Source: Parcubacteria group bacterium Greene1014_15
GTDB lineage: Bacteria; Patescibacteriota; Minisyncoccia; Phycocordibacterales; VMGT01
Direction: 5' to 3'
DNA length: 51,337 nucleotides
Assembly: GCA_007376725.1 (NCBI GenBank)
Contig: VMGT01000009.1
Span: forward strand, 1 to 51,337
Shown: one piece after another, positions 1 through 51,337 of the stretch
How the letters are laid out: every line of letters starts with the position of its first letter
How positions within the stretch are numbered: the stretch's first letter is position 1
The notes under the pieces: model-generated
Databases searched by the model: none
Seen by the model: the letters and a program-made list of their open reading frames with translations, nothing else
What the model was told of the DNA's origin: nothing
Program-made: the position numbers and the translations under genes

Positions 1-249
1 ATCGAAAAAAGTCTAATTTTTCCAACAAACACAGCCTCAGAGACACAACCCCCTAAAGCACTTCCAGTATAACATTTTTGCATTTCGTAATTCACAGTCT
101 TCAATTGGCGCTTCCTCCGCCTTTTTCTTTCCAAAAAACCCCCTTCTCTTCCAAAAATTCCCATAGTATTAAAATTAAGCTGACAATAATGGCATGGCAA
201 CCGTATACACACATTTTCTCACATCCACAAATATAGGCAACCTCAAGAT

Positions 250-1977
250 CTAGAACATATCCACAATCCGCAGCCGCAGTTCAGTCTTTCCACCAAAAAC
301 TGACTTTTCCATATGCGCTACGAGTGATACCTTTCCCCCATCACGCACATCTGCAGAAAAATCTTCTGTTTGCGCAAAAAAAGCTATCGCGTCAACCTTT
401 TTCCCATCCTCGGTGCGAAACATCAGGCCAAGGTGGTTCTTTTCTTTGCCAAAAGTTCTGGTCTTGTCAATCTGCACATCTTCGAATAGAAAAAGTGGTT
501 TGGGATTTCCTGTGCCAAATGGCGCAAGGCGCTCAATATGCTCATACGTAGACCAAGAAACGTCGTCGAGCCGCAAATGCGCATCTATAATCACTCCGAG
601 AGTGGGAGCCTCTTTCTTTTCCACGCGCCCATACGCCGTAAGCAAAGCATTCTCCAAAAAGTGTATTCGCTCATTGTCAACAGAAAAGCCTCCCGAGACC
701 GCATGTCCGCCAAAGTCTATGAAAGCATCTGCCGCAAGCGTCATAAGTTCAACCACATTTATATTTCCCGGAGAACGACAGGAGCCTTTAATCACCGTTG
801 TCCCTCTTCTTCCCCACACAAACACTGGCCGCTCCATCTCTTCCATAAGTGTATTCGCTGCAAGTCCAACAAGACCTGGAAACCACTCCGTGTTCCCAAT
901 AACAATCACATCGCGCATCGTGCGCTCGGCAAGCTTTCCCTTCGCCTCTTTTATCATTGCGGCAACAAGACCTTTTCGTCTCTGGTTGATGCTCTCGAGA
1001 TGTGTTGAAAGGGTGATTGCAGAATCCGCATCACGCGTAGAGAGCAAATTGAATCCGTCAATTGGATCTGCTATACGCGAAGCCGCATTAATACGAGGCG
1101 CAATGGAGAAACCAATGTCGTCTTCCGTCAAAGCATGCTGGGCCACATTCATTTTGCGCAATAGTTCTTGAAGGCCCAGGCGCGGACTTTTGCGGAGTAC
1201 TTTAAGGCCAAAATGCGCAAGCGCTCGGTTTTCGCCATAGAGCGGAACCATATCCGCCACCGTTGATGTGCCAACCATATCGAGAAGCCATTTTTCCCAG
1301 CCCGATGCGATATTCCATGTCGGAAGAGGTCGAAGTAACAAACCTTGTACCAGCTTAAATGCAGTCGCCGCGCCGCAGAGCATCGTGAAAGGATATTTTT
1401 CCCCACGGCGTTTATTGTTAATCACCGCAAACGCAGGTGGTAAACGCTCCTCTCCTGTCACCGGGTCAATGATCGGCAAGTGGTGATCTGTAACGATCGT
1501 ATCAATCCCCAGTTCATTTGCTCGCGCCACTTCGGCAACGTCCGTAATCGCGCAATCAATCGTAATGACAAGCGTCACACCGTCTTTTGCAAATTGTTCG
1601 ATTGCTGGCATCTGCAGGCCGTAGCCTTCGGCATAGCGGTGCGGGATATAGTTCTTAAAATATGGATACTGTATCTTTTCAAAAAAGTCATGGAGCACGA
1701 CACTGCCCGGGATGCCATCGCAGTCATAGTCGCCATATACGATTATTTTTTCATTTTTTTGCACCGCCTGTTTGATACGCTCAACAGCTTTTTCCATATC
1801 GAGCATGAGAAATGGGTCGTGCAGGTCGCGTTCGTAATCGGGCAAAAGATACTCTCTTGCTTTTTTTTCGTCAGCAATGTCGCGGTAAAAAAGAAGTGAG
1901 CGCACCAAAGGAGGATACGCTCGTAAAGCTTCATCAGCAGAATCAGGAATCTTCTCTCGCACGGTATATTTTTTCAT
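250..1977 (-). CDS. recJ: Single-stranded-DNA-specific exonuclease RecJ
   Basis: RecJ degrades single-stranded DNA 5' to 3' in recombinational and mismatch repair in the cytoplasm. The 575-residue protein has the full family layout: a DHH phosphoesterase domain with DYDCDG at residues 83-88, IDC near 141 and TDHH at 163-166; the RINAASRI motif near 295; a DHHA1 domain with GGHAVSGGF near 423; and a C-terminal OB-like domain (about 455-575). Metal-binding Asp and His residues are all present. The length is usual for the family. ATG at 1977 is the only good start; no Shine-Dalgarno precedes it, but an extended -10 box lies just upstream, so the mRNA may be nearly leaderless. It is transcribed alone. 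Confidence 0.95.
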   Translation of the reverse strand: MKKYTVREKIPDSADEALRAYPPLVRSLLFYRDIADEKKAREYLLPDYERDLHDPFLMLDMEKAVERIKQAVQKNEKIIVYGDYDCDGIPGSVVLHDFFEKIQYPYFKNYIPHRYAEGYGLQMPAIEQFAKDGVTLVITIDCAITDVAEVARANELGIDTIVTDHHLPIIDPVTGEERLPPAFAVINNKRRGEKYPFTMLCGAATAFKLVQGLLLRPLPTWNIASGWEKWLLDMVGTSTVADMVPLYGENRALAHFGLKVLRKSPRLGLQELLRKMNVAQHALTEDDIGFSIAPRINAASRIADPIDGFNLLSTRDADSAITLSTHLESINQRRKGLVAAMIKEAKGKLAERTMRDVIVIGNTEWFPGLVGLAANTLMEEMERPVFVWGRRGTTVIKGSCRSPGNINVVELMTLAADAFIDFGGHAVSGGFSVDNERIHFLENALLTAYGRVEKKEAPTLGVIIDAHLRLDDVSWSTYEHIERLAPFGTGNPKPLFLFEDVQIDKTRTFGKEKNHLGLMFRTEDGKKVDAIAFFAQTEDFSADVRDGGKVSLVAHMEKSVFGGKTELRLRIVDMF

Positions 1978-1989
1978 GGCAGTTGTAGA

Positions 1990-1998
1990 AGTATACCA
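1990..1998 (-). promoter_or_regulatory. Extended -10 promoter element of recJ
   Basis: On the minus strand the sequence TGGTATACT is a TGn-TATACT extended -10 box. Only 12 nt separate it from the recJ ATG, so the transcript would start about 5 nt before the start codon. No convincing -35 box is visible, which is usual with an extended -10. Confidence 0.5.
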
Positions 1999-2040
1999 TG
2001 CCCTGAATAACTCATCTTACGCATCGGGAATGTTGTATCC

Positions 2041-2117
2041 GTCATTGCGAGGTACTCCGAAGCAATCCAGAATTCTGCCGCTACACTCTGGATTGCTTCG
2101 GAGTACCTCGCAATGAC
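2041..2117. repeat. GTCATTGCGAGG palindromic repeat, copy 1
   Basis: Two perfect 30-bp inverted arms (2041-2070 and 2088-2117) flank a 17-nt loop. The arms begin GTCATTGCGAGG and contain GAAGCAATC. Related copies lie at 5970-6052, 24206-24289 and 49646-49722. This is a dispersed foldback repeat of a type seen in many bacterial genomes; here it sits upstream of recJ. Confidence 0.9.
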
Positions 2118-2210
2118 GGACGTGTGTAACCTCATACATTCATGTATGGTTGCGTAAGGCCTCGTTGATTAATAACTTGGCATGATTCGGTTTCAGATTT
2201 CCGTAAGATT

Positions 2211-3437
2211 TCATTTTTTCGATTGAACAAATCTTGAGGCGTAGCAAGCTACGATGAAAGATTTGTGATTGAGAAAAAAGACTTTTTTCTGTCGCTTTGC
2301 TTTTCTCTGCTGCTTCACCATAAGTTTGAAGAATTTTTGAAGCTCATCAGTTTCTCCGGAAAGTCCGACGATTGGAGGAAAATCTTCCGGTACTTCCTCT
2401 GCAAATTCCAGATGAAAATCTTCAAGGGAAACACCGCAACCATGTAGATCAAGAATAAGAAAGGCAGCACATATGATACCAAAAGATCCCTGCTTGGTAT
2501 TCACGCGGTAGTACGTAAGCGTGGAGGTTATATCTTCAACATCTTCACCTGATCCCAAATCTTTTGCAGCCCATTCTAAAACATGAGGCGGAAGTTCTAC
2601 CCGTTCGAGAACAACATTTCGAAATCCAACTTCTTCAAAACACTGACGGAGGGCTTCAAGATTTTCCCTCTCTTCTATCTCGGCTTCGTCTCGCTTCATC
2701 TCTTGAAAGCACGGACCGTGATAGAAAGAATAATAGGTCAAAGACGTATGGTCACCTTCTCCAACGACGTACTCCCACGTGATGGGATTTGTCTCATGAT
2801 ACTTGTCTCGCCACCCAGTTTCCGATGATCTGCACTCGTGTACCAAAACATCATTTGCGATGTAGTCTAGTATCCATTGTTCATTGTATATCGGAAGCGA
2901 ACCACTGAAATAATGCTCTTTGTTCGTCTTTTTTGTGAGTTCTGTCTGCACTTCACGAAGCGTTTTCCCGACAAAGGGCGTCAGATCAAATTCCTCAAAA
3001 TTACCCAACGCATCTATATCATGGCAATTGTCGAGACTCCACGTCCCACCGCACCGTGCGCAAACAATATGTGGCGCGGGCAGAGAAAACGAAGGCCCCA
3101 TACCCTCCGATCCCTCGTGGATTGCAAACCACTTTTGACCTGCGCGTTCCGATATATGCTTCTCGAAAAATCTTTGGAACTCTTCCACTGTCATGACAGC
3201 GGACATACTATTCCGATCTGCATCCGTAAACAGGTCACGGTTGAGGCGTACACATTGACCGCGACGATCAGAGTAATATCGCCCAAGAATCGTGAAGGGT
3301 GTAAGATCCGAGGTTGTTTCTTCTGGAATATCCTCGAAATCATGTCGCCCATGCTCATCGCGCGACCTCATGAGTGCATAGAAACTTGCGTATGACCCAA
3401 GCTCTGCTGCAATACCTTCTTTTGTGTTGTAATCCAT
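2211..3437 (-). CDS. Unknown protein with a zinc-ribbon-like CxxC segment
   Basis: I do not recognise this 408-residue soluble protein. It is acidic through most of its length. Near residue 125 it has CARCGGTWSLDNC, a CxxC plus a further Cys that could bind zinc. The last 40 residues are basic and Lys-rich. ATG at 3437 is chosen because AGGAG lies 11 nt upstream; an ORF start 18 codons earlier has no such site. It stands alone between the recJ palindrome and a YjbQ-family gene. No signal peptide or membrane segment is visible. Confidence 0.7.
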   Translation of the reverse strand: MDYNTKEGIAAELGSYASFYALMRSRDEHGRHDFEDIPEETTSDLTPFTILGRYYSDRRGQCVRLNRDLFTDADRNSMSAVMTVEEFQRFFEKHISERAGQKWFAIHEGSEGMGPSFSLPAPHIVCARCGGTWSLDNCHDIDALGNFEEFDLTPFVGKTLREVQTELTKKTNKEHYFSGSLPIYNEQWILDYIANDVLVHECRSSETGWRDKYHETNPITWEYVVGEGDHTSLTYYSFYHGPCFQEMKRDEAEIEERENLEALRQCFEEVGFRNVVLERVELPPHVLEWAAKDLGSGEDVEDITSTLTYYRVNTKQGSFGIICAAFLILDLHGCGVSLEDFHLEFAEEVPEDFPPIVGLSGETDELQKFFKLMVKQQRKAKRQKKVFFLNHKSFIVACYASRFVQSKK

Positions 3438-3522
3438 GCCTGTTCTACTCCTTTTGTAGTATATGGACAAAAACAATCTGTCACAATTCAATCAGAAAGA
3501 CATTGAAAAAGCAACGCGACGC

Positions 3523-3557
3523 AAAAAATCCGCGGCTTCTTTAATTGAAGCCGCGGA
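3523..3557 (-). terminator. Intrinsic terminator of the YjbQ-family gene
   Basis: Read on the minus strand, an 11-bp perfect stem (3547-3557 with 3529-3539, TCCGCGGCTTC) is followed by a T run (GATTTTTTGC). It lies 18 nt after the stop of the gene ending at 3575. Confidence 0.85.
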
Positions 3558-3574
3558 GTATGCATACCACATCA

Positions 3575-4177
3575 TTAATTCTGCACTGTGTGAGGACGAA
3601 AATTCTCCTCATCTCGCACACGAGAGCTTTTTCTCCAGAGCGAGAAAAATGCGTTTTTCAATCGCCCAAAAAAAACAAGCAGACGTCCATCGCCTTGCAC
3701 ATGAATCGTTACACGCCGTGTGTGGCGCCCTTCCGCATCAAGATCAAAGAAGAGCACCGATTGCCACCGTCCAAGAACAGGAGTCGATCCTTGCAGCACA
3801 AGCGGTATAGATGGCTGGCCAAGAAGAGCCGCCATGCAGTGCCGGTCGCCATTCCCGTGCTCTTCCGGATCAACTGTTTTTCGCAGATATGCTAGTCGTT
3901 CCTCATCGTCATGGGCGTAGCGAATGACCGCCGGAAACAGACGTCGAAGCATCTTGCCAATATCCGTTTCAAGGAGTCCACTCTCGTCTTCATTGAGGAG
4001 AAGTGTCGTCGTTGTGTGGTGACTCTGTGCTAATATAACACCCTGCACAATTTTCGACTGAAGTACCACTTTGCCTATCGCCTTTGTAAGATTTCCCCAT
4101 CGAATACTTACGCCAAATACTTCAGTTTTATTTAATCTGTCAACATCAATAACGATATCTTGGCTATACGAGGCCAT
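3575..4177 (-). CDS. YjbQ/UPF0047 family protein
   Basis: This belongs to the YjbQ (UPF0047) family, for which a weak thiamine-phosphate synthase side activity has been described in E. coli; the physiological role is unknown. Family marks are SHHTTTTLLLNEDESGLLE, the HDDEE segment, NGDRHCMAALLGQ and LGRWQSVLFFDLD in the expected order and spacing. Unlike the usual 130-140 residue form, this copy has a basic C-terminal tail of about 35 residues after the core. ATG at 4177 is preferred because AGAGG lies 5 nt upstream; an in-frame start at 4264 would add 29 unconserved residues. It is followed by a strong terminator, so it is a single-gene unit. Confidence 0.85.
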   Translation of the reverse strand: MASYSQDIVIDVDRLNKTEVFGVSIRWGNLTKAIGKVVLQSKIVQGVILAQSHHTTTTLLLNEDESGLLETDIGKMLRRLFPAVIRYAHDDEERLAYLRKTVDPEEHGNGDRHCMAALLGQPSIPLVLQGSTPVLGRWQSVLFFDLDAEGRHTRRVTIHVQGDGRLLVFFGRLKNAFFSLWRKSSRVRDEENFRPHTVQN

Positions 4178-4326
4178 ATATCCTCTTTCTTCAAAAAAGT
4201 ACCGTGTTCTCTTAACAACAATACATCTTCGTCGAGTATTTGATAAGAGCTCCAAAGGTTGCATGGTGGCCTACATATATGTAATTCTCAAAAGGGACAA
4301 ACAGCCCTACAAAAAGGAGCGGAGCA

Positions 4327-5304
4327 ATGCCAGACAAAGAAGAACGGAGCAATCCAAAGACCGATCAGGCATTTACGGCAGATTCGATATATGGCCTGCA
4401 TAGAGAACGAACGTACGGCGGAGCATTGAGCTTTCTACGGAGAATTTACACAAAAAAACTCCGCAACATCGATATCGCGATTGTTGGCATACCGTACGAT
4501 TTGGCAACAAGCGATCGGCCCGGAGCACGTTTTGGCCCGCGCGCGCTGCGGGCGGCTTCAGTCAAAATTGCAAATTCAATACCGTGGCCCTGGGGTTTTG
4601 ACCCAACAAACCGCCTCGCAATAAGCGACTATGGCGACATTGGTCTCGACTTCGGATATCCCGATCTTGTTCCCCAGCAAATAGAATCGCAGGCAAGAAA
4701 AATTCTGAAGAGAAATGTATCAATTGTTGCTCTCGGGGGCGATCACTTCATTTCACTTCCACTTCTTCGAGCCTACGCCGCACGATTCGGGAAGCTCGCG
4801 CTCGTGCATTTTGATGCGCATTCTGACTCATGGCAAGACGTCTCCGGCAGAATCAGCCACGGAACTATGTTTTATCATGCGGTGAAAGAGGGGCTCATTG
4901 ATCCAGAACACTCGATACAAATAGGTATCCGAACGTACAACAAAGATCCTCTTGGCATACAGTGGCTCGAAGCAAACTGGATCCATGAACATCGCGCGTA
5001 TGAAGCGGCGTATATGATACAAAGGAGGGTCGGAAGTCGCCCAACATACCTCACCTTTGACGTTGATTGTCTCGACCCCGCGTTTGCGCCGGGCACAGGA
5101 ACACCTGTTGTCGGGGGGCTCTCGACCGCACAAGCACGCGCCATACTCCACAGGCTTCCCGGTATCAATTTTGTCGGGATGGATTTGGTGGAAGTATCGC
5201 CACCGTATGATGTTTCAGAAATAACAGCACTTGCGGGAGCGACAATCATCCTCGATTATCTCTGTATTCGAGCCTATCATCTGCCTGATAGAGGAAAAAC
5301 ATAG
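4327..5304 (+). CDS. speB: Ureohydrolase, agmatinase type
   Basis: A member of the arginase/agmatinase/formiminoglutamase family, which hydrolyses guanidino compounds to urea using two Mn ions. The Mn ligands are visible in the usual order: GGDHF, FDAHSD, and DVDCLDPAFAPGTGTP. The last motif with the following VGGLS is typical of agmatinases (agmatine to putrescine), but substrate cannot be fixed from sequence. The 325 residues match the family length. ATG at 4327 has AAGGAG 7 nt upstream. It is a single gene, and no other polyamine gene is in the window. A terminator hairpin follows directly. Confidence 0.88.
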   Translation: MPDKEERSNPKTDQAFTADSIYGLHRERTYGGALSFLRRIYTKKLRNIDIAIVGIPYDLATSDRPGARFGPRALRAASVKIANSIPWPWGFDPTNRLAISDYGDIGLDFGYPDLVPQQIESQARKILKRNVSIVALGGDHFISLPLLRAYAARFGKLALVHFDAHSDSWQDVSGRISHGTMFYHAVKEGLIDPEHSIQIGIRTYNKDPLGIQWLEANWIHEHRAYEAAYMIQRRVGSRPTYLTFDVDCLDPAFAPGTGTPVVGGLSTAQARAILHRLPGINFVGMDLVEVSPPYDVSEITALAGATIILDYLCIRAYHLPDRGKT

Positions 5305-5310
5305 AAATGC

Positions 5311-5346
5311 AAACGGGGGATACGCAGTGCGTATCCCCCGTTTTTA
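5311..5346 (+). terminator. Intrinsic terminator after the ureohydrolase gene
   Basis: A 13-bp perfect stem (5313-5325 with 5329-5341, ACGGGGGATACGC) with a 3-nt loop is followed by five T. It could also serve the convergent gene ending at 5351. Confidence 0.85.
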
Positions 5347-5350
5347 TGGT

Positions 5351-5818
5351 CTAATCATCCCAATAAGAATCCCGTGCAGCGAGAGCTTCCTTCAACTCTT
5401 TCTCCGCTTTGTACACCCTCCATTCATGGTACTCAAGTAAAATTGGAGCAAGTACATCGTTTGGATTTGACTGCCACTCACGATAATGCGTCGAAACTTC
5501 TACGTTATCCATCTCTTTGAGTGCAACGTCAACCCAGTTTCTTCCCATAAACAGAAGCAGTGTTTTTGCCCGCCACTGTATGCTTGCGTATGGTACACCT
5601 CTAGCGAGAACGGGCACACTCTCGTTCAGAGGAAAATGAAACAGGATACTAAAGCCATCTCCATCTCTATGTTCACGAGCTGCGTTATTCACAAGATCAA
5701 CAACACGCCGATAGAAGTTAACCCACGAAGGATTCTTAAAAAGCTCCGGGTTATTTTCGAAACGAACTGTTACTTTTGGAAGAGACGCCACTTTGGGATC
5801 TATCACTGGGTCTATCAT
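5351..5818 (-). CDS. Unknown 155-residue protein
   Basis: I do not recognise the family. The protein is soluble, mixed alpha/beta in look, with a C-terminal charged helix (KAEKELKEALAARD). ATG at 5818 has GGAG 8 nt upstream. It converges on the ureohydrolase gene, sharing the terminator hairpin between them. Confidence 0.65.
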   Translation of the reverse strand: MIDPVIDPKVASLPKVTVRFENNPELFKNPSWVNFYRRVVDLVNNAAREHRDGDGFSILFHFPLNESVPVLARGVPYASIQWRAKTLLLFMGRNWVDVALKEMDNVEVSTHYREWQSNPNDVLAPILLEYHEWRVYKAEKELKEALAARDSYWDD

Positions 5819-5969
5819 GCTTTTTCTCCATACAGCTCGGTTTTCCCTGCCGCTTTGGATTGAAAATATTCAAAACACAACACCGTAGAGATGCTACCAT
5901 ACTTATTGTAAAAAGCAAAACAACACCTGTGTAACTATCCAGAATTTCTCAGTAGACATATATAGCTCC

Positions 5970-6052
5970 GTCATTGCGAGGGCAAAGCCCGAAGCAATCT
6001 AGAGTACAATGGCAAAATCCTAGATTGCTTCGGGCTTTGCCCTCGCAATGAC
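5970..6052. repeat. GTCATTGCGAGG palindromic repeat, copy 2; otherwise empty 5819-6154 gap
   Basis: Two perfect 32-bp inverted arms (5970-6001 and 6021-6052) with a 19-nt loop. The outer ends match copy 1 (GTCATTGCGAGG), the middle differs (GCAAAGCCCG). It fills the centre of the 336-bp gap between two genes; apart from the promoter of the HIT gene I see nothing else in that gap. Confidence 0.9.
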
Positions 6053-6116
6053 ACACATGGGCGATCTCGTCTTAATGTATGCTATTGAGAAGTTCTGGGT
6101 AGTTACACACCTGGAA

Positions 6117-6144
6117 TTGCCATGCTTCGCAAATTGCATATACT
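6117..6144 (+). promoter_or_regulatory. Promoter of the HIT-family gene, probably leaderless
   Basis: TTGCCA (6117-6122), a 16-nt spacer and TATACT (6139-6144). Only 10 nt separate the -10 box from the chosen ATG at 6155, and no Shine-Dalgarno is present. Confidence 0.5.
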
Positions 6145-6154
6145 ATTCATATAT

Positions 6155-6559
6155 ATGGAAAAAGAATGTATATTTTGCAAAATTGCTGCTGGGGAAATTC
6201 CTTCCTACACTGTGTTTGAGAATAAAAACTTCAAAGCATTTCTCGATATTTGGCCGCTCAATAAAGGGCATGTTTTGGTGATTCCCAAAAAACACTACCG
6301 CTGGGTATGGGATGTGCCCATCATCGGAAAATATTATGAAGTCGTCGGCATGGTCGCAAACGCTTTGCGAAAAGCACTTGACACCGAATGGGTCACAAGC
6401 CTCGTCATTGGAGAAGAAGTCCCTCACGCCCACGTGTGGCTCGTTCCTCGTTTCAAGGGCGACGGCCACGGCGGCACGCTCAATTTTTCAAAACGAAAAA
6501 AACTGACAGCGACAAAGATGGAGGAAATGCAGAAACAGATTGTCGGGGCGTTCAAATAA
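6155..6559 (+). CDS. HIT family protein (histidine triad nucleotide hydrolase-like)
   Basis: HIT proteins hydrolyse or transfer nucleotidyl groups through a central His nucleophile. This 134-residue protein begins with the zinc-type CIFCKI and carries the conserved AFLDIWPLNKGHVLVIPK segment. The triad region reads HAHVWLVPR: the first two His (the second is the usual nucleophile) are present, but the third is Trp. The start at 6155 puts the conserved CIFC at residue 5; an upstream ATG at 6122 would add 11 unconserved residues. No Shine-Dalgarno is present and a promoter lies immediately upstream. Substrate is unknown. It is a single gene followed by a hairpin. Confidence 0.9.
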   Translation: MEKECIFCKIAAGEIPSYTVFENKNFKAFLDIWPLNKGHVLVIPKKHYRWVWDVPIIGKYYEVVGMVANALRKALDTEWVTSLVIGEEVPHAHVWLVPRFKGDGHGGTLNFSKRKKLTATKMEEMQKQIVGAFK

Positions 6560-6564
6560 CATTC

Positions 6565-6594
6565 ATCTCCTGCACGTTACCACGTGCAGGAGAT
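6565..6594. terminator. Hairpin between convergent genes, likely bidirectional terminator
   Basis: A 13-bp perfect stem (6565-6577 with 6582-6594, ATCTCCTGCACGT) lies between the HIT gene stop and the stop of the convergent gene at 6597. The T tract is weak (ATTTAG). Confidence 0.6.
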
Positions 6595-6596
6595 AT

Positions 6597-6887
6597 TTAG
6601 GTGTTCGCAAGAACGCCAGTCTCGTCCCGTTCTCCGGTCATAATATCGCCGAAGAATTTGATCTGGTCGAGATTATTCCATGTGGGCGGAAATTCGACAC
6701 GCTCGATAAACGCATAGCAGAGCGCGCGATACTCTCCGCTGTTCTTGCGCAAACAAAACTCTTGCGCAATTCCTTTTGGAAGCCGCCACCCAGAAGCAAT
6801 CCCCTCCTCGATCCGTTCGACAACACCCTCGTATGTCACTCGTAGAATATCCTTGAACGCTCCCAGACCATTGTGTTCGTCACACAT
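6597..6887 (-). CDS. Unknown 96-residue protein
   Basis: A small acidic soluble protein of no recognised family (core GLGAFKDILRVTYEGVVERI). ATG at 6887 is preferred because AAGGA lies 6 nt upstream, while the longer ORF start at 6932 has no ribosome binding site. It converges with the HIT gene. Confidence 0.6.
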   Translation of the reverse strand: MCDEHNGLGAFKDILRVTYEGVVERIEEGIASGWRLPKGIAQEFCLRKNSGEYRALCYAFIERVEFPPTWNNLDQIKFFGDIMTGERDETGVLANT

Positions 6888-6963
6888 ACTCAATCCTTCT
6901 GATAAACTATCGATACTGTCAGAATCATACACTAAGAATATGTGTGTGTCAATGTTTGCAACT

Positions 6964-7068
6964 GTAACCCCTCATACCCCCAAAATCCTCCCCAGCCCTC
7001 CTTTCAAAAAGGAGAGGGCAAGACACGCCTCCTCCCTTTCATAGGGAGGTCGGGAGGGATTTATTCAT
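6964..7068. repeat. GGGAGG-type interspersed repeat
   Basis: This element starts GTAACCCCTCATAC, contains two small inverted pairs (CCTCCTTTC/AAAAGGAG and CTCCCTTTCATAGGGAG), and ends GGGAGGGATTTATTCAT. The same end and a related start occur in the element at 10481-10708. It abuts the pgk stop codon. Confidence 0.7.
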
Positions 7069-7070
7069 AT

Positions 7071-8237
7071 TCAACTATAATGATATCTCTCTACCAGCGC
7101 CTCAATTCCGGGAAGCGTTTCGCGAGCGAGAAAATCGAGCATGGCTCCGCCGCCTGTTGAAAGAAAGAGCTTGCTGTTGCGAGATCCAAGACCGAGTGCC
7201 GCTATAGCCGCAAGAGTATCTCCTCCGCCAATGATAACTTCCGCAGAGCTGGTGTTGACAAGCTCGGCAAACGCTTTTGTCTGCGCTTCAAAACCATCTT
7301 CATAATAGCCAAGCGGCCCATTCCAAATAATAAATTTTGATTTGTCTATATATTTTTTGAGCATTTTTATGCTCGCAGGCCCCGCATCAACGATGCGATC
7401 TTCTTTCGCGACATGCATGGGCTTCACAACGGCCGTCGTTTTGTCTTCATGCTCAATTTCCACATCAATAGGCAAAAGAAGTTTCGGATCATGCAACATA
7501 TCACCCAAATCAATAGTCTTTTCTGACACGACAGATCTGCCGATTTCATAGCCTTTCAAACGAAAAAAATCATTCTGCAGAGCGCCCCCGACAAAAACAT
7601 GATCTGCCAGCTTGAAAAATTTTTTAAGGAGGGGTATCTTCGTTTCAAATTTCGCTCCGCCAAGAATAAACAAAAACGGATGCAGTGGCTCAAAAGCGCG
7701 GGAGAGCGATCGCACCTCTTCCATAAAACGAATGCCCGCGTACGAAGGCAAAAATTGCGGCACGCCGACAATTGACGCTTCCTCTCGATGAGAAACCGGG
7801 AAGCATTCATTTACATATATGTCCGCAAGTCTCGCCAATTTTTTTGCAAATTCTTTATCGTTCGTTATTTCGCCGTCATACTGTCGTATATTTTCAAAAA
7901 GAACCATTTCGCCATCTTCCAAATGTGAAAGGGCGTCCGCTGTTTTTTGATCGTCAATAGAGTCTACAAACGTAAGCGGGAACTGTTTCAAAAAGTAGTG
8001 ATATACAGGTGAGAGGGTTTCTTCTTTTTTGCTTCCGCGCTTACCAAATATGAGCGTTCTTGCTCCCTCTCTGCGCAGATACTGCACCGTGGGAAGCACC
8101 GCACGGAGGCGAAAATCGTCGAGAACCTCATCACCCTTGCAGGGAACATCAACTCCGAGACTCAAAAAAACACGTTTTCCGCGAAGATCGTGTACATCGG
8201 TAATACTTGGTATTTCTTCCGAAATAACAGCCGTCAT
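7071..8237 (-). CDS. pgk: Phosphoglycerate kinase, divergent
   Basis: Phosphoglycerate kinase makes ATP from 1,3-bisphosphoglycerate in glycolysis. The nucleotide half is well kept (FILGGAKFETKI, IIGGGDTLAA, LSTGGGAMLDFL), as are DFRLRA, LFENIRQYDGE and FPVSHREEASIVG. The N-terminal substrate loop is odd: the usual RVDFNVP is SLGVDVP, losing the conserved Arg and Asp and changing Asn to Asp, and the SHLGRPKG region reads FGKRGSKKE. The 388-residue length is normal. Its ATG overlaps the tpiA stop (ATGA), so the two are translationally coupled. Whether the altered site keeps full activity is unclear; no other pgk is in the window. Confidence 0.9.
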   Translation of the reverse strand: MTAVISEEIPSITDVHDLRGKRVFLSLGVDVPCKGDEVLDDFRLRAVLPTVQYLRREGARTLIFGKRGSKKEETLSPVYHYFLKQFPLTFVDSIDDQKTADALSHLEDGEMVLFENIRQYDGEITNDKEFAKKLARLADIYVNECFPVSHREEASIVGVPQFLPSYAGIRFMEEVRSLSRAFEPLHPFLFILGGAKFETKIPLLKKFFKLADHVFVGGALQNDFFRLKGYEIGRSVVSEKTIDLGDMLHDPKLLLPIDVEIEHEDKTTAVVKPMHVAKEDRIVDAGPASIKMLKKYIDKSKFIIWNGPLGYYEDGFEAQTKAFAELVNTSSAEVIIGGGDTLAAIAALGLGSRNSKLFLSTGGGAMLDFLARETLPGIEALVERYHYS

Positions 8238-9013
8238 AAAACGAGAGAATCAACAATTTCAATAATTTTGCAAAAATTTGCCGCGATAAGACTTTGGCCT
8301 CCGACAAGAAGTCCGTTCACGCGACCTTCGCGCACCAGCTTTTCCGTATTCTCTGGAGCAACTGAACCACCGTAGAGCACCGGCACTTCGAGCGCAGCGC
8401 TCACGCGAAATATATCCTTTAAGAATTTGTGTATCAAAATGACCACTTCATGCACATCGCGCGGCGCGCAGCTTCTCTCCGCAGATCCGCCAATTGCCCA
8501 AATCGGCTCATACGCAATAAGTATCTGGGAAAGTTGTTTCTTCGTCACAGAAGCAAGCGCTTCGTGCAATTCTCTTTCAAGAAACTCAAGATATGTCCCT
8601 TCTGCATCACGTTCGCTTTCGCCAATGCAAAGAATAACCGTCAATCCGTTGCGTAGCGCCGCGCGCACTTTGCGATTCACCATCTCATTCGTTTCACCAA
8701 GCGCTCGGCGTTCTGAATGTCCGACAATACAATAGTCTGCACTCATGCCCTTGATCATTGTCGGGGAAATCTCTCCCGTATAGGCACCTTTTTCCTCCCA
8801 GAAGCAATTCTGTGCTCCAAATGAGATATTTTTATCATTTCCGAGACGCGTGAGCGTATTCAAAAACAGAAGCGGAGGAGCAACCACAACTAGAGTTTCC
8901 CTTGCCCGCACGGCCTGTTCCCGTATCGCGGAAAAAAGCTTAACTGCCGAATCAGCGTCGAGTGGGTTCATTTTCCAGTTCGCCACAACAAATTTCTTAT
9001 ATACTTTTGCCAT
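8234..9013 (-). CDS. tpiA: Triosephosphate isomerase
   Basis: Interconverts dihydroxyacetone phosphate and glyceraldehyde 3-phosphate. Catalytic residues are all visible: Lys in ANWKMN, His in VGHSERR, Glu in AYEPIWAIGG, and the phosphate loop YGGSV with LLVGGQSL. The start at 9013 puts ANWKMN at residues 10-15, as usual; a longer ORF reaching 9115 runs through a hairpin and is not supported. A TACAAT box lies 8 nt upstream and there is no Shine-Dalgarno. The TGA stop overlaps the pgk ATG, so this is a two-gene glycolytic operon. Confidence 0.95.
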   Translation of the reverse strand: MAKVYKKFVVANWKMNPLDADSAVKLFSAIREQAVRARETLVVVAPPLLFLNTLTRLGNDKNISFGAQNCFWEEKGAYTGEISPTMIKGMSADYCIVGHSERRALGETNEMVNRKVRAALRNGLTVILCIGESERDAEGTYLEFLERELHEALASVTKKQLSQILIAYEPIWAIGGSAERSCAPRDVHEVVILIHKFLKDIFRVSAALEVPVLYGGSVAPENTEKLVREGRVNGLLVGGQSLIAANFCKIIEIVDSLVL

Positions 9014-9021
9014 ATAAAAGC

Positions 9022-9027
9022 ATTGTA
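9022..9027 (-). promoter_or_regulatory. Putative -10 box of the tpiA-pgk operon
   Basis: TACAAT on the minus strand, 8 nt before the tpiA ATG. The -35 region is weak. It would give a leaderless transcript. Confidence 0.35.
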
Positions 9028-9048
9028 GCATACATCTCATAGCATGAA

Positions 9049-9076
9049 GCCCCAGGATACAGATATATCCTGGGGC
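9049..9076. terminator. Hairpin between the NYN gene and tpiA
   Basis: An 11-bp perfect stem (9049-9059 with 9066-9076, GCCCCAGGATA) with a 6-nt loop downstream of the NYN-domain gene. No T tract follows, so termination is only probable. Confidence 0.5.
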
Positions 9077-9127
9077 CGTGTTCCGCGCTTCGTAACGCAA
9101 ACGATGCGTAATCAAAAAGCGTGGGTA

Positions 9128-10375
9128 TTACATCGTATGAGTGTAAAAATAGGTACCTTGTTTACCTGTGCGAGTAACAATGCTGTGACCACGATTTAAT
9201 TCGTAGTACGTAAACTCCTTCGGAGAACCATGCCGTCCTTTGCAGACAGCAGGATTGAGAATTTTAGTATGCACAAGAGCAGAGAGCACGTTCTTGAGAT
9301 CTCCCTCGCCAAAAAATTGACTCCAGCGCACTTGCGTACGCACAGCAATACGTATGCAAAGATACTCCCACACGAGCTCCGACAGCTTGTTAAAAGAAAG
9401 CGTCTTGCCACTACCCACAATATCTATGCTCCGGATAACATCCTGCACAAATGAAAAACGCTTTTGATCTTCAGCCGGAACGTTTGCGCTGCCAGTGGAG
9501 GCATACTCAATACACCTTACAAAGTCATCTGCTCTTCTGCTCAAAGCGTCGTTTTTAAAGACATGATTGTCTCCTTCGAGTTCGTGACGATACTCCGAAG
9601 GTTTGAGAATAATCACTTCCTTGCCGAGGTCTTGCACAAATGCGTGCAAATCCGGATCGTGTGAGAAATCTCCATCTCCGCTGACAATGAGCACCTTGCG
9701 AACAGACGAAAATTCCGCATATTTTCGCACGCGCGCTTTCAGTTTAGCGTCTACCGCATCTTTATCTTTCGTCTGCATGGGACAAACAAAGACTTCAAAA
9801 CCAGACTGCCACAATAATGTGATCACTTCGGGTCTTCGAGCAGAAATCGGGGACAAAAAAATATCAGAATAGATCACCCTGCCAAACTCACGACAGAAAT
9901 TGCGCAGTTTTATAAACGAAACCTCAAATATCTTTCTTGTCACTCCAAGGACATTATCATAGTCAACAAGCACGGCAACAAGGTCTCTTTCTCCGTTTTC
10001 CCTCGTTTTGACCGCACGAGCGGAAGCTTCTTCGACTGGAGAGAGCAACGGAGCTTCTGTTACTTCTGCACTCGACGCGCTCGTCACGGATGTCGTTTCT
10101 TGTTTTTGTGTATGAGGAGCAGAATACTTTCTTTTGAGAATCCGTATTTCGGTGATGCGTGAACCACGCCCGATACTGTTGTGAGAATAGGTACGCTCAA
10201 TCAATCCAAGATCAGAAAGTTTTGCAAGTGACTGTGAAATGCTCACACCGGTCTTGCCCATCTGCCGAGAAAGCTCACAAACAATCCCCTCTTTTTCATT
10301 TACAAGACGGTCTCCTTTTCCAACATCCTCCAAAACCTTCTCAAAGAATACTTCGAGCGCCGCCTTCTTTTTCAT
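9128..10375 (-). CDS. NYN-domain putative RNase with N-terminal winged helix
   Basis: NYN domains (PIN-like fold, as in LabA/DUF88 and MARF1) are metal-dependent RNases. Residues 1-80 look like a winged helix (VSISQSLAKLSDLGLIERT). A Ser/Thr/Glu-rich linker follows, then the NYN core at about 130-265 with AVLVDYDNVLG, DAVDAKLKARV and LIVSGDGDFSHD, which supply the acidic active-site residues. The C-terminal 130 residues could be a LOTUS/OST-HTH-like RNA-binding domain, but this is only a guess from the layout. ATG at 10375 has GAGAG right before it, closer than ideal. It is a single gene; its RNA target is unknown. Confidence 0.8.
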   Translation of the reverse strand: MKKKAALEVFFEKVLEDVGKGDRLVNEKEGIVCELSRQMGKTGVSISQSLAKLSDLGLIERTYSHNSIGRGSRITEIRILKRKYSAPHTQKQETTSVTSASSAEVTEAPLLSPVEEASARAVKTRENGERDLVAVLVDYDNVLGVTRKIFEVSFIKLRNFCREFGRVIYSDIFLSPISARRPEVITLLWQSGFEVFVCPMQTKDKDAVDAKLKARVRKYAEFSSVRKVLIVSGDGDFSHDPDLHAFVQDLGKEVIILKPSEYRHELEGDNHVFKNDALSRRADDFVRCIEYASTGSANVPAEDQKRFSFVQDVIRSIDIVGSGKTLSFNKLSELVWEYLCIRIAVRTQVRWSQFFGEGDLKNVLSALVHTKILNPAVCKGRHGSPKEFTYYELNRGHSIVTRTGKQGTYFYTHTM

Positions 10376-10480
10376 CTCTCAATTTTCCTTTCATGGCAGA
10401 GAAAAGTATCCATTGCAACCACAATAGCTGCATCCGCAGAGTAACGTACTATGATAGAGCGTTGCTGTCAAGACCATTGA

Positions 10481-10708
10481 GTAACCTCTCACGCCTTCGG
10501 AAAATCCCCCACAATCCTCCCCCTTTTAAATCCCCCTCATTCCCCCTTTCATAAAGGGGGAAGCCGAACGCAACTCCTCCCTTTGTTAAAGGGAGGGTGG
10601 GAGGGATATGGACTCCTCCCTTTAATAAAGGGAGGGTGGGAGGGATATGGACTCCTCCCTTTAATAAAGGGAGGGTGGGAGGGATTTATTCATAGTGTGA
10701 GGGGTTAC
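10481..10708. repeat. MITE-like repeat with GTAACC ends in the 10376-10741 gap
   Basis: This 228-bp element has near-perfect 12-bp terminal inverted repeats (GTAACCTCTCAC at 10481-10492 and GTGAGGGGTTAC at 10697-10708, one mismatch). It is built of CCTCCC/GGGAGG hairpins and includes a tandem array. CATTG occurs close to both outer ends, a possible target duplication. Its right part matches the element at 6964-7068. The rest of the gap holds no gene. Confidence 0.65.
10573..10685. repeat. 39-bp tandem repeat, 2.9 copies
   Basis: Units start at 10573, 10612 and 10651, each reading ACTCCTCCCTTT, then a short A/T centre, then AAAGGGAGGGTGGGAGGGAT. Copies 2 and 3 are identical where they overlap; copy 1 differs at two positions. 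Each unit can form a hairpin (CTCCCTTT/AAAGGGAG). Confidence 0.9.
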
Positions 10709-10724
10709 CATTGTCAAAATCTTT

Positions 10725-10742
10725 TTAGAGCCTATCTGAGAT
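10725..10742. mobile_element. Possible solo terminus of the TTA/GAGCCTATC element
   Basis: TTA followed by GAGCCTATCTGAGAT resembles the ends of the elements at 15165, 25909, 33192, 37810 and 50473. It runs up to the stop codon of the histidine kinase gene. Only about 10 bases match well, so it could be chance. Confidence 0.3.
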
Positions 10743-12874
10743 TAGGAGGATTGCACCGTGGGAATTGTGAAATAAAACGTGCTTCCTTTTCCTTCCTCTG
10801 ATTCAAACCATATCTTTCCTCGGTGGGACTCCACAATATTTTTTGCGATAAAAAGTCCGAGTCCGGATCCTTGCGTTTCCATATGTATTGCGTTCTCTCC
10901 TCGAAAAAATTTTGTAAAGACTCGCGCTTGTGCATATTTCGGAATTCCTATTCCGTCGTCCTGAACCGAAACAGTGACAGCATGGTCTTCTCTATAAGCA
11001 GAAATAGTGACAAGTCCTCCTGCGTTTGTGTACTGAATCGCGTTTGCGACAAGATTTTGGATAACGAGCCTTAATCCTCCCTCATCGGCAAAAATTTTGG
11101 GGAGTTTTTCTTTTGATAACTTGAAGATAATCTTGATCTTCTTTTCTTTCTGTTTTTCCTGAAAATCCAGAAGGGTCATCTGAATAAGCTCAACGACATC
11201 AAGAAGAGATGGCCTGGAGATTGCTCCTTCCTTCTCAATACGCTCTACATTCAAAAGATCATTCACAAGGAGAATCATTCGTTCGTTGGTTTGATATGCC
11301 TTCTCGAGAATTTCTTTTTGCCGTCTCACGATATGGCCCAAGTCTCCACTCAACAAAAGGTTCACAGCCCATTTTAGAGCAGAGAGCGGGGTGCGGAGTT
11401 GGTGGGCCGCGATTGAAACAAATTCTGTTTTCAACTGCTCAATTTGTTTTTCACGCGTAATATCGTGAATCACAATCATACTACCGTTTTGTTGCTCCTT
11501 TGACCCAAGAGAAATTGTGGTAACCTCGACCGTCATATTTTCGTGGAGCACTACCTCCTCTTTTATATTCTCCGATTTCTTCAAAAGCATCTCTGTGAGA
11601 GGTCGCAGGAGCGGAAACGCGCTCAATTCTCGAATGTCCTTCCCCTTCAGCTCACTTTGTTTCATGAGAAATATATGTTCTGTCTGCGGATTCACAATCT
11701 CTACTCGCCCGTCTCTGTTGAACGCTATAATTCCATCCCCCATGGAATGAATAAGATTCTCGGGAAATTTTCTTGCTTCAAGCAGACTATCGGTCATGGT
11801 GTTGAAACTTTCCGCGAGTTTTCCGATCTCATCTCTCGAACGCACTGGTGCTCGCCTTGCCAGATCACCTCCCGCAATAATACTCGCAGTCATTGTTAAA
11901 GCAGCGACGGGTTGTACCACGCTATGGTTAATCACCATAAAAATAAAGAGTGCGGCAAACAAGCTCACAATTCCGGTAACCATGGCAAGCTGTCTTGCTT
12001 CTTTTTGAGCCGGCCCAAAGGCAACTGACGTGGTTGTCTCGACAATAAGCTTCCACCCGCTTCCTTTGTAGTTCAGATATCCAAGTTGCGGTACGTAGGA
12101 TGCGAGCACGGGAGAGACGCCGTGGATAGAGTGTGGAAAAATATCTGACTTTTCTCTTCCTTCTATTGCGTTTTGCACAATCACATTCTTGCTATCATTC
12201 CTCAAAAGATCCTCATTGTTTTTATCGACGTCGGAAGAGCCAATAAGCAACCCTTGGGCATTGTAGAGATATGCGGCTTCTTTGAGTTCTTCTAAAACTT
12301 CGAGCACCGCAGGCCAAGCAAAATTTCCAATTACCACCCCAAGAATCGGATGGCCAAACTGTTTGCTTTTAATGGGAGCAGCGAAAATAATCGTAGGCTT
12401 CGAAGTGTAGGTAGAAACCTCGAAATCTGAAAAGTATACTCCCCCCTGAAGAGCATGCTCAAAAGCTTGTTCGTAGGGCTTATTATATAAAATGCTCTGT
12501 CCCAGCTTTCGGTCATCGGTTGCAATAACGATTGTTCCTAATTTGTCGACGGCGAAGAGAAAATCCCACGGTCCCGTAAGAATGGTGTTTTCGTTGAATT
12601 CCTTTTTAAGGTCTTCTTGAGATATCGTTATGGCTCCTTCTTGATATTGAGACAAGAATACCGTGCTTTCTGCGACTGAAAAAATATCAAGATAGCGTTC
12701 ATAAAGCAAACGATCGATCTTATCCATGGTTTGGCGCGTTACTTCAAGTTGGTTGTCGCCAATCAACTTTTGAAGCGCAGATTTCGTTCCCGTGAAGACA
12801 AAAAACCCGGCAAGTCCTACCGTAAAAAGAGTTACAAACAAGATACCGATCGAGATCTTCTGCGAGAGCTTCAT
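10742..12874 (-). CDS. Membrane sensor histidine kinase (Cache-like, HAMP, PAS, HisKA, HATPase)
   Basis: A 710-residue hybrid-free sensor kinase. Layout: TM1 at about 7-29; an extracytoplasmic region at 30-295 resembling a double Cache sensor (GTIVIATDDRKLGQ, LYNAQGLLIGSS); TM2 at about 297-318; HAMP to 370; a PAS domain at about 372-475; HisKA with the phosphorylated His at 491 in AAHQLRTPLS; and a HATPase with NLVANAIQYT, DDGIGIP and GSGLGLFIAKN. No response regulator is adjacent, so the partner is elsewhere. It lies 46 nt downstream of an NMT1-type binding protein in the same direction, suggesting that the binding protein and kinase work on one signal. No Shine-Dalgarno is visible at the ATG. 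Confidence 0.93.
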   Translation of the reverse strand: MKLSQKISIGILFVTLFTVGLAGFFVFTGTKSALQKLIGDNQLEVTRQTMDKIDRLLYERYLDIFSVAESTVFLSQYQEGAITISQEDLKKEFNENTILTGPWDFLFAVDKLGTIVIATDDRKLGQSILYNKPYEQAFEHALQGGVYFSDFEVSTYTSKPTIIFAAPIKSKQFGHPILGVVIGNFAWPAVLEVLEELKEAAYLYNAQGLLIGSSDVDKNNEDLLRNDSKNVIVQNAIEGREKSDIFPHSIHGVSPVLASYVPQLGYLNYKGSGWKLIVETTTSVAFGPAQKEARQLAMVTGIVSLFAALFIFMVINHSVVQPVAALTMTASIIAGGDLARRAPVRSRDEIGKLAESFNTMTDSLLEARKFPENLIHSMGDGIIAFNRDGRVEIVNPQTEHIFLMKQSELKGKDIRELSAFPLLRPLTEMLLKKSENIKEEVVLHENMTVEVTTISLGSKEQQNGSMIVIHDITREKQIEQLKTEFVSIAAHQLRTPLSALKWAVNLLLSGDLGHIVRRQKEILEKAYQTNERMILLVNDLLNVERIEKEGAISRPSLLDVVELIQMTLLDFQEKQKEKKIKIIFKLSKEKLPKIFADEGGLRLVIQNLVANAIQYTNAGGLVTISAYREDHAVTVSVQDDGIGIPKYAQARVFTKFFRGENAIHMETQGSGLGLFIAKNIVESHRGKIWFESEEGKGSTFYFTIPTVQSS

Positions 12875-12920
12875 GGAGTCAAAGGGAACAGATACATCCT
12901 GGAGCGTTTATTGAGTGTGT

Positions 12921-13937
12921 TTAGTCGAGAAATTTTCGAGTAAAAACTCGGTCTACATCAAATTCGTGCTCGAGTAAACCATTTGAGCGCATCGCCTCAT
13001 ACAGTGTTCTCCAACGGATAAACTGAATACTGCCGATTTTTTCCGGTCCTAATGGTTGAATCAGCGGAATGCTTTTTTCAAAGATAAACTTTTCCAACTC
13101 CTGATCTTTGTAGGTTTCGTTGGTTACATAAGGCATGGTAAGATCGACTGCTTCTTCGGAATGGGCCATTGCGTACTGCCATCCTTTGATCGTAGCTTCA
13201 ACAAATCCTTGCACGAGATCTGGATTCTCGTCAATGAGACGTTGCGTGGTCACAAGCACATCCCCATTCATCTCAAATCCAAAACGTTCTGGCAAAATCA
13301 GATTATACTCGAGACCTTGCTTGTCAAACAGATATACCTGATCAGTCCGGTACACATTGATGACGTCGGCGCGCTTTTCGACAACGTCCTGAACTTCTGG
13401 ACCTGTTTCAAATCCAATAGGCTTTATCATAACTTCACCCTCATCAATCCCAAATGTTTTAAGAAGTGCGGGATAAATAATCCTCCCATCATCCGTGTTT
13501 CCCTTAAGACCCAATACTTTTCCTCGAAAATCAGCGGGCGTTGTAATACCGCTTTCTTTGAGCGCCACCAACGCCCAAGAGGCATCTTGGTAGATAATGG
13601 CTACTGCACGAAAATCGAGACCCTTATCAACCGCCTTCAGAACTTCGATGGGATTCATCATGGCAAAATCTTCTTTTCTCTCTGCCAAGTCCGTCTCTTG
13701 TGACACCGAGAAATCCCATTCTTTAATCTCTACATCTAACCCTTTGTCCTCATAGAATCCTTTTTCTTTCGCTACGTATAAACCCGCGAATTGAGCTTGG
13801 TGAAGCCACTTTAAACTAATTCGTACCTTCTCGATCGGCACTATACCGCCTTCCTGGTCAGATAATCGTTGTAGCCAAAGAATTCCTCCGACCACAAGAA
13901 TAACGATACCGATAGTAACAAAAATTTTTTTATTCAT
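12921..13937 (-). CDS. NMT1/THI5-like ABC substrate-binding protein, copy B
   Basis: Periplasmic-binding-protein type II fold of the NMT1/THI5 group, which binds pyrimidine/thiamine precursors, sulfonates, nitrate or related ligands. An N-terminal hydrophobic segment (residues 5-24) acts as a signal anchor with no lipobox Cys. The hallmark IRISLKWLHQAQFAG-like region reads SLKWLHQAQFAGLYVAKEKG, followed by DFAMMNPIEVLKA and a GLKGNTDDGR loop. 338 residues is normal. A paralogue lies upstream. No permease or ATPase gene is near; the next gene is a histidine kinase 46 nt downstream. The ligand is unknown. Confidence 0.88.
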   Translation of the reverse strand: MNKKIFVTIGIVILVVGGILWLQRLSDQEGGIVPIEKVRISLKWLHQAQFAGLYVAKEKGFYEDKGLDVEIKEWDFSVSQETDLAERKEDFAMMNPIEVLKAVDKGLDFRAVAIIYQDASWALVALKESGITTPADFRGKVLGLKGNTDDGRIIYPALLKTFGIDEGEVMIKPIGFETGPEVQDVVEKRADVINVYRTDQVYLFDKQGLEYNLILPERFGFEMNGDVLVTTQRLIDENPDLVQGFVEATIKGWQYAMAHSEEAVDLTMPYVTNETYKDQELEKFIFEKSIPLIQPLGPEKIGSIQFIRWRTLYEAMRSNGLLEHEFDVDRVFTRKFLD

Positions 13938-13950
13938 TATTTTTTTTATT

Positions 13951-14076
13951 TAGGACTTACGCACTTGGATGCAGTTTGAGGCGCGAGCGAGGCTTGTGAC
14001 CAAGCTGTATTATCCCATACAGCGCGGGAACAAACGAGCGAAGCAACAAAGAAATGCGCCAAGTGCGTAAGTCCTA
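13951..14076. mobile_element. 126-bp MITE-like element between the two binding-protein genes
   Basis: Perfect 18-bp terminal inverted repeats (TAGGACTTACGCACTTGG at 13951-13968 and its complement at 14059-14076). TTATT flanks both ends, and TA is the outermost dinucleotide, either of which could be the target duplication. No coding capacity. The right end touches the stop codon of copy A and the left end lies 13 nt before the start of copy B. Confidence 0.8.
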
Positions 14077-15084
14077 TTATTTAAGAAAGTCTGTAGTGTA
14101 TGCTTGCTCGATATCAAAATCATTTTTTATGACATCATACTGTCTAAGAAGGCTGTACGTCCGATTCCACTTGGAAAAATTCATTTGTCCAATCTTTACG
14201 GTAGGAGAGCGTTTGATGAGTTCTGCGGTTTCTTCAAGCATATCACGTTGATGTTCACGGGTAGTGCCGGAAGCATATTTCATAACGATATCCACCGCTT
14301 CCTCTCGGTTTTGGACTGCCCACTCCCAGCCAGCAAGCGTTGCCTTCACAAATGCTCTTGTAAGTTCCGGTTTTTGATAAATTATGTCCTGGGTAGTTAC
14401 CAACACATCGGCATAGATATCAACCCCGTACTCTTCTGGCTTGATAATGTTGACGGCATATCCCATTCGGTTGGCTATCTTAGGCTCGTTGATCCGAAAG
14501 CCTGGCAAAACATCGACCTTTTTTTCCAAGAGTAATGATATTTCTGTGGTGATCGCCGGTACTTCAATGATCTTGCTTCGATCAATTCCTAAATTATTGA
14601 GCATCGCAATGTAGGTAAAGTAGGTCCCTGTCCCCTCTCGTACTCCCACTCTTTTCGAAACGAAATCATAGGGAGTTTTAATGCCTGATTCCTTGAGAGC
14701 AAAATACGCCACTGGACTTTCTTGATAAATCACTGCAATCGCTTTAATCGCCTTTCCTTCAGAAACCGCCACGAGTACATCGTCAGCGCCCGCTACTCCA
14801 AACTCAGCTTTATTGGAGAGAACCTGCGGAAGGGGAGGGGCCCCTGGTCCGCCGCGCTCGATAGTTACAGAAAGGCCCTGCTCTTCGTAAAGCCCTTTTT
14901 CCTTTGCAACGTAGATACCTGCAAATTGGGCTTGATGTTCCCATTTCAATTGAATCGTAACTTCCTTGAGCTTAGACGATTGTTCCGAAGATTGCCCTCT
15001 TTGTTGGAAAAACCAGAAGGCACCGGTAACAAAAGCGCCACAAATACCAAAAAAAATGAGAGCAACTATACCCTTTCTCTTCAT
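14077..15084 (-). CDS. NMT1/THI5-like ABC substrate-binding protein, copy A
   Basis: Paralogue of the gene at 12921-13937. After a hydrophobic N-terminal anchor (about residues 5-25) and a Gln/Ser-rich linker comes IQLKWEHQAQFAGIYVAKEK, then VLSNKAEFGVAGADDVLVA and VGVREGTGTYF, all typical of NMT1-like binding proteins. ATG at 15084 gives a normal signal-anchor length; a start 6 codons earlier is possible. TACAAT lies 8 nt before 15084 and there is no Shine-Dalgarno. The first 35 residues after the anchor are very similar to copy B, the rest less so, indicating an old duplication. Likely first gene of a binding-protein/binding-protein/kinase unit. Confidence 0.88.
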   Translation of the reverse strand: MKRKGIVALIFFGICGAFVTGAFWFFQQRGQSSEQSSKLKEVTIQLKWEHQAQFAGIYVAKEKGLYEEQGLSVTIERGGPGAPPLPQVLSNKAEFGVAGADDVLVAVSEGKAIKAIAVIYQESPVAYFALKESGIKTPYDFVSKRVGVREGTGTYFTYIAMLNNLGIDRSKIIEVPAITTEISLLLEKKVDVLPGFRINEPKIANRMGYAVNIIKPEEYGVDIYADVLVTTQDIIYQKPELTRAFVKATLAGWEWAVQNREEAVDIVMKYASGTTREHQRDMLEETAELIKRSPTVKIGQMNFSKWNRTYSLLRQYDVIKNDFDIEQAYTTDFLK

Positions 15085-15161
15085 GTCAATGTATTGTATC
15101 ACAAACCAAACGAATGCTCGAAGAAGATTTCCACAAAAAATCCGCCTCCCTCTTTTGCTTG

Positions 15162-15264
15162 TAAGAACCTATCCACGATCTCGCTTTCTAGACGAATTTT
15201 TCAAATTTTGAGAGGAAAAAAGTAAAATTTGACGAACTGAATCGAGATTCAGTAAGGAAAATTA
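15162..15264. mobile_element. Half copy of the IS5-like foldback element
   Basis: Begins TAA then GAACCTATCCACGATCTCGC, contains the central palindrome ACTGAATCGAGATTCAGT, and stops just beyond it. About 92 bp (from CGATCTCGC to AAATTAGA) is identical to the reverse complement of part of the element at 25906-26055. Its inner end coincides with the stop codon of the methyltransferase gene. Confidence 0.8.
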
Positions 15265-15963
15265 GAAGAGTCGGAGATTTGATCGCCAAGGACAACGAAC
15301 TGCCACCGTCAAACCTTCTGGTTCGAACTGAACGAAAGATCGAATAGAAAGCCCGGCTATACGAAAAACATCGAAGTATAGACTACGTGGCTGTATCACG
15401 TTATCGAGTTCAATTATTTTCTTTTCATTCAGTCGAGCATTGATTGGAACGACCTTCCCCTTCAACTGATGAGTCAGAGCAGGAGGATCCACCTCTACGA
15501 GATTTGTAGCAACGAAGAGAGACCCGTCAGGAGCAAGCACGCGTGCAATTTCTCCAATGGTGGGATTAAGATCGGGAAAATACATGAGGCAGAAACTTGC
15601 GAGCACAATGTGTACCGAGGCATCTTGCAAAGGAAGTTCTTGCATATCGCCCCGAAGTAGCAAAAGTCGATCTAGCCTGTGCTCCTTTTTCCGTCGAGAC
15701 GCTCGCGCGAGCATTTCGACACTTCTGTCAAGAGCTATAACTTTGCCGGCGCCGCGTTTGTGCAACACCTCGCTCCATCTCCCATCCCCGCACCCAAGAT
15801 CAAGTGCTTGCAAACCTTCAAGACTCATCGGGAGTTCCCCAAGAAGACACTCCAAAACTCTTGCATCAATCCCTCCGGTTTCCTCCGTAGAACCACCTTT
15901 TACTACGTTATAGTATCTATTCACTTTTTCGCTGCCATAGAAACCTGCCACCTGTTGAGTCAT
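15262..15963 (-). CDS. Class I SAM-dependent methyltransferase
   Basis: A Rossmann-type methyltransferase of about 233 residues. Motif I is ALDLGCGDGRW, motif II VIALDRS, then LRGDMQELPL and the post-motif VLASFCLMYFPDL and EIARVLAPDGSLFVAT, as in the UbiE/Methyltransf_11 group. The substrate cannot be told. ATG at 15963 has AAGGAG 9 nt upstream; a GTG two codons earlier is too close to it. The stop codon overlaps the end of a truncated repeat element, so the natural 3' end may have been altered. It is a single gene. Confidence 0.88.
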   Translation of the reverse strand: MTQQVAGFYGSEKVNRYYNVVKGGSTEETGGIDARVLECLLGELPMSLEGLQALDLGCGDGRWSEVLHKRGAGKVIALDRSVEMLARASRRKKEHRLDRLLLLRGDMQELPLQDASVHIVLASFCLMYFPDLNPTIGEIARVLAPDGSLFVATNLVEVDPPALTHQLKGKVVPINARLNEKKIIELDNVIQPRSLYFDVFRIAGLSIRSFVQFEPEGLTVAVRCPWRSNLRLF

Positions 15964-16123
15964 TGCCACAATCTCCTTGCGTCCGGAAAGCTTTCCAAAT
16001 CGAGTATATCAGATGCATGCTCAAGAGCATACATAATTTCGGCGACTTGCTGGTTTCACCAGTAATTCAAAATTCTACATACTCGCATATGCAAAAGCGA
16101 GGACTGTCACCGCTTTCTGCTAA

Positions 16124-16284
16124 TAGACCTGTTCTCAAATAACCTTTCTGCCAAAAGTGTCCAGATTTTTGCTACGACTTGTCAAAAATTGCTTGAAATA
16201 TCTCGATATTCCTCGCATTTTTTGACTTCGTCTCGCTAAAAATCTGAACATTTTGTCATGAAATCCTATTTGAGAACAGGTCTA
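16124..16284. mobile_element. 161-bp MITE-like element with GACCTGTTCTCAAATA ends
   Basis: Perfect 18-bp outer repeats including TA (TAGACCTGTTCTCAAATA at 16124-16141, complement at 16267-16284). The interior is also an imperfect palindrome (CAGATTTTTGC/GCTAAAAATCTG). TA on both sides fits the TA duplication of some IS5-family members. It lies in the 15964-16285 gap, 1 nt before the stop codon of the minor pilin gene; nothing else is seen in that gap. Confidence 0.8.
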
Positions 16285-16285
16285 T

Positions 16286-17725
16286 TTACTTCTCCTGCCG
16301 CCATTCGGTAAACTCATACTGTGTCGAGGAATACGGTGTGAGCGGAGGAGGATCATTCACTAATTTTCGATCGTAGCTATTTGTTCGTGTGTTATAGCCC
16401 GAACAGTAGACACCGCCGCAGTTCCATTTTTCACCAACACGCCCAGCGGAAACAATGGTGCCGTTGGTCGTAAGAGAGTTTCGCTTAACATACGAACTGT
16501 ATGCGGCAGGTACTTTCTTTGAACCATTATCTAGGTAAAGACTCCGGCCATAGTATCCTTTTTGCGCTATAAAAATGCCATTAAGCTGCATGTCGTTCGG
16601 GGAAACGAGCGGAATTACTATTGACTTTTCGGCAACAACCAAGAGGCCGTCAGGTCCGCCAGAGGTCGTATATGTTATGTTGTTGTTCAACACAACTGTT
16701 GTATCCACTGAAGCATCAGTGGTGTTAGCCGACGCAACCGTAATTTTTCCCTTCACAACCCCCTCGAGCCATACATCATCTTCTACAAAAATAAGACCGC
16801 AGTTTGCAGGAATGGGATAATTCCCCTGAAACTCCTCATTTTGAATAATATGTTCATCTTTATGCCATACCATATCATCAATATGTCGTCCCCACACCCA
16901 CGGAGAAATCGCTTTGATACGAAACAGATCATACGTTCGATCACTTTTTAAAACAATGTGAGAGCCCTTAAATGGAGCAGAAGAGGCAATATAAATTCCC
17001 CCATTGTTTATGGCACGCGTTTTCATATTTACAAGGTCTGTTGTGATACCCGCAAAGTTTATATTTGGGATAGGAAAATTCCACAATGCGGATCCACTGC
17101 CCGCTCCAAAAACTCCCGGTTTCCACTCCCCCGCGCCTGAACAGCCAAACGAGCTCGTACAGAACCAACCGGGACCGGGAGGGATATCGGAAATACTGCT
17201 TGTCACGCTTGAATGGTTCGTCCCATCCATGCGGATACCCCCGTTAGAATGGTAGGGGCCGTAGATCTCGCGATCTGCCCCCGCCCAAACATTACTATTG
17301 AGAATATACGCAAATTCAGCAATTGATGGTCGAGCATAGCGTCCTTTCACCACGCGCGTTAGAGACGGGTCCTTATATGCTGATCCGGTTGAGACAATAT
17401 CAATTACCGTTACCTCACCACACTTTTGATTATCATTTATGGCAAGAGAAAACTCGCCGATATTTCCCCCTTCAGGGTCCGCAAATACATGCACATAGGG
17501 ACCGGGAGCTCCGGTCCCGTCTTGCATATCATTCGGATTGTGTGCCAAAAACCAGCGGTAGTAATCAAGCCCCCCTTCCGCAATCTGCAATGCAACCTCG
17601 CGGTTCTGTTTTGCACGTTCGACATTATTTTGTATGAAAATAAAACCAGTGAGCGACATCATGATCACGCCGAAAACACCCATGAAAACGACAGCTATAA
17701 GAGTCATGTAACCTCTGATTAACAT
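16286..17725 (-). CDS. PilX-like type IV pilus-associated protein
   Basis: Last gene of the pilus operon. The N-terminal 30 residues (MTLIAVVFMGVFGVIMMSLTGF) form a membrane helix, followed by a charged stretch ending EGGLDYYRWFLAHNP, typical of the PilX N-terminal family that follows PilW. The remaining 400 residues are a secreted domain rich in Gly, Asn and aromatic residues with paired Cys (WFCTSSFGCSGAG, WNCGGVYCSG). A classic G-FTLLE prepilin site is not evident. Start ATG at 17723-17725 directly follows the TAG stop of the upstream gene, so translation is coupled. Likely a minor pilus subunit or tip protein; the exact role is inferred from position. Confidence 0.75.
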   Translation of the reverse strand: MLIRGYMTLIAVVFMGVFGVIMMSLTGFIFIQNNVERAKQNREVALQIAEGGLDYYRWFLAHNPNDMQDGTGAPGPYVHVFADPEGGNIGEFSLAINDNQKCGEVTVIDIVSTGSAYKDPSLTRVVKGRYARPSIAEFAYILNSNVWAGADREIYGPYHSNGGIRMDGTNHSSVTSSISDIPPGPGWFCTSSFGCSGAGEWKPGVFGAGSGSALWNFPIPNINFAGITTDLVNMKTRAINNGGIYIASSAPFKGSHIVLKSDRTYDLFRIKAISPWVWGRHIDDMVWHKDEHIIQNEEFQGNYPIPANCGLIFVEDDVWLEGVVKGKITVASANTTDASVDTTVVLNNNITYTTSGGPDGLLVVAEKSIVIPLVSPNDMQLNGIFIAQKGYYGRSLYLDNGSKKVPAAYSSYVKRNSLTTNGTIVSAGRVGEKWNCGGVYCSGYNTRTNSYDRKLVNDPPPLTPYSSTQYEFTEWRQEK

Positions 17726-18325
17726 CTAAAGATTTGTTTTAAGATTACGTATAGTCGCACTCGATCGAAGAGTAAAATCACTCGGCGCAGTCTCGGGATG
17801 CACATTCACGATCAGATTCATTTTAACATGCGCAACGTCGGCCACATTCGAAAAATTCGTGATTTCGACACCGCTTTCGTTGTAAAAGCGAAACGTTGTT
17901 GTCGCAAGAGCGATATTGCGCACATGTTCGGCAACAGGAGTCACTATTTCACTTGCGGGATTATACAAAAGCGGAGAGCCTGATGAATCAATGATACCAC
18001 GCTTGAGCTTCGAATCTGTCGCATCTACAAAATAGCGCACGCGTTCAATCCCAATGTCCGTATCAATATCTGCAAAAAAAACAAAAGATTGCTCCGCGAT
18101 GCTGCTCACAGGAAATGACCCGTCATCTCCGTAGGTGGCTTCACGGATATCGCGCGAAAGCGCCTCAATGCCCCTGCGAGCATTATTGATTGTTACTGCT
18201 TGATCAAGAATATATGCATTGGAACGATAGAACATTCGTATCGCCGCCATGATACCGAAAAGAACGATAGTTGATACTACGATTGCAATAGCGGTTTCTA
18301 GCAGTGTAAAGCCTTGTTTTCTCAT
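17726..18325 (-). CDS. Prepilin-like minor pilin (PilW type)
   Basis: The start at 18325 gives MRKQGFTLLETAIAIVVST: a very short basic leader, the prepilin peptidase site after Gly5, Phe+1 and Glu+5, then a hydrophobic helix. This is a class III-type type IV prepilin. The roughly 200-residue length and the RRGIEALSRDIREATYG segment match PilW/GspJ-type minor pilins. The upstream gene stops 4 nt before this ATG and the next gene begins right after the TAG, so it is in the middle of a tightly packed operon. An ORF start 16 codons earlier would bury the leader and is rejected. Confidence 0.85.
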   Translation of the reverse strand: MRKQGFTLLETAIAIVVSTIVLFGIMAAIRMFYRSNAYILDQAVTINNARRGIEALSRDIREATYGDDGSFPVSSIAEQSFVFFADIDTDIGIERVRYFVDATDSKLKRGIIDSSGSPLLYNPASEIVTPVAEHVRNIALATTTFRFYNESGVEITNFSNVADVAHVKMNLIVNVHPETAPSDFTLRSSATIRNLKTNL

Positions 18326-18329
18326 AAAA

Positions 18330-20120
18330 TTAGGGCACAAGATGTATGGTTTGTTGCGATGCGTCAACAACATCGATCATTGCGCTCGTAAACATTTGAT
18401 ATCCCGAAAGCGTCACAGAAAGCGAATAGGGATTCCCTCCTCCCACAGTTCCTTGCGGCAAAGCGCTAAAAAATGTCTGGCCGCAGTTCCCTGTTAGTTG
18501 CGTGCGGTCAATTCCGCCACTTCCATAGAGACGTACTGTCGCGGGAGAAAGCACAACCGCCCCGCTTTTCACGACAACAAGCAGGGTATGCGCTGAATTC
18601 GGCACGAGTGTGACATTCGTCGTCGTTGCAACACCAGGATTAAGTGTAAAAGGCTGCGGCGGGCACGCCTCACTCATATCATACCCGGTTCCCGCAGAGA
18701 CAGAAATTATATAGGTATCGTATTCAAGCGCCGGAAGGGAAAGTATTCCCGCTCCATTTGTTTGTAAATTCTCGCTGTATTTGTATATCGGCGCGCCGCC
18801 TCCCGTTGTGCCGATTGTTTTATTCCCTCGCAGACTAAACGGGACATTTGGAATCGGTGTCGGTCCTTGCGAATATGAAACTTTCCAATCAAGAACACGC
18901 GGAGTAACAAGACCGTCCGTTGTGGTCAATGTTACCGAGAGTTGAAGCGAGGGGTAGAGAGCAGGATTGATACTTGCAAGGCCGACGGGAGACGCCGTGA
19001 AACCTGCCGCATTTCCCGGCAGTGCGGCATCGGGAACAGGAACAGAATTGTTCCCTCCATCTATGTAGTGCACACGATAAAGCGCCACGGTTCCCGCGGG
19101 AATTGAGTCATTCCAGGAAAAAGAATCCCATGAACGAAGATTCGCAGGTTGTATTGAATGTGAAATGGCATATCCTGTCGGTTCATAATTAACCACTTCG
19201 AGAAGCTGCAGATGGCTTCCTGGTCCTCCGCTTGAAGTCACCGTCGTTGATGCCGATTGAAATATCTTTGTCGTATCGTCAAAAAGATCTTCCCAAAATG
19301 CCTGTGCAATCGGAGAAAATGTCCGTACTGTTTTTGAACCAAGAAAATCTATCTGGAACGTCGCCGCGGTCGTTCCGTCTTGCACGACCGTCAAATGACC
19401 GGGATTAGGATTCGGATTTCCTGCATCCGCACTATACGTTTTGTCCAAACTCATACCGGAGCGCGTCACCGTGATTTCATAACTGCTTCCCGCCGGAGAA
19501 CCGGGAAAAAGCACGATGCCCGCGGCATTAGTACTCGTATCAATAGAAACAACAGGAATAAGCGAGTTGTTTTGTATATGCACATTCGCTCCCGGGACCG
19601 GAGCGCCGAGCGCATCAATAACCGAAATGAGAAGTGTGCCGCCGCCTGCTATCGTTTCAATGCCGCGGGGCACAATGTTTGAAATAACCGAAAACGAACG
19701 GATGCTCCCGCGGAATGTCCATGTAAGCTCTACTTTTATTCGTTTGTAGTCCGCAATAAGACCGTTTTGGTCTGCTCCCGCAAGCCCGTCTTTCGGATCA
19801 TCAACATATTGTATGAGCGTGCGACGCGTATAGATAATGCCATTAAAAAGAACGGTTTCTGTCGGGGGAATATTCCCCGGAGGAATTCCCCCGACGGTTC
19901 CGACACTGTTGTAGGGCAAAGATCGGACAAACTCGACTGCTTCATTTGCGAACGCTGTCGCGCCAATACGCGCTTTTGTATGGCCGACAAGCCGCACGGA
20001 AAGCTTTAAAACTCCCAGAATTGCAACAAATGAAACGCTCAATATAAAAGCGGCAATCAACACATCGAGCAAACTCATACCCGCAGATACGTCTTTGTGA
20101 GAGTTTCTATGTAAAGCCAT
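18330..20120 (-). CDS. PilV-like minor pilin with long modular extracellular part
   Basis: The N-terminus has SAGMSLLDVLIAAFILSVSF: a prepilin-type Gly, Met+1 and Asp+5 rather than the usual Glu, followed by the pilin helix. After the helix, EFVRSLPYNSVG is typical of PilV/GspI relatives. Unlike ordinary minor pilins (about 150-200 residues) this protein has about 600. The extra part carries at least two Ig/CnaB- or carboxypeptidase-regulatory-like repeats (LLISVIDALGAPVPGANVHI; the second near NTSGAG-like SVSAGTGYDMSE). ATG at 20120 gives a 14-residue leader; ATG at 20162 is an alternative. Probably a pilus tip adhesin or surface-binding subunit, by inference. Confidence 0.78.
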   Translation of the reverse strand: MALHRNSHKDVSAGMSLLDVLIAAFILSVSFVAILGVLKLSVRLVGHTKARIGATAFANEAVEFVRSLPYNSVGTVGGIPPGNIPPTETVLFNGIIYTRRTLIQYVDDPKDGLAGADQNGLIADYKRIKVELTWTFRGSIRSFSVISNIVPRGIETIAGGGTLLISVIDALGAPVPGANVHIQNNSLIPVVSIDTSTNAAGIVLFPGSPAGSSYEITVTRSGMSLDKTYSADAGNPNPNPGHLTVVQDGTTAATFQIDFLGSKTVRTFSPIAQAFWEDLFDDTTKIFQSASTTVTSSGGPGSHLQLLEVVNYEPTGYAISHSIQPANLRSWDSFSWNDSIPAGTVALYRVHYIDGGNNSVPVPDAALPGNAAGFTASPVGLASINPALYPSLQLSVTLTTTDGLVTPRVLDWKVSYSQGPTPIPNVPFSLRGNKTIGTTGGGAPIYKYSENLQTNGAGILSLPALEYDTYIISVSAGTGYDMSEACPPQPFTLNPGVATTTNVTLVPNSAHTLLVVVKSGAVVLSPATVRLYGSGGIDRTQLTGNCGQTFFSALPQGTVGGGNPYSLSVTLSGYQMFTSAMIDVVDASQQTIHLVP

Positions 20121-20170
20121 ATTTTTACTTGCTTTTTTCCTCACATTGTATATACTAGTCATGTGGTATC

Positions 20171-20209
20171 GAGAAAGGGCGTCGACCGTTAGGACGATAG
20201 CCCTTTCTC
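20171..20209. terminator. Hairpin at the end of the DUF3800 gene
   Basis: A 10-bp perfect stem (GAGAAAGGGC at 20171-20180 with 20200-20209) and inner GTCG/CGAT pairs. It overlaps the stop codon of the DUF3800 gene and lacks a T tract, so a terminator role is uncertain. Confidence 0.45.
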
Positions 20210-20980
20210 ATTTGTCGCATCACAATCTAAATGATCTGTTTTGTCAACAAAAATATTAAAATTGTGATTCTTGAACCCATTAAGAAAAGAAACTGTTCCT
20301 AGTTTCCTCTTCACATAATTTACAATCTCAAGTTTGTACTTCGACCCCTTAACGAGCTTTTTAGAAAACTTTATATCATAGGTCACGGTGCCTATTAAAA
20401 GATCCACAAGCTGGAGCAAATCATTTGATTTTGAATCAAATCTACACACACCAGCCAAAGCAAGCCGGTTCTTTTTTTGATTAAAACTTTTCTTCACATC
20501 GACTTCAAAACGGATGCCCTTGGGAGTTGTTACATAGTCGGCAATAAGAATAACAATCTCTTGCTCCGACAGAGAGGCATCTAACAATTTAAGCGTTATT
20601 TGTTCGTACGCCATCCATGGGTCGGCGTCGAAACTTGTTGCATAATAATCGCTTTTTGTGCTTATAGAATACGAATAGAAACTAATGCTTCGAGTCTCAA
20701 AAAGTGCATCAATCACTGTCTTGGCAAAGCCGCTATTGTTTTTGGAAAGTTTATTGAACTTAATCTCGTCGTAAAATCTTATCTTGCTTCGTTCGTAAAA
20801 AATCTTACTCTGCAGATAATATGGCTGACTCATTTTCAATATCCCTACCGTAAAATAGTGATCTTTCTGGTCACTTAGTGTGCCGGTTTCATCCAAGAAA
20901 CAAAACTTGGTCCAAATTTTGTCAAAATCAGCCAGTTTGAGGTCTTCAGTTTTTATTTCTTTGTATGATTTAAAAAACAT
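20189..20980 (-). CDS. DUF3800 domain protein
   Basis: DUF3800 proteins have an RNase H-like fold and are often found in accessory or defence regions; their activity is unproven. Visible marks: FLDETGTLS with the first acidic residue, DEIKFNKL, IADYVTTPKG and the C-terminal DLLQLVDLLIGTVTYD. The 263-residue length is normal. It sits between pilC and the prepilin genes in the same direction but is set off by a 187-bp gap upstream and a hairpin downstream, and its codons are A/T-richer than its neighbours. It looks like an insertion into the pilus operon. Confidence 0.8.
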   Translation of the reverse strand: MFFKSYKEIKTEDLKLADFDKIWTKFCFLDETGTLSDQKDHYFTVGILKMSQPYYLQSKIFYERSKIRFYDEIKFNKLSKNNSGFAKTVIDALFETRSISFYSYSISTKSDYYATSFDADPWMAYEQITLKLLDASLSEQEIVILIADYVTTPKGIRFEVDVKKSFNQKKNRLALAGVCRFDSKSNDLLQLVDLLIGTVTYDIKFSKKLVKGSKYKLEIVNYVKRKLGTVSFLNGFKNHNFNIFVDKTDHLDCDATNEKGLSS

Positions 20981-20989
20981 ATTTGCTAG

Positions 20990-21009
20990 ATTCCCGCTTT
21001 CGCGGGAAT
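20990..21009. repeat. Short palindrome ATTCCCGC-TTTC-GCGGGAAT
   Basis: An 8-bp perfect stem with a TTTC loop followed by GACAC. It ends in AATGAC like the larger palindromes in this window and lies directly upstream of the DUF3800 gene, marking the boundary of the possible insertion. Confidence 0.6.
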
Positions 21010-21167
21010 GACACTAATTGCGTACGGTCTATTTAATGCAAAAATGTAAATGTCGAAAGAATATGCTGATACATATCTGAAAATCTTGATTGAGAAGTAG
21101 GATAAGCAATCTCTACAACATCATATGGGATTAAAATGTTTAAATTCAAGCAAGAACAATACTCTCG

Positions 21168-22388
21168 TTACTGTATAGCGCTCGACAAACTATAAATCGG
21201 CTGAATCATGGCCACAGCGAAAAACCCAACGGCCCCCCCAATAAACAACATCAAAAACGGCTCGATGATTGTCGACATATTTTTCGTCTTCTCTGAAACC
21301 TCCGACTCGTAGAAAAGGGCAATACGCTCGAGCATCGCAGGCAGTTTGCCCGTTTCCTCTCCGACCGCCATCATTTCGCTCACTACCGCAGGATACAAAT
21401 ATTCCGCCTCGCGAAATACTTCTGATGTTGGATTTCCTTTTGTAACTGATTCGGCCGCTTTTGCGATAACGTCCTTGAAATAGACATTCTGCACGACATC
21501 TCGAGTAATTTGAAACGCACTCGAAATATCAACACCAGCCGTGAGCAGAGATGAAAGCGTGCGAGTTGTACGCGCGGCATTCACCTCCCGAATGAGCGTC
21601 CCAATGATTGGGATGTGCAAAAAAATCCATTGAAAGACACGTTTCCCGGGAGCCGTCTTACCGAAATAGAACAGTGCACCGACAAAGACGATGACAGCGG
21701 CCAACACTAAAAAGAAATACTCGCTTAAAATATCGCTTATTCTCAAAATAAGGCGTGTCATAGCGGGCAGCTCCACATTCATTTCACGAAAGGTACTTGC
21801 GAGTGTTGGCACAACGTAGGTAAGCATGAGCGCACCAACAATGGTCATAGCAACAATGATAACGCACGGATACATGAGCGCGCCGCGAACCTTTCGTTTC
21901 AGATCGTACGCCTGCTCAAGTTGCAGCGCGACAATCTGGAGAGATTCCGCAAGTCCGCCCGATTCTTCCCCTGCTCGCACCATAGACGTAAAGAGCGCAG
22001 AAAATACCTTCTTGTGATTCTGCATCGCTTCCGAAAGCGTTTTGCCTTCGCCAATCAACACTGCAAGATCACGATAAAGCGCGCGCAATACTTCTGATTT
22101 TGACTGACGCTCCATCACATTGAGCGCGCGTTCCATAGAAAGTCCCGCCGAAATCATTGAGGAAAGATTCCGCGCAAAAGTAATCTTGTGCTGCAAACTC
22201 ACGCCGCCGATTGAGATCTTCTTAAACTTTTCCCAATTGAAAGCTGTTCCTCCCTTCAATTCTTTTACTGTCACAACAGTCCCTCCTTCAGCCCTGATAT
22301 CGCGATATAAAGCAAATTTATCTTTTGCTTCGCGGATATTTTCATACTCCGTATTGTCCGCTTTGCGTGCTGTATATGTATATTTCAT
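21168..22388 (-). CDS. pilC: Type IV pilus inner-membrane platform protein PilC
   Basis: PilC/GspF forms the inner-membrane platform on which the pilus is built. The 406 residues contain two T2SSF repeats (from FARNLSSMISAGLSMERAL and from RTTRTLSSLLTAGVDISSA) and three membrane helices: at about 170-195, 215-240 and at the C-terminal end (FLMLFIGGAVGFFAVAMIQP). A cytoplasmic N-terminal domain begins MKYTYTARKADN, as usual. The start codon lies 1 nt after the pilB stop, so translation is coupled. Confidence 0.93.
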   Translation of the reverse strand: MKYTYTARKADNTEYENIREAKDKFALYRDIRAEGGTVVTVKELKGGTAFNWEKFKKISIGGVSLQHKITFARNLSSMISAGLSMERALNVMERQSKSEVLRALYRDLAVLIGEGKTLSEAMQNHKKVFSALFTSMVRAGEESGGLAESLQIVALQLEQAYDLKRKVRGALMYPCVIIVAMTIVGALMLTYVVPTLASTFREMNVELPAMTRLILRISDILSEYFFLVLAAVIVFVGALFYFGKTAPGKRVFQWIFLHIPIIGTLIREVNAARTTRTLSSLLTAGVDISSAFQITRDVVQNVYFKDVIAKAAESVTKGNPTSEVFREAEYLYPAVVSEMMAVGEETGKLPAMLERIALFYESEVSEKTKNMSTIIEPFLMLFIGGAVGFFAVAMIQPIYSLSSAIQ

Positions 22389-22389
22389 G

Positions 22390-24138
22390 TTATTCCGAAA
22401 TGACGCGCAAAACTTCCTCTATCGTCGTTTGCCCCTCTACCGCCTTGAAAATACCGTCTTCGAGCATGGTGAGCATGCCCTCTTTCCGCGCTTGTTCATT
22501 GATCGCTTCAGCTGTTGCGCCGCGCATAATAAGCTCCTTGATCGTCGAAGTTATGGGAATCGTTTCATATATGCCGATACGGCCGCTGAATCCTTCATCC
22601 GTATCAGCTGTTTTTGGCTTATAAAAAGGTATCTTCGCCCACGTTGCGGCTTTCTCAACAATATGCTCTTCTTTGAGCGCCGCGAGTACATGTTCAAGAT
22701 CAACACGCTTTTCAAGCGCCGTAAGTTCATCCTTCGAGAGCGTATACTTTTCTTTTTCTTTCGTGAGTTGCCGCACAAGACGCTGTGCAATAACCAAATA
22801 GAGCGTCGATACCATAAGAAACGGCTCAACCTTCATGTCGAGTAACCGCGGAATCGCGCCTGCGGCGGAATTCGTGTGCAGTGTCGAAAGCACAAGATGC
22901 CCTGTAAGTGACGCATTGATCGCAAGAGATGCCGTTTCGTTGTCGCGAATCTCTCCAACCATGATAATATCCGGGTCCTGACGCACCAATGCGCGCAAAC
23001 CTTTTGAAAAGGTAAAATCAATATCCGGCCGCACTTGCGTCTGGTTTACACGATTCATTTGATATTCGATTGGGTCTTCAATGGTCGAGATATTTACTTC
23101 CGGCGTATTTAAAATATCAAGCATCGTATAGAGTGATGTTGTTTTTCCCGATCCCGTTGGCCCCGTCGTCAAAATCATGCCCGTCGTCTGCGAAAGCGCC
23201 TTGTGTATTGCTTCAAGAGCATAGCCATGATAGCCGAGAACTTCAAGCGTAAAGCCCGTTGCGCCCTCTCGCAAAAGACGCATCACCGTTTTTTCACCAA
23301 AATAGGTCGGCAATACTGATACGCGAAATGAAACCTTCTCATTATCGACATCCACCTTAAAACGTCCGTCCTGCGGCAATCTTTTTTCATCGAGCTTTAA
23401 CTTGGAGAGCACTTTGATGCGAGCTGTAATGCTCGCGGATGCCGATGTCGGCAACACCATTGCGTCCCGCAAAATACCATCAATGCGATAGCGCACCAGA
23501 AGCTGATTGTCCATTGGTTCAATGTGTATATCAGATGCATTTTGAATAATCGCATGTTTGAGAAGCGTATCAACAATGCGAATCACGGGCAGATCTTCCG
23601 CGAGTTTGTGCAGATCTCCCGTGGCAGCTTCTTCTCCTTCAACAACTGAAATGTCCTTGATTGCTCCGGCGGCTTTTTGGATAATATCGCCAAATTCCGC
23701 ACGTAAACTTTTCTGATACTGCAAAAGAACATCTTTCATGGACTCTGTATCGGTAAGCCGCGGCAATACCTTAAGTCCGACTTTCTTTTTTACAAATTCA
23801 ATCGCCTCCAAATCAGCCGTATCAAGCATGGCAACCTCGAGCGCATTCCCTATTTTGCGAACCGGCACAATATTGTGCGAACGCGCCACGGGTTCAGGAA
23901 TAAGCGTTAAAATTTCAATGTCAATCTTCTGTCCCTTAAGGTGCAGAAATGGAATGCCAAGCATGTATGCCTGCACTCTCCTAAGATCATCTTCGGAAAT
24001 CCTGCCCTCGCTCACGAGTATTTCGCCGAGCGTTGTATGCTTCTCTTCGGCGGTTTTGATCGCAGCATCAATATCCTTGCGGGTTACCAATCCCGCATCG
24101 AGAATAAAGTCCTTTAACCTTTTAGTATCTACCTGCAC
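22390..24138 (-). CDS. pilB: Type IV pilus assembly ATPase PilB
   Basis: A hexameric ATPase powering pilus extension. An N-terminal T2SSE_N/MshEN domain (LGEILVSEGRISEDDLRRVQ) precedes the ATPase core with DIHIEP, Walker A GPTGSGKTTS, the Asp box TIEDPIEYQ, Walker B IIMVGEIRDNETA and the His box STLHTN. The tetra-Cys zinc motif common in PilB is not evident in the C-terminal part. The start is uncertain: GTG at 24138 (VQVDTKRLKDF) gives the family N-terminus, TTG at 24171 is an alternative. The open frame runs on to 24594 but passes through a palindromic repeat and is not coding there. First gene of the pilus operon. Confidence 0.92.
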   Translation of the reverse strand: MQVDTKRLKDFILDAGLVTRKDIDAAIKTAEEKHTTLGEILVSEGRISEDDLRRVQAYMLGIPFLHLKGQKIDIEILTLIPEPVARSHNIVPVRKIGNALEVAMLDTADLEAIEFVKKKVGLKVLPRLTDTESMKDVLLQYQKSLRAEFGDIIQKAAGAIKDISVVEGEEAATGDLHKLAEDLPVIRIVDTLLKHAIIQNASDIHIEPMDNQLLVRYRIDGILRDAMVLPTSASASITARIKVLSKLKLDEKRLPQDGRFKVDVDNEKVSFRVSVLPTYFGEKTVMRLLREGATGFTLEVLGYHGYALEAIHKALSQTTGMILTTGPTGSGKTTSLYTMLDILNTPEVNISTIEDPIEYQMNRVNQTQVRPDIDFTFSKGLRALVRQDPDIIMVGEIRDNETASLAINASLTGHLVLSTLHTNSAAGAIPRLLDMKVEPFLMVSTLYLVIAQRLVRQLTKEKEKYTLSKDELTALEKRVDLEHVLAALKEEHIVEKAATWAKIPFYKPKTADTDEGFSGRIGIYETIPITSTIKELIMRGATAEAINEQARKEGMLTMLEDGIFKAVEGQTTIEEVLRVISE

Positions 24139-24205
24139 AAAAATATGAGCACGCTCACGCGCGTATGCCAAGAATATCTTTGGATTACGAAACGTTCTTT
24201 TTGTT

Positions 24206-24289
24206 GTCATTGCGAGCCCGTTGGGGCGCGGCAATCCAGTTCTTACACACCATGTACTGGATTGCTTCGGGCTTCGCCCTCGCAATGAC
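24206..24289. repeat. GTCATTGCGAGG-type palindromic repeat, copy 3, in the 24139-24454 gap
   Basis: Starts GTCATTGCGAG and ends CTCGCAATGAC with GCAATCCAGT/ACTGGATTGC inner arms; the middle of the arms is diverged compared with copies 1, 2 and 4. It occupies the gap between the divergent pilB and the small basic gene at 24455. The rest of the gap must hold the two promoters; I see a weak GCCCC/GGGGC hairpin at 24401-24427 but no clear boxes. Confidence 0.85.
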
Positions 24290-24454
24290 GCTTGCAAAAG
24301 AGTTTCGTAATTCAAAGAGAATATACAGTTCAATTGTAACAAATATATTTCTGCATTACTTCTGCTTCGTTGTGGAAAGAAACGGACGCTATGCAACAAA
24401 GCCCCGCCGTGATTAAATTGGTGGGGCATATTCTTTTCAAATAGGAGGTGATTG

Positions 24455-24607
24455 GTGGCCAACCAAGCACAAAGAACGGAACATTCTGGAGCAAAAAGGG
24501 GCCGCGGAGCATATTGTGGCAAAAAAAGATTTGCTAAAAAAGAGAGCAACAAAATGCGGCGCAAGTACGATAAACAAAACTCCGAGGAAAACAAACATGC
24601 AGAATGA
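24455..24607 (+). CDS. Small basic 50-residue protein, overlapping start
   Basis: A short gene easily missed. GTG at 24455 is preceded by a near-perfect Shine-Dalgarno, AGGAGGTGATT. The 50-residue product (MANQAQRTEHSGAKRG at the N-terminus) is very basic, with KKRFAKKESNKMRRK near its centre, one Cys, and a mixed-charge tail. It has no membrane segment and might bind nucleic acid, which is inference. Its last 11 nt overlap the ATG of the next gene (24597), so the two are probably translationally coupled. No family recognised. Confidence 0.6.
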   Translation: MANQAQRTEHSGAKRGRGAYCGKKRFAKKESNKMRRKYDKQNSEENKHAE

Positions 24608-25001
24608 CTGGCACTGCGATTATTGTCTTCTTCCGTATGACATGAGCGGTCTCGCCTGCGGAGGAATTACATTCAATGCGGACTCCGCTCTGGAAAAACA
24701 AAAACTTTTCTGTTCAGCAAAATGCGCTCATGCGTATGTGACCATACACCCTAAAGATGTTCTCTTCTGTATTCCGCCACATTTAGCGTATTGGAACTCT
24801 GGAAGCGGTTGCTTTATGTGCCAAAAAACAGATGCGAAACTCTATGCCGCCGTCGACGCACCGTATGGTTCAGAGCTCGACACCATGGGACGTCCCGTCT
24901 GTTTCTGTTCGCTCACCTGTTTACTTGCCGCTCTTGCGCGTGATGCAAAACAAGCCCGCAAGTTCAATGTTGGTCCGTGGCATCTCATGCAAAACTTTTA
25001 G
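24597..25001 (+). CDS. Zinc-finger-like protein with two Cys4 clusters
   Basis: A 134-residue protein with two similar Cys clusters: HCDYC (near residue 5) paired with FCSAKCAHAY, and CFMCQK paired with CFCSLTCLLA. The CxxC ... FCSxxC pattern resembles MYM/TRASH-type treble-clef fingers that bind metal. ATG at 24597 has GAGG 9 nt upstream and lies inside the end of the preceding small gene; a GTG at 24516 in frame would lengthen it by 27 unconserved residues. No function can be given. Confidence 0.65.
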   Translation: MQNDWHCDYCLLPYDMSGLACGGITFNADSALEKQKLFCSAKCAHAYVTIHPKDVLFCIPPHLAYWNSGSGCFMCQKTDAKLYAAVDAPYGSELDTMGRPVCFCSLTCLLAALARDAKQARKFNVGPWHLMQNF

Positions 25002-25004
25002 CAT

Positions 25005-25038
25005 ATCGCCGCGAGGAAAAACATTTCCCCGCGGCGAT
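25005..25038. terminator. Hairpin after the zinc-finger gene
   Basis: A 9-bp perfect stem (ATCGCCGCG, 25005-25013 with 25030-25038) with an inner GGAAA/TTTCC helix. The T tract after it is weak, so it may be an attenuator or RNA-stabilising hairpin. Confidence 0.5.
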
Positions 25039-25132
25039 TCCTTATGCACGGAAGTCTTCACATATTGCTTTATGTATGATATTCTTTGCCGAGACTGCAA
25101 CCCCTTTAGAAGCCTATTCACAGGAGAAATTC

Positions 25133-25531
25133 ATGGACCTTTTTATTCAGGCAGGACAACAAAATGCACGCTATCAGGGCCGAACAGAGACGCTTCGTGT
25201 GTGCAGCCTATGTATGATTCTAACTGTAGCGGGTACATTTACAACAATATCATTTGATTTGTGGAAACCACTGTTTCAACTTATAGTGGGGTTCTGTGCA
25301 GTCCTTGCGTTTATCTTATTTATAGCAAGCATGGCTTCCCGCATGTTACGCCGAGAACAACGGGAACGAGAATATGCCCTGAAACTATTGCCCGAACAGC
25401 ACAAAATTGACATCATGTTGTCTATGTATAATGATCACCTCGCAGATCCCGAAATGATGTCACAACTGAATTTACGGATCAGAAATGATCTGATGCGCAT
25501 GAAACAGGATTTCAGTTCTCACGCACGATAA
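25133..25531 (+). CDS. Unknown protein with two membrane helices
   Basis: A 132-residue protein with two adjacent hydrophobic helices (about residues 25-43, VCSLCMILTVAGTF, and 50-70, LIVGFCAVLAFILFIASM), then a basic, charged cytoplasmic tail with RREQREREYALKLLP. ATG at 25133 has AGGAG 7 nt upstream; the longer in-frame ORF from 24977 overlaps the hairpin and previous gene and is rejected. It may belong with the two genes before it. Confidence 0.6.
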   Translation: MDLFIQAGQQNARYQGRTETLRVCSLCMILTVAGTFTTISFDLWKPLFQLIVGFCAVLAFILFIASMASRMLRREQREREYALKLLPEQHKIDIMLSMYNDHLADPEMMSQLNLRIRNDLMRMKQDFSSHAR

Positions 25532-25592
25532 GATATACTACACACTAGGTGACATGATGGCGTCGAGCTGGAATATAAGGGGCTCCGAGATT

Positions 25593-25970
25593 ATGAACAT
25601 GCTATGGCTCTTCATTGGCTTGTACACTGGCGGACTAGTAACCATCATTATGGCTGTCTCGTTGACGGTCGAAGAAGGTCGAAAATCTGGTCTTGTAAAG
25701 GATTGGGGACACCAACGGTGGGTGTACTATATGTTTCGAAACTGCATATATAATACAGGACCGTGGGGGCGAGCATTCACTTTCCTTTGTTACCCAATAA
25801 CACTTGCGTATACATTTTGGAAAACCGAGAAGGAAGACCGTCAGGAGGCAATTTCTATTGACTCCTATATAGCAGGTGAAACGACCCTCTGGTGGGAAAA
25901 TCAACTTAGAACCTATCCACGATCTCCATTTCGACTAAAATTTTCCAAATTTTGGATTAAAAAAGTCTAA
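25593..25970 (+). CDS. Unknown membrane protein whose C-terminus is encoded by a repeat element
   Basis: An N-terminal hydrophobic helix (MLWLFIGLYTGGLVTIIMAVSL) is followed by KDWGHQRWVYYMFRNC and a second weak hydrophobic stretch (AFTFLCYPITLAYTFW). No family is recognised. ATG at 25593 has AAGGGG 10 nt upstream; ATG at 25554 is an alternative. From residue R at the end of NQLRTYPRSPF onward, the last 20 codons lie in the foldback element starting at 25906, so the natural C-terminus has been replaced. Confidence 0.5.
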   Translation: MNMLWLFIGLYTGGLVTIIMAVSLTVEEGRKSGLVKDWGHQRWVYYMFRNCIYNTGPWGRAFTFLCYPITLAYTFWKTEKEDRQEAISIDSYIAGETTLWWENQLRTYPRSPFRLKFSKFWIKKV

Positions 25971-26055
25971 TTTTCCTTACTGAATCTCGATTCAGTTCGT
26001 CAAATTTTACTTTTTTCCTCTCAAAATTTGAAAAATTCGTCTAGAAAGCGAGATC
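25906..26055. mobile_element. IS5-like foldback element, right end truncated
   Basis: TTA then GAACCTATCCACGATCTCC on the left; the two halves form a long inverted repeat around the central palindrome TGAATCTCGATTCA; the right arm ends CTAGAAAGCGAGATCG and lacks the expected GTGGATAGG terminus. About 92 bp matches the half copy at 15162-15264 exactly. It has no coding capacity and forms the end of the preceding gene. Confidence 0.8.
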
Positions 26056-26089
26056 GCGCGAGAAGAGATCTCCTCGCGGCTTCACTGTT

Positions 26090-26497
26090 TTATCTATCTT
26101 CCATCATATATTCTAACGATCCCCCACAACCGTTGCAGATTGGAAAATCTCTTTGCATATATTCGTCGTAGAGCATCGGATGCGTATTGTGCTTTGCAAC
26201 ATGTCTTTCAACATATGTGCAGTATTCAAGACACGATGTAATGCGCGCAACCGTTTCTGCTGTCGGCAACATACTTACCACACCACACGCTCCTCGTGGA
26301 GCATCTCCAGTCCCAATAGTACACCGAACACGATACGGATCGGACGGTATATCAACAAAACTGTAGCGAATATCTATATTCAGAAACTGCGGCGCGTCAT
26401 TGCCAAATGTCGGTATGGTCATTCCAATGATTCCGCCCTGATCACGCAGATGCGCCGAAAACACAAGTTTAGTCCCATTCGTCTCTTCGCTTCTCAT
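26090..26497 (-). CDS. Unknown 135-residue protein with C-terminal CxxC
   Basis: An unrecognised soluble protein, beta-rich in the first half (LVFSAHLRDQGGIIGMTIPTFG). It ends in FPICNGCGGSLEYMMEDR, a possible half zinc ribbon. Its ATG overlaps the TGA of the upstream small membrane gene (ATGA), so the two are translationally coupled. Confidence 0.6.
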   Translation of the reverse strand: MRSEETNGTKLVFSAHLRDQGGIIGMTIPTFGNDAPQFLNIDIRYSFVDIPSDPYRVRCTIGTGDAPRGACGVVSMLPTAETVARITSCLEYCTYVERHVAKHNTHPMLYDEYMQRDFPICNGCGGSLEYMMEDR

Positions 26498-26670
26498 TCC
26501 ATTCCTTTCTCATCTTGTTTTTTCTCTGACTTTTCAGCTCGATAAATAATATAGGAACTCTTCATTTCACGATTCTCTTTGTTAACTGAAGAGATTACTC
26601 TATAAACAAACCACGTTAACAATGTCGTAGCCGACAAAACGCCAATTAGTTTGAGAATTGTATCCCCCAC
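26494..26670 (-). CDS. Small single-helix membrane protein
   Basis: A GTG start at 26670 is chosen because AGGAGG lies 9 nt upstream. The open frame continues to 26703 but that part contains the Shine-Dalgarno itself. The 58-residue product is one membrane helix (LIGVLSATTLLTWFVYRVIS) followed by a charged tail (EKSEKKQDEKG). It overlaps the next gene by 4 nt. Confidence 0.55.
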   Translation of the reverse strand: MGDTILKLIGVLSATTLLTWFVYRVISSVNKENREMKSSYIIYRAEKSEKKQDEKGME

Positions 26671-26832
26671 TATTGAAGTCCTCCTCGTGTTTGAACTTTT
26701 CAAACTGCGTATTGTTCTACGAAGAAAGCCATCACAACTTCTGAAAGCAGGATCGCATGCCGGAAAACTGCTGTCAATCGTTGCTAAAGCCGACGAATCT
26801 TATTCTGTTGTTTTTGCTCAAATGCTTCCATA

Positions 26833-28428
26833 TTACTTTCCATGACAATGTTTATACTTTATTGAACCCCCATCAGCTTTCTTCGCTCCGCAAGGACAGC
26901 GATCATTGCGACCGATGCGCACCGCGCCTTTTCCAGGCTTCATGACAGTGATTTTTGTTGAGATATCAAGCGGATGATTAAAATTAATACGATATTTTTT
27001 CAACAAGGCATAGTAACGAACCCCGATATCATTTTTAAGCGACGAGCTGTTGCGTAGGCGTGGCAAGCGCTTGCGCTTGCCACGAGAATCTCTTGAAGTT
27101 TTCTCAAAAGATTCCATGAATTTCTTAAGTCTGCCGAGTTGAATCGCATCTGTAAACCCACCGCGCTCGTATGATTCAAGAGTCATACGAGCGAAATCAT
27201 AATGTGAATTGAGTGCAAGCGCAATCCGGAGCATTTCACGTCCATGTTCTTCTTCACCAAGCGCAAAGTGCATCGCCGCTTTATTACCATAGAGACGGAA
27301 TACGTCCTGATATGTCGTACATTTTTCAAACAAAAGAGTAAGAGCACGATTCACTTCGGCAAGCGCCTTCTCGTTCTCATCGTTATGAAAGCGCTCCAAA
27401 GCACGCAGAGAACATCTTATGACCTCATCGCTATCGAAATCGATCATATCCTCCAGAAATTGCGGGGGGTCTTCCTTATCTTCCCGCACCCACAAATGTT
27501 GTTCAAATGGTGTTTTTTCTCCAAAATGTTTCTGTGACGTACGAGCGTACAAGCACATAAGGAGCGGCAACAATTTTATCATAATTTCCTCCTTGATATT
27601 TTTCCTCTCGCGATCTTCACATAAACCAAAGGTCATTGTCAAAAATACGAAGTGCTCGCCGGTTACATTATTTCTATCCACGTCGGTATTTTGTATCCAC
27701 TCCTCGATCAAGTCAGCCGACACATACGGCAGTGCGCCATAACACGCAAGGGATCTATCTATTACGCGCTTGAGTTCCTGTAGCGAACACGTGCTATAAA
27801 ATTCGACCTCACGATCTATGTCATCCTCCATATTCTCGTCATCCATCTCATGCTCATGATTATGAGAAAGCAATTTCTGAAACTCCTTGAGCGTAAACGG
27901 GCGTTTATCTTCACGAAATACCTTTCTGGTTTGCTTTGGTAGCGCGACCGGACAAGTTTCCACGAAACCCCCAACGATCTCGTAGTGCGTACCAGCCCAT
28001 CCAACACGGCATGCCACCGTACTCCCTTCTTCTATGCTAAAGGTCGCCGTATGTTCAGACGCCGTATACTGCATACCACTTTTGATACTTTTAAGTTCAA
28101 CCGAAGTGCCCGAAACAACATGCAGGACATCAAAAAAACCAAATTCATTCTTTTGGAGATGCCGATATATTTCACGCCACTCCCCTTCGAGATGAAGCGG
28201 GTTCCGATCATAAAAGTCTTGCAAAATCGTTTGACCATTTCGTAAGCGAAAATCAAACACAAACCATTCCTCGAACCGTGCATCATCGCCTTTGCACATT
28301 TCAAGCGTGCCGCCAGGCACCACTTTCTGATCAAAGAAGATTTCGATGGCACGCGTAAACTCCCTCCTAAATTCCGGAGATGTGAAGTAATAATTAATCA
28401 CCTGCGGTAAAGTACCCTTTTTCAACAT
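26833..28428 (-). CDS. Unknown protein with C-terminal SEC-C zinc motif
   Basis: A 531-residue soluble protein. The last 25 residues, RIGRNDRCPCGAKK then KYKHCHGK, are a SEC-C type zinc-binding motif (CxCx8-10CH), found at the end of SecA and many unrelated proteins. Residues 330-440 look like helical TPR-like repeats (EKALAEVNRALTLLFEKC; GNKAAMHFALGEEEHGREML). The N-terminal 150 residues are an unrecognised domain. No Shine-Dalgarno precedes ATG 28428; a TATAGA-like box lies about 10 nt upstream. A large inverted repeat sits just before the gene. No function can be assigned. Confidence 0.75.
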   Translation of the reverse strand: MLKKGTLPQVINYYFTSPEFRREFTRAIEIFFDQKVVPGGTLEMCKGDDARFEEWFVFDFRLRNGQTILQDFYDRNPLHLEGEWREIYRHLQKNEFGFFDVLHVVSGTSVELKSIKSGMQYTASEHTATFSIEEGSTVACRVGWAGTHYEIVGGFVETCPVALPKQTRKVFREDKRPFTLKEFQKLLSHNHEHEMDDENMEDDIDREVEFYSTCSLQELKRVIDRSLACYGALPYVSADLIEEWIQNTDVDRNNVTGEHFVFLTMTFGLCEDRERKNIKEEIMIKLLPLLMCLYARTSQKHFGEKTPFEQHLWVREDKEDPPQFLEDMIDFDSDEVIRCSLRALERFHNDENEKALAEVNRALTLLFEKCTTYQDVFRLYGNKAAMHFALGEEEHGREMLRIALALNSHYDFARMTLESYERGGFTDAIQLGRLKKFMESFEKTSRDSRGKRKRLPRLRNSSSLKNDIGVRYYALLKKYRINFNHPLDISTKITVMKPGKGAVRIGRNDRCPCGAKKADGGSIKYKHCHGK

Positions 28429-28440
28429 AGTTTAAATCTA

Positions 28441-28501
28441 TAATCACAAGCGAGGAGAAAGCGAAAGTTTCTACTTTCATTTTCTCCGAGTGCCGTGATT
28501 A
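28441..28501. repeat. Nested inverted repeat upstream of the SEC-C gene
   Basis: Three nested arms: TAATCAC/GTGATTA (outer), GGAGAAA/TTTCTCC, and GAAAGT/ACTTTC around a TTCT loop. On the minus strand it would lie just before or in the 5' end of the SEC-C gene transcript, so it could be an operator or leader structure. Confidence 0.6.
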
Positions 28502-28611
28502 TATACCCAATAACATTCGCAAACCTAATGCTTTTGAGTATATACCAGTAATTTCGTGTATAGCGATCATGCTACTCCCGCTTACAAAAACTTTCAATCG
28601 CACAAATACTG

Positions 28612-29397
28612 TCATTTCAATCGCGTTTCTGTATCGTCATGAAACGGCGAAGGGCTTTTTTGTTCAGGCAACATGTTCCATACCATTTCAAATATTTGTT
28701 TGACTGTGCGGGCAACATCAGGATTTTCGATAATGACCGACTGCAGGCCGCGAAACGCGATGATCCGAACGAATGTGTCCCCTACATCGATCGATATCGT
28801 TGCGGAATACTGCTCAAAGGATACAAATTTAAAATTAAAATTTTTGCGGGCGTAGCGGTCGCTCCATGCTCGGAGTGATTCGTGCACGGGAGCAATGCCT
28901 CGAACATGCATATTCCGTTTCTCAATTTCATCACACCACTCAAATGCCAAATCTAGAAATTCTTGCGGAGCATCGTGTGAAGAGGCGTAGAAACCAACGA
29001 TCTCTTGATCCTGCATTTCTTTCATGTGATACCCAAGCGCTTGCTTCGCACCCGCAATCCCTTCAAAAAACATCGAACGCACCTTTGCTTCCTCTCCTTT
29101 TGTCATAGCCATAAGCTCCGGCAATATTTTCTTGGCTACAACAAGCCGTTCTTCAGCAATCGCAAAGAATTCTTCGGGAGATTTTGCCTCATAGAGCTGT
29201 TTTCGCATGCGCGGCACTTTCAAAACAAGGCCTTTTTCGATCAATTCGTCCAATATCACATATGTCGTTGGCTTTTTAAGGCCTGATTTCGTCGCAATTA
29301 CATAAGCGGAGCTGCGGCCAAGCTGAAGCAAGGCAACATACACCTTTGCCTGTTTCTCGTTTAAGCCAAGACTCGCAAGTGATTCTTCTACGCGCAT
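28612..29397 (-). CDS. TrmB-family transcriptional regulator
   Basis: TrmB proteins are winged-helix regulators, best known for sugar-responsive control in archaea. The N-terminal 70 residues are the TrmB helix-turn-helix (LNEKQAKVYVALLQLGRSSA, KKPTTYVILDELIEKGLV). The C-terminal part has the effector-like region ending IENPDVARTVKQIFEMVWNM, as in related bacterial proteins. ATG at 29397 begins 6 nt after the -10 box, so the mRNA is probably leaderless; GTG at 29403 is an alternative. It is divergent from the gene at 29664 and an 11-bp inverted repeat covers both promoters, suggesting self-control and control of that gene. Confidence 0.88.
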   Translation of the reverse strand: MRVEESLASLGLNEKQAKVYVALLQLGRSSAYVIATKSGLKKPTTYVILDELIEKGLVLKVPRMRKQLYEAKSPEEFFAIAEERLVVAKKILPELMAMTKGEEAKVRSMFFEGIAGAKQALGYHMKEMQDQEIVGFYASSHDAPQEFLDLAFEWCDEIEKRNMHVRGIAPVHESLRAWSDRYARKNFNFKFVSFEQYSATISIDVGDTFVRIIAFRGLQSVIIENPDVARTVKQIFEMVWNMLPEQKSPSPFHDDTETRLK

Positions 29398-29403
29398 ATA
29401 CAC

Positions 29404-29432
29404 AGTATAGAAGTCTCTATAAGATTAGTCAA
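29404..29432 (-). promoter_or_regulatory. Promoter of the TrmB-family gene
   Basis: TTGACT (29427-29432), a 17-nt spacer and TATACT (29404-29409) on the minus strand. Only 6 nt separate the -10 box from the ATG, implying a leaderless transcript. Confidence 0.75.
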
Positions 29433-29522
29433 TAATTTTGACGATAAATAATAAATTGGCATTTTATTCTTTATTAGAGCCATATTATATAAATATATCT
29501 ATTCAGCATACTTGACTAATCT
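29422..29522. promoter_or_regulatory. Candidate TrmB operator, inverted 11-mers over both -35 boxes
   Basis: AGATTAGTCAA at 29422-29432 and its exact complement TTGACTAATCT at 29512-29522. Each includes the -35 box of one of the two divergent promoters. The outer sequences do not match, so the shared 11-mer is likely a binding site rather than plain promoter similarity. Confidence 0.45.
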
Positions 29523-29540
29523 GATGTACTATGATATACT
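29512..29540 (+). promoter_or_regulatory. Promoter of the gene at 29664
   Basis: TTGACT (29512-29517), a 17-nt spacer, TATACT (29535-29540). The transcript would have a leader of about 115 nt containing a GGAACCA/TGGTTCC hairpin. Confidence 0.7.
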
Positions 29541-29663
29541 TCTGCCAGAAAAGTGAACATTGAATTGCTCGTGGTGTTCTCCTCTGTTGGCTTTTGGTTA
29601 CAAGTTTCTGTGGAACCATTTTGGTTCCCGCTTGCCGCCAGAAGAACAGTGTGGGAGATGACC

Positions 29664-30005
29664 ATGCGCGAGAAATATGTGCCCTACAACGGGGGGTTCG
29701 CAGTAGTAGCAAATCGGCAAGCAGTCTGGTTCTCGAGCGGTGAAGAAGCGCGGGAATGGTTGCACTCTAAGGGGTATTCCGAATACACCCTACCATCAGA
29801 GCGTTACCGACACGTGCCTCGAGAAAGCCAGAGATGGCGTGTTCTACATAAGGAATGTGCCAAGTGTTGTGTGGGGTATACGCAACACACGGTAGACGTT
29901 GCGTGGATACGATATTCAATGAATGTCCGTGGGCCTTTCGTGTCTCGAGACGCATGGAAAGCTCCGCACGAAAAGACTCACAAGTGCGTAGGTTTACGAC
30001 GCTAG
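29664..30005 (+). CDS. Unknown 113-residue protein
   Basis: A small soluble, basic protein with one CAKCC segment and no recognised family. ATG at 29664 has GGGAG 6 nt upstream; an in-frame ATG two codons before is less well placed, and the GTG at 29553 lies in the leader. It is divergent from the TrmB-family gene and shares its putative operator, so it is a likely target of that regulator. Confidence 0.55.
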   Translation: MREKYVPYNGGFAVVANRQAVWFSSGEEAREWLHSKGYSEYTLPSERYRHVPRESQRWRVLHKECAKCCVGYTQHTVDVAWIRYSMNVRGPFVSRDAWKAPHEKTHKCVGLRR

Positions 30006-30189
30006 TGTGAATTGAGTTTTCCGCACGTTTCTCTCGGGGCGTTACGCCCGCTCACTTAACGGTTCGGCAGATTCACCTTAAATCTGCCTTTGTATGGAGT
30101 CTACAAGCAACACGCTTGCGGACTGCAACAGAGATTGTTCTTTGCAATGAAGTCCTCGGGTTATCTTCCAATACACGGAGAATCTCCAA

Positions 30190-30444
30190 ATGCACATGCC
30201 ATTTTCAGTACGCTGTTCCGAGCGTGGCCACAGCAACCGCCCCGCAAAAAACACGCGAGTTGGAATTCTCCTTGTGCTTACCGGAGAATTCCGTTCATGT
30301 CGTGGCTGTGGCGTCGAGTTTACGCAAATCCGTGTTCCGAATCGTCCAATCGTGACGCAAATTGCGACAACCACATCGGTCACTGCGATTGTCACCATCG
30401 TCGAATACTGCGGCACGGTACCAAAGGCCATTGGTCTTGCGTAA
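30190..30444 (+). CDS. Unknown small protein with CxxC motif
   Basis: An 84-residue ORF with a basic N-terminal half, a CRGCG motif near residue 38 and a Val/Thr/Ile-rich C-terminal half. ATG at 30190 has GGAG 9 nt upstream. Overlapping ORFs on the same and opposite strand are longer but lack ribosome sites. A strong terminator lies 100 nt downstream. Coding status is moderate only. Confidence 0.4.
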   Translation: MHMPFSVRCSERGHSNRPAKNTRVGILLVLTGEFRSCRGCGVEFTQIRVPNRPIVTQIATTTSVTAIVTIVEYCGTVPKAIGLA

Positions 30445-30541
30445 AAAGAGTTTATGTCTTATTGTGCAATCTCTGTCAACGGGTTTTTATCATTTTGCGA
30501 TATATTCTATCGTAGGGACCCAGCCACACAGATTGTACTTC

Positions 30542-30584
30542 CCGACCTTGCATACATAATGCAAGGTCGGTTTTCGTTTTTTTT
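30542..30584 (+). terminator. Strong intrinsic terminator
   Basis: A 12-bp perfect stem (CCGACCTTGCAT, 30542-30553 with 30559-30570) with a 5-nt loop, then a T-rich tract (TTTTCGTTTTTTTT). It ends transcription from the left; the 98 bases between the last ORF and this hairpin hold no gene and might form a small RNA. Confidence 0.9.
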
Positions 30585-30638
30585 GACTACAAAATCGTTC
30601 AAAAAAATCCTGCTCAGCGAACACGACCGTTAAAAAAT

Positions 30639-30896
30639 TCAGTCATAAATACGATGCGGTCCTATTTGGTAAAAACGAACACTACCATCTTCAACAAATT
30701 CAAAAATTATTCTGTGTGTATACGATACCGAAAAAGACCAAAACCCACCAAGTATGCCTGCAAGCTTGTGCGTTTTCAGTTGCAAATCAAAAGGATTTTT
30801 ACGAAAAATGAATTCTTTCTCTTCTGCTATTTCTTGTAGTCTACGCGGTAACTTTCTATATTGCCGTTTAAATTTTGGCAAATAATAGATTTTCAT
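30639..30896 (-). CDS. RelE/ParE-superfamily toxin (YafQ-like)
   Basis: An 85-residue toxin of the RelE/ParE superfamily, many of which cleave mRNA on the ribosome. It has the short family fold: a basic helix pair (FKRQYRKLPRRLQEIAEEKE), LKTHKLAGILGGFWSFSVS, then YTHRIIFEF and the end FYQIGPHRIYD. The C-terminal HR.Y resembles the catalytic end of YafQ/RelE proteins. It starts 7 nt after the antitoxin gene, in the same operon. Confidence 0.9.
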   Translation of the reverse strand: MKIYYLPKFKRQYRKLPRRLQEIAEEKEFIFRKNPFDLQLKTHKLAGILGGFWSFSVSYTHRIIFEFVEDGSVRFYQIGPHRIYD

Positions 30897-30903
30897 ACAC
30901 GAA

Positions 30904-31113
30904 CTATCCGCGGAGATCGCGTAAAGATTTTAGTACCTTTCCCTTCCCGCGTTCAAAACTTTTACGATCATTTGCGAGCTCCTTTGCAAGTCTGTGTTCT
31001 CGGAGAACATGCCGAAAAAACTCGCTTTTTGAAGCGAATCCTCCATTTTTTACTTCTTGTTCTACTTCCTTTACCAAACTATCAGGCAATGATATGTTTA
31101 CGATGTTTCTCAT
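30904..31113 (-). CDS. Ribbon-helix-helix antitoxin
   Basis: A 69-residue CopG/ParD-type protein. The N-terminal MRNIVNISLPDSLVKEVEQEV is the DNA-binding beta strand and helix, followed by FASKSEFFRHVLREH and a basic tail that would wrap the toxin. It is the first gene of the pair; such antitoxins repress their own promoter. An inverted repeat lies just upstream. Confidence 0.9.
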   Translation of the reverse strand: MRNIVNISLPDSLVKEVEQEVKNGGFASKSEFFRHVLREHRLAKELANDRKSFERGKGKVLKSLRDLRG

Positions 31114-31134
31114 AGTGTATATGCTAAATATCAG

Positions 31135-31165
31135 CTGTAATAATTCTTGTTACATTGTATTACAG
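31135..31165. promoter_or_regulatory. Inverted repeat upstream of the toxin-antitoxin pair, likely operator
   Basis: CTGTAATA (31135-31142) and TATTACAG (31158-31165) with 15 nt between, plus an internal TGTTACA half-site. It lies 22 nt before the antitoxin ATG. Autoregulation by the antitoxin is expected for this family. Confidence 0.55.
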
Positions 31166-31292
31166 ACCTCTATCCTTGTCAACAACAACACAAGTATCTA
31201 CTCACAAGACTGAGCGGGATTGTGAAAATATGTTGAATAAAAAGGCTTACCCAGTTTTGTGAGCAAATACCAACTCGGCATCACGTTTTTGT

Positions 31293-31300
31293 GATATACT
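31293..31300 (+). promoter_or_regulatory. Extended -10 box of the AbiE-like pair
   Basis: TG A TATACT, an extended -10 box, 18 nt before the ATG at 31319. No Shine-Dalgarno is present in the short leader. Confidence 0.5.
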
Positions 31301-31318
31301 TCGTATACAAAAAACAAC

Positions 31319-31606
31319 ATGGCCACACCAAAATCAAAAAGAAAGATGATCAAAAAGCGGGGGACAAGCAGGAAAAAAAGGGTGCTGCTTCGGCGTACTC
31401 TTTTTTGGGATGTAAACCCAAAAGATATTGATCCGAAAAAACACGCAAAATACGTTATCGAGCGCATTATGGATTTCGGAAACGATAAAGAGGTACGTTG
31501 GATGTGGAATCAATATTCGCGCGCTACTCTTAACCAAGTGGCAAAGTCGTCCCGCGGACTTCGCCCACGAACAAGAGAATTATGGACCACACTGACCAAA
31601 AAATAA
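31319..31606 (+). CDS. Antitoxin partner of an AbiEii-type toxin (DUF6922-like)
   Basis: A 95-residue basic protein with a Lys/Arg-rich N-terminus and the core LFWDVNPKDIDPKKHAKYVI and ERIMDFGNDKEVRW, typical of the small proteins encoded just before AbiEii/AbiGii nucleotidyltransferase toxins. It overlaps the toxin gene by 25 nt. The name is based on family resemblance and position; the antitoxin role is inferred. Confidence 0.75.
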   Translation: MATPKSKRKMIKKRGTSRKKRVLLRRTLFWDVNPKDIDPKKHAKYVIERIMDFGNDKEVRWMWNQYSRATLNQVAKSSRGLRPRTRELWTTLTKK

Positions 31607-32259
31607 CAAACTGGCATCCCGATATCCTCCCGCGTCCGACAAAAAAAGCTTTGGATACACTCTCGCAAGCAGATTGGCTCACGAAGAGTACTTGGTATCT
31701 CGCTGGCGGAACGGCTCTTGCACTTTTTGCTGGTCATCGCCAATCTCTCGATCTCGACTTTTTTACTCCTGAAAAAGATTTCCCCGTTGAGAAACTGCTC
31801 CGTAATTTAGAAAATCTTGAGTGGATTACTGATATCGCTGAGCCAGGAACTGTTTATGGAAGACTACACACCGCAAAAATAAGTTTCATCGCATACCCAT
31901 TTTTTATCTACAAAGAAGAACCATTACAGTATGGCACAATCCGTATTCTTTCCCCACATGATATTGCCGTTATGAAAACAATAGCCATCAGCCAACGTGG
32001 GAAAAAACGTGATTTCATTGATCTCTATTGGTATGTGCACCATGGCGAACCATTGATTGATATTCTTCGATGCCTTCCCAAACAATATCCCACTATTGCA
32101 CATGATTATCACCATATCTTGAAAAGCCTTCGGTACTTTGACGACGCAGAAAGTGACCCGATGCCAGAGCTTTTTTTCACCGGAGATTGGAAAACAATCA
32201 AATCGTATTTTCAGCGCGAAATACCCATAATCATCAAAAAACTTCTTGATCTGCAATAA
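31582..32259 (+). CDS. AbiEii/AbiGii-type nucleotidyltransferase toxin
   Basis: A 225-residue nucleotidyltransferase of the AbiEii group, whose studied members modify tRNA or other targets and cause growth arrest, sometimes during phage infection. The active-site marks are YLAGGTALALFAGHRQSLDLDFF (GG-x-T and the DxD) and LSPHDIAVMKTIAISQRGKKRDFIDLY (Lys and Asp of the family). Start at 31582 overlaps the upstream antitoxin; no other start is better. Two toxin-antitoxin pairs thus lie side by side on opposite strands. Confidence 0.88.
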   Translation: MDHTDQKITNWHPDILPRPTKKALDTLSQADWLTKSTWYLAGGTALALFAGHRQSLDLDFFTPEKDFPVEKLLRNLENLEWITDIAEPGTVYGRLHTAKISFIAYPFFIYKEEPLQYGTIRILSPHDIAVMKTIAISQRGKKRDFIDLYWYVHHGEPLIDILRCLPKQYPTIAHDYHHILKSLRYFDDAESDPMPELFFTGDWKTIKSYFQREIPIIIKKLLDLQ

Positions 32260-32274
32260 AGGCCTTTGGGACTC

Positions 32275-33110
32275 CTACATTGTTTTTGGCTCCTGTTTTT
32301 CTTGATCTTGAAAATTCCTTTTTGAGACTATGTTGCTCCCTGATTCCACCACTGTCACCGCAAGTTTTTGAATTTGCTCATTTGCCTGCGCAAGTTGCTT
32401 CTCAAGAGCAATAATATTCGTCGAACGCAGTTTAACAATATCCTCGAGATTATGTATTTTGAGTTCCGCAACTTCATGCTCACGCTGTGTATCTTTCGCA
32501 GAAAGATCTGTGGCTACTTTCGCCCGCTGTTCCATTTCTTTGCGCACACGTTCTTCCGCATCACGCACAGCTTTCTCAAGCTCTTTTGGAAACGCTTGCA
32601 CACGCACTTGTAGTTCACGCATTTCTTCCTCTTGTATTTTTAGTTTCTGCTCACGCTCGCTAAATTCTTTTTCCTTGGCAGTATATTTTTCAATAAATTG
32701 CCGTTCTTTGTCGCGAACTTTAAGTGCATACTCATCCTCCTCTTTCCGTCGTTCAATGTGAGTTTTATACGTATACTCCTCTTGCTCATGTTTCCACTCG
32801 CCTCGCGCATGTTTGATATCCACATAAAGTTTTTCCTTTTCTTGCTCTGTCTCCCGGTGCAGGCCTGCATACTCGTCATGAAAACGCGTTGTCATGTCAA
32901 GCGCGATTTTCCGCAAATCATCGAGAACCGCAACAGCACGCTCACCAGATATGTCAGCACGTTTTTCAATGGAAATGGGGGTACTGGTTTTTTTCCGTCG
33001 CCGTCTTCCTGTCGCGTGCCACCCTTCTCTTCATCCTTCATTTCAAACAATTTTTGATACGCGTCCCATAAATCCTTTTTTGTACTGCGATCGCTCAAAG
33101 TTTTTTCCAT
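32275..33110 (-). CDS. Coiled-coil protein needing a -1 frameshift at an A7 tract
   Basis: The first part (from ATG 33110, MEKTLSDRSTKKDLWDAYQK) and the second part (from a TTG near 32916) are in different frames. Upstream of that TTG, the second frame stays open without a stop back to an A7 run (T7 at 32988-32994 on the plus strand) and codes for ISGERAVAVLDDLRKIALDM, a sensible continuation. Reading GGA AAA AAA then stepping back one base to ACC AGT joins both frames into about 277 residues. The bulk is a long Glu/Lys-rich coiled coil. Options: programmed -1 frameshift, RNA polymerase slippage, a recent inactivating indel, or a sequencing error. No ribosome site or membrane segment; function unknown. 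Confidence 0.65.
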
Positions 33111-33188
33111 ATTTTTTGATATTTTATAAATAATAGACCTCTATTGTGCATTTTTCTTAGCATAGAGCGACTATCATTGCAACCACTG

Positions 33189-33376
33189 TTAGGGCCTATC
33201 CACTATCTAATGCCTAAACGAAATGTTCAAAATTCGTTGCGAAAATTGCGTATTTTGAGGAAGCATATGGGGAAGCTGACGAAAAAGACGCAAGTTGTAG
33301 TAGAAATTTTGGACATTTCGGCAGGCAAGCCATATTTTGCTTCATATTTTGCGGTTAGATAGTGGATGGGCTCTTA
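33189..33376. mobile_element. IS5-like foldback element with TTA duplication, in the 33111-33512 gap
   Basis: TTA, then GGGCCTATCCACTATCTAA (33192-33210), about 140 bp of A/T-rich non-coding DNA, then the inverted terminus GTGGATGGGCTC and TTA (33374-33376). Seventeen of 19 terminal positions match. The 182-bp element is flanked by TTA on both sides, as expected for a TNA duplication. The remaining 402-bp gap contains no gene. Confidence 0.85.
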
Positions 33377-33512
33377 GTATACCAAAGTATTGACACGTGT
33401 ATTCTTGCAGAATACACTTTCCGAAGCAAAATATACGGTCGATGAGTGCATATTCTGCCTTTCTCTCTGCATTAAGCAGTACTTTATTTAGTAATTAATC
33501 GTTTAAAAAATT

Positions 33513-35006
33513 ATGAAAAAGATACACAGTAACAAGATATTTTGGATCAAAGTCGGGTTTCTATCTCTTTTGATAGTTCCTTCTTTGTTTCTCTTGAATC
33601 ATACAAGCGCTCTTTTTGCACAGGTCGCGCCAAAAGCGGAAATCTGTAACGGTATAGATGACAATGGCGATGGAGTCATAGATGAAAATGCCAACTGCGA
33701 TCATTATTTGAGCTATCTTGTGGACAAACCGATCAATCCGGTAGGTGTGGTTCTTCACGATCAATTTATTGACCCTACAGACTTCACTGTTTTTGCAATT
33801 GAGAGACTGCTTAATCCGGTGAGAAAACTGCATCAAGGGCTCACCTTTGATCCAAAAAGACCGGGTCTTCACTATTTGGCCTATCGACTTTCAAGCCCTG
33901 TTCCCTTTACGCCACGTTCCGTATTCATTGAAAACCAGTTTGAGCGGCAAATCGTTTCGGTGACAAAACCACGCTATTTGCTGACACCAACCGGTAAGAG
34001 AAAAACAGGCATTCCTATCGAAAAAGTGCTCTCTACAGCTCCAGACTCTTTGGCGGGCAGATTGCTTGCAACAATTGTTCCATCTATTCCCCAGAATGCG
34101 AATCACTATCTCTGTTATAACGTAGAACCCTACGCTATAACTAAAGGCGTATCGCTGCGAGATCAGTTTCAAATAGGCACATTCAAGGTGATTCGAGCGC
34201 TCTACCTCTGCAATCCTGTAGAAAAAACCCACAATGGAAAGCGGAGCGAAATTATTGACGAGAGGAATCACTTAATGTGCTATGAGGTCCTGCCGCATAA
34301 TCCACTGAATCGCCCCGTGCTCACCCACGATCAATTTGGAGTCAAATCGCTCAAACCCGTACGAACAGAAGAAATTTGTGTTCCAACAGTTAAAACACAC
34401 CTTACACCAGATAGATGTGTCCAACCCGACGATCATGGAACTGCAGTGCTGTTAGATTCCTCTACGAAATACCAGAATACTCTCGGACAACTGACGATTG
34501 TGCCGTCTTCACTCGTGGGAACAGGACTTATGGCCGATGTTCTGATGCAGGGCGTCCCCACGACGGTTATCACGCGCAGTGGCACTCCGGCATCAGGAGA
34601 AACATATGTTTTTGAAACCGAGATGCTCTCGATGTCACTCTCGGGAGGCGGCCGCGTGCTTCATCTACCCGTGAATGGAGAAATTGGAACAGGTCCGCGA
34701 ACACCAGGGGATCCGGTGCAATCTTTTGACACGGACATGCGTCAATTGCAGGGACAGTTGCCCGACGGTGATCCAGATTTTGATTTGCTTCGCATTACCG
34801 CCGGAAGTGGTAATGGATTACCAAGCCCTGGCCATACCACCTTAACTGCACAGCCGGACGGAAGCTGGGCGATAGATAGTTTCTTCGATATCACCTATCG
34901 CATTGACTTTGTCGGGGCGCCGGGCGGGCCTTTGGCAGGTCAGAGTGGATCACACACCGGCACGCTTCGCTTACAGAATGTGAACACCTGTACACCCGCT
35001 CCCTGA
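33513..35006 (+). CDS. Secreted protein with MopE-type motif and DUF7450-like repeats
   Basis: A 497-residue exported protein. Residues 1-37 are a long signal peptide (LSLLIVPSLFLL, cut probably after LFAQ). EICNGIDDNGDGVIDENANC is the MopE-type putative metal-binding loop. Three or four repeats follow with the pattern HYLxY...P...V.LxDQF....V......NPV.K, matching DUF7450. The C-terminal 170 residues are a separate Gly/Thr-rich beta domain. It probably sits on the cell surface or is released. No Shine-Dalgarno is visible. A strong bidirectional hairpin follows. Confidence 0.8.
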   Translation: MKKIHSNKIFWIKVGFLSLLIVPSLFLLNHTSALFAQVAPKAEICNGIDDNGDGVIDENANCDHYLSYLVDKPINPVGVVLHDQFIDPTDFTVFAIERLLNPVRKLHQGLTFDPKRPGLHYLAYRLSSPVPFTPRSVFIENQFERQIVSVTKPRYLLTPTGKRKTGIPIEKVLSTAPDSLAGRLLATIVPSIPQNANHYLCYNVEPYAITKGVSLRDQFQIGTFKVIRALYLCNPVEKTHNGKRSEIIDERNHLMCYEVLPHNPLNRPVLTHDQFGVKSLKPVRTEEICVPTVKTHLTPDRCVQPDDHGTAVLLDSSTKYQNTLGQLTIVPSSLVGTGLMADVLMQGVPTTVITRSGTPASGETYVFETEMLSMSLSGGGRVLHLPVNGEIGTGPRTPGDPVQSFDTDMRQLQGQLPDGDPDFDLLRITAGSGNGLPSPGHTTLTAQPDGSWAIDSFFDITYRIDFVGAPGGPLAGQSGSHTGTLRLQNVNTCTPAP

Positions 35007-35050
35007 TACACTCCCCTGGTACATAGTTCGCATTCGACATTAAGCGACGA

Positions 35051-35088
35051 CAAAAAACACCCCCTCCAATGATGTGGAGGGGGTGTTT
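35051..35088. terminator. Bidirectional intrinsic terminator
   Basis: A 14-bp perfect stem (AAACACCCCCTCCA, 35055-35068 with 35075-35088). On the minus strand it is followed by six T, serving the gene ending at 35109; on the plus strand it serves the secreted protein gene. Confidence 0.85.
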
Positions 35089-35108
35089 GGTGATTAGCTC
35101 TTAGGTTC

Positions 35109-36836
35109 TTACCATGTTGCAACTATTTCGAGGACATCATCGAGAACAGCATCATACCTGCCATGTGCGGCATGCGTAAGCAATCGCCTGTACGCTCTGT
35201 GCTCCAATGCACATTTTCCTTTCGTTAAAACAAGTGCGTGGTTTTCCTGCTCATAATCCTCATAGAATGAAACCAGACGAATACTGCCATCTTCGCGTAC
35301 CCAAAGAAGTGCCGGGTAGCGAAATACTTGAGGCGCAGTAAACCAAATCCCGATTTTGTCGCGTGTATCAATCCCGATGAAAGCAGGGTTCTTTTGCAAT
35401 TTCTGCATGGTGGCATACAAATTGACGGGAGCTAAACGCAACGTTGATGTAAGATGATCTTTGAGACATTTAAGAGAATATGCGGCATCCCAGCATTTCC
35501 GGAGATTCGTGAATTCAGTTTCTACTGCCTCTTTGAGTTCTGAAAGTTTTGTGCTTCTCTCTGATGATTCAATAGCTTCAAGACGCTTAACGCCAAGCGC
35601 AATATATTGGTCTTTTTCCCGTTGCCAGTTTTCCTCACCTTCAATGAATATATTTTCTTTCAGTGGAATCTTTTTCCAGTATTCATAATGCTCTGCGTTA
35701 ATGGGATTCGGGGGAGCATTGACAACTCTGAAAAAGGTAAGCACGTGCGCTACAAGATCCGGCGTGTTATACGTTGCCATGAACTTGCTCATGATGTGAA
35801 TGAATCCGCTTCCTTCCCCACCAAAACACATAGAAGCCACAAAATATTTGTTTACATGCGTACCCCACTCAAGCGGTCGAAAGCTGATGTGTAGAGGATG
35901 ATCGCCCCACACATTAATGGCAAATTCGACTGACCCGACGTTAAAGGCGGTCGTTGGGCGATCTTTTGTTGCGAGTGCAGGAGGAGGATACATTTGAGTG
36001 AGCAGTTTTGTCGCCACAATAATTGTGTCATTTTCGACCCGAATACTCCGCACACCTTCGAGCGCACGAAAGCGATCAAAATCTTCACCCAGCTTTTGAC
36101 GGGAAATGGATGCCAAAAATTCGCGGTTAAAAGCATCGAATTCCGCGTATTCGCGCGAAGCTTCCACGTATCGAGCCTCAACGCGTGATGCCTCTCGCAC
36201 GGCATCTTGCAAACGATTTTCATATTGCTCGAGAGTAGTATGCATGGTCTCTTGACCGTATTTAGCAAGATGCGCCTCCAGATTTTGCTGTGCCAGATTA
36301 CAACGTACGCGCACAAAGTTTGTGAATCGCTCTTGCACGCCTTGACTGACCTCCTGTTCATATTCAGCCATCATGTGAGCAATTCCCCATGCAAGGAGAA
36401 TTTGGAGAACAGTCTCGTGCTGGATCCATACGCTGCGCAAAAAGTCAAAGTCAATATAAAGCGACCGTCCTTGCGTATGACAGACAAGCGCCCCATCAAA
36501 ATCGCGTAACATATACGTGTCGAAATCAGCAACATATTCAGGCGCCGTACGGCATACAACCGAGTTTGTGAACCGAAAATCAAAGACGCCCTGCAATTCT
36601 TTATATTTCACGCTGTGTTGCGGTGACACGAATTCATGAAAGAAATGTACCTTGACGGTCGAGGAGTCGTACGGCGGCTGGGGTGGTGGCTCAAAGTACG
36701 GCCAATCTGCTTCGATATCGGTATCCCACAGAGTGGCAAACTCTTGCAGAAGCGGCAAAAACCTAAAAAGTGACACATAGCGCCCCTCATGCTTTGTAAA
36801 ATCTTCCGGCGCTCGACTAATCGTGACACGTCTCAT
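35109..36836 (-). CDS. Unknown 575-residue protein
   Basis: I do not recognise a family. The protein is soluble; the N-terminal 150 residues are Pro/aromatic-rich (WPYFEPPPQPPYDSS), residues 170-270 are a probable coiled coil (EQYENRLQDAVREASRVEAR), and the C-terminal half is mixed, ending DGSIRLVSFYEDYEQEN and a helical tail. ATG at 36836 has AAGGA 5 nt upstream and gives MRRVTISRAPEDF; the open frame from 36899 lacks a site. Single gene with its own terminator. Confidence 0.7.
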   Translation of the reverse strand: MRRVTISRAPEDFTKHEGRYVSLFRFLPLLQEFATLWDTDIEADWPYFEPPPQPPYDSSTVKVHFFHEFVSPQHSVKYKELQGVFDFRFTNSVVCRTAPEYVADFDTYMLRDFDGALVCHTQGRSLYIDFDFLRSVWIQHETVLQILLAWGIAHMMAEYEQEVSQGVQERFTNFVRVRCNLAQQNLEAHLAKYGQETMHTTLEQYENRLQDAVREASRVEARYVEASREYAEFDAFNREFLASISRQKLGEDFDRFRALEGVRSIRVENDTIIVATKLLTQMYPPPALATKDRPTTAFNVGSVEFAINVWGDHPLHISFRPLEWGTHVNKYFVASMCFGGEGSGFIHIMSKFMATYNTPDLVAHVLTFFRVVNAPPNPINAEHYEYWKKIPLKENIFIEGEENWQREKDQYIALGVKRLEAIESSERSTKLSELKEAVETEFTNLRKCWDAAYSLKCLKDHLTSTLRLAPVNLYATMQKLQKNPAFIGIDTRDKIGIWFTAPQVFRYPALLWVREDGSIRLVSFYEDYEQENHALVLTKGKCALEHRAYRRLLTHAAHGRYDAVLDDVLEIVATW

Positions 36837-36958
36837 ACTGTTCCTTTCGTGTTCAAACAGTTGTGTGCAATTGTAAAGACCAGGATACTCTGATCGCAAA
36901 ATACCACAAAACTCAAAAACAGCAAGCCTCTGACTTAAATTTCTTCCGACTTACTGAT

Positions 36959-37019
36959 GGGAAACGGGGGGAAACGGGGAGGGGAAACGGGGATAAGGGG
37001 AAACGGGGATAAGTACAAT
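36959..37019. repeat. GGGGAAACGGGGATAAG repeats, left flank of the RAYT gene
   Basis: Four copies of GAAACGGGG in a row, the last two followed by ATAAG. The end AAACGGGGATAAGTACAAT (37001-37019) is repeated exactly, inverted, at 37747-37765 on the other side of the transposase gene. Confidence 0.85.
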
Positions 37020-37037
37020 ACTTTTCATATATGTGTG

Positions 37038-37715
37038 TCATAATACTACCTTCTTCGGCCTCCCCTGTTTTCGCAGGGTACTTTCCAAACCAAACTTTTG
37101 AACCATGATGTTCATCCAGTGTTCAGAACCAAATGGCGTTCCCTTATTCACCGATGTGCGAATAAGATCGAGTGTTTTGTTCTGCGAGAGCATATTCACG
37201 AATTCAAGATAATCTGCAGGTAATTCTATAGGTAGTGGTGAAAGAAGTTTCTTCTCCTCATCACCTCCTTTTTCTCGCCTCCAGAGACTTGACCACCTCC
37301 AATCTTCTGCGCGTGTCACCAGTTGTGCACGAAGCGGGTTTTGTTCAACGTAACGTATAAGTTGTTGTGCATACTCGTTTGTTTCCACAGGAAATGATTT
37401 GTATGTTCCTTGATACAAATGACCTTGGCCGATACTTTTTGTTTGTGCACGTCTCTGCCGCACATGCGTCGTGGTAATCCAACGCATGTATTCTCCCATA
37501 TCAGTATCATTCTTTGGATACAATACGAGATGCCAGTGGTTGGGCATAATACAATAGGCGACGATGCGCATATTGATCATCTCTTTTCCATCTGCAAGAA
37601 TCGACTCAAAATGCTGGTAGTCGTTATCGGTATAAAAAATTTGAGCTCTTCCGTTTGCTCGATTGATGACGTGGTAGAGCATATTCCCTACTGCAACTCG
37701 TGCGATACGTGGCAT
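37038..37715 (-). CDS. REP-associated tyrosine transposase (RAYT, Y1_Tnp)
   Basis: A 225-residue HUH single-strand transposase of the TnpA-REP type. The metal-binding HUH motif is MPNHWHLVLYP near residue 57. The Tyr-bearing helix region reads LIRYVEQNPLRAQLV, followed by the RAYT WRWSSL motif. A basic C-terminal GRPKK tail is typical. Such enzymes act on palindromic REP sequences; here inverted GGGGATAAG repeats flank the gene on both sides. The frame is intact, so it could be active. Confidence 0.93.
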   Translation of the reverse strand: MPRIARVAVGNMLYHVINRANGRAQIFYTDNDYQHFESILADGKEMINMRIVAYCIMPNHWHLVLYPKNDTDMGEYMRWITTTHVRQRRAQTKSIGQGHLYQGTYKSFPVETNEYAQQLIRYVEQNPLRAQLVTRAEDWRWSSLWRREKGGDEEKKLLSPLPIELPADYLEFVNMLSQNKTLDLIRTSVNKGTPFGSEHWMNIMVQKFGLESTLRKQGRPKKVVL

Positions 37716-37746
37716 GGGAATACTATACCATGAAAATTGAGATTAA

Positions 37747-37786
37747 ATTGTACTTATCCCCGTTTTCCCTGCCCCGTTTTCCCTGT
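37747..37786. repeat. GGGGATAAG repeats, right flank of the RAYT gene
   Basis: On the minus strand: two copies of GGGAAAACGGGG, the second followed by ATAAGTACAAT. Nineteen bases (37747-37765) are the exact complement of 37001-37019. Confidence 0.85.
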
Positions 37787-37813
37787 GAAAGCGAGATCGT
37801 GGATAGGCTCTTA
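37787..37813. mobile_element. Solo terminus of the IS5-like element
   Basis: On the minus strand TAA, then GAGCCTATCCACGATCTCGC and TTTC, the same 24-bp end as at 15165. The rest of the element is missing, replaced by the RAYT flank. The TTA forms the stop codon of the metalloprotease gene. Confidence 0.75.
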
Positions 37814-40800
37814 CTGCACGCGAAACGGGCGTACGATTCCTGTTTCAACAAAGTTGTTTGTGACCGTATTTCCCGCTTTGTCGTGGATTACAATTTCACG
37901 CAAAATCCAGATTCCGGGAGGCGATCCCGCTGGCAATTTTATTTTCACCTCGTGCTCTTTATACTGACTCGGCAAACCGCCGGCAAAATAGTCCGTGTAG
38001 AAATTATCATGATAATCGTAATCAAATATAATATCGCCATTCGGTTTGAGGAGAACGTAGGTGATCCAACCTGCTCCGGAGTTATCATCCCGCACATTGT
38101 ACCAAATCGTGACATTAGTCTCCCCATTCGGCGCTTCCGGATACACGGGTAGCGCCTGTATTCTGACAGAGTTCTGATCAAGTTCCGGCGCCACATAGTC
38201 TGGATTTTTGGTCACAATGTCGAAAAAAAGAGCCTGTTCTTTAAGGTCGTGCCGTCCGTAGTTTCCGGCGTAATCGGATACCCAAAACTCGCGGAAGCTC
38301 CATTTCCCACTCGCATTATATTTTCTCACAACGAATGTATATACTAAACGTTTGTTTGCCTCTTCGTACTGCGCATAGACAAATGCCGACTGGTTGGACT
38401 CTTTTTGCACAAGATACGCATATCCGCTCAATGCCTCGGGATTTTTATCCGTAACTGGGACATATACCGTGACAATTTTTTCACCATTTGGGCCGTCTTT
38501 CATCTGACTCGTGATGTTGTTTATGTCAGGAATCGGCGCTTCTATGTCGGCATCAATATTGTCAATATACAAGAGCCAACCAAACTGGCTCTGCCCTTCA
38601 TAGCGGCGATTATCCACCTCGTCGCGAACCGTAATATCTCCCGGCAGCCAGTACCCACTCGCCATTTTTTTATTGATAATGAATTTTGCCTGTAGCAAGT
38701 AGCGATTACCGTCGAGCGGATCAAAACTAACATCAAGAAGTGTCCCTTCGGGAGACACAATTCGCGTCGAAGCCTGCGCTGCGCCGCCTCCATAGCGAGA
38801 GGACAAGTGCAGAAGCGCCGTTACTTCGTTATCGCCATTTGGCAATTTCATGACCTCAATATCTACCCCGACAATTTTTCCCGGAAATGTCAGGTCAGGT
38901 TCCAAGTTGAATACCTGAAATGTGTATTTTTTGTCAACTAAAATGGTGTATTCATATCCGTCAACAACATTTTTCACGAAATTATACTTGGTTTGGGCAA
39001 GATTCCGCACTTTGTCGGGATTGTATACATAGTGGGAGACCGTTTCGGCAAAATCTTCGTCCGGATTCCACGATGCAGCATAATCGCTTGCAAAATTGGT
39101 GGTTGTCGTGCGATACCACTTTTCACTCTGTGTCCGATTTTGCTTTGATTTCGGATGATCAAGCGCTACGGTAAGCGACGCATCAACATGGGATATGCTC
39201 GGAGTCTGCGACCAGCCAGAAAGTGCCATGAATTGCTTTTTGGTATCTTCCGTCAGAATTGTGTGCCAGAGAAAATGAGTGATCTCATGCGCTACTAAAC
39301 GGTTGATATACTCGGCGCTACCGCTCGTAAATGCAAAATCCATAAATTCAATGTAGCCAAGAGTAACCCAGGCAATAGCCGGTGCGCTGGGGCTCACGGG
39401 ATTGGTCAATCCGTTGAGTCGGCGGGCAATTTTGGTAAGTTTGGGAATATGCCAGAACCCTTCGGGCAAATCTTCAAAAACGCTTGCGATATATTGCAGT
39501 TCGTCGAGGTTAAACTCTTGAAACTCGTCTTGTGATTCAACAAGCGATGGTGTTACTCCATAGCGCCGCTCCAAAATCTCGTTTAAGTATTCTCTCTTGT
39601 TGAAGAATGCCTTAAGTGTAGCTTTAAAGAGCCGGTTGGAATAAAAAACTCTGTGGGAATTTCCGTCAGCCGACGGTTGAAGCGTCGGGTTTGACCGCGC
39701 GAATGCCGCTTTTGAAAACTTTGCAAAGCGCACAGGTGCGGCAGTATCATAGGGAAGCGCTTCGACATCGCTCTCTAAAATTGCCTCGGTGAGCGAAACC
39801 TTCCAAGAAGTTGTGTCCCAGTATTTACCGCGAACGTCGGGAATGCGCCGCATCATTTCAAGAAGCATCGTTGCCGAATTTTCATCCCAGACGATCTCGC
39901 CGTCCATCAAAATGATTTTATACTTCTCAGCGAGCGTAAGAGCTGCTGACGAATCGAGCGTGGTCGTTTTCTCTCCGTTCAAAACAACCACGGGTCTCGG
40001 CACGGGTATTCCCCGCACGATCTCTCCGATGAGAGTGTCATCCCCTTTCCAGCTATAGAGAAACGATGGTTCGGCTCTCTTTGTCCACAAGAATTGTATG
40101 CTCGATTGGCCTGTGTTTTCGTAATAGTCAACAACGACTTCGTGTTTTCCTTTGGTAAGGGTTTTACGCGCAGCATACGTTCCTATGGCCTGGTCGTGCC
40201 ATATATTAAAAATCTCTTGGCCATCTACATATGCCCGAGCGCCGTCGTCGATCGTCAGTGAGAAAACATAATCACCGCCGTCAAATTCAAATATTCCCTG
40301 CCAGCGAACGGAAAACCCGTCATTTTCGAGACCCGGATCGGGCGAGCCATCAAACCAGTTGAAATCAATTTTGGGATCAGTGCGGGTAATTTTCAGCTGC
40401 TCAAAATTCGTACCTGCGTAATAGCATGCGAAAAAACTATCCGTGTTGACGACATTGCATCCCGGCAGAGCACGAGTAAATGTTCCTCCCGGTGTTGTTA
40501 CTTGCGTGACCGGGAGCGGGGGCAGAGGTGCTCCGGCGGAACTTCTTAATTTGTTCAAAACACCTCTTGTTTTTGGACCAACAATTCCGACAGTTTCCAA
40601 GTTATGCTTGAGCTGCAGTTTTTTAACCGCTCTTTCAGTAAGCACACCAAAATATCCGGTAACGAGCCCTTGCGGGTACACATCGGGAATTTTTTTCAAA
40701 AACTCCTGCAGAAACCGCACCTCCTGTCCCGAAGACCCTCGTTTGAGGGTTGTAGAAAATGAGATGTTTTGCGCGAACGCAGGCACCGTTCCGAAAATAA

Positions 40801-40849
40801 GGAGTACGCAAACAGAAACAAAAATTTTTGAAATCGTTGCATAGCGCAT
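37811..40849 (-). CDS. Large secreted metalloprotease with PG-binding and PA14 domains
   Basis: A 1012-residue exported protein. Residues 1-26 are a signal peptide (cut after AFA). Residues 35-100 are a peptidoglycan-binding domain 1 (GSSGQEVRFLQEFLKKIPDV, TERAVKKLQ, VGPKTRGVLNK). Residues 130-255 are a PA14 domain (FSVRWQGIFEFDGGDYVFSL, DDGARAYVDG). The zinc protease core has HEITH at 521-525 and a downstream EDFAETVSHYV with Glu602 as probable third ligand. The C-terminal 350 residues are Ig-like beta repeats. ATG at 40849 starts the signal peptide; the ORF open to 41596 is antisense to a kinase gene. Likely cuts cell-wall or surface proteins. It is divergent from a histidine kinase. Confidence 0.85.
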   Translation of the reverse strand: MRYATISKIFVSVCVLLIFGTVPAFAQNISFSTTLKRGSSGQEVRFLQEFLKKIPDVYPQGLVTGYFGVLTERAVKKLQLKHNLETVGIVGPKTRGVLNKLRSSAGAPLPPLPVTQVTTPGGTFTRALPGCNVVNTDSFFACYYAGTNFEQLKITRTDPKIDFNWFDGSPDPGLENDGFSVRWQGIFEFDGGDYVFSLTIDDGARAYVDGQEIFNIWHDQAIGTYAARKTLTKGKHEVVVDYYENTGQSSIQFLWTKRAEPSFLYSWKGDDTLIGEIVRGIPVPRPVVVLNGEKTTTLDSSAALTLAEKYKIILMDGEIVWDENSATMLLEMMRRIPDVRGKYWDTTSWKVSLTEAILESDVEALPYDTAAPVRFAKFSKAAFARSNPTLQPSADGNSHRVFYSNRLFKATLKAFFNKREYLNEILERRYGVTPSLVESQDEFQEFNLDELQYIASVFEDLPEGFWHIPKLTKIARRLNGLTNPVSPSAPAIAWVTLGYIEFMDFAFTSGSAEYINRLVAHEITHFLWHTILTEDTKKQFMALSGWSQTPSISHVDASLTVALDHPKSKQNRTQSEKWYRTTTTNFASDYAASWNPDEDFAETVSHYVYNPDKVRNLAQTKYNFVKNVVDGYEYTILVDKKYTFQVFNLEPDLTFPGKIVGVDIEVMKLPNGDNEVTALLHLSSRYGGGAAQASTRIVSPEGTLLDVSFDPLDGNRYLLQAKFIINKKMASGYWLPGDITVRDEVDNRRYEGQSQFGWLLYIDNIDADIEAPIPDINNITSQMKDGPNGEKIVTVYVPVTDKNPEALSGYAYLVQKESNQSAFVYAQYEEANKRLVYTFVVRKYNASGKWSFREFWVSDYAGNYGRHDLKEQALFFDIVTKNPDYVAPELDQNSVRIQALPVYPEAPNGETNVTIWYNVRDDNSGAGWITYVLLKPNGDIIFDYDYHDNFYTDYFAGGLPSQYKEHEVKIKLPAGSPPGIWILREIVIHDKAGNTVTNNFVETGIVRPFRVQ

Positions 40850-40883
40850 ACTTTGTGTAGTAGAAATTCCACTGACCTTTGAT

Positions 40884-40923
40884 AACCTACAACCCGCAAC
40901 AGTGTCGTTGTCAGTTGTAGGTT
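40884..40923. promoter_or_regulatory. Inverted repeat in the protease/kinase intergenic region
   Basis: AACCTACAAC (40884-40893) and GTTGTAGGTT (40914-40923), with an inner CAAC/GTTG pair. It lies midway between the two divergent starts and is followed on the plus strand by CAATTTTTT. It could be an operator or a small hairpin in the leader of the kinase gene. Confidence 0.5.
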
Positions 40924-40951
40924 CAATTTTTTGTGCTATTGTGGAGAACAT

Positions 40952-41938
40952 ATGGCGTTGCTCCAAACTGCTGTGTCTCATGTGAACATTTTTGCGCAGT
41001 GCCGAAAGCTCGGTGTGCCCTTGTGGTCCTGTCCGCAGTTTCTTTTCGTAGTCATGGGCGCTATAAATATCGCGGCAGTCCTCTCTGTCTATACGATCGC
41101 CCAAAAGTATTCGTCGCCTGAGTTCATCATACTGATCGTTGTGAGCCTCAGCATATTTCTTTTTGTTGTTTCTTTCACCATCATTGGGGCATTCGAGCAA
41201 GTGGTAATGGCGCGACAACGCGAGGCGCTTCGCCACCATGAACTCCTTACTCTCAAGGACCAGTTTGTGTTTGTTGCTGCTCACGAACTGCGATCCCCCG
41301 TTTCTGACATTAGCTTTGGTCTCTCTACCTTGCTCGAGAGCGGCGCCATTAAGAAAGCGCACGATGTTGCGCTCCTCGAACGCATTCGAGCAAAAAATGC
41401 CACGTTGGCAGAGCTTCTCAATGACCTTCTCAACGTTGCGTGGTTTCGCGGCGAAGAGCAAATGTATACACTCGTTAAAATACCCCTTGATACTTTTTTC
41501 AAAGAAATAGCCGACGAAGTATCTCCTATGGCACAAAAGCAGGGTATAAAAATAACCTTTCCTACTGCGTTGAGTCTGCCTTCCGTCCTTGCCCATCCAC
41601 GATCACTCAAGGAAGTTCTCATCAATTTGATTACAAATGCCGTTCGCTACAGTAGAAAAGATGGCTGGGTGCTCGTTGAGATTGAACAGGGGCCGAGAGA
41701 AGTCACTATTCACGTTAAGGATAATGGCATCGGCATTGACGAGGCAAACATCGGGAAGCTTTTTACACAGTTCTATCGCATTCGAGATAAGGACACAAGA
41801 AATATTGATGGGACAGGACTTGGGCTTTTTATCGCAAAAGAACTCGTTCGGCGCATGCGCGGCAACATCTGGGTCAAATCAGTCAAGGGCGAGGGTTCCA
41901 CATTCAGCTTCTCTGTGCCTCTCTATGCAACTTCGTAA
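40952..41938 (+). CDS. Membrane histidine kinase
   Basis: A 328-residue kinase with two N-terminal membrane helices (about 32-52 and 63-86) and no large extracytoplasmic domain. HisKA carries the His in FVAAHELRSPVSDI; the HATPase has NLITNAVRYSRK, DNGIGID and GTGLGLFIAKEL. ATG at 40952 has GGAG 5 nt upstream. No response regulator is adjacent. It is divergent from the secreted metalloprotease, suggesting that it responds to wall or envelope state and controls the protease; this is inference. Confidence 0.9.
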   Translation: MALLQTAVSHVNIFAQCRKLGVPLWSCPQFLFVVMGAINIAAVLSVYTIAQKYSSPEFIILIVVSLSIFLFVVSFTIIGAFEQVVMARQREALRHHELLTLKDQFVFVAAHELRSPVSDISFGLSTLLESGAIKKAHDVALLERIRAKNATLAELLNDLLNVAWFRGEEQMYTLVKIPLDTFFKEIADEVSPMAQKQGIKITFPTALSLPSVLAHPRSLKEVLINLITNAVRYSRKDGWVLVEIEQGPREVTIHVKDNGIGIDEANIGKLFTQFYRIRDKDTRNIDGTGLGLFIAKELVRRMRGNIWVKSVKGEGSTFSFSVPLYATS

Positions 41939-42020
41939 AACCGAAGCTTCAAAGAGGTGGTGCGTTTCAGACTAGAATTCAAAGTAATGTAACCACTCAC
42001 AGCTATGAATACCGAAGAAA

Positions 42021-42060
42021 GGTTCCTGACACCTTATTCCCCACCTTATTCCCTGATAGT
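42021..42060. repeat. REP-like GGTTCCTGACACC sequence
   Basis: GGTTCCTGACACC followed by two copies of CCTTATTCCC. Similar sequences are common near RAYT genes in other genomes. Only one copy is seen here. Confidence 0.35.
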
Positions 42061-42101
42061 GTTCACCGTGTGCCATTTACACAAAACGATTGACACTCTC
42101 T

Positions 42102-42284
42102 TTACTGACCAATCTTAATCGTTTCCAAAAAGTACTGCGCGTCTTGCCATAGCTCTGGATCATCCACGTTCGCCGCAACAACGATATAGTAGATGTAGCC
42201 ATCGGAACGGAACGCAATGATTTTTTGTTGTATGTCGTCCTTGCTTTCCATATCCTCGGGGGTTCCATAACAGTTTCTAGACAT
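42102..42284 (-). CDS. Unknown 60-residue protein
   Basis: A small acidic protein; KIIAFRSDGYIYYIVVAANV is a beta-like core and it ends ELWQDAQYFLETIKIGQ. The end resembles C-termini of PsbP-like or lipoprotein domains, so it may be a fragment. ATG at 42284 has AGGAG 8 nt upstream, which supports translation. An overlapping ORF in another frame (42077-42292) lacks a site. Confidence 0.55.
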   Translation of the reverse strand: MSRNCYGTPEDMESKDDIQQKIIAFRSDGYIYYIVVAANVDDPELWQDAQYFLETIKIGQ

Positions 42285-42432
42285 CTGTACATCTCCTTTC
42301 ATTTACTGCAAAGGCAGTGAATACGAGTGTAGCGTTTCTCGAAGGACTGTAGCAGAAACTTTTATGAATATCAAGGCCGAAACTTCTCCTCGATTATAAA
42401 CTCAAACACACTGTTCGCGAAAAGTACAATCT

Positions 42433-42460
42433 GCCCCGCAACACAATCGTGTTGCGGGGC
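42433..42460. terminator. Strong hairpin between two unknown genes
   Basis: A 12-bp perfect stem (GCCCCGCAACAC, 42433-42444 with 42449-42460) and AATC loop, 28 nt beyond the stop of the gene ending at 42489. No T tract, so termination is likely but not certain. Confidence 0.55.
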
Positions 42461-42488
42461 GCTTCAAATCATTTACTTTTAGTCTGTT

Positions 42489-43052
42489 TCAACTATCTCG
42501 CCTGATACTATCGTATGCGGCCTCGATCTTTCTTCGAATAGGTTCCGCGTCCCAGTAACGTATAATCGTCCGACTCACTGGTGTATTGTATACAAAACTA
42601 AGAAGAGCAAAAACGTTTTCGAGCCTCTCCGTACCTGCTTTTCCACCGCCGCTGAAATCAGTGCAACCGCCGCATATATATACTCCGTACTCGCACCCTA
42701 TTTCGAAATATACATAATACTGTTCAGTACCCTTCGCTTGCGCCTCGCCAAGGATAATTCGAAGATAAAGACGTTCTTCACCAGTCGGATCATGGTGTTT
42801 TACACACATGAGAACATGCGCAAGCATTGCGTCTACAGAACTACGCGTATGTCCGGGATATCCGACAAATAGCACGACACCTGACCCCTTGCCACGAAGA
42901 GGAATTGAAAACCCAAAGGGGTGCTCTTGCATTGGTGTTTCTTCGTCAACTGCACGTTCAAATTTCTGATCACTATCCGCTTCGCCGCAGATTTCCCGCA
43001 AACCAGTTTGTACTCGTAAGAGTGCTCCGCGAGAACGAGAAACTGTGTTCAT
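42489..43052 (-). CDS. Unknown 187-residue protein
   Basis: A soluble protein of unknown family with a central beta-rich part (GVVLFVGYPGHTRSSVD) and ICGGCTDFSGGGKAGTERL. ATG at 43052 is chosen for AAGGG about 5 nt upstream; the open frame extends to 43154 without a site. Confidence 0.6.
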   Translation of the reverse strand: MNTVSRSRGALLRVQTGLREICGEADSDQKFERAVDEETPMQEHPFGFSIPLRGKGSGVVLFVGYPGHTRSSVDAMLAHVLMCVKHHDPTGEERLYLRIILGEAQAKGTEQYYVYFEIGCEYGVYICGGCTDFSGGGKAGTERLENVFALLSFVYNTPVSRTIIRYWDAEPIRRKIEAAYDSIRRDS

Positions 43053-43234
43053 GCTTTCCCTTTCCACAAGCAATAACAAAATGTGATACCACCTTCCTAC
43101 TCTTGTTAGAGTATAACATATTTTTGATATTTGTCTAGTTACGTTGACATACACAGATCGATGCTGTATGCTTACGGTATTCTGAAGTCCGTGGCCCCCA
43201 CGGGCCTTTATTTTTATAAACCTTCATCGTGCGT

Positions 43235-43240
43235 TATACT
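43235..43240 (+). promoter_or_regulatory. Putative -10 box of nusA
   Basis: TATACT 24 nt before the nusA ATG. A CCGTGG/CCACGG hairpin followed by a T-rich stretch (43189-43217) lies just upstream and would insulate it from read-through. Confidence 0.4.
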
Positions 43241-43264
43241 TAATCTACAACTAAATATCCCTCT

Positions 43265-44545
43265 ATGTTCGACCTCAAAGTAATCAATTCCGTCCTGCAA
43301 CAGCTTGAAGATGAGCGCGGAATTCCAAAAGAAAAGATTATCGACGCCATTGAAACGGCGCTTGCAACCGCATACAAAAAAGAGTATGGGAAACGCGGCC
43401 AAATTGTGCGCGCAAAATTCAATGTTGATACCGGCGCAGCCGAGTTTTTCCAGGTGAAAATTATCGTTGACGAAACACAGGTCAAAATTCGAGAGATTAC
43501 GGAAAACGAGGAAAAAGACGAGGCTCCGAAAGAGGGGGAGGAAGCAGAAGACGACCGGGTCTATTTCAATCCCGAGCATCATATCTTTCTCGAAGATGCT
43601 CAAAAAATACGGAAAGATGTCATTGTTGGCGAAGAGATAGTCTTTCCCCTTGAACCACATGACAATTATGGCCGCATCGCCGCACAAACAGCAAAACAAG
43701 TTATTATTCAGAAAATCCGCGAAGCAGAGAAGGTATCAGTATTCGAAGAATTCAGCAAACGCGAGCATGAGATCATCAACGGTACCGTTCAACGTGCCGA
43801 GCGCGGCAATCTCTTTGTTGATCTTGGAAGAACTACAGGCATTTTGCCCTATGATGAACAAATCCCGGGTGAACGTTACAAAACCGGTGAGCGCATACGG
43901 GCATATTTGTACTCTGTCGAAGAAACGCCGCGCGGTATCTTTCTGCGCCTTTCCCGTTCCCATCCGCAATTTCTCCAAAAACTTTTTGAAATCGAAGCGC
44001 CAGAAATCGCAAGTGGCGTTGTTGAGGTCAAAAGTATCGCACGCGAAGCTGGCTCTCGTTCAAAAATCGCCGTTCTATCACACGATGAGCACATTGATCC
44101 TGTCGGATCTCTCGTCGGACAGCGAGGCGTTCGTGTTTCAACCGTTATGAGCGAGCTCGGCGGTGAAAAGATAGATATTATTGAGTGGTCTGCAACACCC
44201 GCGCAATTCGTTGAAGACGCTCTCTCTCCCGCAAAAGTTCTTAGTGTTGAAATTGATGAGAATGAGAAGCGGGCCGTTGTTGAAGTCTCCGAAGACCAGC
44301 AATCACTTGCTATCGGAAAGGGCGGCCAAAATGTGCGCCTCGCAGCAAAACTAACCGGATGGAAAATTGATATTCGATCTGTCCACGGAAAGGGAGGAGG
44401 TAAGAAAAAAGTTCATGATGATGAAGCTCTCGAAGACGATTCTTCTACGGGTGCTGCTGAACACACAGGAGGCGGCCTTGCAGCAGCTGTTGAAGAAGCT
44501 CTCGAATCTGCTGCAGAAGAAAAAAAGGAATCAAAATCGGAATAA
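43265..44545 (+). CDS. nusA: Transcription termination/antitermination factor NusA
   Basis: NusA binds RNA polymerase and nascent RNA to modulate pausing and termination. Order of parts: N-terminal polymerase-binding domain with PKEKIIDAIETALATAYKKE; S1 domain from INGTVQRAERGNLFVDLGR; KH domain 1 with VGSLVGQRGVRVSTVM; KH domain 2 with AIGKGGQNVRLAAKLTGW. It ends with a short acidic/Ala-rich tail, as in the shorter NusA proteins. An extra acidic stretch (KEGEEAEDDR) is in the N-terminal part. No Shine-Dalgarno. It is followed after 25 nt by ppa. Confidence 0.95.
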   Translation: MFDLKVINSVLQQLEDERGIPKEKIIDAIETALATAYKKEYGKRGQIVRAKFNVDTGAAEFFQVKIIVDETQVKIREITENEEKDEAPKEGEEAEDDRVYFNPEHHIFLEDAQKIRKDVIVGEEIVFPLEPHDNYGRIAAQTAKQVIIQKIREAEKVSVFEEFSKREHEIINGTVQRAERGNLFVDLGRTTGILPYDEQIPGERYKTGERIRAYLYSVEETPRGIFLRLSRSHPQFLQKLFEIEAPEIASGVVEVKSIAREAGSRSKIAVLSHDEHIDPVGSLVGQRGVRVSTVMSELGGEKIDIIEWSATPAQFVEDALSPAKVLSVEIDENEKRAVVEVSEDQQSLAIGKGGQNVRLAAKLTGWKIDIRSVHGKGGGKKKVHDDEALEDDSSTGAAEHTGGGLAAAVEEALESAAEEKKESKSE

Positions 44546-44570
44546 TTATCTACAATTAATCAATTAACCT

Positions 44571-45095
44571 ATGAATCTATGGCATGATGTATCTCCTGGA
44601 ACTGCCGAATCAATAAATACGATCGTCGAGATCGGCAAAGGATCAAAAAATAAATATGAGATAGATAAGGAAACGGGCATGATCGCGCTCGATCGCGCAA
44701 TGCATACCGCACAGGACTATCCTTTCGACTATGGCTTTGTTCCGCAAACGCTCTGGGACGATAATGACGCCCTCGATGTCATTATTTTAACCACCTATCC
44801 CCTCTTTCCCGGAATTCTCTGCCGGGTACGTCCTGTCGCGCTCCTCAACATGCTCGACAGCGACGAAGCCGATGACAAAATCATTGCTGTTCCTCTCGAC
44901 GATCCGCGCTGGAGTGAAACAAAAGACCTTTCTGATATCAACAAGCACACCCTCAAAGAAATGGAGCATTTTTTCTCGACTTATAAAAAAATACAGAATA
45001 AAACGGTTGAGGTCAGGGGTTTTCAAGGAGTGGATAGCGCACGAAAAGCATTTGAACGAGGGCGGAAGCTCTACAAAGAAAAGTTTGCAAAATAG
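44571..45095 (+). CDS. ppa: Inorganic pyrophosphatase
   Basis: A family I soluble pyrophosphatase that splits PPi and pulls biosynthetic reactions forward. Typical marks: IVEIGKGSKNKYEIDKETG, YPFDYGFVPQTLWDDNDALDVII, and KHTLKEMEHFFSTYK. The signature has Ala where Pro or Glu is usual (DNDALDV). The 174-residue length is normal for bacteria. It lies 25 nt after nusA, likely in one operon, and ends before a hairpin. Confidence 0.94.
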   Translation: MNLWHDVSPGTAESINTIVEIGKGSKNKYEIDKETGMIALDRAMHTAQDYPFDYGFVPQTLWDDNDALDVIILTTYPLFPGILCRVRPVALLNMLDSDEADDKIIAVPLDDPRWSETKDLSDINKHTLKEMEHFFSTYKKIQNKTVEVRGFQGVDSARKAFERGRKLYKEKFAK

Positions 45096-45113
45096 GTTAT
45101 CAACAGTTTCTGG

Positions 45114-45147
45114 CAACACGAGTGCACTATAGCGAACACTCGTGTTG
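45114..45147 (+). terminator. Hairpin after ppa
   Basis: An 11-bp perfect stem (CAACACGAGTG, 45114-45124 with 45137-45147) followed by TTGTATAC. The T tract is weak; TATACT just after it may be the -10 box for the next gene. Confidence 0.6.
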
Positions 45148-45199
45148 TTGTATACTTTCATCATGGGTCATATTTTTACTCAATGTTTTTAGCAACAGT

Positions 45200-45901
45200 A
45201 TGTATACATCTTATAAACGCAGATATGCGCTCGCAGCCTTGTTCCCCCTTACGGCATTTGCCGTTGCAATTTTGCCCGCACGGGCACAAGAGACAACAAT
45301 GCCTCCGCCAATTGGTGAAACCGCACCTGTTGTTACTCCTGAAACCGCAACATCAAAACGCGACGAGGTGCAAAAAGCACGAAGCAATATACAAAATAAC
45401 CGTACGGGGAAAAAGCAAAAACTTGAGGAACGAACTGCTGCACGCAACGAAAATGTTAAAGAAAGGGTGCAAGAAAAAGCATCAAGCACCAAAGAGCGTT
45501 TTGAGAATCGTAAGGCAAAGCTCACAGATGCCGTGCGAGCACGCATACAGGCACATGCGGCAAAAATGTTTGCCCGCTTCACTGCTGCGATCGAGCGACA
45601 TGAGAAACTCGCACAGCGAATAGAATCCCGCATTGCAAAACTCGAAACTGAAGGGCACTCGGGCGTCGAAGCGCGGCGACTTTTACAAGAGGCTGCCGGT
45701 TTCATACAAGAAGCAAAAACGCTTCTCGAGAGCGCAAAAACGGCCTTTGAGAATGCGGTGCAGTCTGAAAAACCAAAAGACGCCTTTGTATCTGCACACG
45801 AAACACTCAAGCAAACACACGAAAAAATCAAGTCAGCGCACGCGTCGCTTGTGCATGCAGTGCGAGAATTACGATCAGGCAAACCTATTGTCAATCAATA
45901 A
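45200..45901 (+). CDS. Secreted coiled-coil protein
   Basis: A 233-residue exported protein. Residues 1-29 are a signal peptide ending PARAQ with an AxA site. A short Pro-rich linker follows, then an almost entirely helical, Lys/Glu/Ala-rich coiled coil (FENRKAKLTDAVRARIQAHA, KLAQRIESRIAKLETEG). No family recognised. ATG at 45200 begins the signal peptide; the open frame from 45122 overlaps the ppa hairpin. No Shine-Dalgarno. Such proteins may line the cell surface, but this is a guess. Confidence 0.7.
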   Translation: MYTSYKRRYALAALFPLTAFAVAILPARAQETTMPPPIGETAPVVTPETATSKRDEVQKARSNIQNNRTGKKQKLEERTAARNENVKERVQEKASSTKERFENRKAKLTDAVRARIQAHAAKMFARFTAAIERHEKLAQRIESRIAKLETEGHSGVEARRLLQEAAGFIQEAKTLLESAKTAFENAVQSEKPKDAFVSAHETLKQTHEKIKSAHASLVHAVRELRSGKPIVNQ

Positions 45902-45926
45902 TTTATTCACATAATTTCTTTGTAGT

Positions 45927-46244
45927 ATGGACACAAATAATACTATTCAACCGCAAACTCCACCGCAGAAACAAGGTCAGATTGGAGCAGTGATCGGCAT
46001 CATTATTATCATCGTCGTTCTCGCGCTCGGTGGGCTCTATGTATGGGGCGCACGACTCAATAAGGTTACGGAGCCTAACGGCGAGACTGCGGAAGATATC
46101 ATGAATTCCAGCGACCCCACAACGGACAACCTTACCACGCAAGGCACCTCTGATGATCTTAGTGCAATCGAGGACGACCTCGACACCACGTCTCTCGATC
46201 AACTCGATGCGGAAATGAACTCCATTAACGCTGAGGTGCAATAG
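45927..46244 (+). CDS. Small single-helix membrane protein
   Basis: A 105-residue protein: a Gln/Pro-rich N-terminus, one strong membrane helix at about 18-40 (IGAVIGIIIIIVVLALGGLY), then an acidic Asp/Thr-rich extracellular tail. It lies 25 nt after the secreted coiled-coil gene, perhaps cotranscribed. No known family beyond a general similarity to small anchored proteins of this group. Confidence 0.65.
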   Translation: MDTNNTIQPQTPPQKQGQIGAVIGIIIIIVVLALGGLYVWGARLNKVTEPNGETAEDIMNSSDPTTDNLTTQGTSDDLSAIEDDLDTTSLDQLDAEMNSINAEVQ

Positions 46245-46286
46245 AAGACACACAAAAGTCCCGCACATTTGAACGTGGAACTTTCC

Positions 46287-47360
46287 CTATTTGTTCTGCT
46301 CAATATACGTTTTCGTTTCTCCGACAAGGGTACTTGCATGTATGCGAGATTCTTCTGCTTTTTTCATATAAGAAATGAATGCCTCACCCTCTTGTTCGTC
46401 AATGACGATAACAGCATTGCGGAGGTTTTTTGTTGTTGCAAGAAAGTCTGCCGCAGCAGTAGAAATTCTCTCCGGCCATTCCTTTTTTACGTCTTCACTG
46501 CGATCTCTCAGACCGACAGCCTTACCATACACATCATCAAAAAGCGTTTTTGCTTGAGAAAGATAGAGGAGAGCAGAAACGTCTTTCTTCTGTTTGATTT
46601 CATCAAGCGCGAGGGTAATGTAGCCGTCTGCATCGCGCAGAGATGCCACATAGACGTTTAATTCGTTGAGTAGTTTCTCCAACTTTTCCCGTGCCGCTTG
46701 TTCTGCGAGTGCCACCACCTTTTTCTGTTCTTCAAGGAGAAGCGCTTTTTTATGTTCTATTTCAGTCGCAGATTCAGTCACCTTCTGGTTTGACTGCTCG
46801 AGAAGCTGCTGCGTTGTGCCGAGATCATGTACCGTTTTGTTTTTCTGCTCGATGGTCGCCTTGAGTTCAGTCTGGAGCGACTTGCTCCGTTTTCTTTCTT
46901 GCACCGTCGTCTGCTCCAAACCCGCTATCGCGGCATCGTTCGTAGTTTGAAGAGCCCCTATGCGCTCTTCGGCAAAAGCAAGTAATATCACCGCCTCTTT
47001 GTGATATATAAAACTTTCATTTTGCACCGAATCTCCGCCGCGCAAGAGCGCGCGAACATCAAACCATTCACCTTTCTCCGCAGCTAACTTTGCTTTCTCA
47101 AAATTCGCCGTAGCTATGAGAAGAGTTGCCGCAAGCGATTTCTTTGTCGCAAGATCCGGATCGCTTGTTCCGACCGTATTTTCAAGATCACCAAGAAGGC
47201 TAAGGGCTGCTGTGTAATCACCGCTCGCAAGCGCAGTTTCGATATTTTTGCGAATCGTTTGAACCGCATATTCCTCAAGCATTGCGCGAACACCTACAAT
47301 AGAAACAATAACCGTAACGATAAATCCCGCCGCAATAGTGAGGATGATATTTTTTGTCAT
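46287..47360 (-). CDS. Membrane-anchored coiled-coil protein
   Basis: A 357-residue protein with an N-terminal membrane helix (IILTIAAGFIVTVIVSIVG, residues 5-25), a helical region with TPR-like pattern (ASGDYTAALSLLGDLENTVG), and a long coiled coil from about 145 to 230. The rest is helical. No family recognised. No Shine-Dalgarno is seen; a TATAGA-like box lies about 13 nt before the start. Confidence 0.7.
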   Translation of the reverse strand: MTKNIILTIAAGFIVTVIVSIVGVRAMLEEYAVQTIRKNIETALASGDYTAALSLLGDLENTVGTSDPDLATKKSLAATLLIATANFEKAKLAAEKGEWFDVRALLRGGDSVQNESFIYHKEAVILLAFAEERIGALQTTNDAAIAGLEQTTVQERKRSKSLQTELKATIEQKNKTVHDLGTTQQLLEQSNQKVTESATEIEHKKALLLEEQKKVVALAEQAAREKLEKLLNELNVYVASLRDADGYITLALDEIKQKKDVSALLYLSQAKTLFDDVYGKAVGLRDRSEDVKKEWPERISTAAADFLATTKNLRNAVIVIDEQEGEAFISYMKKAEESRIHASTLVGETKTYIEQNK

Positions 47361-47421
47361 ATGATAGTGACTCTATACCCTTTCTACAAGAAAAAGAGAA
47401 TACAGGCACTTTATCCATTAT

Positions 47422-47556
47422 ATGACAAAATGGTGCCTTTATCACGAATCCGTGTGGACAACAAAAAAGCCATTTGCGATACTTGTAAAAAATGAGTCTC
47501 TAGCACGCACCATTGAAAGCGTCCACGACATGATTTGGGACAGATGTACGATATAG
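47422..47556 (+). pseudogene. Possible C-terminal remnant of a TrmB-like regulator
   Basis: A 44-codon frame, MTKWCLY...KPFAILVKNESLARTIESV...DMIW. Its end aligns with the C-terminal IIENPDVARTVKQIFEMVW of the TrmB-family protein in this window (shared N..xARTx.......M.W). The frame is open for 17 codons upstream to a stop and no helix-turn-helix part exists, so it is probably a decayed gene end. A strong hairpin follows 4 nt after its stop. Confidence 0.35.
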
Positions 47557-47560
47557 CAAC

Positions 47561-47586
47561 GCCCCTGCTTTTTGCAAAGCAGGGGC
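47561..47586. terminator. Hairpin between remnant and enoyl-CoA hydratase gene
   Basis: An 11-bp perfect stem (GCCCCTGCTTT, 47561-47571 with 47576-47586) and TTGC loop, directly after the stop codons of both convergent frames. No T tract. Confidence 0.6.
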
Positions 47587-47592
47587 TCTCGA

Positions 47593-48387
47593 TCATGAAC
47601 CAATAAACACGGGTGAACGTTTTTCTGCGAAGGCGGCAAGGCCTTCTTTGAAGTCCTTTGTGTAGGAACATTCAATAATGCACATTGCCTCGTACCGCAG
47701 TTGGGACTCAAGCGTTTTGCCATAGGAACGATACAGGAGTTGTTTTACACGAGCATAGGCTTGTGTTGGACCAGACGCCAAAACACTTGCCCTACGCAAG
47801 ATTTCCTCCCTGAAATCCGTTTCGCTTCCGCTGATTACATCGTTGATCAATCCCCACTGTTTCGCCTGTTCAGTAGAAAGTATGGGGTTCTCTACAACAA
47901 GCTCGAATGCGCGGCGCAGGCCCACAAGCCGTGGAAGCATGAAACTTGCGCCTCCGTCAGGCGAAGCTCCGATATTTGTATACGCCATGGTGAACCTCGC
48001 ACTTGCATGCGCATACACAAGATCTCCGGCAAGAGCGAGACTCATGCCGCCGCCCGCCGCCATGCCATTCACCGCTGTGATAACAAGCTTTGGCATCCCT
48101 TGCAAGCGCAAGATCGCACTGTGGATCACTCCCGTGAGTCTCGTGAGATGTGCGCCGATCTGATCCATATTGTCGCTGAACTCTTTTACATCCCCGCCTG
48201 CGCAAAAACACTTGCCTGCACCAGTGAGTACAACCGCACGAATACTGTCTGTAGACGAACAGGTAACCACCGCATCGAGAAGTTCATCTGCGAGCGCGCC
48301 ATTGAATGTGTTAAATGCTTTGGGCCGATTGAGCGTAATGAGGGCTACACCGCCAATCTCTTCAAAGAGGATGTTTTTGTACTCCAT
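47593..48387 (-). CDS. Enoyl-CoA hydratase/isomerase family protein
   Basis: A crotonase-fold enzyme of 264 residues. The oxyanion-hole marks are present: CFCAGGDVKEF and VNGMAAGGGMSLALAGDLVYA. The catalytic region reads GASPDGGASFMLPRLVG, the PDGG form seen in many isomerase-type members (PaaG-like), rather than the double-Glu of true hydratases. ATG at 48387 has AAGGAG 8 nt upstream; the frame from 48441 is longer without a site. No other fatty-acid or CoA gene is in the window, so its substrate is unknown. Confidence 0.9.
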   Translation of the reverse strand: MEYKNILFEEIGGVALITLNRPKAFNTFNGALADELLDAVVTCSSTDSIRAVVLTGAGKCFCAGGDVKEFSDNMDQIGAHLTRLTGVIHSAILRLQGMPKLVITAVNGMAAGGGMSLALAGDLVYAHASARFTMAYTNIGASPDGGASFMLPRLVGLRRAFELVVENPILSTEQAKQWGLINDVISGSETDFREEILRRASVLASGPTQAYARVKQLLYRSYGKTLESQLRYEAMCIIECSYTKDFKEGLAAFAEKRSPVFIGS

Positions 48388-48481
48388 ACATAATTCTCCT
48401 TCGGGAAAACCTTTATTGCTACAATGTACACATACCCACATAGTACTTTTCTATGAAAGATTGATTCCGTCAATAGCTCCT

Positions 48482-48510
48482 TTGCAAAACTTGACGTTTT
48501 GCCATATAAT
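48482..48510 (+). promoter_or_regulatory. Promoter of tig
   Basis: TTGCAA (48482-48487), 17-nt spacer, TATAAT (48505-48510), 10 nt before the tig ATG. It implies a leader of about 4 nt. Confidence 0.65.
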
Positions 48511-48520
48511 TCGCGCCATT

Positions 48521-49603
48521 ATGCCAACAGAAAACGAAAAATATACAAACATACAAATCAAAAATCTCGATAATTCCGAGGTTGAAGTAACGGGAGAAAT
48601 CCCGTTTCAAACTGTTGCGACACATCGCCCGAAAGCCCTCAAGCATTTGAGCAATACATTTACCATAGACGGTTTCCGACAAGGGCATATTCCGGAAAAC
48701 GTTCTTATTGCGAAAGTTGGCGAAATCGGTATTTTGGAAGAAATGGCAAATGAGGCGCTTGGAGAAACATTTGTTGCAATTATAGAAGACAAAAATATCA
48801 AAGCTCTTGGGAGACCACATATCACGATCACAAAATTGGCGCCGCAAAATCCCGTGGGTTTTCGTATGCTCATAGCAACAATGCCCGAGATTAATCTGCC
48901 AGAATACAAAGAGATCGCACAGACAATCATGTCCAAAAAAGAAGAAGTCATTGTCGAACAAAAAGAAATTGATGATGCAACGCTGCAAATTCGTAAAGCA
49001 GTGCATCATCATCGGCAAAGCGGTATTTTGGGTCCCGATGGAAAACCGCTTCCATCTATAGAAATACCGGACACAGAATTGCCGCCCCTTGATGACGCAA
49101 TGGTGAAAAGTATCGGGGATTTCAAAGATACAGCCGATTTCACGACAAAACTCACCGAAAATATCAAAACAGAGAAAGCGATACGCGCAAAAGAAAAGAA
49201 ACGAGCTGAAATTCTTGAAAAAATACTGCAGAAAACAACATTCCGGCTTCCGAGGCTCTTTGTCGAAAGCGAACTTGCTAAAATGTTCGCTCAATTCGAG
49301 GGCGATGTTGCGCGTGCAGGCATCTCTTTTGAAGAATATCTCAAACAGATCAAGAAAACTCCTGACGATCTCCGCAAAGAATGGCTTCCCGACGCCGAGG
49401 GCAGGGCTCGCGGAGAACTTATCCTCCATGAAATTGCAGAAAAAGAACAAATAACCGTTCCAGAACATGAGATCAAAGAGGCTACAGACAATCTTATGAA
49501 ACGACACAAAGATGTTTCCGAAGAAAACATCCGCGACTATGTGCGGCATATTCTCACGAACAGTAAAGTGTTTGAATTTTTGGAGAACATAGAGAGCCCT
49601 TAA
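48521..49603 (+). CDS. tig: Trigger factor lacking the PPIase domain
   Basis: Trigger factor is the ribosome-bound chaperone at the nascent chain exit. The N-terminal ribosome-binding domain has the signature DGFRQGHIPENV. After PEINLPEYKEI and the connecting helix, the sequence runs via a short Pro-rich linker straight into LPPLDDAMVKSIGDF, the start of the C-terminal arm domain. The peptidyl-prolyl isomerase domain usually inserted there is missing, giving 360 residues instead of about 430. The C-terminal helices (TFRLPRLFVESELAKMF) are normal. The open frame begins upstream at 48170, but ATG 48521 gives the family start and lies next to a good promoter. clpP follows. Confidence 0.93.
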   Translation: MPTENEKYTNIQIKNLDNSEVEVTGEIPFQTVATHRPKALKHLSNTFTIDGFRQGHIPENVLIAKVGEIGILEEMANEALGETFVAIIEDKNIKALGRPHITITKLAPQNPVGFRMLIATMPEINLPEYKEIAQTIMSKKEEVIVEQKEIDDATLQIRKAVHHHRQSGILGPDGKPLPSIEIPDTELPPLDDAMVKSIGDFKDTADFTTKLTENIKTEKAIRAKEKKRAEILEKILQKTTFRLPRLFVESELAKMFAQFEGDVARAGISFEEYLKQIKKTPDDLRKEWLPDAEGRARGELILHEIAEKEQITVPEHEIKEATDNLMKRHKDVSEENIRDYVRHILTNSKVFEFLENIESP

Positions 49604-49645
49604 CCCGCCCCTTTTATAATAGGATTTACGCAAATCATTCTTTTC

Positions 49646-49722
49646 GTCATTGCGAGGTACTCCGAAGCAATCTAGAACTCTGCTGTTACACTCTGGATTG
49701 CTTCGGAGTACCTCGCGAAGAC
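49646..49722. repeat. GTCATTGCGAGG palindromic repeat, copy 4
   Basis: Arms match copy 1 (GTCATTGCGAGGTACTCCG, GAAGCAATC) with a few changes; the right end reads CTCGCGAAGAC instead of CTCGCAATGAC. It sits between tig and clpP, where it may act as a hairpin between the two genes. Confidence 0.88.
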
Positions 49723-49813
49723 ACTAACATGCGTACGTTCTATACAAAATACGTTTACAAACATACTCATGCCTTGTATATTTTAAGTACTAGATCAACT
49801 TAATCTTATTCTC

Positions 49814-50401
49814 ATGTCCATACTCATCCCCACTGTCATCGAAAAATCCCAGTTTGGCGAACGCGCGTACGACATTTACTCGCGTCTTCTCAAAGAGCGC
49901 ATTATTTTCCTCGGCGGCCCCATTGAAGATTATGTTGCCAACATTGTTATCGCGCAGCTTCTCTTTCTCGAAAACGAAGATGCAAAGAAAAACATTTTTC
50001 TCTATATCAACTCCCCTGGTGGCTCCGTCACTGCAACACTTGCCATGCTTGATACCATGAATTACATCAAGCCCGATGTCTCAACCGTCTGTGTGGGACT
50101 TGCCGCGTCCGGCGCCGCTGTTCTCTTGTCTGCTGGCAAAAAAGGTAAACGATTTGCTCTCCCCAACTCGGAAGTGATGATTCATCAGCCACTTGGTGGA
50201 GCCCAAGGGCAGGCAACCGACATTGAGATCACCGCTCGACACATTCTTGCCACACGCGACCGCCTTAATAAGATTCTCGCTGAAAATACCGGGCAACCAC
50301 TTACACAGATACAAACAGATGTCGAGCGCGACTTTTTCATGACTGCAGAAGAAGCAAAAAAATACGGCCTTATTGACGAAATTTACGGAGGGAAAAAGTA
50401 G
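49814..50401 (+). CDS. clpP: ATP-dependent Clp protease proteolytic subunit
   Basis: The serine protease chamber of the Clp system. The catalytic triad is visible: Ser in [14 protein letters not shown], His in [10 protein letters not shown] and Asp in [27 protein letters not shown] is the conserved substrate-binding strand. The Ser motif has AASGAA where AASMGA is more common. The 195-residue length is normal. No Shine-Dalgarno. tig upstream is the classic neighbour, and clpX would be expected next but the transposase and repeat element lie there instead. Confidence 0.95.
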
Positions 50402-50469
50402 CGAGCGCATGAAAAAGATCCTCGGCGCCGAATATTTCAATCAATTATCGCTTGTTGTCGTTCGTGATC

Positions 50470-50528
50470 TTAGGGTCTATCTCCGATCTTGCTTTCGGTC
50501 TGAAATGAACATAGTGGATAGGCTCTAA
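50470..50528. mobile_element. Minimal IS5-like foldback element
   Basis: TTA, GGGTCTATCTCCGATCTTGC, a short middle, then GTGGATAGGCTC and TAA. The 53-bp core is the shortest full copy in the window: both termini in inverted orientation with TTA/TAA outside. It ends 7 nt before the transposase stop codon. Confidence 0.75.
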
Positions 50529-50535
50529 ACCCGAA

Positions 50536-51337
50536 TCACGATAGGCAACCACCGCCATGGACAGCTCTGGAATTGAATAAACGAGGAGTCGCAAAAAACT
50601 CAAAGAACTTTTTCAGTTGGTAAGCATTCAAAAGTTGGTGCTGTGTTTTTGTCATGATCTTTTTCATATTTGCTTTCACGCCTGTCAGTAATTGCTTGCC
50701 AAGATCGAGTGCTTTCTTGTGCCAGTTTTTACCAAGATAGCCCGCGTCAGCGATGATCATGCCAAAGATGTCGTTCCAGATCATTGCAAGGCCTTTGCGG
50801 TCGTCGACATTTCCTGATGTGATACGAAAATTAAGAATCTGCATCAGTTCATTACAGATGATGTGGAGCTTGAAGCCGTAGAACCATCCCATCGTTGATT
50901 TACTCTTTTTGGCTATGTATTGAGCCACTTTGTTTGAAAACTCACGTTTGATATTGCATGCCGCGAGTTTTGAACTGTCGGCAAACTTCGGGTCTTCGTT
51001 TCTGGTAATGCTTTTGAAAAACGTCATGAATCCGTGAAGGAGAAGCAGCGCCACTACAGACAACGAGTTCATCGCGTAAATGAAGTTTTGATACGCAGGG
51101 AGTCGTGGAAAATCTTTGCGATGGTATGTCTGTACGTGTTGGTGAAAATCTTTCCAATTTCTATGTCCCGTAAAAAACCTGAGAATTGCCAAGCTGACTA
51201 ATTCTGCTAGACTGAGATTGTGTTTGCGTGTTGGTGGTGTCGTATGGCCAGGTCGCTTGAGTGCGTACGTGATCGTTGCGACGACTCCTTTCAAGAAATC
51301 GTCTACGAAACAATATATTGCTATCAAAATGGTGTCG
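50536..51337 (-). CDS. IS982-family transposase, incomplete at both ends
   Basis: A DDE transposase resembling the IS982 family: FADSSKLAACNIKRE holds the first Asp, STMGWFYGFKLHIICNE and SGNVDDRKGL the central part, and IIADAGYLGKNW the second Asp region. The third acidic residue region expected in RxxIE/VE is not found; after LLNAYQLKKFF the sequence is unlike the family and soon stops, so the C-terminus is damaged. The frame is open to the window edge: TTG at 51327 is the first possible start inside, but the true start probably lies beyond. Probably inactive. Confidence 0.8.
   Translation of the reverse strand, partial: DTILIAIYCFVDDFLKGVVATITYALKRPGHTTPPTRKHNLSLAELVSLAILRFFTGHRNWKDFHQHVQTYHRKDFPRLPAYQNFIYAMNSLSVVALLLLHGFMTFFKSITRNEDPKFADSSKLAACNIKREFSNKVAQYIAKKSKSTMGWFYGFKLHIICNELMQILNFRITSGNVDDRKGLAMIWNDIFGMIIADAGYLGKNWHKKALDLGKQLLTGVKANMKKIMTKTQHQLLNAYQLKKFFEFFATPRLFNSRAVHGGGCLS

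Follow-up and report, generated by a model that had tools for sequence, protein, structure and literature searches.

The two overlapping reading frames at positions 32275 to 33110 of the window (the whole stretch of 51,337 nucleotides analysed here, which is contig 4 of this genome) are, as judged from sequence homology, two parts of one ancestral gene coding for a coiled-coil protein. We show that this single gene, now split, has intact relatives in one frame and lacks clear signals of recoding. With a probability of roughly 80%, the split has an ordinary explanation, namely a one-base insertion or deletion (indel) near the 5' end, either real or in the consensus. The gene is present as a single copy in the 1.17-Mb genome, which is assembled in 55 contigs. 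Genome size and relatives point to a host among the small-genome candidate phyla (Patescibacteria). The features of the region are listed in Table 1.

Table 1. Features of the split coiled-coil gene and its convergent neighbour (positions in the window)
Feature	Positions	Strand	Remarks
Frame-0 ORF, 72 aa (72 codons)	32892–33110	−	ATG at 33110, TGA at 32894–32892
N-terminal part of frame 0, conserved motif SDRSTKKDLWDAYQKL	within 32892–33110	−	Window-free profile, positions 6–40, E = 1.1e-7
Tail of frame 0, out of frame past ~32994	within 32892–33110	−	Coding-frame Markov model
−1 frame, 251 open codons, coiled-coil part	32275–33030	−	Window-free profile, positions 92–283, E = 1.4e-45; stop ends at 32275
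A7 run (T7 on the + strand), phased GGA AAA AAA	32988–32994	−	Most indel-prone candidate site
Interval assigned to the frame change	32950–33009	−	93% of model weight; includes C5 at 32981–32977
ATGA, shared by the frame-0 stop and an ATG read in the −1 frame	32892–32895	−	Coupled re-initiation possible
AbiEii-type nucleotidyltransferase toxin gene	31582–32259	+	Convergent; it and the coiled-coil gene end 15 bases apart

Homology across the two frames

Among 380 genomes searched across the phylum, 15 others have a relative of the gene. The nearest homologue is 33–35% identical to it; the best match, L004, covers residues 6–261 at 35%. All 15 have a single open frame from the N-terminal motif to the coiled coil, as do two further, weaker matches from a later profile search, and the frame split is absent from every one of these relatives. 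The sequence-only reading had mentioned one-piece coiled-coil relatives, and these 15 proteins bear it out. It had also proposed that one-frame homologues spanning the join would point to a real gene and that homologues ending at the frame-0 stop would refute its proposal; all 15 run through, and none ends there.

A profile containing the fused product matched the window, but such matches are circular, and we therefore used one built from the 15 one-frame homologues with the window left out. This profile matches frame 0 in the N-terminal motif, which reads STKKDLWDAYQ in this gene, and the −1 frame in the coiled coil (Table 1); it gives no score for any other stop-free frame segment of the region. 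Since the profile divides neatly between the two frames, the motif and the coiled coil are parts of one ancestral protein, and the earlier view that the two frames are unlikely to be paired by chance holds.

The gene fits an uncharacterised coiled-coil family of the phylum with an STKxELWxAY-like N-terminal motif and a long helix harbouring EEYxY and FPxxLE motifs. AlphaFold2 folds the −1 product into a single 214-residue helix, and 173 of 239 residues reach a pLDDT of at least 90; the coiled-coil part is thus predicted to be a single long helix. Joined at the A7 run, the fused product has 278 residues, one more than had been counted before. The −1 frame is open back to the A7 run, as previously noted, and indeed from a position further upstream (Table 1). 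About 240 stop-free codons lie beyond the run, and the remainder of the coiled-coil gene is therefore undamaged.

Position of the frame change

A phase-specific Markov model was trained on 341 other ORFs of the genome and chose the true frame in 98% of tests on 92-nt stretches. It assigned 33110–32995 to frame 0 and 32987–32896 to the −1 frame, and the switch falls most probably within 33009–32950. The A7 run received 15% of the model weight, 47% fell on 32987–32976, which takes in most of the C5 run, and 27% on 32975–32950. Over 32941–32896, where frame 0 has yet to reach its stop, the sequence reads as coding in the −1 frame (margin of 7.6 log units), and hence the frame-0 tail is unlike selected sequence; past the A7 run, the model attributes to this tail no coding character of its own.

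Homology does not locate the join: wherever in the overlap the junction is set, the profile score is 153.6–156.9 bits, because the linker is not conserved. The A7 run is the longest homopolymer in the change interval and for that reason is regarded as the likeliest site; we infer that the frame changes at this A-run. The T7 stretch of the + strand is where the sequence-only reading had located it, and its proposal that the frames join there is in part upheld: the run is a probable site and lies inside the change interval, but it holds only 15% of the weight.

The overlap of the frame-0 stop with an ATG codon raises the question of two coupled cistrons, in which re-initiation would produce the coiled coil alone. 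The ATGA overlap is present, the profile begins to match the −1 frame exactly at the ATG codon of this overlap, and the split sits in the least conserved linker. Nevertheless, such an arrangement is quite improbable: the stretch from A7 to the ATG has −1 coding character, which argues that the ancestral gene read through it, Met is not conserved at the ATGA site among the homologues, and we estimate that chance alone would give an overlap of this kind about once in ten cases. Re-initiation yielding a coiled coil without the N-terminal motif would not be ancestral but may be the current route for some product. This arrangement overlaps with the indel explanation, since a real indel could have led to it.

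Explanations for the split

Programmed −1 ribosomal frameshifting at A_AAA_AAA would generate the 278-aa protein and the 72-aa product in a fixed proportion. The sequence-only reading had recognized a known slippery type, and the in-frame GGA AAA AAA indeed places a heptamer of the X_XXY_YYZ form in the correct phase for a −1 step. In addition, fusion with the −1 frame yields a protein that has homologues, and a weak AGGAAG is found 10 nt upstream. However, the heptamer is common in this genome. In 473 ORFs (497 kb), which contain 213 A7 runs, in-frame A_AAA_AAA occurs 112 times vs 116 expected from synonymous shuffles; at such a count, it is tolerated and not avoided. It is also present in frame inside six of the one-frame homologues (L005, L006, L007, L009, L010 and L018), and L004 has neither a run of at least six nor a slippery heptamer. 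The AGGAAG match, resembling a Shine–Dalgarno (SD) sequence, does not clearly stand out: its best anti-SD duplex, at −4.3 kcal/mol, is equalled by 42% of gene positions. Among pseudoknot-free folds, no downstream RNA structure was detected (z = +1.07; 175 of 200 shuffled sequences folded equally well). Finally, a shared A7 split, suggested earlier as support for recoding, was found in none of the 15 homologues.

The dnaX gene of Escherichia coli has an upstream SD-like element and a downstream stem-loop, for which the gene of the window has no clear counterpart. Both genes have a correctly phased A-rich heptamer, but that of dnaX is A_AAA_AAG, and A_AAA_AAA shifts far less than A_AAA_AAG in E. 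coli (PMC5009743). Given this evidence, programmed frameshifting is highly improbable, and we infer that the frame change is not programmed. Thus, the first interpretation stands as regards one gene with one-frame relatives spanning the join, and its proposal of programmed −1 frameshifting is not supported.

A real indel could also be partly rescued by slippage of the RNA polymerase or the ribosome on the A7 run, with no dedicated signals. The undamaged downstream frame is consistent with this, and there are precedents. Slippage rescue has been shown for some frameshifted genes of Blochmannia and Buchnera, which, like the gene studied here, are otherwise intact, have a single indel attributed to an A-run and possess one-frame homologues (PMC3017870). 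Similarly, tssM1 of Citrobacter rodentium is split just past an A-run (PMC4256274). However, the precedent runs are longer, with A11 in tssM, for which slippage was measured at 20–25%, and tracts of at least nine counted in Blochmannia; the endosymbiont genomes have an extremely high A+T content and numerous tracts of at least nine, whereas the genome studied here has 45% G+C and its gene an A7 run. Avoidance of long A-runs is seen in many bacteria, and selection against slippage usually begins at nine A (PMC1088944). This genome likewise avoids such runs, with five A9 runs vs 22 expected and no longer ones in the 473 ORFs, and tolerates A7 and A8. The A7 run is shorter than the length usual for transcriptional slippage (at least nine). 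Rescue of this type is therefore unlikely as the explanation, and weak, incidental production of full-length protein by slippage is possible. It is very improbable that the A7 run is a functional slippage site setting the dose of a coiled-coil protein encoded beside toxin–antitoxin genes, or a phase-variable switch operating through A-run length.

We favour the indel. The ancestral gene would have had one frame, as in its relatives, and a one-base indel near the 5' end, probably a length change of the A-run that is now A7, would have split it. This indel may be a real recent mutation, making the gene a young pseudogene or a strain variant, or an error of the assembled consensus. A truncated 72-aa peptide would be expected as the main product. 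Three points count against this explanation: no damage is seen elsewhere in the gene, so the mutation, if real, must be recent; the assembly looks clean at homopolymers; and the A7 run is a correctly phased heptamer, while the chance of some A-run of at least seven in the overlap is ~0.07, as calculated from the genome run density.

Regarding consensus errors, ~670 kb of the genome was checked for homopolymers against ~650 kb of the same-genus genome G001. No gene split attributable to a homopolymer was found in this comparison, in which 260 A/T runs of at least seven in coding regions were aligned. The likelihood of a random consensus error is thereby lowered, though less decisively for a single site: the rule of three puts an upper bound of ~1% on errors per run, which is compatible with one error among the several hundred runs of the genome. 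The few split candidates in the comparison lie outside homopolymers, with one exception: a small ORF near an A7 run, which recurs in both comparison directions and has the appearance of a gene start (ATGAAAAAAATT). When compared with the same-genus genome, two genes of this genome, at L033:12579-13102 and L027:2245-2938, have frame splits that are not at homopolymers and are likely pseudogenes.

Distribution, genomic neighbourhood and meaning

No relative of the coiled-coil gene was found in the 60 nearest genomes, and a class sample of 384 genomes contained, besides the window, one weak partial match only. Its absence from these genomes suggests that the gene was probably acquired and is dispensable, and its recent inactivation by an indel would thus come as no surprise. 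Searching GTDB contigs and IMG/VR by pattern yielded no close relative of the −1 frame product, a two-row alignment scan gave two distant partial matches only, and the single match in a plasmid search was distant and cyanobacterial. Sequence searches of Pfam, NCBIfam and the PDB returned no usable family for the protein. The gene is laterally scattered and uncharacterised.

In six of 16 loci (raw count; positions 31319–33110 in the window), the coiled-coil gene adjoins toxin–antitoxin-type genes. The neighbours are AbiEii in the window and in L014, a HepT-like protein in L005, a nucleotidyltransferase in L006, HicA/HicB in L012 and a PIN protein in L015; in four of the six loci, the neighbour is convergent and 8–46 bases away. 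A second toxin–antitoxin-like pair, composed of a YoeB/RelE-like toxin and a ribbon-helix-helix partner, is found at 30639–31113 beside the DUF6922/AbiEii pair, which places the coiled-coil gene within a toxin–antitoxin cluster. On the other side, 80 bases upstream of the gene, lies a 196-bp MITE-like element (33185–33380) with 20-bp imperfect terminal inverted repeats (33191–33210 and 33355–33374). It has 45 matches in the genome, two in the same-genus genome and none in the same-family genome, and represents a MITE-like expansion.

As a frame-broken gene, the locus carries little weight beyond annotation, and the two ORFs are best recorded as one disrupted gene. A limited search of the open-access literature found no report of recoding of such a kind in this lineage of small genomes. 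If the A7 run were borne out in the reads and the full-length protein were made, this gene would exemplify recoding in that lineage.
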